Virus record (IMG/VR): IMGVR_UViG_3300025828_000150
Coordinates: 1 to 27,357 of that record
Reading direction: 5' to 3' (one strand)
Length of the DNA stretch: 27,357 nt
Origin: a virus
Both the position numbers and the translations under genes were made by a program. How positions within the stretch are numbered: the first letter of the stretch is position 1; every line of letters starts with the position of its first letter. Shown in pieces: positions 1 through 27,357 of this stretch. The notes beneath the pieces are model-generated. The model made no database searches and was not told the origin of the DNA. It saw only the letters and a program-made list of their open reading frames with translations.

Positions 1-1
1 T

Positions 2-1321
2 AGAGAATTGCCAGAAACACCAGAAATAGAATCATTTGTTGAGAATTGTGATGGAGAAGACAATTCAATCAACGAATTTATGAGTATGGTAGATACATAT
101 ACCACAGTGTATGGAGTTGTGTGGGTTAGTTGTATAAAGCCAGCGGGCAGTGATGTGCCACGTTGGAGAATGCACACACCATTAGACGTAACCAATTGGG
201 AATATGAATACACACCAAGCGGTGATTTAGAACTCAAACGCATTGTTATACGAACCAGCACAGATCCAGACGTAGAAATATATCAATACATTACCAAAGA
301 CAGCATCGACACAATTTTTGTGCCAATGGATGAAGACATAGACATCAACGTACCAGAGGGTGCTGTTTATGTCGAAGGTAATGAAAAAGAAGATAAAGGT
401 CTTTACAAGATTACCCAAGAGAATGAATTGGGTTACATTCCTGTAAGACCCGTTTATCAAAGCTCGAAGATATACAATGGCATAGGCCATACACCGATCT
501 TTGATATTGCTCAAATACAGAGAAGCATTTATTCTGATTATGGGGAAATTTATTCGAGTATTTCATATGGTGCTCACCCCGTCACGGTTTGTGATGAAAC
601 CACTTTACAGCAGAATAACTTTTCAGTTGGAGCAGAGCCTGGAAGTGTAATAACAGTGCAGTCAGGTCTCAACGGGCAACCTAATTATGTTTTCGAATTT
701 GTAGCACCACCCTTAGATTCAATTAGTGAATTGAGATCATTGGTAGAACAAAAAATCGAAAAGATGAATCAAGTGGCAATGGTGCGTAGTGATGAACTTA
801 TTCGTGCAAGCAGAAGCGGTGTGCAAATAGAACAGTATGACTCAAAGTTAGAAGCGTTTATCAGAAAGAAAGCAGTCAACTTGGAAAACGTAGAAGCACA
901 TCAATTGTGGCCAATGTGGTTTGACTGGATGGGATTACCAGTACCAGAAGATTTGTCAATCAGTTATAACAGATTGTACAGTCACAAAGGTGTTGAAAAC
1001 GAAATAAACGAATTACATAAATTGTTAGATGTATATGAAAGATTTACAGGCATGTTCACAAACATAGATGTTGTAGATGAATATGCCACAGAAGCACAAG
1101 CAGAAGCTCGTGCTAGAGAATTAGGTGGAACAGGCACACACAGCCACGAACAAGAAGATGGCACTGTGATTTATATGCCTTTCACCACACATGAAGAATT
1201 TGAATTACGACTGAGAATGGCAGGCTTACAAAGCAATGACATGACAGAAGAATTACAAGAAAAGATTAAGGATAGACTGTATCAACTTTTAGAAAGCAGT
1301 TACAGTGAAAATTCATTATAG
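2..1321 (+). CDS. Portal protein, 5' end missing
   Basis: Probable portal: the dodecameric ring at the head vertex through which DNA enters and leaves and on which the connector is built. The frame is open from base 2, so the N-terminus lies outside the window; the first in-frame start-like codon is TTG at 8, which is not a convincing start. About 440 residues are visible. The call rests on position (directly before scaffold and coat, with terminase at the other end of the window), size, and a mixed alpha/beta protein with a long helical C-terminal part (about residues 235-300) and an acidic C-terminus. No single catalytic motif exists for portals, so the family is inferred. If the sequence is circular, the reading frame continues from the partial ORF at 27227. 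The gene ends 71 bases before scaffold. Confidence 0.72.
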   Translation, partial: RELPETPEIESFVENCDGEDNSINEFMSMVDTYTTVYGVVWVSCIKPAGSDVPRWRMHTPLDVTNWEYEYTPSGDLELKRIVIRTSTDPDVEIYQYITKDSIDTIFVPMDEDIDINVPEGAVYVEGNEKEDKGLYKITQENELGYIPVRPVYQSSKIYNGIGHTPIFDIAQIQRSIYSDYGEIYSSISYGAHPVTVCDETTLQQNNFSVGAEPGSVITVQSGLNGQPNYVFEFVAPPLDSISELRSLVEQKIEKMNQVAMVRSDELIRASRSGVQIEQYDSKLEAFIRKKAVNLENVEAHQLWPMWFDWMGLPVPEDLSISYNRLYSHKGVENEINELHKLLDVYERFTGMFTNIDVVDEYATEAQAEARARELGGTGTHSHEQEDGTVIYMPFTTHEEFELRLRMAGLQSNDMTEELQEKIKDRLYQLLESSYSENSL

Positions 1322-1352
1322 GTAGGGTGTAACATAAGAAGTTGCACAATAT

Positions 1353-1360
1353 TATAAATT
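1353..1360 (+). promoter_or_regulatory. Possible late-promoter-like box (TATAAATT)
   Basis: TATAAATT followed by ACG and CATA lies in the 71-base gap between portal and scaffold. It resembles the CATAAATA boxes found in other gaps of this window, but differs at the last base and in spacing. It could raise expression of scaffold and coat. Weak on its own. Confidence 0.25.
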
Positions 1361-1392
1361 ACGCATACTTCAGCGATTAATAGGAGATAAAA

Positions 1393-2247
1393 ATGGAACA
1401 AGCAGTCCAAGATACGGCAGTGCAGTCCGACAATACAGCACCGGTAACAGATTCCGCACAACCTGTTGACAATAATGTCGCAGAACTACAATCTGATAAA
1501 AGCACAACACCAAGTGTTGAGATGCGAGAAGGTAAAATGTTTGTTGATGGTCAAAGGGTATATACCAGAGACGACACAAACAAAATTGCCAGCAATGCTA
1601 GAAGAGAAGCAGAAAGTCGTTTTTTAAATGAACTTAATGTGGACAGTCTAGACAGTGTTAAAAGTGTTGTTCAAACACTACAGGACACAACGCCTAGCGA
1701 AGAAGGCAGTAGCCTCAATGTTAATGCATTGAGAGACGCAGTCAAGAAACGTGAAGCAACTGTAGAAGAACTAACAGCACAAGTAAACAGTCTCAAAACA
1801 GATTTGTTGTTGAAAGACCATATGAGTAACTTGCAATCAGCAATGCCAGGTAACTGGAATGCAGAACAGAAAAATGCAGTAGTCAAGTTGATGAAAGCAG
1901 ATGGCATGTTGGCAGTAGAAGGTGACACTTTTGCTATTAGACATGGCAACGAATTTTTAACAACTGATGGTGAAACACCAGACTATGCAAAAGCAGTAGA
2001 AGTTGTAGGTAAAAGTCTAGGTTTAACTTTCGGCAAGAAGGGTGTTGATTTACAGTATGGCGAAACATCAGCAGACGTCAAAGGCTCAGGTAATAAAGCC
2101 TTAGATGACAGCAGATTAAATAGCGATGCTGAATACAGAAGAGCGTATTTTGCAATACGACAAAACAGTCCTCAATTATCCAGAGGCTCTATAACCGATG
2201 CAATGGTTAAAAAGACAATGGAAAAATCAAGGGCTAAATTTAGTTAA
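1393..2247 (+). CDS. Capsid scaffolding protein
   Basis: Probable internal scaffold that guides coat assembly and leaves, or is degraded, before packaging. 284 aa. The N-terminal 45 residues are low-complexity, rich in Asp, Gln, Thr and Val. Residues about 112-145 are a predicted coiled coil (heptad-like LRDAVKKREATVEELTAQV). The C-terminus is basic (VKKTMEKSRAKFS), as expected for coat binding in scaffolds. It sits directly upstream of the major capsid gene, the usual place for a scaffold. A clear Shine-Dalgarno, AGGAGA, precedes ATG 1393. No serine-protease motif was seen, so a prohead protease fusion is not supported. The family is assigned from layout and composition rather than from a signature. 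Confidence 0.7.
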   Translation: MEQAVQDTAVQSDNTAPVTDSAQPVDNNVAELQSDKSTTPSVEMREGKMFVDGQRVYTRDDTNKIASNARREAESRFLNELNVDSLDSVKSVVQTLQDTTPSEEGSSLNVNALRDAVKKREATVEELTAQVNSLKTDLLLKDHMSNLQSAMPGNWNAEQKNAVVKLMKADGMLAVEGDTFAIRHGNEFLTTDGETPDYAKAVEVVGKSLGLTFGKKGVDLQYGETSADVKGSGNKALDDSRLNSDAEYRRAYFAIRQNSPQLSRGSITDAMVKKTMEKSRAKFS

Positions 2248-2274
2248 AAAATAGTCAACAAATAGGAGAATATA

Positions 2275-3171
2275 ATGGCTACAACAAGTACAGGAATTGC
2301 TGAGTTATATTCTGATATCGTAGCGGATTTGGTGCCATACTACATGGACGCTGTTCTGCTCCCTAACCAGAATATCATAGTAAATTCATTACAAATCAGT
2401 GGCGAAGCCGGGGATACTGTAAAATTCCCATTAACAAATGCGTATGTAAACGCAGGCACAGTAGGCGAAGGTAATTCTATCGCATCTACAGGTGCTGTTT
2501 CAGACTTTGACCCAACATCAGTTAGCATCACAGTTGCTAAAAGAGGTGTTGCAACAGACGTAACCGAAGAAGCATTAGAAGACGGCGGCTTAGCAGTTGT
2601 TAGAAATGCTGTTTTAACAAGACTTGCAGGCGGTTTAGCACAAGCAACTGACATCGCTGGTTTAGCACAAGCAAAAACAGGTGCTACATTGGCTGATACA
2701 GGTGAAGGCTCTTCAGCGAATACTCACACAACTAACTTTGTAATGTCTCCAGAAGCATTAGGTTTTGCTTCAAAGAGAGAGCCATCAGTTAGAATGTGGT
2801 ACGATGTCGATTTAGACAAGCACCTATTCAGAGGTTCTGTGAGAAATGGTTTTATCACTTTACGTGGTAACTTCATTAACCCAGTTACAGCAAACACTTC
2901 AATTGGTAGTGCTACTGCTAACATCACAGCGATTGCTAAAGCGGTTTCACAACTTAGACAACAAAATGCACCAGTTGGTTCTGATGGCATGTATGTTTCA
3001 ATTATCGACCCAGCATTAGAATTTGCTATCAACGAGCAAGTATCTTTAGCAGGTGGTCAAGCAATTGGTTCATTGAGTGACATCGGTAACAGAGCGTTAA
3101 TGCAAGGTCTAGTAGGCCAGGCAGCAGGTGTGATGTTCTTTAGAAGTAACAACTTACCAGACGCATCTTAA
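2275..3171 (+). CDS. Major capsid protein, HK97-like fold
   Basis: Probable coat subunit. 298 aa, typical for small HK97-fold coat proteins without an N-terminal delta domain. The protein is rich in Ala, Gly, Thr and Val, with a central SVRNGFITLRGNF stretch and a C-terminal GQAAGVMFFRSNNLP strand resembling the end of many phage coat proteins. It follows scaffold by 27 bases and has a strong ribosome site (TAGGAGAATATA before ATG 2275), fitting the most abundant virion protein. The first 12 residues (MATTSTGIAELY) resemble the N-terminus of a 44-aa protein encoded at 20614. Assignment rests on position, size and composition. Confidence 0.82.
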   Translation: MATTSTGIAELYSDIVADLVPYYMDAVLLPNQNIIVNSLQISGEAGDTVKFPLTNAYVNAGTVGEGNSIASTGAVSDFDPTSVSITVAKRGVATDVTEEALEDGGLAVVRNAVLTRLAGGLAQATDIAGLAQAKTGATLADTGEGSSANTHTTNFVMSPEALGFASKREPSVRMWYDVDLDKHLFRGSVRNGFITLRGNFINPVTANTSIGSATANITAIAKAVSQLRQQNAPVGSDGMYVSIIDPALEFAINEQVSLAGGQAIGSLSDIGNRALMQGLVGQAAGVMFFRSNNLPDAS

Positions 3172-3187
3172 GGAATAGGGGAAGATC

Positions 3188-3766
3188 ATGGCATTTATAG
3201 TTGATGGCGGTGGCAATGTTTTATCATTTGCTGAATATACCGATGTGCTACAAAAAGACCAACGTTTGTTAGAAGCAAATGAATTAGCAATTCCAGCAGA
3301 GTCAGGCTTTGCTGATGTTAGTGATTTTGTGGAAGACATGTTGGAAAAAAGCACCAACAGAATTCTGTTGAAAATGAAGGCATCAACTTGGTGGCAATCT
3401 TACAATGCTTATGTGGGCAACACTATTAACGATCTAAGTAATCTGCCTAATGTAAATCCGAATCTTATTGATCCGGGTAATAAGTTAGGCAGAAGACAGC
3501 AGTTCACTGATATGTGTGTCTACTACTGTTTCAAAGAGTATCTACTTCCACTTATTGCAGACTTCTCTACTGAGGATTCTCCAGAAGTGCAAAAAATCAA
3601 ATACTATGAAGTCAAGTTCAATGACATTTATCATGAATTGATTCAAATGGCTGATTGGTATGATTATGATGCAGACGGAACAGTGCAAGCAGACGAGAAA
3701 GCAATCAGTTATTCGACTGCTAATCGTAGAACTAGACGTAGAAGAACTATTGTGAGCGTTAGATAA
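3188..3766 (+). CDS. Head-tail connector (adaptor) protein
   Basis: Probable adaptor that binds below the portal and starts the neck. 192 aa, mainly helical, with Trp pairs (STWWQSY, MADWYDYDADG), an acidic middle and a very basic C-terminus (NRRTRRRRTIVSVR). The position between major capsid and a tail-terminator-like gene, and the helix-rich sequence, match gp6/gp15-type adaptors by analogy; no family signature is certain. The stop overlaps the next start by one base (TAATG), so translation of the two is probably coupled. The ribosome site is AGGAATAGGGGAAG before ATG 3188. Confidence 0.55.
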   Translation: MAFIVDGGGNVLSFAEYTDVLQKDQRLLEANELAIPAESGFADVSDFVEDMLEKSTNRILLKMKASTWWQSYNAYVGNTINDLSNLPNVNPNLIDPGNKLGRRQQFTDMCVYYCFKEYLLPLIADFSTEDSPEVQKIKYYEVKFNDIYHELIQMADWYDYDADGTVQADEKAISYSTANRRTRRRRTIVSVR

Positions 3767-4158
3767 TGAGTAAAAGAACTGATTTAATCAGCCAAATTAC
3801 TACTAATATTGCAAGTTATACTGCGTTTAAGGTCAGCAGTGAATTGCCTTTTGAAAGTGGTGAGACACCTCTGTATGAGAAAAATATGAAGACTGTTTAT
3901 ATCGGTCAAGAAGATTTGGATGTTACAGAGTATGCTCCTACTTTCAGTGAGGATATTATGCAAACAGAAACAACTGTTAACGCATATTTGACTACAGATG
4001 CTAAGAATCAACCCAGTGATATAGACTCAGTTGTGGCTGGTATACTGGCGGCTAGAACAGGCGTTACAAACGTATTTGAACAAAGTTCGCAAGTAGAAAC
4101 AGAAATAACAGATGATTATATCACATACACTTTTGAATTTAATTTTACTAACCTTTAA
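3766..4158 (+). CDS. Tail terminator / neck protein, probable
   Basis: 130 aa. It lies between the connector and the tail tube, where siphoviruses encode a tail terminator that caps the tube and joins it to the head. The sequence alternates short helices and beta strands: an N-terminal helix (TDLISQITTNIASYTAF), a middle VNAYLTTDAK strand, a helix (DSVVAGILAAR) and a C-terminal strand pair (VETEITDDYITYTFEFNFTNL). That arrangement is compatible with the lambda gpU-like alpha/beta fold. The function is inferred from location and predicted topology. It is translationally coupled to the gene before it. Confidence 0.5.
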   Translation: MSKRTDLISQITTNIASYTAFKVSSELPFESGETPLYEKNMKTVYIGQEDLDVTEYAPTFSEDIMQTETTVNAYLTTDAKNQPSDIDSVVAGILAARTGVTNVFEQSSQVETEITDDYITYTFEFNFTNL

Positions 4159-4170
4159 AGGAGAAAACAA

Positions 4171-4656
4171 ATGGCAGTAATTAATACATCAGCAGGTAAC
4201 GAAGCCGTATTAAAATTATACGACATCGTTGGTGATGGTAACACCACTATTATTGACGCCAATGTTCTATCTATTCCTTTTATGCAAGACGTTACAGTTA
4301 ACAATGCAACTGGTACATTCAGATATAAAACACTTGACAGTGGATCTGAATCAGTTGTAACTACACCAGCAACTAACCAATTATCATTGAATGCAATCGT
4401 TGATGACGATGTGTTCTTTGGTGCGGCAGGTACTGGCGTTGTTGTTACAGATGGCTTATTCGGAACAAGTGGAAATAAAACCGAGATTGGTTTTAGAATC
4501 TACTTTGATGGAACTGACAGCGGTTCAAAATACCTCGAAGGAACAGGATTTATCAGTGGTCTAGCACCAACTGTAAACCCAGACGCTCCTCTATGGGTCA
4601 CTCCAGTCACTATTGAAGTGAACGGTGACTTTACTGAGGCCGCAGTAACACCTTAA
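4171..4656 (+). CDS. Major tail tube protein
   Basis: Probable subunit of the stacked hexameric tail tube. 161 aa, nearly all beta, rich in Gly, Thr, Val and Asp, starting MAVINTSAGNEAVLKLYDI and containing a YKTLDSGSE turn and a FRIYFDGTDSG strand. It follows the terminator-like gene after 12 bases with a strong ribosome site (AAAGGAGAAAAC), and is followed by the strongest intrinsic terminator of the late region, a common arrangement for this abundant protein. Size and layout fit the siphovirus tube family. There is no additional immunoglobulin-like C-terminal domain. Confidence 0.72.
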   Translation: MAVINTSAGNEAVLKLYDIVGDGNTTIIDANVLSIPFMQDVTVNNATGTFRYKTLDSGSESVVTTPATNQLSLNAIVDDDVFFGAAGTGVVVTDGLFGTSGNKTEIGFRIYFDGTDSGSKYLEGTGFISGLAPTVNPDAPLWVTPVTIEVNGDFTEAAVTP

Positions 4657-4676
4657 TTAGGTATTACCACAAGATC

Positions 4677-4705
4677 TACAGCAGGGTTCGCCCTGCTGTA
4701 TTTTT
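4677..4705 (+). terminator. Rho-independent terminator after tail tube gene
   Basis: TACAGCAGGG pairs perfectly with CCCTGCTGTA around a TTCG tetraloop, followed by TTTTT. The 10-bp stem, the very stable UUCG loop and the U-tract make this a textbook terminator. It probably limits read-through into the tail genes and stabilises the 3' end of the coat/tube message. Confidence 0.9.
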
Positions 4706-4716
4706 AAGGAGATTTT

Positions 4717-4983
4717 ATGAAACGTACATCATTAAACAGATATTACAAATGGTGTGAGACTGCAAAGAGCAGTGACAAATTTATTTGGGAAGGTGTTCCA
4801 TATTCTCGTAAAGAAATGGATAAAATTATCAAAGGTGATAGTGCGCCTGAAGTAAAACCAGCACCAAAACCAGAAGCACCAAAACCAGAACCAATTGTTG
4901 AAGAAACAATAAATATAGATATAGAGACAGACAATGAAGATATGGGAGAATCACTCGACGGAGGAGATCCTGAAGAGTATTGA
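4717..4983 (+). CDS. Unknown acidic 88-aa protein
   Basis: Not recognised. The first 40 residues form a small basic/aromatic domain (RYYKWCETAKSSDKFIWEG) followed by a proline-lysine linker (EVKPAPKPEAPKPEP) and a very acidic tail ending GDPEEY. It begins 12 bases after the terminator with a good ribosome site (AAGGAG). It lies between tail tube and the tail assembly chaperone, so a tail assembly role is possible, but nothing in the sequence proves it. Its last 50 bases overlap a second ORF in another frame (4934-5104). Confidence 0.65.
   Translation: MKRTSLNRYYKWCETAKSSDKFIWEGVPYSRKEMDKIIKGDSAPEVKPAPKPEAPKPEPIVEETINIDIETDNEDMGESLDGGDPEEY
4908..4915 (+). promoter_or_regulatory. Possible late-promoter-like box inside coding sequence
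   Basis: AATAAATA followed by four bases and TATA matches the spacing of the three CATAAATA boxes in gene gaps. It lies within the 88-aa gene, downstream of a strong terminator and upstream of the chaperone and tape measure genes. In AT-rich coding DNA such a match can easily be chance. Confidence 0.22.
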
Positions 4984-5104
4984 GCAAGAAATTGCCAAAG
5001 CACAAAATGAAATAAATTGTGCTAATAGAGATATAGAAAAAGCAAAAAAACGAATTGCATTCTCACTAACTGCAATTCATAACCTTAAGAAAAAAGATTT
5101 ATAG
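4934..5104 (+). CDS. Unknown small helical protein (56 aa)
   Basis: ATG 4934 opens a 56-residue frame that overlaps the end of the preceding gene and fills the otherwise empty space before the chaperone gene. The product is strongly helical and charged (EEILKSIEQEIAKAQNEI, then RDIEKAKKRIAF), like a short coiled coil, ending in KKKDL. No strong ribosome site is seen, so translation would depend on coupling to the upstream gene. Function unknown. It could also be an unexpressed frame, though its composition is protein-like and it ends 16 bases before the next start. Confidence 0.5.
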   Translation: MKIWENHSTEEILKSIEQEIAKAQNEINCANRDIEKAKKRIAFSLTAIHNLKKKDL

Positions 5105-5119
5105 TAAAGGAGATATACA

Positions 5120-5413
5120 GTGAACATTACAGAATTAGCAAAAGAACCCTCATTAGTTAAAATTACCCTAGACGACGAATTCGTTACTGAAAAATACGGT
5201 GACGCAATCGAATTTTGGGTATGGGATCGCCAGCCAATTGACAAGTATGTGCAAATGGCACAAGGCAATCAAGATGTGGGACAAGTGATGACAGTGGCCA
5301 AAGAAATGATATTAGATGAAAATGGCAAACCTGTTATCAGTGGCAAAGTAACATTGCCAGGTGACGTTGCATTTAGAGCACTTACAAAGGTGATTGAAAC
5401 CCTGGGAAAGTAA
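5120..5413 (+). CDS. Tail assembly chaperone, short form (gpG-like)
   Basis: Probable counterpart of lambda gpG, which binds the tape measure and recruits tail tube subunits during tail assembly. 97 aa, GTG start preceded by AAGGAGATATACA. An alpha/beta protein (SLVKITLDDEFVTEKYGDAIEFW) with a C-terminal helix (AFRALTKVIETLGK). The last codons read ctG GGA AAG taa, which contains the heptamer GGGAAAG used for -1 frameshifting in lambda G/T. A minority of ribosomes should slip and make a 180-residue G-T fusion ending at 5661. The identification comes from the slippery site plus the position just upstream of the tape measure region. Confidence 0.85.
   Translation: MNITELAKEPSLVKITLDDEFVTEKYGDAIEFWVWDRQPIDKYVQMAQGNQDVGQVMTVAKEMILDENGKPVISGKVTLPGDVAFRALTKVIETLGK
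5404..5410 (+). other. Programmed -1 ribosomal frameshift site G GGA AAG
   Basis: The heptamer is in the correct phase (X XXY YYZ) and is followed immediately by the zero-frame stop TAA at 5411. After a -1 slip the reading continues GTA AAC GAT without a stop to 5661. The heptamer is identical to the one known from the lambda G/T overlap. Confidence 0.9.
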
Positions 5414-5661
5414 ACGATCTTGCCTTTAGTGAAAAAGATCCTGTTCTAAACAGCGTTATACTTGTAGAAGCAATGGCTGAGCGTTATAAGATGTTGCCTA
5501 GTCAAATATTGAGAGAGGCAACCACAATAGATTTAATCTATTTTGACACAGCAATCAGTTATTACAACTACAAAAACAGCAAAGACAAAGGTAAGATACC
5601 TAAAAACAGTGTGAGTCAAGAAGATTTACAACGTAGAATGGAACAGGTTAAGAAGCAATGA
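5410..5661 (+). CDS. T domain of G-T tail chaperone fusion (by -1 frameshift)
   Basis: This 83-codon extension has no good start of its own; the first ATG in frame (5473) is internal. It is reached by a -1 shift at 5404-5410. The peptide runs VNDLAFSEKDPV, then VEAMAERYKMLPSQILREA, ending EQVKKQ. Residues such as MLPSQILREATT followed by a FDTAISYYNYKN helix are typical of gpT-like domains, which are thought to contact tail tube subunits. The stop overlaps the start of the next gene (ATGA at 5658). Confidence 0.82.
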   Translation, partial: VNDLAFSEKDPVLNSVILVEAMAERYKMLPSQILREATTIDLIYFDTAISYYNYKNSKDKGKIPKNSVSQEDLQRRMEQVKKQ

Positions 5662-5962
5662 GAATAGACACCAGCGAATTTGACAAGTTAATGAAAGAAC
5701 TAGAAAAAGTTCCCAGTGAAAGTGTCAAACAAGCAGGTGGTTATTTTAAAGGCATTACTCCTAAAAGAACAGGTAATGCTCGTAACAAAACAGTAACAAA
5801 TACAAAACAGTAACAAATGAAAGAAAGAGTAGGATAGAAGCCAATTATCCATATGCAGGTAGGCTGGATGAGGGCTACAGTAAACAAGCACCAAAAGGTA
5901 TGAGTGATCCTACAATTGATTATTTAGAAAACATAATCAATGATAAGGTTGGGAGACTATAG
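5658..5962 (+). pseudogene. HK97 gp10-like tail completion protein, frame broken by 17-bp duplication
   Basis: As written, the frame from ATG 5658 stops at 5813 after 51 codons, just inside the second copy of a 17-bp tandem repeat. Removing one copy joins it to a second frame ending at 5962 and yields a continuous protein of about 95 aa. The repaired sequence contains TPKRTGNARNKTV, then IEANYPYAGRLDEGYSKQAP and KGMSDPTI, the hallmark run of HK97 gp10 / tail completion proteins. That close fit across the joint argues that the intact gene is real and the extra copy is not functional. Start overlaps the chaperone stop; the repaired stop overlaps the tape measure GTG. Confidence 0.75.
5785..5818 (+). 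repeat. 17-bp exact tandem duplication
   Basis: ACAAAACAGTAACAAAT occurs at 5785-5801 and again at 5802-5818. The unit is not a multiple of three and breaks the gp10-like frame. Deleting one copy restores it. Confidence 0.97.
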
Positions 5963-7266
5963 TGGCTAAAAGTATAAAGGTTGTACTAGAGCTAGACGAT
6001 CGTAAATTTAAACAGGGCATGAAGAATGCCGATAGCTCTGTAAATAAATTTGAACAAAGTTCTAAAAGTGCTGGACTAGGTATTGGCTCGTTAGCGGCAG
6101 GCTTAGCCGCCGCAGGCACAGCCGCATTGGGTTTAGCAAGTGCTGTTAACGCCGCTAGAAGTGTTGAAGACTTAGGTATCACATTAGAAACACTGTATGG
6201 TGATGCTGAACAAGCCGCATTGGCATTGGAAATGGTCAAGAATGAAGCGGCCAGATTGCCTATTGCACTAAACGATATACAAAGTGGTGTACCAGCATTA
6301 GCACTTGTAGAAGAAAAGATGGGTGGCTTGGACAAAGCAATCCAGTTCACAGCAGGTGTAGCAAGTTCATTTGGCATGAGCTTCCAAGAAGCCGCAACCA
6401 ACGTTCAGCGTTCATTAAGTGCTGGTATTGGTGCCGCTGACTTATTCAGAGACAAAGGTGTTAAAGCATTCTTAGGATTCCAAGAAGGTGCTGAATACAC
6501 TGCTGAACAAACAGAGGAAATGTTCTTAGCGGCATTTGACAAAGTAACAGCCGCAAACGAAAAAGCCGCAGAGTCAATGACTGGACAAATGAGTATGGTA
6601 GGTGATGCTGTATTCCAAGTTCAAGAAGCACTGGGTGCCGCATTTAGTGAAAGCCTCAAAGAAGTACTCAAAGATTTCAACGCCGCATTCGCAGAAAACA
6701 AAGACAGAATATTAGAAGTAGCAAGTGCAATTGGTAGTGCATTGGGTGATGCATTGTCATTCTTAGTGGATAATATGAATATTATTATTCCTTTAATTAC
6801 AGCATTTGCCGCAGGATGGGCCGCAATCAAATTTGTTGCTATTGCACAAGGTATAATGGCAGTTAGAACAGCAGTGTTGGCAATGAACACTGCAATACTG
6901 GCAAATCCAATTGGTGCAGTGGCAGCCGCTATTGCCGCAGCCGCAGTTCTTATTATTACATATTGGGATGACATCAAAGCCGCAGGCGTTAGTGCATATC
7001 AAAACATTGAATTAGGTTGGACCAAGTTGTCATTATGGTTCTTGGAAGTGTTATCACCTATACTTAGTGGTATCAGAGACATGTTCCTTTCAATTGGGGA
7101 CACAGCACAAGCAACATGGGCAGGTATCAAAGCCGCCGCAACTGATGTGCTTAATCCTGTTGAAGCATTTAACGCCGCATTTGACGAAACCACGCCGCAT
7201 TTGACGAAACCATACTGGCATTGCAAGAAGGCAGAGGTGAAAGTGAAGTATTTGGCGGTAAAATAG
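5962..7266 (+). CDS. Tail tape measure protein, N-terminal part
   Basis: First part of the tape measure, which fixes tail length and is ejected with the DNA. GTG start at 5962 overlapping the previous stop. Residues 1-30 are charged. A Gly/Ala-rich hydrophobic segment follows (about 38-65), then a helical region typical of the family (SVEDLGITLETLYGDAEQAA; FQEAATNVQRSLSAGIGAAD). A long membrane-like stretch at about 272-335 has several hydrophobic helices (NIIIPLITAFAAGW ... AAVLIITYWDDIKAAG). True homology ends near residue 410: the second copy of a 20-bp duplication shifts the frame and the last 18 or so residues are spurious. Removing one copy joins this frame to the downstream part, giving one gene 5962-8687 of about 901 aa. 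Confidence 0.88.
   Translation: MAKSIKVVLELDDRKFKQGMKNADSSVNKFEQSSKSAGLGIGSLAAGLAAAGTAALGLASAVNAARSVEDLGITLETLYGDAEQAALALEMVKNEAARLPIALNDIQSGVPALALVEEKMGGLDKAIQFTAGVASSFGMSFQEAATNVQRSLSAGIGAADLFRDKGVKAFLGFQEGAEYTAEQTEEMFLAAFDKVTAANEKAAESMTGQMSMVGDAVFQVQEALGAAFSESLKEVLKDFNAAFAENKDRILEVASAIGSALGDALSFLVDNMNIIIPLITAFAAGWAAIKFVAIAQGIMAVRTAVLAMNTAILANPIGAVAAAIAAAAVLIITYWDDIKAAGVSAYQNIELGWTKLSLWFLEVLSPILSGIRDMFLSIGDTAQATWAGIKAAATDVLNPVEAFNAAFDETTPHLTKPYWHCKKAEVKVKYLAVK
7172..7211 (+). repeat. 20-bp exact tandem duplication in tape measure gene
   Basis: ACGCCGCATTTGACGAAACC is present at 7172-7191 and 7192-7211. The 20-base insertion shifts the frame. With one copy removed the N- and C-terminal tape measure frames fuse as NAAFDETILALQEGRGE. 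Confidence 0.97.
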
Positions 7267-8687
7267 AAGAATTAAAAGGTAAAATTGCTGATCTCGAAAC
7301 ACAAATGGAGAGTAGCACTGAAACAACCACTGATAACACAGAATCTACACTGGCCAATGCTGAAGCAACAGATGAATTGGCAGACAGCACTGCAAATTTA
7401 GCAGAAGAAACCGCTGGTGCTGTTGATCAATGGACACAATTGGCAGAACGTGAAGAAGAAGCCACCGAACAAATCAAAGCAGTAACAGATGCTTATGCAG
7501 ATTACATTGATGAATTACGTGAAGATGTAAGACTTGCTGGTCTTAGCAACGAAGAACGTGAATTACAAATTGAATTAGCCAAAGCATACGAGGCTGCCGC
7601 AAAAGAATTAGGTATTACTGTGCATGAACTCAGTGATACAACCAAAGAAAAGATTGAAGCAGAGATAGAAGCATTAATTGAAAGTCGCAGAACCAAAGAA
7701 GAAGAAACAGAGAACTTTGTTAAAGGCGAACAAGACAAGCAAAAAGAATTAGATAGAACATTAGAACGTATTGAAAACAACATGGCGGCACAAAAAGAAT
7801 TAGATAGAACATTAGAACGTATTGAAAACAACATGGCGGCACTAGAAGCGGCCAGTATAAATGCTGTTGAACGCATGCAAATGGAACATGAATACATGCG
7901 TAAAACAATTGGCTTATATGGTGAAGAGCGAGAAGTTGCTGAAGCATTGCATGAGTATGATGTCAAGGTTCATGAACTTGAAACCAAGATGGAAAATGAC
8001 ATACAGAAATTGCGTGAAGATGGGCACATCAAAGAAGCAGAAATGATGCAGGCTGAACTAGAACAGTTCCGTGAAAGCAATGAAGCAAGAAGAGAAGAAA
8101 TAGCCAAAACAGCACAAGCAACTGCAGAATATCAACGTTCATTTGAATATGGTTGGAAAGAAGCATATGGCAATTGGATGGATGATGCCGCAAACGCCGC
8201 TAAATTTGGTGGACAAGTGTTTACCACATTTGCAAATGGCATGACTGATGCAATAGTGGACTTTGCAATGACTGGTAAATTGTCATTTAAAGATTTGCTT
8301 GATAACATGAAACGTGTGATTGTCAGATTCTTAGCAGAAGCCGCTGTTAAACAGTTCTTAAAATTCTTAATGGGTAAATTCAGCAGTGGTGCATTGGGTG
8401 GTATATTCTCAGGTATCAGCAAAATATTTGGATTTGCTGATGGTGGTTACATACCTGGTAACAAAATGGCCATTGTGGGTGAAGAAGGACCTGAGCTGTT
8501 TATGCCAGCCAGCAGTGGAACCATTATACCTAACTTTGCCGCAGGTGGCATGATGGGTGGTGGCACTACTCAAATAACATATAACATTTCAGCAGTAGAT
8601 TCACAGAGCTTCAAGAATCTAGTGGCAAGAGATCCTGAATTCATATATAACGTAACTGAAGCAGGGCGTAGGAGGGTTCCACAATAA
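7221..8687 (+). CDS. Tail tape measure protein, C-terminal part
   Basis: Continuation of the tape measure. The ATG at 7221 is probably an internal Met rather than a start. The region is long, charged and coiled-coil (KIEELKGKIADLETQM; EREEEATEQIKAVTDAY; a MENDIQKLREDGHI stretch). It contains an exact in-frame 17-residue tandem repeat (QKELDRTLERIENNMAA twice). The C-terminus has the characteristic lambda-like end: a FKDLLDNMKRVIVRFLAEA helix, a Gly-rich segment, then FADGGYIPGNKMAIVGEEGPE and LFMPASSGTIIPN, seen in many tape measure proteins. The TAA stop overlaps the next gene's ATG. Full protein length of about 885-901 aa predicts a tail of roughly 130 nm using the usual 0.15 nm per residue (inference). 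Confidence 0.9.
   Translation: MQEGRGESEVFGGKIEELKGKIADLETQMESSTETTTDNTESTLANAEATDELADSTANLAEETAGAVDQWTQLAEREEEATEQIKAVTDAYADYIDELREDVRLAGLSNEERELQIELAKAYEAAAKELGITVHELSDTTKEKIEAEIEALIESRRTKEEETENFVKGEQDKQKELDRTLERIENNMAAQKELDRTLERIENNMAALEAASINAVERMQMEHEYMRKTIGLYGEEREVAEALHEYDVKVHELETKMENDIQKLREDGHIKEAEMMQAELEQFRESNEARREEIAKTAQATAEYQRSFEYGWKEAYGNWMDDAANAAKFGGQVFTTFANGMTDAIVDFAMTGKLSFKDLLDNMKRVIVRFLAEAAVKQFLKFLMGKFSSGALGGIFSGISKIFGFADGGYIPGNKMAIVGEEGPELFMPASSGTIIPNFAAGGMMGGGTTQITYNISAVDSQSFKNLVARDPEFIYNVTEAGRRRVPQ
7740..7841 (+). repeat. 51-bp exact tandem duplication, in frame
   Basis: Two identical 51-base copies (7740-7790 and 7791-7841) encode QKELDRTLERIENNMAA twice. This is the only duplication of the seven that keeps the frame. 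DNA identity is complete, including third codon positions, so it is recent or artefactual rather than an old protein repeat. Confidence 0.96.
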
Positions 8688-9358
8688 TGAGCTTACAAAG
8701 TATTATAGATAAAGCAGAAACACTGACAGTGTTCAAAAAGAAATTGAGTGGTAGCACAATCAGCCGCAGTGGTAGAATTAGAACTGCACAGGTAGCAAGT
8801 GCTCAACCATTTAGATTCAGTGTGCAATATGCGCCAATGCAAAAGTACGAACCATTAAGGGGTGTGTTAGAAGAAATAGATAGGTTAGACACTGTGTTTA
8901 CAGAAGCAATCGATATTGGTAGCACAAACACAGGTCTCAGTTGGATTACCAGTTATCAAGGTGATCTAAGTGATGCACAGGTAGGTCAACTCACTGTTGA
9001 CAGTGCCAGTGCCCAAACAATAACAGTAGATACAAGTGCGGTAACTGGATCCACCGCAACTGATTATCTGGTTAAAGCAGGCGACTACATACAATTTGAT
9101 ACTGGTTACAAGTATCCTTATTGTGCAACACAAGACGTGCAAATAGGCGCTGTAGGCCCTAGCACCACAGCAAGTATTCCTGTGCATAGACCTATTCTAA
9201 GTCAAAATGGTTATACCATTGCAGGCAAAGGCATATTGGTAGGCAATGATGTTACATGGCAAGTTAAAATGTTAACCAAGCCAGCATACACTGTTTTACC
9301 CAGTAGATATGTAGAATTTACTGGGCCTTTTGAATTAATGGAACTTATAGAAGACTAA
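8687..9358 (+). CDS. Distal tail / minor tail protein
   Basis: 223 aa, mostly beta with Gly/Ser/Thr turns. It starts MSLQSIIDKAETLTVFKKKL and ends LPSRYVEFTGPFELMELIED. The middle, SWITSYQGDLSDAQVGQLTV then DTSAVTGSTATDYLVKAGDY, resembles proteins that adapt the tape measure/tube end to the hub. It is the first gene after the tape measure, the position of lambda gpM/distal tail proteins, and has an overlapping start with tape measure. The exact family is not certain. It is one base apart from the next gene, so the two are probably coupled. Confidence 0.6.
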   Translation: MSLQSIIDKAETLTVFKKKLSGSTISRSGRIRTAQVASAQPFRFSVQYAPMQKYEPLRGVLEEIDRLDTVFTEAIDIGSTNTGLSWITSYQGDLSDAQVGQLTVDSASAQTITVDTSAVTGSTATDYLVKAGDYIQFDTGYKYPYCATQDVQIGAVGPSTTASIPVHRPILSQNGYTIAGKGILVGNDVTWQVKMLTKPAYTVLPSRYVEFTGPFELMELIED

Positions 9359-9359
9359 T

Positions 9360-10151
9360 ATGGCAATTTATAATAAATTTGCAGTTCCTATAGTCATAGC
9401 ATCAAATGTGACCCAAGGTGATAGCACCATATCAATCAGCAGTAGTATTGATGATTTACAACCAGGACAAACCGTTTATGCTACCCCTCTAGTATCAGGA
9501 AGTCGACCTGTATACATAGGTTCTATCAGCGGTGTTGTTTCAGGCACAATAACATTAAGTGCACCTGCACTTAGTTCAGCAACAGCCGGTGCAGCCAGTT
9601 ATGCCAGTGGTTCTGATATTGCACACGGTTTGTTTATTGATTTACAGTTAGGCGATACCACTTATTACATTTCAAATGTTTATGATGCTATCACTGTAAA
9701 CAGCAATCAATACACAGCATTGGGTGATTTTTTGTTTGTGGAAAATTTTGTTGAAGATTACAAAACCACAGAAGGCACATTGGAAATAAGTCTCAGTGGC
9801 ATACCCAACAACATTGATTTTATCAGTCTCATACAGGGTAGCAAAATCAAAGGTGGTGAAGTCAGTGTTAGACGAGTATTTTTTGATACCACAACACTTT
9901 CACCAATAAGCGGTGAAGTGTATTTAAGATACAAAGGCGTTATCAGTAACTTCAACATAGATGAGAACACTAATTTTATTGCTGGGCAAAGCACAAACAC
10001 TCTTGTGTTCACAATCAGCAGTGTGTACACAATATTAGGCAAAAAAATCACAGGACAAAGAACAAACGCCGCAGATAGACGTAGATTCTATCCAGGTGAT
10101 TCATCATTTGACAATGTTACAAATATAACATCATTACCAAAATTTGGATAA
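9360..10151 (+). CDS. Minor tail protein (baseplate hub partner)
   Basis: 263 aa, beta-rich. The C-terminus has a signature common in phage tail proteins preceding the hub: GQRTNAADRRRFYPGDSSF. The middle contains strand pairs (TYYISNVYDAITVNSNQYTA; GTLEISLSGIPNNIDFISLI), like DUF2163/gpL-type proteins, which sit between distal tail protein and hub. It lacks an obvious C-terminal cysteine cluster such as the iron-sulfur site of lambda gpL. Assignment is by the RRRFYPGD motif and location; confidence in the detailed role is moderate. Confidence 0.62.
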   Translation: MAIYNKFAVPIVIASNVTQGDSTISISSSIDDLQPGQTVYATPLVSGSRPVYIGSISGVVSGTITLSAPALSSATAGAASYASGSDIAHGLFIDLQLGDTTYYISNVYDAITVNSNQYTALGDFLFVENFVEDYKTTEGTLEISLSGIPNNIDFISLIQGSKIKGGEVSVRRVFFDTTTLSPISGEVYLRYKGVISNFNIDENTNFIAGQSTNTLVFTISSVYTILGKKITGQRTNAADRRRFYPGDSSFDNVTNITSLPKFG

Positions 10152-10154
10152 GAT

Positions 10155-12980
10155 ATGGCAGGCGAATTAAACAATTTATTTTCAGCAGTTAACCAAACAC
10201 TGCAAATTGCAGGCAGTGAAGAAACAGTGCGTAGCATTGTTAGTTCACCGTTAGCAACTGGTGTAAGACCTGCTATTGGCACGAGCTTTTTGCCAAGAAC
10301 ACAAACCCTGCGTATTTCAAGTGGTGCTGATCCAAGTGTTACAGGTGTTAACCAAAATGACAGATCGCAAACACCTCCAGGTGCAATGAACAAAGTGCCT
10401 AGACTGTATGGTAATGTCACAACAGGTGGTGTTATTATTGATGCAGTTAAAAGCAATGCAAACACAATATTTGTTGCAATGGTGTTAAGTGAAATGAACA
10501 GCAATTATGCAGGTGGTGGATTTGATTACTATGATACATATCCTGCAGGCAGTGAAGAAAAGCCATTTGAGTTGCATGATGTTTATTATGATAATTTTAA
10601 ATGTACTGTGAGTGGAAATCCATTACCATCAGGTTTTGGTAAAATTACTACACTTAATCCATTAGATGGTAGTTCTAGTATTGATATTAGTGCCGCAAAT
10701 GTATTGCACACTTATGCATGGGCAGGTAATTCAGATGCCAGTTCTATGATATTTCCTGTAGATGGCTATGCTGGATCTATATATGCAAGAAATGCATATG
10801 ATGTTTTTCCTGGCTGGACAGCAAACGCAAATCCAATGACTGATTTGGTATTTGCTATTGTAGAAGTAGACAGATTAAATGAAGATATTGATCCCACAGC
10901 AAACATTGAAATTGATGAAATAGGCGAATGGCGTTTTACACTAGAAACAAGAGGACTATTATATCCACGTGCTAATGTAGGTGATCCGGATGATGCTAGA
11001 TACCTAAGCAACCCTAGTGGTGCAATGCAAGATTATTTGTTAAATAACACATATGGTGTTGGATTAACAGAAGCAGACTTAGACAGAGATTCTTTTAACG
11101 CATGGTATAGTTATTGTACAGAAAATTATTATTATGTGTCCACTGTAAACAAAGGATCATATGTAGGTACTGGTACTTATGACGGTGAAACATATTATGT
11201 TTATTTGGATGGCGACCGTTGGAAAACAGGTGCATTTATAAATCCTCAAGTGACTGTGGCAGAAAACATCGATGAGATAGCCAAGAGTGGACAAGGCACA
11301 CTAGCATATGATAACCGAACAGGTAAATTTCGTGTGTTGGTAAACAGACCAATGACCACTGCTGAAAAAGCAAATGCATTTTTATTCAACAGTGATAACA
11401 TTGTGAGTGGCATACAGGTTAACTCAACAGACTTATACAGTCTATTTAATTTTGCTGATGCATCTTTTCCAAATAATTTACAGCAAGATCAACCAGACAC
11501 TGTGATTGTGCAAACACCCACAGAAGATAAATTAACTAACGAACCAAACAGTGGTATGAGCTTTCAGTTAACCGCTGTTACAGATAGATATCGTGCCGCA
11601 CAAATGGCAAACAACAGTCTCAAAGCCAGTAGAATAGGCAACATGTGTCGTTTTGATGCAGATTACAGCACACTAGATGTACAAGTAGGTGACTTTGTTA
11701 AAATAACAGAAAAATCAAAAGGCTGGGATGAAAAGTTCTGGCGTGTGATGAGAGCAACTGAAATAGAAGGTGATGAAGGCGAAGTTGTAATGCAATTCAG
11801 TTGTTTGGAATATGATGAATTTGTGTTTGAAGATATTTTTTATGCTGAAGACAGAGACAGAGGTTTTGCAACAGGCGTAAGCAAACGTGAAACATTTTTT
11901 CAATGGAATGAATTCTCGTTTGAAGATGTGTACGAAAGCCAAAGTCCAGTATTAGTGCAAAATGAATTTGATCCCGGTTCCAGTAATGACGGTTGGGATA
12001 TAATCATTGTAGATAACCCACTCAGCGGTAATGGTAATATTTTCTATGCAAATGGTGTATTTAAATCGTCAGAAACAATAGCATCTTTATCATTTACTAT
12101 TGATCCTAATGATGACAGACCTGTTAGTCTTGGTCAAATAGATACTGACAATGAACCATGGGCGGCTGTGGCAACTGTGATTGATGTTCCAAGCAGTAAT
12201 GCAAACATTCAAACCAATTGGGATAGCGTGACAATATCATTGATAGGTCAAGATGGTAATGAGGGCACACAGGCCTTTACACAAACCTATGATACATATG
12301 ATCATCCACCAGATGCAATTTATGGTTGGACCAGTATAGCACTTAACAAAGTTAGCAGTGGCACATATAAAATAGCAGTTCAATATAATCAAAATGACAG
12401 TGTGCCTTCACGTAGTAGTGGTATTAGTTATACACCTAATGTAACAATTACTCAATATAGATGTGATGGTAATGCACTATTAAACACTTATGGTACTGGT
12501 ACAGAAATAACGCAAACAGCCACAATGACCAGTGTGCATATACCCGCAAACACTAACAGAGAAATGCACACACCAATTCAACATGATGTTTGCAATATCA
12601 AACAAGGTGAATTCACATTTACCACTAACTATACGCCAACATGGAGCAGTATTGCCGCATTTGACGATATTGCGTTTACACCAACAGGTAACATATTATT
12701 TGTTAATGATGCAAACATTGCAAGTCATGTTGTAGCAATTGGAGGCGGTGGTATAGATTATACAAACATTGATGCAAACGTTGCGGCTAATTTGCTTAAT
12801 AATGTGCAAACAGTTACTTCAACATTCAGCACAGATCCTGCATTCCATGGTTTGAGCAGTGATTGGTATCCAAGTAGAATAAATGTTGTTATGATAGGTA
12901 ACAACAGTGCAACTGGCGGTGATTTTACTGACGTTAGTTATTCAATCATAAACCAAGACGCATTCTATAGAAACCAGTAG
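10155..12980 (+). CDS. Tail tip / central hub protein, J-like
   Basis: 941 aa, the largest intact gene. It starts three bases after the previous stop. The N-terminal third contains QTPPGAMNKVPRLYGNVTTG and GVIIDAVKSNANTIFVAMVL, resembling hub modules of gpJ-like proteins. The middle has LSNPSGAMQDYLLNNTYGVG and LTEADLDRDSFNAWYSYCTE, which is characteristic of J-type proteins, then LAYDNRTGKFRVLVNRPMT and a QVGDFVKITEKSKGWDEKFW beta domain. The C-terminal 350 residues are beta-rich and Asn/Thr-rich, probably carbohydrate- or receptor-facing domains. It probably forms the trimeric tip through which DNA exits and may contribute to host recognition. It is followed by the first substantial gap of the tail region. 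Confidence 0.75.
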   Translation: MAGELNNLFSAVNQTLQIAGSEETVRSIVSSPLATGVRPAIGTSFLPRTQTLRISSGADPSVTGVNQNDRSQTPPGAMNKVPRLYGNVTTGGVIIDAVKSNANTIFVAMVLSEMNSNYAGGGFDYYDTYPAGSEEKPFELHDVYYDNFKCTVSGNPLPSGFGKITTLNPLDGSSSIDISAANVLHTYAWAGNSDASSMIFPVDGYAGSIYARNAYDVFPGWTANANPMTDLVFAIVEVDRLNEDIDPTANIEIDEIGEWRFTLETRGLLYPRANVGDPDDARYLSNPSGAMQDYLLNNTYGVGLTEADLDRDSFNAWYSYCTENYYYVSTVNKGSYVGTGTYDGETYYVYLDGDRWKTGAFINPQVTVAENIDEIAKSGQGTLAYDNRTGKFRVLVNRPMTTAEKANAFLFNSDNIVSGIQVNSTDLYSLFNFADASFPNNLQQDQPDTVIVQTPTEDKLTNEPNSGMSFQLTAVTDRYRAAQMANNSLKASRIGNMCRFDADYSTLDVQVGDFVKITEKSKGWDEKFWRVMRATEIEGDEGEVVMQFSCLEYDEFVFEDIFYAEDRDRGFATGVSKRETFFQWNEFSFEDVYESQSPVLVQNEFDPGSSNDGWDIIIVDNPLSGNGNIFYANGVFKSSETIASLSFTIDPNDDRPVSLGQIDTDNEPWAAVATVIDVPSSNANIQTNWDSVTISLIGQDGNEGTQAFTQTYDTYDHPPDAIYGWTSIALNKVSSGTYKIAVQYNQNDSVPSRSSGISYTPNVTITQYRCDGNALLNTYGTGTEITQTATMTSVHIPANTNREMHTPIQHDVCNIKQGEFTFTTNYTPTWSSIAAFDDIAFTPTGNILFVNDANIASHVVAIGGGGIDYTNIDANVAANLLNNVQTVTSTFSTDPAFHGLSSDWYPSRINVVMIGNNSATGGDFTDVSYSIINQDAFYRNQ

Positions 12981-12996
12981 CAAAATTACTGTTTTG

Positions 12997-13004
12997 CATA
13001 AATA
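12997..13004 (+). promoter_or_regulatory. Candidate late promoter box CATAAATA
   Basis: CATAAATA-GTAA-CATA lies in the 82-base gap between the hub gene and the fibre genes. It shares the CATAAATA-N4-YATA arrangement with boxes at 21835 and 24504. T4-type late promoters have TATAAATA at -10, and cyanophage relatives tolerate other first bases. No matching sigma gene is visible in the window. Confidence 0.5.
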
Positions 13005-13017
13005 GTAACATAACAAC

Positions 13018-13045
13018 TTTTATGCGCCTTAGTGCATAAATTTTA
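13018..13045 (+). terminator. Hairpin followed by T-rich tract (weak terminator or leader hairpin)
   Basis: TTTATGC at 13019-13025 pairs with GCATAAA at 13034-13040 around an 8-base loop, followed by TTTTAT. The stem is AT-rich and only 7 bp, so termination would be weak. It may equally be a leader structure in a transcript starting near 13010. The 3' arm repeats the CATAAA of the upstream box. Confidence 0.4.
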
Positions 13046-13062
13046 TCCCTCAGGAGAGAATC

Positions 13063-13581
13063 ATGGCAGGTAGACTTTTATCATTTAAAGATTATATAGG
13101 TGGAGCAGACAATGTGTTTGTCAAAGAAATGTTCCCTAATGATCAAATTCAATACACTTACGATTTCGGAGTAGATGTAAGTGGTTATCAATTTAGTGCT
13201 GATTGGCAATCAATTGTTTTATCAAGTGTAACATATGATCGTGTTACAGGAGATCCTAATTTTGCAGATACAAATGTAACAGGATACTTTGATAACTATG
13301 GATCATTTGACGATTCTAATGTAAACATTAACATAGCACAAGCGGCTACCGGCCTAATTACTCTCACAATACCAGAAAACCGTTATACCGGCAATGTTAC
13401 CCCAGACGCAAGAACAGACGTAGTGGGTACTGTATTTTCTTTTGAATGGGAAACAGATGATAGCCCAGCACAAAAGCAAAGACATAGATATCTTATACTA
13501 GAGAGATTTGATCCAAGAGCCGGTAAACCACCAACAGGAAATATATCAGCAGAACCAGGCTTTGTTAGTCTTACCAGTTAA
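13063..13581 (+). CDS. Fibre/baseplate adaptor structural protein
   Basis: 172 aa. All-beta, immunoglobulin-like: YTYDFGVDVSGYQFSADWQS, VLSSVTYDRVTGDPNF, then GLITLTIPENRYTGNVTP. It carries an acidic FEWETDDSPAQKQRHRYLIL strand and ends GKPPTGNISAEPGFVSLTS. Short beta proteins of this kind commonly precede the long fibre gene in marine phages and are thought to connect it to the tail tip; I infer the role from this position. A strong ribosome site (CAGGAGAGAATC) precedes ATG 13063. It lies 11 bases before the fibre gene and is probably co-translated. Confidence 0.55.
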   Translation: MAGRLLSFKDYIGGADNVFVKEMFPNDQIQYTYDFGVDVSGYQFSADWQSIVLSSVTYDRVTGDPNFADTNVTGYFDNYGSFDDSNVNINIAQAATGLITLTIPENRYTGNVTPDARTDVVGTVFSFEWETDDSPAQKQRHRYLILERFDPRAGKPPTGNISAEPGFVSLTS

Positions 13582-13591
13582 GGAGCAGTAA

Positions 13592-16500
13592 ATGTCAGAT
13601 ATAATTTTACAGGCATCTACTAGCAATGTTACGGTAACTAGCACACCTGCCAATATCACAGTTACTGAACAAGGTGGTGCTACATTCAATGTTACCACAA
13701 CACAAAATACCGTAAGTGTAAGCAGTTCACCAGTAAATGTCACAGTTAGTGCAACAGCACTAATATCTAATGCGGCTGTGAGAACAAAATTAAGTGTTGC
13801 TAACATCAGCGGTTTTGGTAATTTATCATATGATAACAGCCTTACATCAAATGGTGTATTTCAATACACAGGTGTAAGCACCAGTGAAATCAGAGGCACA
13901 TTGAGTGCAACAGATCCAGTAGTATACAACAGTGGTACTGGTCAACTCAGCCTAAACAATACCACACTGTTAAATGGACAAACCACAGACAATTTAACAG
14001 AAGGTACTAGTAATTTATATTTTGAGAATTTTAGAGCAAGAGGTGTAATTGGAAACATTGCGCCTATACAATATAATGTACTCACAGGTATTATTTCATT
14101 AGATACAGATGCTGTATTTTCAAACACACTTGCCAATGCTTGGTTTACCAGTCAAACAACTGATAATTTAGCAGAAGGCAGTACCAATTTATATCTAAAT
14201 GGTGCAGGTACAACTGATGACCTAACAGAAGGTAGCACAAACCTATACTATACAAATGCTCGTGTACAAGCATACATTGATGCAGGCTTACCTGCTTTAA
14301 CAGTAAATGGTAATACTGATGTTGTCGGTAACTTAAATGTTACAGGTGGTACATACATACAAGATCTAAATGCAGACAACATTGATGCCAATGGAAACAT
14401 CACATTCTCATCAGGTTATCACATTATTGGTCCTCATGGTAAAATCAATTTCAATCAAGAAGGTGTACATAACACTCCTACAGTGAGTATTACTGCTGAT
14501 GAAGATATAACACTTTATTTTGCAAATAACACAATATTTCCTGGTTATGGTGGTAACATCAATTTCCAATCAGGCTATCCAGGTACAACTGCATATTATC
14601 CAGGTAATGTAACCACACATGCATTCTTAAACAGTGGTGGATATGTATTTAAAGACGATTTAGACAGTGAACTGATATCTTTAATTGGGGATGGCTATCC
14701 TGATACTACTTATAGATTAACTCATGATGCAAATGTTATAAACCGTTTTAGAGGCCAGACTGTTATAGGACAAAATAATGGTACTGGCGCTGATTTAGAT
14801 TTATATGGTGCTAATAATACTGTGCGTGGTAATAACACCGGTGGAGAAAGTGATTTATTTATTGGTAGCGATAAAGATGTAGAAATTTCTATAAACAGTG
14901 CCAACAAAACAACCAGAGAAAGATATTTTAGGTTAACCAGTAAAGGTTTCCATCCAAGTGTTGATACAGATTATATACCACTTGAAATTGAAAACACAGG
15001 TAATGTAACATTTGATATAAATCCAAATGATTATTTTTCAAATCAATCATTTAAGATTGTAAATGATAGAACAGCAGGCAGTGACAAAATATTTCATGTT
15101 ACTGCTGAAGGTGGATCAAGTGCAGGAGGCAATCCATCTTTTATAACTGTACCTGGTACAGTTAAAATGTTGAATGATCGTTTGGTCATAAGACATTACA
15201 ATGAATTCGACTCAGCAGTTAACACCACAAATGGTAAAGAAGTATTAGCAGGTAACATTATATTAACAGAATCTGCTTCTTCACCTCGTCATAAAATTGT
15301 TGTTAATTCTTCTGATGGCCCAAGAATTGTATCTAAAGATATTATTACTTTACATGCGAATTCAGATAACGACGGCGGTTATGTACTAATACAAAATGGT
15401 AGAACTGGTACACACATAGGTTATTTTGGACCAACCAGTATTAGTCTTTACAAAAATACAAATTTACAAAATCAAAATATTAATAATGTTAACACTTTAA
15501 CAGCAGTCAAAGTTGTTACAGATACGCTTGAACCTAAAACAAGTGGTAACATAGAAGTTACTGGTAATTTAAATGTACAAGGCAATTTAAATTATGTAAA
15601 CGTTGAAGATTTATTGGTTAATGATCAAAGTATTACACTTAATTATGGTAATGCTAGTGCTAGAGATGCATTTATATATGTAGATAGAAGTGGCAGTGCT
15701 CTAAACAATGCACACATCAAGTGGAATGAAACAAGCGATCAATGGGAAATATATGATGGTACAAGCACATATAAAATACCAACAAGCACAGATGACTTAG
15801 CAGAAGGTGCAACAAATTTATATTTTACATATGATAATGCAAACACTTGGTTAGCAACAAAAACCACTGACGATTTAACAGAAGGCACCACAAACAAATA
15901 TTACAGTTCAACATTGTTTAACACTGACTTTGCTGGTAAGACAACTGATGATTTAACTGAAGGTGTTGCCAATTTATACTTTACAACTGCTAGAACAAAC
16001 AGTGCAATAGATGCTTACATAGTAGGCGGCACTGGCATTGATTATGCTAGTGGCACAATTGACTTGGCAGATACCGCTGTAGCACCTAACACATATGGTA
16101 CAGGCACAGTGGTACCGCAAATCACTGTTGACCAACAAGGTAGAATTACAAGTGTTACCAATGTGTCAATAACAGCAGGCAGTGGTACAGTAACCTCAGT
16201 TGACAGTGGCGCAGGTTTAACAGGCGGTCCTATTACAAGTAGTGGTACACTTGCTGTAGGTGCAGGATACGGTATAACTGTGAGTGCAGATGCAGTAGAA
16301 GTCACAAACAGTGAAATACAAGCACAAGCCAATGTGGCTTTTGGTAACAACACAACTGATAATTTAACTGAAGGCACTACAAATTTATATTTTGCAAACA
16401 GTCTAGTTGATAATTGGTTAACCAGTAAAACAACTGATGACCTAACTGAAGGTACGGCCAACTTATACTATACTACAGATAGAGCAAATAGTGCAATTGG

Positions 16501-16933
16501 TGCATATCAAGGTGATATCAACACTGCTGGCAATATCACTGCTGATATTATCACCGCAACTGGTGAATTCCTCGGTGATTTAGATGGTGCTATCTCAGTA
16601 GGTGTGTTCAATAACACTGCCTCAACCCTTACAAAAGGACAAGCAGTATACATTACAGGCGCACAAGGCGATGAAGCCTGTGTTGCACTAGCAAACAATC
16701 AAGTTGCCGCACAAATGCCAGCAATGGGTATTATCAAAGAAAACATTAGTGCAGGTGCAAGTGGACAAGCCGTTACAAATGGCACAATGAACTTTACTGG
16801 ACATGGTTTTACTGTAGGTGCTGACTTGTATGTAAATGGTGCAGGTTTACTCACAGAAACCATACCAACTGGTGAAGGTGAACTACTACAAAAAATTGCC
16901 AAAGCATTATACAAAAAATTGCCAAAGCATTAG
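13592..16933 (+). CDS. Long tail fibre protein, N-terminal 1100 residues
   Basis: Probable long fibre that contacts the host surface. N-terminal 70 residues are Val/Thr/Asn beta repeats (TSNVTVTSTPANITVTEQ). Then come eight copies of a short module TTDDLTEGTTNLYF spread over residues 131-955, separated by unrelated beta or triple-helix-like segments (NGNTDVVGNLNVTGGTYIQ; LEPKTSGNIEVTGNLNVQGN). From about residue 866 a TVTSVDSGAGLTGGPITSSG module appears that recurs in the C-terminal part. The last residues before the stop (KALYKKLPKH) are produced by a 23-bp tandem duplication. With one copy removed the frame continues as KIAKALAPNFILVQGAGRT into the region ending at 18939, giving about 1774 aa. 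Confidence 0.85.
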   Translation: MSDIILQASTSNVTVTSTPANITVTEQGGATFNVTTTQNTVSVSSSPVNVTVSATALISNAAVRTKLSVANISGFGNLSYDNSLTSNGVFQYTGVSTSEIRGTLSATDPVVYNSGTGQLSLNNTTLLNGQTTDNLTEGTSNLYFENFRARGVIGNIAPIQYNVLTGIISLDTDAVFSNTLANAWFTSQTTDNLAEGSTNLYLNGAGTTDDLTEGSTNLYYTNARVQAYIDAGLPALTVNGNTDVVGNLNVTGGTYIQDLNADNIDANGNITFSSGYHIIGPHGKINFNQEGVHNTPTVSITADEDITLYFANNTIFPGYGGNINFQSGYPGTTAYYPGNVTTHAFLNSGGYVFKDDLDSELISLIGDGYPDTTYRLTHDANVINRFRGQTVIGQNNGTGADLDLYGANNTVRGNNTGGESDLFIGSDKDVEISINSANKTTRERYFRLTSKGFHPSVDTDYIPLEIENTGNVTFDINPNDYFSNQSFKIVNDRTAGSDKIFHVTAEGGSSAGGNPSFITVPGTVKMLNDRLVIRHYNEFDSAVNTTNGKEVLAGNIILTESASSPRHKIVVNSSDGPRIVSKDIITLHANSDNDGGYVLIQNGRTGTHIGYFGPTSISLYKNTNLQNQNINNVNTLTAVKVVTDTLEPKTSGNIEVTGNLNVQGNLNYVNVEDLLVNDQSITLNYGNASARDAFIYVDRSGSALNNAHIKWNETSDQWEIYDGTSTYKIPTSTDDLAEGATNLYFTYDNANTWLATKTTDDLTEGTTNKYYSSTLFNTDFAGKTTDDLTEGVANLYFTTARTNSAIDAYIVGGTGIDYASGTIDLADTAVAPNTYGTGTVVPQITVDQQGRITSVTNVSITAGSGTVTSVDSGAGLTGGPITSSGTLAVGAGYGITVSADAVEVTNSEIQAQANVAFGNNTTDNLTEGTTNLYFANSLVDNWLTSKTTDDLTEGTANLYYTTDRANSAIGAYQGDINTAGNITADIITATGEFLGDLDGAISVGVFNNTASTLTKGQAVYITGAQGDEACVALANNQVAAQMPAMGIIKENISAGASGQAVTNGTMNFTGHGFTVGADLYVNGAGLLTETIPTGEGELLQKIAKALYKKLPKH
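13982..16455 (+). repeat. Eight dispersed protein repeats TTD(D/N)LTEG(T/S)NLYF in the fibre
   Basis: Copies begin near 13982, 14156, 14210, 15784, 15862, 15940, 16350 and 16430. The codons differ between copies (for example ttaacagaa, ctaacagaa, ttaactgaa), showing an old, selected protein repeat, unlike the exact DNA duplications elsewhere. Such modules are frequent in tail fibres of marine phages. Confidence 0.85.
16887..16932 (+). repeat. 23-bp exact tandem duplication in fibre gene
   Basis: A 23-base unit (16887-16909, beginning TACAAAAAATTGCC) is repeated exactly at 16910-16932. It introduces a frameshift and an immediate stop at 16933. Deleting one copy fuses the two fibre frames. Confidence 0.97.
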
Positions 16934-16986
16934 CACCTAACTTTATACTTGTACAAGGTGCAGGTAGAACAAATGCTACACCTAAC

Positions 16987-18939
16987 TTGAATGATGGTAA
17001 TATATTTGTAGGTAATGGCAGTAATCAAGCAGTAAGTGCAGACCTAAGCAACTTCACATACGAAATTAGTTCAAATGCAAACATCAGCACAAGTGCAAAT
17101 GTTGAAGGTAATTATGTGATTGGTGATACACTGGTTAGTGATTATCCAAACACACCAGGTTATACACAAACACTACCACTAGGTGGTTTATTCCCAGGTT
17201 CTTTCTTTGGTGGCGGTGCTGATGATATTTTGGTAGATGTGTATCCAAATACATATAACCAAATAGGCAGTATATTCCAATTAGAATTTGAAAACACAAC
17301 TGGCACAGGATCAGCCAATATTAATGGAGTTACATTTTATTCAGACGGTACTGATGTAAGTGGTGGTGATGAAAACCTTATATACCTTTACACAGATGCA
17401 TCTGCTACAACCAAAGCAAATGCACAAACATTAGGCTTTGATGGCAATTGGATGAACTGGCCCAGTGGCGGTAATGTTTTAACCAGTTATCAATCAGTGG
17501 GTAGCACACAGTGGCAAATTGAAGGTGATGGCGGTGGCCAATTGCTGTTCAAGAACCAAGGCTTTACAAATGTCACACTGTCAACATCAGGTGATATAAC
17601 AAATACAGGTTATTTAAAAACAGATGATATCAGAGTTGGTAGTGGAGAATTTGTATTTGGTGGAGTAGATGGTGCTATTGATGCACAATTACTCACACTG
17701 TACAAAAATGAAACAAACCCAACATTTACAGATCCTGCTATTAGCATTATAGGTGGTGGTGCACAATTTGCAGTTGAAAATGATGCTACACCAAACCTTA
17801 ACCAAGAAAATGGCTTGGTGTTAAAACAAGGCAGTGCTCAAGCAAATTCATTGTACAGTACACCTAGGTATGCATCATACAAATATGGTGGAGGTACTGA
17901 TTTTGCAAATCTATCATACACTGTAAGCAGTGATGGTGATTGGACTTTGTCAATTGATTCTAAAGCACACAGAGAAGTATATGACGTAACAGGTAATGTG
18001 GTTACACCAGTAGGTGGTGTTGGATTAGATGGCGGACGTTTACATTCAGTAGCGGCCATTGTCGCAAAAACAGCAAACACCAGTGCTAACGTAACTGCTA
18101 CAATTCCTGTGAGTGGTAGTACTTACAGAATGGCGCCAATTGCAAATGGTATAATTGCATTTAAGACACAACAATTTGACGTTGCTAACAGTACCACAGT
18201 AAAAAATGGTACAGCATTCCCTTACAATGAATCACTGGATTATCCAGAATCCACAGCAGTGTTTATTGATGATACACTGAACATTGGTAGTGATGAAGGC
18301 ACATACTATAGATTCCCACCAACACCAGGTACAAATGGACAAGTACTGCAATTAGACAGTGCTAATGTTTTACAATGGACTACAACTGTAACTAGTGTTG
18401 ACAGTGGAGATGGTTTAACAGGTGGACCAATTACAGGTAGTGGTACTTTGGCAGTTGGTGCAGGTTATGGTATAACTGTAACAGCAGATGCAGTAGAAGT
18501 AACAAATTCGGAAATACAAGCACAAGCCAACATTGCAATTGGTGACAATGCAAATATATTCTTAACAGATCAAGATACCACACTAACTGGTTCACTTACA
18601 ACTGCAAATGTAACATTAGCACAATTCCAAGAAACAGTTGTAACAACTGCTAACGTAAGTGGTGCAACCTCATTTGATGTAAGCACAGGCTCAATATTCA
18701 AAGCAAATGTTACAGGCGATATAACCAGTCTTGCACTGTCAAATGCAGTTGCAGGAACAAGTGCAACAATTATATTAACGCAAGGTGCAACAACAGGCAC
18801 ACTAACAGCAGGAGCAAGTTGGCTATGGGCAGGAGGTGCTAAAACACTGAGTACAACAACAGGAGATGTTGATCTCATAAGTGTTGTTTATGATGGTACC
18901 AACTATTATGCATCATTGACTACAGGATATGTAACATAA
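16987..18939 (+). CDS. Long tail fibre protein, C-terminal 660 residues
   Basis: Continuation of the fibre; the frame is open upstream of the ATG at 16987 into the duplicated region (VQGAGRTNATPNL), so this ATG is probably internal. Beta-rich, with Asn/Thr/Gly turns. It contains a second copy of the module TVTSVDSGDGLTGGPITGSG plus LAVGAGYGITVTADAVEVTN and SEIQAQANI (about 18385-18545), nearly identical to one in the N-terminal part. The end (TLTAGASWLWAGGAKTLSTT then VISVVYDGTNYYASLTTGYV-like) resembles fibre C-terminal domains such as those in T4-like cyanophages. The stop TAA overlaps the next ATG by one base. Confidence 0.82.
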   Translation: MNDGNIFVGNGSNQAVSADLSNFTYEISSNANISTSANVEGNYVIGDTLVSDYPNTPGYTQTLPLGGLFPGSFFGGGADDILVDVYPNTYNQIGSIFQLEFENTTGTGSANINGVTFYSDGTDVSGGDENLIYLYTDASATTKANAQTLGFDGNWMNWPSGGNVLTSYQSVGSTQWQIEGDGGGQLLFKNQGFTNVTLSTSGDITNTGYLKTDDIRVGSGEFVFGGVDGAIDAQLLTLYKNETNPTFTDPAISIIGGGAQFAVENDATPNLNQENGLVLKQGSAQANSLYSTPRYASYKYGGGTDFANLSYTVSSDGDWTLSIDSKAHREVYDVTGNVVTPVGGVGLDGGRLHSVAAIVAKTANTSANVTATIPVSGSTYRMAPIANGIIAFKTQQFDVANSTTVKNGTAFPYNESLDYPESTAVFIDDTLNIGSDEGTYYRFPPTPGTNGQVLQLDSANVLQWTTTVTSVDSGDGLTGGPITGSGTLAVGAGYGITVTADAVEVTNSEIQAQANIAIGDNANIFLTDQDTTLTGSLTTANVTLAQFQETVVTTANVSGATSFDVSTGSIFKANVTGDITSLALSNAVAGTSATIILTQGATTGTLTAGASWLWAGGAKTLSTTTGDVDLISVVYDGTNYYASLTTGYVT

Positions 18940-20114
18940 TGCCATTTAGTGCAAGACAAGGCTTTTTTAAATTAGCAGTAAGCGGTGATATTGCTTGGTA
19001 TGAATATGACCGTGCCAATTATGAACCTGTTAGTGAGTCTTTAACAGGCGGAGGTGTTGCTAATAGTACATTTAGTGTTTCACCTATGACAACATCTTTG
19101 GCATATAGAGGTGGTACAGGACATCCAAATGGTAATATTTATTGTGTGCCTAGAAACAGTGGTGATGGATTACTAGAAATAGATCCTAACAGCGAAGCAA
19201 ACAGCACATACACTTATGGAGATCTCAGTCTATTAAGTGCAACAGGACAAGCATATTTTCACAGTTGTTGTTTAACAGAAAGTGGTAACATACTGGCAGT
19301 GCCTTTTAATTATGATTACATAATGCAAATTGATCCTGTGGCACAAACAGCAACAAAATTTGGCTTAACAGGCAGAGATAGCGGTCCATTTACCAGTAGT
19401 GTACAATTTACTGGTGCAGTGTTAGCACCTAATGGTAATGTTATTGCTATACCTCAACAGTATGGTGATTTTTTAGACATTGATCCAGTAAATGAAACAG
19501 TCACAGTAACTGACTTTGGCTTGACGTTGCGTAGTGGCACAAATGAATTCTTTGGTGGTTGTAGATCATTCCAAGATAACAAAATTTATCCATCACCATT
19601 GAGATATCAAGGCATTGTGGCTATTGATACAGATGCAAAAACAGCAACAACCAGTCAATACAGTCAAAGTTGGCCAGGAGTAAACAATCATTATGGAACT
19701 AGTTGTGATAAATTTGGTAGAATAATTTATGTAGGCGGAGAAAACACTGTACCTCATAGAATATTTGATCCTGATTCTAACACTGCTAGTACATTTACTG
19801 GTAGTCCAACACTGACTGGTTTTAGTTATGGTAGTATTCAAGGTGCAGACGGCAATGTTTATACAATAAGCAAAGGCAGTGCCACAAGAAAAATTATTTT
19901 TACGTCAAATACAGATGTGTCACCTACCATAAACACTGTTCAAAGTGATACCAATAATAAAATGATTGCCGCGGGTACAACCGATGGAGAAATCATAATA
20001 TTGAGAGATGGTGGTAATGCCACAGCATTCAAATTAAATCTTAATACTAGTCCAGACATAGATAATTTTGCAAATGTTGTGATGACACCTTATATGAATG
20101 CAGGTAGAATATAA
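18939..20114 (+). CDS. Probable beta-propeller tail tip / receptor-binding protein
   Basis: 391 aa, start overlapping the fibre stop. It contains at least six repeats of a blade-like motif: a short turn (NGNI, SGNI, NGNV, DNKI, FGRI, DGNV), a strand such as YCVPRN, LAVPFN or IAIPQQ, then about 8 residues later a IDP/IDT/FDP with a following TxT strand. Examples: NGNVIAIPQQYGDFLDIDPV and SGNILAVPFNYDYIMQIDPV. This spacing (about 45-55 residues) fits a six- or seven-bladed beta-propeller. Carried at the end of the fibre cluster, it may bind host glycans or proteins. No enzyme active site was seen. The function is inferred from fold and place. Confidence 0.65.
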   Translation: MPFSARQGFFKLAVSGDIAWYEYDRANYEPVSESLTGGGVANSTFSVSPMTTSLAYRGGTGHPNGNIYCVPRNSGDGLLEIDPNSEANSTYTYGDLSLLSATGQAYFHSCCLTESGNILAVPFNYDYIMQIDPVAQTATKFGLTGRDSGPFTSSVQFTGAVLAPNGNVIAIPQQYGDFLDIDPVNETVTVTDFGLTLRSGTNEFFGGCRSFQDNKIYPSPLRYQGIVAIDTDAKTATTSQYSQSWPGVNNHYGTSCDKFGRIIYVGGENTVPHRIFDPDSNTASTFTGSPTLTGFSYGSIQGADGNVYTISKGSATRKIIFTSNTDVSPTINTVQSDTNNKMIAAGTTDGEIIILRDGGNATAFKLNLNTSPDIDNFANVVMTPYMNAGRI

Positions 20115-20290
20115 TGATACAAAGTGTTTATAGATTAGATACAGGTATATATTGTGGTTGTACTGCAAATGCAGAACATTATGATACAGAAGTATTTGGA
20201 ATAACAACACAAACACCGCCTGAATATGATGAATTCACACAACAAGCATATTATGTAGACGGTGCATGGGAGATCAGAGATGCCAGTTAG
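20114..20290 (+). CDS. Small unknown protein (58 aa), possibly fibre-associated
   Basis: ATG 20114 overlaps the TAA of the propeller gene. 58 residues: IQSVYRLDTGIYCGCTANAE, then TTQTPPEYDEFTQQAYYVDG and AWEIRDAS. The segment PPEYDEFTQQAYYVDGAWE resembles short conserved segments of tail fibre assembly proteins (a PP-x-aromatic turn followed by aromatic-D-G-x-W), so a fibre chaperone or cap is possible. That similarity is loose. Its 3' end overlaps the next gene by 11 bases. Confidence 0.6.
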   Translation: MIQSVYRLDTGIYCGCTANAEHYDTEVFGITTQTPPEYDEFTQQAYYVDGAWEIRDAS

Positions 20291-20417
20291 ACGTGTAAAA
20301 GGTGGCTATAAATGGGGCACCACAGGTAAAACATACAAGACTCGCGAACAAGCAGAGCGTCAGGGTAGAGCAATTAGAGCAAGTGGTTATAAAAAGAAAA
20401 AGAGTAGGAGAGGGTAA
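20280..20417 (+). CDS. Small very basic protein (45 aa)
   Basis: About 16 of 45 residues are Lys or Arg and there is no Asp. It begins PVRRVKGGYKWGTTGKTYKT and continues REQAERQGRAIRASGYKKKK. The GGYKWG-x-x-GKTY and TREQAERQGRAIRASGY motifs occur, as I recall, in small proteins of many phages without established function. It overlaps its neighbours at both ends (ATG inside the previous gene; TAATG with the next), indicating tight coupling. A nucleic-acid-binding or virion-internal role is plausible from charge alone. Confidence 0.65.
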   Translation: MPVRRVKGGYKWGTTGKTYKTREQAERQGRAIRASGYKKKKSRRG

Positions 20418-20614
20418 TGGCAAAATATTATGGCAGTGAATGTATAACAGTCAGTTGTGCAGGACATAAAACAGGAGCCGCATATTTTAGACGTGGAGGT
20501 AGAAGTCTTACTTACAGTTCACCTTCTTTTAACAAAGGTATGCGTATAGCACAACAACAAGCAAAAAACAAAGGCACTAGAAGCCGATTAAGTCATACAA
20601 AGAAGAGCAAATAA
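20417..20614 (+). CDS. Small basic protein (65 aa)
   Basis: Not recognised. 65 residues, start overlapping the previous stop. Sequence AKYYGSECITVSCAGHKTGA, then AYFRRGGRSLTYSSPSFNKG, ending RSRLSHTKKSK. It is strongly basic with two Cys near the N-terminus, no hydrophobic segment and no acidic patch. It is second in a run of three very basic small genes. A ribosome site (GTAGGAGAGGG) lies just upstream. Possible role in DNA or RNA binding, not provable here. Confidence 0.65.
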   Translation: MAKYYGSECITVSCAGHKTGAAYFRRGGRSLTYSSPSFNKGMRIAQQQAKNKGTRSRLSHTKKSK

Positions 20615-20748
20615 TGGCAACTACAAGTGCAGGCGTAAGCGAATTATTTACAGGTAACAAGCCAAGAAAATTAAAGGAGAGCGAAATGGCAAAGATGCGT
20701 GGTGGAAAGAAAAAGAAAAAAGGTGGAAAGGGTAGCAAAAGAGGATAA
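20614..20748 (+). CDS. Small Lys/Gly-rich protein (44 aa) with capsid-like N-terminus
   Basis: ATG overlaps the previous stop. The first 12 residues MATTSAGVSELF closely resemble the first 12 of the major capsid protein (MATTSTGIAELY). The C-terminal half is MAKMRGGKKKKKGGKGSKRG, extremely basic. A strong Shine-Dalgarno (AAAGGAGAG) precedes the internal ATG at 20685, so a 20-residue basic peptide could also be made. Function unknown. Confidence 0.55.
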   Translation: MATTSAGVSELFTGNKPRKLKESEMAKMRGGKKKKKGGKGSKRG

Positions 20749-21115
20749 GTGGTCCTCATATTTTGCTAAGATCAAGGGTGTATGCCCTTGGAGTTACAGA
20801 GCATATATGGCAGATACAATACTGTTTGTGGATTATGCAGAAACAGACTTCAACACTTGGAGACTGTTTTTAAAATACACAAATTTCGAAGCAACAGTGT
20901 TCAAATGCCCTGAAAAAACGCCGGATTGGTTAAATAGTAAGTGCGACGAATTAAACGCACTTCAATCAGATTATGAATGGTTATGGAGTCACCCTGATGA
21001 GGATTCAGGTGACGGTCATAGCACACATATACCGGTTTTAATACAACAAAATCGCGAACAATTAGAAATGTTGCGAGAAAAGTTAGGATATGAAGATGAA
21101 ACAGAGATTGATTAG
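20699..21115 (+). CDS. Unknown 100-138 aa protein, start uncertain
   Basis: Not recognised. The frame from GTG 20699 overlaps the end of the previous gene and has no ribosome site at proper distance; ATG 20807 would give 103 aa. The segment DKWSSYFAKIKGVCPWSYRA upstream of 20807 looks like real protein, favouring the longer form. The core (TILFVDYAETDFNTWRLFLK) is aromatic, and the C-terminus is acidic and helical (QQNREQLEMLREKLGYEDET). The 3' end overlaps the next small gene by 20 bases. A +1 shift or a one-base error in the nearby A-run (20717-20722) could also join it to the Lys-rich ORF. Confidence 0.65.
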   Translation: MVERKRKKVERVAKEDKWSSYFAKIKGVCPWSYRAYMADTILFVDYAETDFNTWRLFLKYTNFEATVFKCPEKTPDWLNSKCDELNALQSDYEWLWSHPDEDSGDGHSTHIPVLIQQNREQLEMLREKLGYEDETEID

Positions 21116-21233
21116 ATATTTGAGAAACAATTATGAGTATAAACAGTCAGCGCCGGTGTATTTTAAAATTCTGCGTGGTGAAATAACAACTGTAGAACAG
21201 ATTGCTGACGAGATGATGTTATGCCAAGAGTAA
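21096..21233 (+). CDS. Small unknown protein (45 aa)
   Basis: Not recognised. ATG 21096 lies inside the end of the previous gene, and TAA 21231 lies inside the start of the next, so it sits in a chain of overlapping genes. The product KQRLIRYLRNNYEYKQSAPV then YFKILRGEITTVEQIADEMM is a short basic helix, a turn, and a possible helix-turn-helix-like end. Its function cannot be inferred. Confidence 0.5.
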   Translation: MKQRLIRYLRNNYEYKQSAPVYFKILRGEITTVEQIADEMMLCQE

Positions 21234-21445
21234 CCACACAACAATTAGCAAATGAAATTGACGTAATTAAGAGAAACCACCTTCATCATATGGCACAAGA
21301 TATAGACGAATTGAAAGAAGATCTAAAAGATACAAGAAAAGAATTTAACAGCAAGTTAGACCGTTTAGACAACCGCATTTGGTGGATTTTAGGTTTAACT
21401 GTTACAACTCTTGTGACCATATTAGTATCCTCAATGGCGTCTTAG
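21221..21445 (+). CDS. Coiled-coil plus C-terminal membrane helix protein, XhlA/holin-accessory-like
   Basis: 74 aa. Residues about 22-50 form a charged coiled coil (MAQDIDELKEDLKDTRKEFN), followed by RLDNRI and one hydrophobic helix of about 20 residues (WWILGLTVTTLVTILVSSM) at the very C-terminus. That architecture is shared with haemolysin XhlA-type and lysis accessory proteins, which anchor in the inner membrane with the coiled coil in the cytoplasm or periplasm. It could help lysis, but no endolysin or classical holin is next to it. Its stop lies inside a strong hairpin. Confidence 0.55.
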   Translation: MPRVTTQQLANEIDVIKRNHLHHMAQDIDELKEDLKDTRKEFNSKLDRLDNRIWWILGLTVTTLVTILVSSMAS

Positions 21446-21460
21446 ACAGCACTAGACGCC
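21436..21460 (+). other. Stem-loop spanning a stop codon ahead of the HNH gene
   Basis: GGCGTCT at 21436-21442 pairs perfectly with AGACGCC at 21454-21460; a single-base bulge would extend it by two further pairs (AG with CT). The structure covers the stop of the XhlA-like gene and ends nine bases before the HNH start, where no Shine-Dalgarno is visible. No U-tract follows, so it is not a terminator. It may limit translation of the endonuclease. Confidence 0.65.
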
Positions 21461-21469
21461 GTATAACAT

Positions 21470-21811
21470 ATGGCAAACAGAAAAAAGCAAAGCAACCTAC
21501 AACGACTATTATATTACATAATAAGAGCCACAAAAACAAGTTCTGGCTGTTGGGAATACATGCCCAAAAAATATTCTGATTATATACATTTCAAAACCAG
21601 AGGTTGTGAATACTTTACAACCAACAGCACAATGCTACATCGCTTCATTTATGCTGTTTATAATGATACCCACTTAACACCAGAAAATGTTATAATGCAC
21701 ACCTGTGATAACAGAATATGCATAAATCCCAAACATTTGGTGTTAGGAACCATTCAAACCAACAACGCCATGCGAGTCAGACGTCAAAAAGCCCGAAAAA
21801 GAACCAAATAA
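21470..21811 (+). CDS. HNH endonuclease
   Basis: 113 aa. The C-terminal half has the HNH_3-type core: MLHRFIYAVYNDTHLTPENV, then HTCDNRICINPKHLVLGT, followed by a conserved Asn in IQTNNAMR. The CxNPxHLxxGT and the preceding HTCDN are the metal- and DNA-binding residues expected. The N-terminus (TSSGCWEYMPKK) resembles the usual GCWxW entry of this family. Such enzymes nick or cut DNA, either as homing endonucleases or as helpers of packaging. It is free-standing, has no good ribosome site and follows a hairpin. It has a basic tail, RVRRQKARKRTK. Family assignment is sure, biological role is not. Confidence 0.88.
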   Translation: MANRKKQSNLQRLLYYIIRATKTSSGCWEYMPKKYSDYIHFKTRGCEYFTTNSTMLHRFIYAVYNDTHLTPENVIMHTCDNRICINPKHLVLGTIQTNNAMRVRRQKARKRTK

Positions 21812-21834
21812 TCAGTAGTAAATCTCCTAAAAGA

Positions 21835-21842
21835 CATAAATA
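21835..21842 (+). promoter_or_regulatory. Candidate late promoter box CATAAATA
   Basis: CATAAATA-AATG-TATA occupies the 54-base gap before the gene at 21866. It has the same CATAAATA-N4-YATA form as the boxes at 12997 and 24504. The predicted start would be close to 21848, about 18 bases ahead of the ATG. Confidence 0.45.
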
Positions 21843-21865
21843 AATGTATATAAAAGGAGGCCAAT

Positions 21866-22291
21866 ATGATTAAAGGCACTAGAACAGTGAATGGTAAAAC
21901 ACCATTCGAACAAAAATGGGGCATTTCAGCAAATGAATTAGCACAGCAAGAAGGTGTAGGTACACCTGCTATACACATGCGAGTTAATTTATATGGAACA
22001 CCCTTTCAACGCAAAGCAAAACCCACAAACATAGAACGCAAGTATGGTGCTACCATATTTGAATTGGGCAAACAACTGAATTTACATCCTATCAGTGTTG
22101 TACAACGTGAGCTATGGTTTGGTGATGTTTACAGAGAAAGTGATAGACCATCACACAACAGAGGTAAATCACTAAAACCAGAAGAAGAAAAGAAGTGGCG
22201 TAAACACTACAAAGATGTATTTTGGTTGCATGAAAATCATCCTGATTATGACCGTGCAAGAGCAGGCAATTGGGGAGAAGATGATGCATAG
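21866..22291 (+). CDS. Putative DNA-binding protein with two similar HTH-like units
   Basis: 141 aa, strong ribosome site (AAAAGGAGG). Two tandem related units are visible: EQKWGISANELAQQEGVGTP followed by AIHMRVNLYGTPF, and ERKYGATIFELGKQLNLHPI followed by SVVQRELWFGDVY. Shared pattern: (E/x)xK(W/Y)G-x(3-4)-EL-xxQ, a turn, then a recognition-helix-like (A/S)(I/V)xxR-x-x-(L/W)(Y/F)G. Each unit is the size of a helix-turn-helix, so it may bind DNA. The C-terminus is charged (KPEEEKKWRKHYKDVFWLHE) and acidic at the end. Role unknown: regulator of late genes or packaging helper are possibilities. Confidence 0.55.
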   Translation: MIKGTRTVNGKTPFEQKWGISANELAQQEGVGTPAIHMRVNLYGTPFQRKAKPTNIERKYGATIFELGKQLNLHPISVVQRELWFGDVYRESDRPSHNRGKSLKPEEEKKWRKHYKDVFWLHENHPDYDRARAGNWGEDDA

Positions 22292-22757
22292 CACTCTGTT
22301 ACCAGAAAGAACTTATGACAACATAGCAGAACAATACACTGTACACTATATTGTTAAGCCTGGCAATGCTAAAAAACATGTGGTTATGCGTGATGAAGAT
22401 TTAAGTTACATATATCATTGGCTAAACAGAATGTTAGCAGATTGCGCCAGCAAGCAAAACATTGAGCCTGATATTTTTCAAATGGCCACACGTTTTACTA
22501 AAAAATTACCAAAGAGTGGCTTGGAAAAAACAGGTAACAGTCTGTTCAGTTATATAGGTGGATTGTGTAGCAATAGATATAGAAATCCCAATCAAGACTT
22601 TACACAAGGTCAATTGAACACCATAGAATTCTGTTTTGATGCAATATATTTTGCATATGGAGAAAATGGTGAATTTGATGAAAAGGATTTGGGTTATGAT
22701 ATAAAAACAGGTGTACCAAATGAACCACCACAACGTATAACTTTTGTAGAGGTATAA
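22284..22757 (+). CDS. Unknown protein (157 aa)
   Basis: Not recognised. Start chosen at ATG 22284, six bases after GGGGAG; the frame is open further upstream but without a ribosome site. It overlaps the previous stop by eight bases. Mixed alpha/beta: EQYTVHYIVKPGNAKKHVVM, then a helix (DEDLSYIYHWLNRMLADCAS), a helix (DIFQMATRFTKKLPKSGLEK) and an acidic C-terminus. It contains the run NQDFTQGQLNTIEFCFDAIY. No motif or membrane segment. It is the last gene before a strong terminator. Confidence 0.65.
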   Translation: MHSTLLPERTYDNIAEQYTVHYIVKPGNAKKHVVMRDEDLSYIYHWLNRMLADCASKQNIEPDIFQMATRFTKKLPKSGLEKTGNSLFSYIGGLCSNRYRNPNQDFTQGQLNTIEFCFDAIYFAYGENGEFDEKDLGYDIKTGVPNEPPQRITFVEV

Positions 22758-22759
22758 AA

Positions 22760-22783
22760 AAACCCCCTATTGCTAGGGGGTTT
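22760..22783 (+). terminator. Rho-independent terminator closing the late block
   Basis: AAACCCCCTA pairs perfectly with TAGGGGGTTT around a TTGC loop, immediately after the stop at 22757. Poly-A on the 5' side and TTT on the 3' side make it usable in both directions. It separates the morphogenesis-linked cluster from the downstream structured region. Confidence 0.88.
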
Positions 22784-22814
22784 AACCGGGTTTCAATAAT
22801 TTGGCACAATTATT

Positions 22815-22994
22815 TGAAATGTAATTACATAAGAGAAATCTTATGAAATGTAGTTAGGAACAAAGTGAATAAATCGGAGGCCATTCGTCATTATTCGGAT
22901 CGATAACTTATGATTAGGAACACCTTTGTCTGGCAACAATTAGTTCATATAAGGGGAACTAGGTGTTTTAATGAAGAAAATGTTCCTAACTACA
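22815..22994 (+). ncRNA. Structured non-coding region with 14-bp terminal inverted repeat (candidate RNA or regulatory/origin element)
   Basis: No ORF of note occupies 22784-23110. In it: a 12-bp palindrome ATGTAATTACAT (22819-22830); a 7-bp hairpin CATAAGA-GAAA-TCTTATG with a GNRA tetraloop (22828-22845); a direct repeat TGAAATGTA(A/G)TTA (22815-22827 and 22844-22856); a perfect 14-bp inverted repeat TGTAGTTAGGAACA / TGTTCCTAACTACA (22849-22862 and 22981-22994). Inside it: GAATAA/TTATTC (22867-22872, 22891-22896), AACACCT/AGGTGTT (22919-22925, 22961-22967), TTGT/ACAA (22926-22929, 22936-22939) and TAGTTC/GAACTA (22941-22946, 22956-22961). All these stems are compatible with a multi-branched RNA, apart from one shared base at 22961. 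It could instead be an origin or operator array. Confidence 0.5.
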
Positions 22995-23018
22995 AATAAT
23001 ATTTATCAATTTTGGCAA

Positions 23019-23046
23019 TTGACATACACAAAATTGGATATATAAT
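23019..23046 (+). promoter_or_regulatory. Consensus sigma70 promoter
   Basis: TTGACA (23019-23024), 16-base spacer, TATAAT (23041-23046). Both hexamers match the consensus exactly. It lies just after the 14-bp inverted repeat and directs transcription towards the unknown operon 23111-24496. Expected start is at or near G at 23052-23053. It is the only promoter of this quality in the window and probably acts early, using host RNA polymerase. Confidence 0.88.
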
Positions 23047-23051
23047 AGTAA

Positions 23052-23089
23052 GGCAACAAGCATATATTGGCAGTATATGTGGGGAACTA
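23052..23089 (+). promoter_or_regulatory. Structured leader with element repeated upstream
   Basis: The predicted transcript begins GGCAACAA, then a perfect CATATA-(7 bases)-TATATG hairpin (23061-23079), then GGGGAACTA (23081-23089). The order GGCAACAA, CATATA, GGGGAACTA also occurs at 22932-22961 inside the structured region. Two copies 120 bases apart suggest a recognised RNA or DNA element, perhaps controlling translation of the gene at 23111. Confidence 0.5.
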
Positions 23090-23110
23090 AAACAAATTAA
23101 TGGAGAAAAA

Positions 23111-23815
23111 ATGAAAGACCAAAAAAATTTAACCAGTGATGCTAATCACTATAATACTATTAACAATAAAATAAGTAATAATGAACAAGTAATAAGTAAC
23201 AAACAACAACTAATATATAGATTTGCATCTGACACATCAGATGACAAAAGATCTACAAATAAGTTAAATGAGTCCGTTGACTCGACTTCGTCGAAAGATT
23301 ATTCGTTCATAACTGAAAAATATTGTGTAGCGGCGCAGAATTTACTCCGCAAAGATATTTTTTCTGTTTCATTCTCAGTACTGGGCAAAAAGTCAGATCA
23401 CCGCCGCAGTATGAACATAGACGTGATATTTGAACCCGGTGATAGACCATACAAATACAAAGTTGATATGGTTGGCAGTCGCTATGCATATGAAATCACA
23501 AACCGTATACGTGATGAAGAACGCAAATGGCCAATGTGGGATATGGTAATTGGTGCTGTAAAGCATGAAGGTCACATGTGGGGTAAATTACGCAACAGAA
23601 CAAAAAACACAAAGATTGTGCCACGTCAGCGAATTAACTATTGTGTTGCAGGCTTAGATTCTGATGCTGTAGCACATCTAATATTAGGTAATAACACAAA
23701 AATCAGTTGTCAATTAGAAGACGTAAAGGACATTGACCTGCGTAAATTGTTTATAGCCAAAGGCACTTGGATTAATCCGGAATGGGATGAAGGAGATTAT
23801 GATGTCAAATTGTAA
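23111..23815 (+). CDS. Unknown protein (234 aa), first gene of sigma70-driven operon
   Basis: Not recognised. Start chosen at ATG 23111 after GGAGAAAAA; the frame is open to 23012 but only from a TTG inside the promoter. The first 60 residues are low-complexity and Asn/Ser-rich (NHYNTINNKISNNEQVISNK), then a linker SVDSTSSKDYS. The core is compact alpha/beta: VSFSVLGKKSDHRRSMNIDV, FEPGDRPYKYKVDMVGSRYA, RIRDEERKWPMWDMVIGAVK, HEGHMWGKLRNRTKNTKIV. His and Trp are frequent, but no known catalytic motif was seen. The 5' end DNA is much more AT-rich than the rest of the gene, suggesting an added N-terminal segment. The stop overlaps the next gene. Confidence 0.65.
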   Translation: MKDQKNLTSDANHYNTINNKISNNEQVISNKQQLIYRFASDTSDDKRSTNKLNESVDSTSSKDYSFITEKYCVAAQNLLRKDIFSVSFSVLGKKSDHRRSMNIDVIFEPGDRPYKYKVDMVGSRYAYEITNRIRDEERKWPMWDMVIGAVKHEGHMWGKLRNRTKNTKIVPRQRINYCVAGLDSDAVAHLILGNNTKISCQLEDVKDIDLRKLFIAKGTWINPEWDEGDYDVKL

Positions 23816-24008
23816 ATCTCAATCGCTAAGACCTAGATCAGAATTAGATCGTTTGTTCAGTGTGCAATGGGATGATCTCAGCAAACATGAACAAGCAATA
23901 GAAAAATTATCAGACGGACCCATATGGAGTTGTTATAAAACAGTGGTACTAGATGAACTAATCACATATGAGCATTATTTGGAATATTATTATGATTATG
24001 AAGTGTAA
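23802..24008 (+). CDS. Unknown small protein (68 aa)
   Basis: Not recognised. Start chosen at ATG 23802, six bases after AAGGAG; an ATG directly before it would add one residue. It overlaps the previous stop. A single helical, acidic domain: SELDRLFSVQWDDLSKHEQA, IEKLSDGPIWSCYKTVVLDE, ending HYLEYYYDYEV. The C-terminus is rich in Tyr. It overlaps the next gene by 11 bases. It is part of a tightly packed unknown operon. Confidence 0.55.
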   Translation: MSNCKSQSLRPRSELDRLFSVQWDDLSKHEQAIEKLSDGPIWSCYKTVVLDELITYEHYLEYYYDYEV

Positions 24009-24189
24009 ACAACAAAATAATCCTGTTAAAGAACATGCTGGACATCAGTGGCTTCTAGTTAGAGGTAATTGGGGACCACATCGTGCCAAGTATATTTGTG
24101 CTGATTGTGACGGAAAATGGGTAAAATGGCATAGCATAAAAGCATCTGTTAATAAATATGTTATATGCTCACAGACAAACAGCGAATAG
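23998..24189 (+). CDS. Small CxxC protein (63 aa), conserved-type WGPH protein
   Basis: 63 aa, ATG 23998 overlapping the previous stop. Sequence features: H-x2-H (HAGHQWLL), then RGNWGPHRAKYICADCDGKW and VKWHSIKASV. The GNWGPH-x-A-K-x-x-C-x-x-C-x-x-W/F-x-K-W pattern is familiar from short proteins of marine phages; with the upstream His residues it may form a zinc site (CxxC plus His). Function unknown. It overlaps the next gene. Confidence 0.6.
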   Translation: MKCKQQNNPVKEHAGHQWLLVRGNWGPHRAKYICADCDGKWVKWHSIKASVNKYVICSQTNSE

Positions 24190-24496
24190 ATCTACTTGAT
24201 CCACTACTAACACCCACACATCATCATTGGTTTATCAGAAAATGGATAGATGTGACTGATGCTCCAACATATATCACTGACAGTTTATCAGAAAATGGAT
24301 AGATGTGACTGATGCTCCAACATATATCACTGACATACTGCACCGATTAGCAACAATGGATAAATCAGAACGCAAAAAGTTCTATTTTGTTAATGATCAA
24401 GTGTATTATCTGGATATAGAACCAGAAAAGTTAGTGAAACATGCAACACAAGGCTGGATTACTGCTACTAGATACACAATTAGTAGAAAAAATTAA
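24165..24496 (+). pseudogene. Unknown small protein (92 aa after repair), frame broken by 53-bp duplication
   Basis: As written, ATG 24165 is followed by a stop at 24300 after 45 codons. Removing one copy of the 53-bp repeat joins it to the frame ending at 24496: LTDKQRIDLLDPLLTPTHHH, then WFIRKWIDVTDAPTYITDIL and HRLATMDKSERKKFYFVNDQ, ending TRYTISRKN. The joined protein reads naturally, with helix then beta segments. Not recognised. It begins inside the previous gene and ends just before the late-promoter-like box at 24504. Confidence 0.6.
24230..24335 (+). repeat. 53-bp exact tandem duplication
   Basis: The unit 24230-24282 (beginning GTTTATCAGAAAATGG) is repeated exactly at 24283-24335. 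53 is not divisible by three, so it breaks the gene. Removing one copy restores it. Confidence 0.97.
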
Positions 24497-24503
24497 AGAT
24501 CTG

Positions 24504-24511
24504 CATAAATA
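24504..24511 (+). promoter_or_regulatory. Candidate late promoter box CATAAATA
   Basis: CATAAATA-TAGT-CATA lies in the 66-base gap ahead of the terminase small subunit. Same structure as at 12997 and 21835. It would place terminase and portal under late control. The gap also contains a short weak hairpin (CACC/GGTG) further downstream. Confidence 0.5.
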
Positions 24512-24562
24512 TAGTCATATACGGAATACACCACCGAGCAATGGTGATTTACAGGAATGCAT

Positions 24563-24967
24563 ATGACTGATGAACAACAACCTCAAGACAAACACTATCG
24601 TGTTCAAAATGTTAAATACGGCGAGAAAACAGTTACTGGTAGAGTAATTGGTCGTAACAAAACAGTAATACCAGAAGAGCAAGTGGCTATGCTTAGCCAA
24701 TATCACTGCACCAATAAAGAAATGGCAGACTTTTTTGATGTGCCATTACAAACCTTTGTGGATAACTTCCGTGATATTATCACAAAAAATAGAATCATTA
24801 CGAAGCAGAGATTGCGTAAAGCACAATTGGATCTAGCTCTAAATAAACATGATAGAGTTATGCTGATATGGTTAGGCAAGCAGATGTTGGGTCAAGCAGA
24901 GAATCCAATATCAGAAGAAAGCAATCAAGTGCTTCCATGGCTCGACGAAGAATCAGCAGATGAATAG
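24563..24967 (+). CDS. Terminase small subunit, probable
   Basis: 134 aa (start at ATG 24563, six bases after CAGGA; ATG 24557 is too close). It directly precedes the large terminase, separated by 17 bases. It contains a helix-turn-helix-like unit: EEQVAMLSQYHCTNKEMADF, then FDVPLQTFVDNFRDIITKNR, which has the classic helix-turn-helix pattern of phage small terminases, and a following basic helix (KQRLRKAQLDLALNKHDRVM). The C-terminus is acidic (PWLDEESADE), which often contacts the large subunit. It probably recognises the packaging site. The HTH pattern and place make the call good, the exact family less so. Confidence 0.75.
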   Translation: MTDEQQPQDKHYRVQNVKYGEKTVTGRVIGRNKTVIPEEQVAMLSQYHCTNKEMADFFDVPLQTFVDNFRDIITKNRIITKQRLRKAQLDLALNKHDRVMLIWLGKQMLGQAENPISEESNQVLPWLDEESADE

Positions 24968-24984
24968 ATATATAGAAAACAGAT

Positions 24985-25911
24985 ATGAAGTTAACAGAAC
25001 CCCAAAAGGATATACTGAACAATCCTGCACGATTTAAAGTTGTAGCAAGTGGTAGACGTTTTGGTAAAACATACGCCAGCATAGCCGCATTGGCAAAACA
25101 CAGTCGATATCCCAATTCAAAATGCATGTACATTGCACCCAGTTATCGTATGGCCAAACAGATTGTGTGGGAAGATCTCAAGTTAATGCTGAAACAAAGA
25201 CGTTGGGCAAAACGCATAAATGAAAGTGAATTAACCATCACATTGGTAAACAACAGCCAAATAATGTTGCGTAGTGCTGACAATCCTGATTCAATACGTG
25301 GTGTTGGTTTAGACTTTGTGGTTATAGATGAAGCCGCAGACATTGACAACAGTGGTGAAGCATGGGGTGCAGTTATACGTCCCACGTTATCCGATCGTGA
25401 AGGACATGCTCTCATTATAGGATCACCCAAAGGACGTAATTGGTTTTATGACTTATATCAAAATGCCAAACACTATGAAGATTGGCACAGTTGGCAATAC
25501 ACCACAGCAGAAGGTGGCAATGTAAGTGAAGCAGAAATAAATCAAGCAAAGCAAGACCTAGATGAAAGAACATTTCAACAAGAATACCTAGCACAATTTG
25601 TTAATTACTCAGGCGTTATATATTATGCATTTGGTGAACACAATATTAAAAGTATGCCACAACCAGCAGACTTGCGAACACCACTACACATAGGCATGGA
25701 CTTCAACATTGATCCAGGTTGTGCTGTTATTGGATATCAACACAGAGAAGGCATACACATATTCGATGAACTGGAAATATATGGCACTGACACCGGTGAA
25801 ATATGGACTTCAACATTGATCCAGGTTGTGCTGTTATTGGATATCAACACAGAGAAGGCATACACATATTCGATGAACTGGAAATATATGGCACTGACAC
25901 CGGTGAAATGA
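24985..25911 (+). CDS. Terminase large subunit, ATPase and start of nuclease
   Basis: Packaging motor and nuclease. Walker A is SGRRFGKT (residues 22-29), Walker B FVVIDEA (about 111-117, DE at 115-116), motif III-like IIGSPKG near 144-150, and the nuclease begins with GMDFNIDPG, where Asp239 is the first metal ligand. The frame as given then runs into the second copy of a 107-bp duplication, so the final 30 or so residues (from IWTSTLIQVVLLLDIN) are spurious. The first ORF is 308 aa. With one copy removed the gene spans 24985-26336, 414 aa, an ordinary length for a large terminase of this type. Confidence 0.9.
   Translation: MKLTEPQKDILNNPARFKVVASGRRFGKTYASIAALAKHSRYPNSKCMYIAPSYRMAKQIVWEDLKLMLKQRRWAKRINESELTITLVNNSQIMLRSADNPDSIRGVGLDFVVIDEAADIDNSGEAWGAVIRPTLSDREGHALIIGSPKGRNWFYDLYQNAKHYEDWHSWQYTTAEGGNVSEAEINQAKQDLDERTFQQEYLAQFVNYSGVIYYAFGEHNIKSMPQPADLRTPLHIGMDFNIDPGCAVIGYQHREGIHIFDELEIYGTDTGEIWTSTLIQVVLLLDINTEKAYTYSMNWKYMALTPVK
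25696..25909 (+). repeat. 107-bp exact tandem duplication in large terminase gene
   Basis: Copies at 25696-25802 and 25803-25909 are identical (start ATGGACTTCAACATTG). 107 is not divisible by three, so the terminase frame breaks. It is the longest of the seven tandem copies. Confidence 0.98.
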
Positions 25912-26336
25912 GCAGAGAAATACAACAGAGATATCCAAATAGAAAAATCATTGTGTATCCAGATGCCGCTGGCGCACAACGCAAAACAAGTGCAGGTGGA
26001 GTTACTGATCACATCATACTTAAGAACAGTGGCTTTGAATTAAAAGTGGGCAGTATCAATCCTTCAGTGAAAGATCGCATCGCCGCGGTAAATAGTGTGT
26101 GTAAGAGCAATGACGGTGTTGTGAAGTTGAGTGTAGAACCCAGTTGCAAAAAAACAATTGAGTGTTTACGCAAACAGGTTTATAAAGAAGGCACAAGACA
26201 ACCAGAAAAGTCAGGCTACGATCATATGAATGACGCACTGGGTTATTTGATCAATCATTTATATCCATTACGTCAAAACGTTAAGCCTGCACCCGTTGGT
26301 GGTATTAGGCGACAAACAGGAGGCCATTACAGATGA
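25803..26336 (+). CDS. Terminase large subunit, nuclease domain (C-terminal part)
   Basis: The RNase H-like nuclease of the large terminase, starting within the second copy of the 107-bp repeat. It holds the second and third metal-binding acids: VYPDAAG (Asp291 in the repaired numbering) and GYDHMNDALGY (Asp377 and Asp381). The Met at 25803 is the internal GMDF methionine, not a true start. The C-terminus (RQNVKPAPVGGIRRQTGGHY) is basic and flexible. All three catalytic acids are retained once one copy of the repeat is removed, arguing that the true gene is functional. The stop overlaps the next start (ATGA). Confidence 0.88.
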   Translation: MDFNIDPGCAVIGYQHREGIHIFDELEIYGTDTGEMSREIQQRYPNRKIIVYPDAAGAQRKTSAGGVTDHIILKNSGFELKVGSINPSVKDRIAAVNSVCKSNDGVVKLSVEPSCKKTIECLRKQVYKEGTRQPEKSGYDHMNDALGYLINHLYPLRQNVKPAPVGGIRRQTGGHYR

Positions 26337-26581
26337 GATATACCAGACTTATAGTGAACATACTAGAACCCAAACAACAATATCTGTTGGACTTTGTTGA
26401 CCTTAATCTAAAAGGTTGTCAAAAGCAACTGCAAGATTATTTGCGTAATTCACCTACCGGCACAGACTACATGCATCTACAGTGTGTGTATACCAAAAGC
26501 AGAAAAACAAAGTATGCACCAATGATGCACCCTACCAGCAACGTGGTAGTGAATATAGGAGATATAAATGAGAATCGATAA
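26333..26581 (+). CDS. Unknown small protein (82 aa)
   Basis: Not recognised. ATG 26333 overlaps the terminase stop. 82 aa, alpha/beta: RYTRLIVNILEPKQQYLLDF, VDLNLKGCQKQLQDYLRNSP, then a C-terminal MMHPTSNVVVNIGDINENR. No membrane helix or known motif. The stop overlaps the start of the next gene by 14 bases. Tucked between terminase and the portal-side genes, it may be a head-related accessory. Confidence 0.55.
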   Translation: MRYTRLIVNILEPKQQYLLDFVDLNLKGCQKQLQDYLRNSPTGTDYMHLQCVYTKSRKTKYAPMMHPTSNVVVNIGDINENR

Positions 26582-26741
26582 ACCAAAAGCAAAAACAAAA
26601 AACCTTAACACATTCAGTCTAATCAGTGCAATCCTACTGTGGGGCATGATTGTGGGACACATCAGTTGGTGGGCCATGTTTGCATTCATACCCAGTGTGA
26701 TTGTGGCATTTGGCAGTGAGGTAGAGTATGACAAACAGTAA
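26568..26741 (+). CDS. Small membrane protein with two helices (57 aa), holin candidate
   Basis: 57 aa from ATG 26568, preceded by AGGAGATATAA. It has a basic N-terminus (RIDKPKAKTKNLN), then two hydrophobic segments: FSLISAILLWGMIVGHI (about 18-34) and WWAMFAFIPSVIVAFGS (about 36-52), with a short acidic tail. A tiny two-helix protein could be a class II-like holin, but it lies between terminase genes and portal, not near a lysin, so this is only a possibility. It overlaps both neighbours. Confidence 0.6.
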   Translation: MRIDKPKAKTKNLNTFSLISAILLWGMIVGHISWWAMFAFIPSVIVAFGSEVEYDKQ

Positions 26742-27022
26742 AATTCCAAAAGAAGGATCAAAGGCTTGGCAGAAGAATGAAAAAATTATCAATAATAATT
26801 CTGCACTAGAATGAAAAAATTATCAATAATAATTCTGCACTAAAGCAAGCCAGAGATATCAGTCAAGGATTAGAAAAGCCAGCACACAGATACACTAGTT
26901 CAGGTGGCAAAGGCTCAGCACCACGTCCAGGAGCATACAGTCAACAGTACAAAGACAATTGGGAAAGAATATTTGGTGGTGATAGAAAGAATGTAAACCA
27001 CAAAGAAACAGATGAAGATTAA
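26728..27022 (+). pseudogene. Unknown small basic protein (86 aa after repair), frame broken by 34-bp duplication
   Basis: ATG 26728 overlaps the membrane-protein gene. As written it stops at 26812 after 28 codons, at the start of the second copy of a 34-bp repeat. Removing one copy gives a continuous 86-aa frame to 27022: TNSKIPKEGSKAWQKNEKII, NNNSALKQARDISQGLEKPA, HRYTSSGGKGSAPRPGAYSQ, ending NVNHKETDED. It is basic, probably disordered, with a helix at the start. Not recognised. Confidence 0.6.
26774..26842 (+). repeat. 34-bp exact tandem duplication
   Basis: The unit GAATGAAAAAATTATC... (26775-26808) is repeated exactly at 26809-26842, with one extra matching base at 26774. It breaks the surrounding gene, which reads through again when one copy is removed. 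Confidence 0.96.
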
Positions 27023-27230
27023 ATTACCAAACGCAGTAGAATTACAACAGATTGCAGATCAATATCCACATCCTGGTGTTAGTCTGTACAATGAATACAT
27101 GGAGGCATGGAATCAGTTAGATGACACTGACCGTGCTTTACACAAGATAGCAGAAACACAAACATATTGTAATTACATCAGTGCAAAAACATATGGGCAC
27201 CAAGTGTACAACATACAACAGAACAGATGA
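27012..27230 (+). CDS. Unknown small protein (72 aa)
   Basis: Not recognised. ATG 27012 overlaps the end of the previous (repaired) gene, and the stop overlaps the next start at 27227 (ATGA). 72 aa, helical: KLPNAVELQQIADQYPHPGV, SLYNEYMEAWNQLDDTDRAL, HKIAETQTYCNYISAKTYGH. No motif recognised. The close packing suggests it is expressed with the terminase/portal genes. Confidence 0.55.
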   Translation: MKIKLPNAVELQQIADQYPHPGVSLYNEYMEAWNQLDDTDRALHKIAETQTYCNYISAKTYGHQVYNIQQNR

Positions 27231-27357
27231 AAGATCCAGAATTAGAAATTATACCAGGCTCAGACAGCGATGTTGCTCGCAATTTAACCAGATTGACTGA
27301 CATAAACCAAAACATTGCCAATGTACGCAAAGAATTTATTGGCAAACCCAAAGTGTG
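27227..27357 (+). CDS. Start of a gene cut by the window end, possibly the portal N-terminus
   Basis: ATG 27227, 43 codons visible (KDPELEIIPGSDSDVARNLT, RLTDINQNIANVRKEFIGKP) and no stop before the end. Acidic then helical. If the sequence is circular, its two last bases plus base 1 make a TGT codon and the frame passes straight into the portal frame at base 2 with no stop. That agreement could happen by chance one time in three, but terminase at this end and portal at the other make it the simplest reading. A whole portal would then have about 480 residues. Confidence 0.6.
   Translation, partial: MKDPELEIIPGSDSDVARNLTRLTDINQNIANVRKEFIGKPKV

Follow-up and report, generated by a model that had tools for sequence, protein, structure and literature searches.

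A predicted family of structured RNAs tied to a promoter-like box in uncultured marine tailed phages

Is the compact inverted repeat described here a DNA site or an RNA, which strand would carry it, and what might it do? It lies in a virus record of 27,357 bases (the window, the whole stretch of DNA that was analysed), in the intergenic space bounded by the end of a + strand gene (22757) and by a gene that starts after 23046. A portal, a major head protein and a terminase large subunit were recognised among the window genes, and by TerL comparison the nearest phages with names are for the most part Pelagibacter phages, 47–49% identical. The initial annotation had marked positions 22815–22994 as a structured element and, implicitly reading the + strand, had offered a phage small RNA, an origin of replication, an operator array or a packaging site as its identity.

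Other features of the window were recorded alongside. An HNH endonuclease-like gene (21470–21808) lies upstream of the element, and several relatives have the same. The terminase large subunit gene holds an exact 107-nt tandem duplication (25696–25909) that breaks its frame and is probably an assembly artefact; in the close relative L082 this gene is intact (415 aa). An exact 51-nt tandem duplication (7740–7841) falls in the tape-measure region, where the gene frame is split between ORFs 5962–7266 and 7221–8687. No tRNA or tmRNA was found.

The element in the window and its strand

The 14-bp closing inverted repeat named in the initial annotation proved perfect, pairing 22849–22862 with 22981–22994, and the predicted fold of the 180 bases has an energy of −45.3 kcal/mol, with shuffled sequences at −30.3 ± 3.8 (z −4.0, 0 of 200 as good), which bears out the view that the structure is beyond expectation. 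The direct repeat was recovered as well (20 nt, 80% alike), while the supposed 12-bp palindrome came back as 11-nt arms that are 91% complementary and not in the exact 12-bp form. The GNRA-capped hairpin exists as CATAAGA-GAAA-TCTTATG at 22828–22845, but its GNRA loop is present on the + strand only, probably the untranscribed strand. The element does lie between a terminator (stem 22760–22783) and a consensus promoter (23019–23046), but the terminator has its T-run on the minus strand. This was the first hint of a leftward-read RNA. The + strand reading was wrong, with the RNA on the minus strand, and the proposed bounds had cut off the end of the unit, which extends from a box at 23007–23000 to the T-run at about 22753. 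The minus-strand stretch 22754–22999 folds at z = −5.5. The features of the locus are as follows.

23019–23046, + strand: sigma-70-like promoter TTGACA-16-TATAAT, 12/12 match
23000–23007, minus strand: promoter-like box GATAAATA, 5 nt before the closing stem; the sole GATAAATA in the window
22753–22995, minus strand: small RNA transcript as predicted, running from about 22995 to about 22753; relatives have the same order of box, closing stem, core and terminator
22981–22994, minus strand: closing stem P1, 5' strand (TGTAGTTAGGAACA); perfect 14-bp pairing, P1 covarying across relatives
22919–22967, minus strand: inner arm between AACACCT and AGGTGTT; centroid fold, window only
22926–22939, minus strand: small hairpin TTGT-TGCCAG-ACAA, exposing a GUUGCCA-type loop; motif also in relatives' loops
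22891–22896, minus strand: stem P2, 5' strand (GAATAA); register common to relatives
22874–22889, minus strand: conserved core loop GACGAATGGCCTCCGA; 2 mismatches to the consensus GACGATTGGTCTCCGA
22867–22872, minus strand: stem P2, 3' strand (TTATTC); register common to relatives
22849–22862, minus strand: closing stem P1, 3' strand (TGTTCCTAACTACA); perfect 14-bp pairing, P1 covarying across relatives
22828–22845, minus strand: hairpin CATAAGA/TCTTATG between P1 and the tail; the GNRA hairpin of the initial annotation, from the other strand
22791–22819, minus strand: tail hairpin exposing GUGCCA; similar tail motif in related RNAs of the same type
22753–22783, minus strand: intrinsic terminator AAACCCCCTA-GCAA-TAGGGGGTTT plus TTTT; stem 22760–22783

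The + strand promoter is divergent, serves the gene at 23111–23815 and is a neighbour outside the RNA. The genes at 21866–22291 and 22215–22757, which often adjoin the RNA in relatives, have no match in Pfam or PHROG. By eye, the first resembles a double helix-turn-helix protein, and its product could be a candidate regulator of the ATAAATA box.

Relatives and covariation of the closing stem

The core loop (22889–22874) led to relatives in uncultured marine phages. Loci encoding related TerLs share the motif TCGGAGACCAATCGTC, and a scan of the viral collection for this motif returned 23 stretches. Written in the opposite sense, members run from ATAAATA through 3–5 nt, a stem strand, an insert, GACGATTGGTCTCCGA and a further insert to the complementary strand. 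Of 18 readable core copies, 17 have the ATAAATA box followed after 3–5 nt by a closing stem, about 10 bp long, in which the letters vary yet remain paired. L015, with a core outside its long stem, and L089, truncated at the contig end, depart from this pattern; in L038 the box reads ATAAGTA and the core is one base shorter. The 17 aligned members agree throughout the box and at most positions of the core. Because dozens of related ocean phage contigs keep the box, the closing stem and the loop letters, the element is very probably real. A second set of loci, fetched by TerL, yielded essentially no new members, and no similar DNA was found among the named phages searched. The element is also absent from the Rfam families and bacterial genomes searched, and the family looks confined to one clade. 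The exact 16-nt core does occur in 31 bacterial contigs, but these matches are due to chance, with ATAAATA within 120 nt upstream in none of them.

MAFFT misaligned the 3' stem strands, and covariation was counted on composite rows (stem, core, stem) cut at fixed distances. In 15 such rows, 99.3% of the P1 cells are paired, a percentage favoured by anchoring the rows on pairing, and 8 of the 10 base pairs show two-sided changes; these are the compensatory changes in viral homologues that the initial annotation had named as one check on its proposal. P2 keeps its register and has two-sided changes at all 6 pairs, with just 63% of its cells paired. For the structure as a whole, covariation scores 0.767, compared with 0.246 ± 0.030 for shuffled and at most 0.20 for slid versions; the rows are related and anchored on pairing, and the shuffle count is not to be read as a probability. 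The P1 cells include eight G-U and no A-C pairs, which points to an RNA of that strand. A covariance model built from compact members finds relatives that had been left out of it (L096, E 4e-8; L099, 6e-5; L097, 1e-4; L103, 0.004). On the window, whose 91-nt insert lies outside the model, it gives 13.7 bits (E = 0.18) at the best place in the window, which falls short of significance, and some of the bacterial chance matches to the exact core reach 12–20 bits. Taken together, comparison of these loci shows a structured element tied to a promoter-like box and under selection for pairing.

The assignment of the window to this family draws on box, stem, core, P2 register and terminator taken together. 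Its ATAAATA box (23000–23007) stands 5 nt before a 14-bp closing stem, within the 3–5 nt and at least 9 bp looked for; its core matches the consensus at 14 of 16 letters (with up to three mismatches allowed, chance would give 0.01 matches); the six P2 pairs are in register with relatives; and a minus-strand terminator follows at 22783–22753. We consider it highly probable that the window RNA is a member of the ATAAATA-stem family, of which it is a divergent example, and scarcely less so that a minus-strand RNA gene is present.

Inverted repeats also form in DNA, and an intergenic position would suit an origin, operator, packaging site or cruciform. A DNA element, however, would explain neither the G-U pairs without A-C in P1 nor a fixed box at one end with terminators or gene starts at the other, and a chance structure is excluded by the shuffles and control offsets; this pair of readings is very improbable. 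The origin, operator array and packaging site first suggested are unsupported: copies lie behind an ATAAATA box, often before a terminator or gene start, and the P1 pairs point to RNA. Several copies per genome, at different places and in both orientations, also argue against a fixed single genomic site such as an origin or packaging site. The phage small RNA, also among the suggestions and undescribed so far, has good support from the relatives, the compensatory changes, the promoter-like box, the terminators and the lack of an Rfam match.

Promoter-like box, leaders and two loop types

When loci were searched for nothing more than the box with a stem of 9 bp or longer 2–6 nt behind it, 35 distinct elements turned up, against 1–2 at control offsets; this locus set includes members fetched by the core. 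In a locus set drawn through a neighbouring protein, with a looser cut-off of 8 bp, there were 48 against 6–13 at controls. Upstream of the 35 elements ATAAATA is nearly invariant, with a preceding G in 30 and a C 30 nt upstream in 25. The box, [G]ATAAATA, is nearly the same as the −10 box of T4-type late promoters (TATAAATA; NATAAATA in cyanomyoviruses) and likewise sits just before the presumed start, whereas the small siphovirus-like genome and the conserved C 30 nt upstream of the box set it apart.

An intrinsic terminator lies within 259 nt behind 16 of 38 elements, compared with 11% of random stretches; behind other elements, a gene starts 13–18 nt after P1. Some genes behind ATAAATA boxes have AAGGCAAC leaders replacing the AGGAG usual in these genomes. 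GGCAAC was seen 7 times against 2.2 expected, and AAGGAG 61 times against 2.0. One reading of these positions is that the element forms the 5'-terminal stem of phage-specific promoter transcripts, blocking 5'-end-dependent decay or tuning translation in cis, with the stand-alone copies as attenuated or degenerate leaders. It accords with the start of P1 3–5 nt past the box in almost all members and with the gene starts directly behind some, but would leave unexplained both the conserved loop letters and stand-alone units with terminators, such as that of the window, and we consider it somewhat unlikely. Alternatively, a leader RNA might bind a protein or small ligand through its conserved core, in a riboswitch-like or autoregulatory manner. 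The nearly invariant 16-nt core inside a variable stem and the leader positions ahead of small genes would suit this proposal, which is nonetheless quite unlikely given that no Rfam riboswitch matches, that the downstream genes differ and that stand-alone versions have no gene behind them.

Many of the elements belong to one of two types with complementary loops, UGGC/UUGGUC in the first and GUUGCCA in the second. Two close elements, one per loop type, are found in L026, L028, L032, L035, L039, L085 and L090, while both types occur in one RNA in the window, L009, L019, L045, L294, L297 and L321. In L035 the first loop reads UAGC and the second GCUA, a single event that is no more than suggestive of loop pairing. 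The pairing would amount to 4–5 bp only, this being its one paired change, and many members are without a recognisable partner loop; matches in a pattern scan for the GUUGCCA type were mostly due to chance. Eight RNAs of the first type, including that of the window, whose copy has an indel, carry a tail motif around GUGCCA 29–39 nt after P1 (control 4%). GGCAAC is complementary to the GUUGCC loop, making the AAGGCAAC leaders candidate targets.

Further elements were seen in the same loci. L039 has a third small box-plus-stem element (3544, + strand) whose loop, AGGCAAC, contains the complement of the GUUGCC loop in the RNA beside it. Another box-plus-stem set (L273:7278, L276:7136, L287:7519 and L286:7195, + strand) has the stem GCTGGGTTAGG/CCTAACTCAGC or nearly so and a different inner design, and three of these elements hold AAAGGAGGAAAC. 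A second conserved region of about 450 nt, found by BLAST in many relatives and not in the window, lies upstream of terminase genes without an obvious coding gene (L010:1545–1985, L011:1667–2107, L013:4400–4856, L096:3097–3522, also L020, L022, L015 and others). It has no Rfam match and 82 predicted consensus pairs, 15 of them with two-sided changes (four sequences), and is probably a large structured RNA.

Candidate roles and known systems

The existence of the RNA and its strand are well supported; its function we infer. The best explanation overall, and a reasonably probable one, is a phage riboregulatory small RNA made from a dedicated promoter and working via loop pairing. Transcription would run leftward from the ATAAATA-box promoter, starting at the closing stem near 22995 and ending at the terminator near 22753, and the closing stem probably protects the 5' end. 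The exposed UGGC/UUGGUC, GUUGCCA and GUGCCA loops would pair mutually, either between tandem RNAs or, as in the window, within or between copies; further partners may be the unusual AAGGCAAC leaders found on phage genes under this box. Regulation by loop pairing is a tentative proposal, somewhat short of an even chance. A small RNA–RNA network, in which UGGC-loop and GCCA-loop RNAs (fused in the window's phage) kiss, also pair with AAGGCAAC leaders and control the whole promoter class, would be an unlikely extension.

The phi29 pRNA has stem-closed ends, a junction and short complementary loops. A structural RNA of DNA packaging of this kind, forming an oligomer via 4-nt loop–loop pairing, would match the closed junction RNA with complementary 4-nt loops described here, where the complementarity is seen in sequence alone, and terminase genes usually lie within a few kilobases. 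The phage type and terminase differ, however: a phi29-type motor belongs to a protein-primed small podovirus, whereas the terminase here is of the Terminase_6N/6C type and the portal is that of a tailed phage. There is no Rfam match, the copies that act as 5' leaders of mRNAs do not fit, and the related phages HTVC111P and DSL-LC06 (TerL about 48% identical) are without such an element, leaving a packaging RNA highly improbable.

As the initial annotation had held, no known RNA family fits: with Rfam 15, neither the window nor the relatives gave a score above the gathering threshold. The best sub-threshold matches were Phe_leader at 31 bits (cut-off 55), over the hairpin of the terminator in the window, and NsiR1 at 32 bits (cut-off 39), elsewhere in L009. 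A group I intron was rejected for want of an Rfam match, and a retron likewise, with no reverse transcriptase recognised on inspection of neighbouring ORFs. No description of the element was found in the literature searched. Phage antisense and sponge small RNAs offer a further likeness, with a short stand-alone transcript (here predicted) that ends in a terminator and exposes loops with complements in other RNAs of the phage; the regular 5'-closing stem and the tandem or fused organisation are different, and the targets here are candidates.

Structured RNAs of phage and marine origin, such as manA, wcaG and the c4 antisense RNA, were found by comparative genomics (PMC2864571). Ours resembles them as a structured RNA detected by covariation in phage and marine sequence, and differs in having no Rfam match, a closing stem fixed to a promoter-like box and paired loop types. 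As a phage structured RNA its kind is known, while the family is new. Comparison of the relatives shows an undescribed family of predicted RNAs in uncultured marine tailed phages; its members share conserved loops and a closing stem that covaries and forms the 5' terminus. This would add a structured RNA family to what is described for these phages. Its design is unusual, with a promoter box locked to the RNA closing stem and two complementary loops held in one RNA or split over two. It provides testable pairs for RNA–RNA recognition and a promoter motif for predicting expression in unculturable phages.
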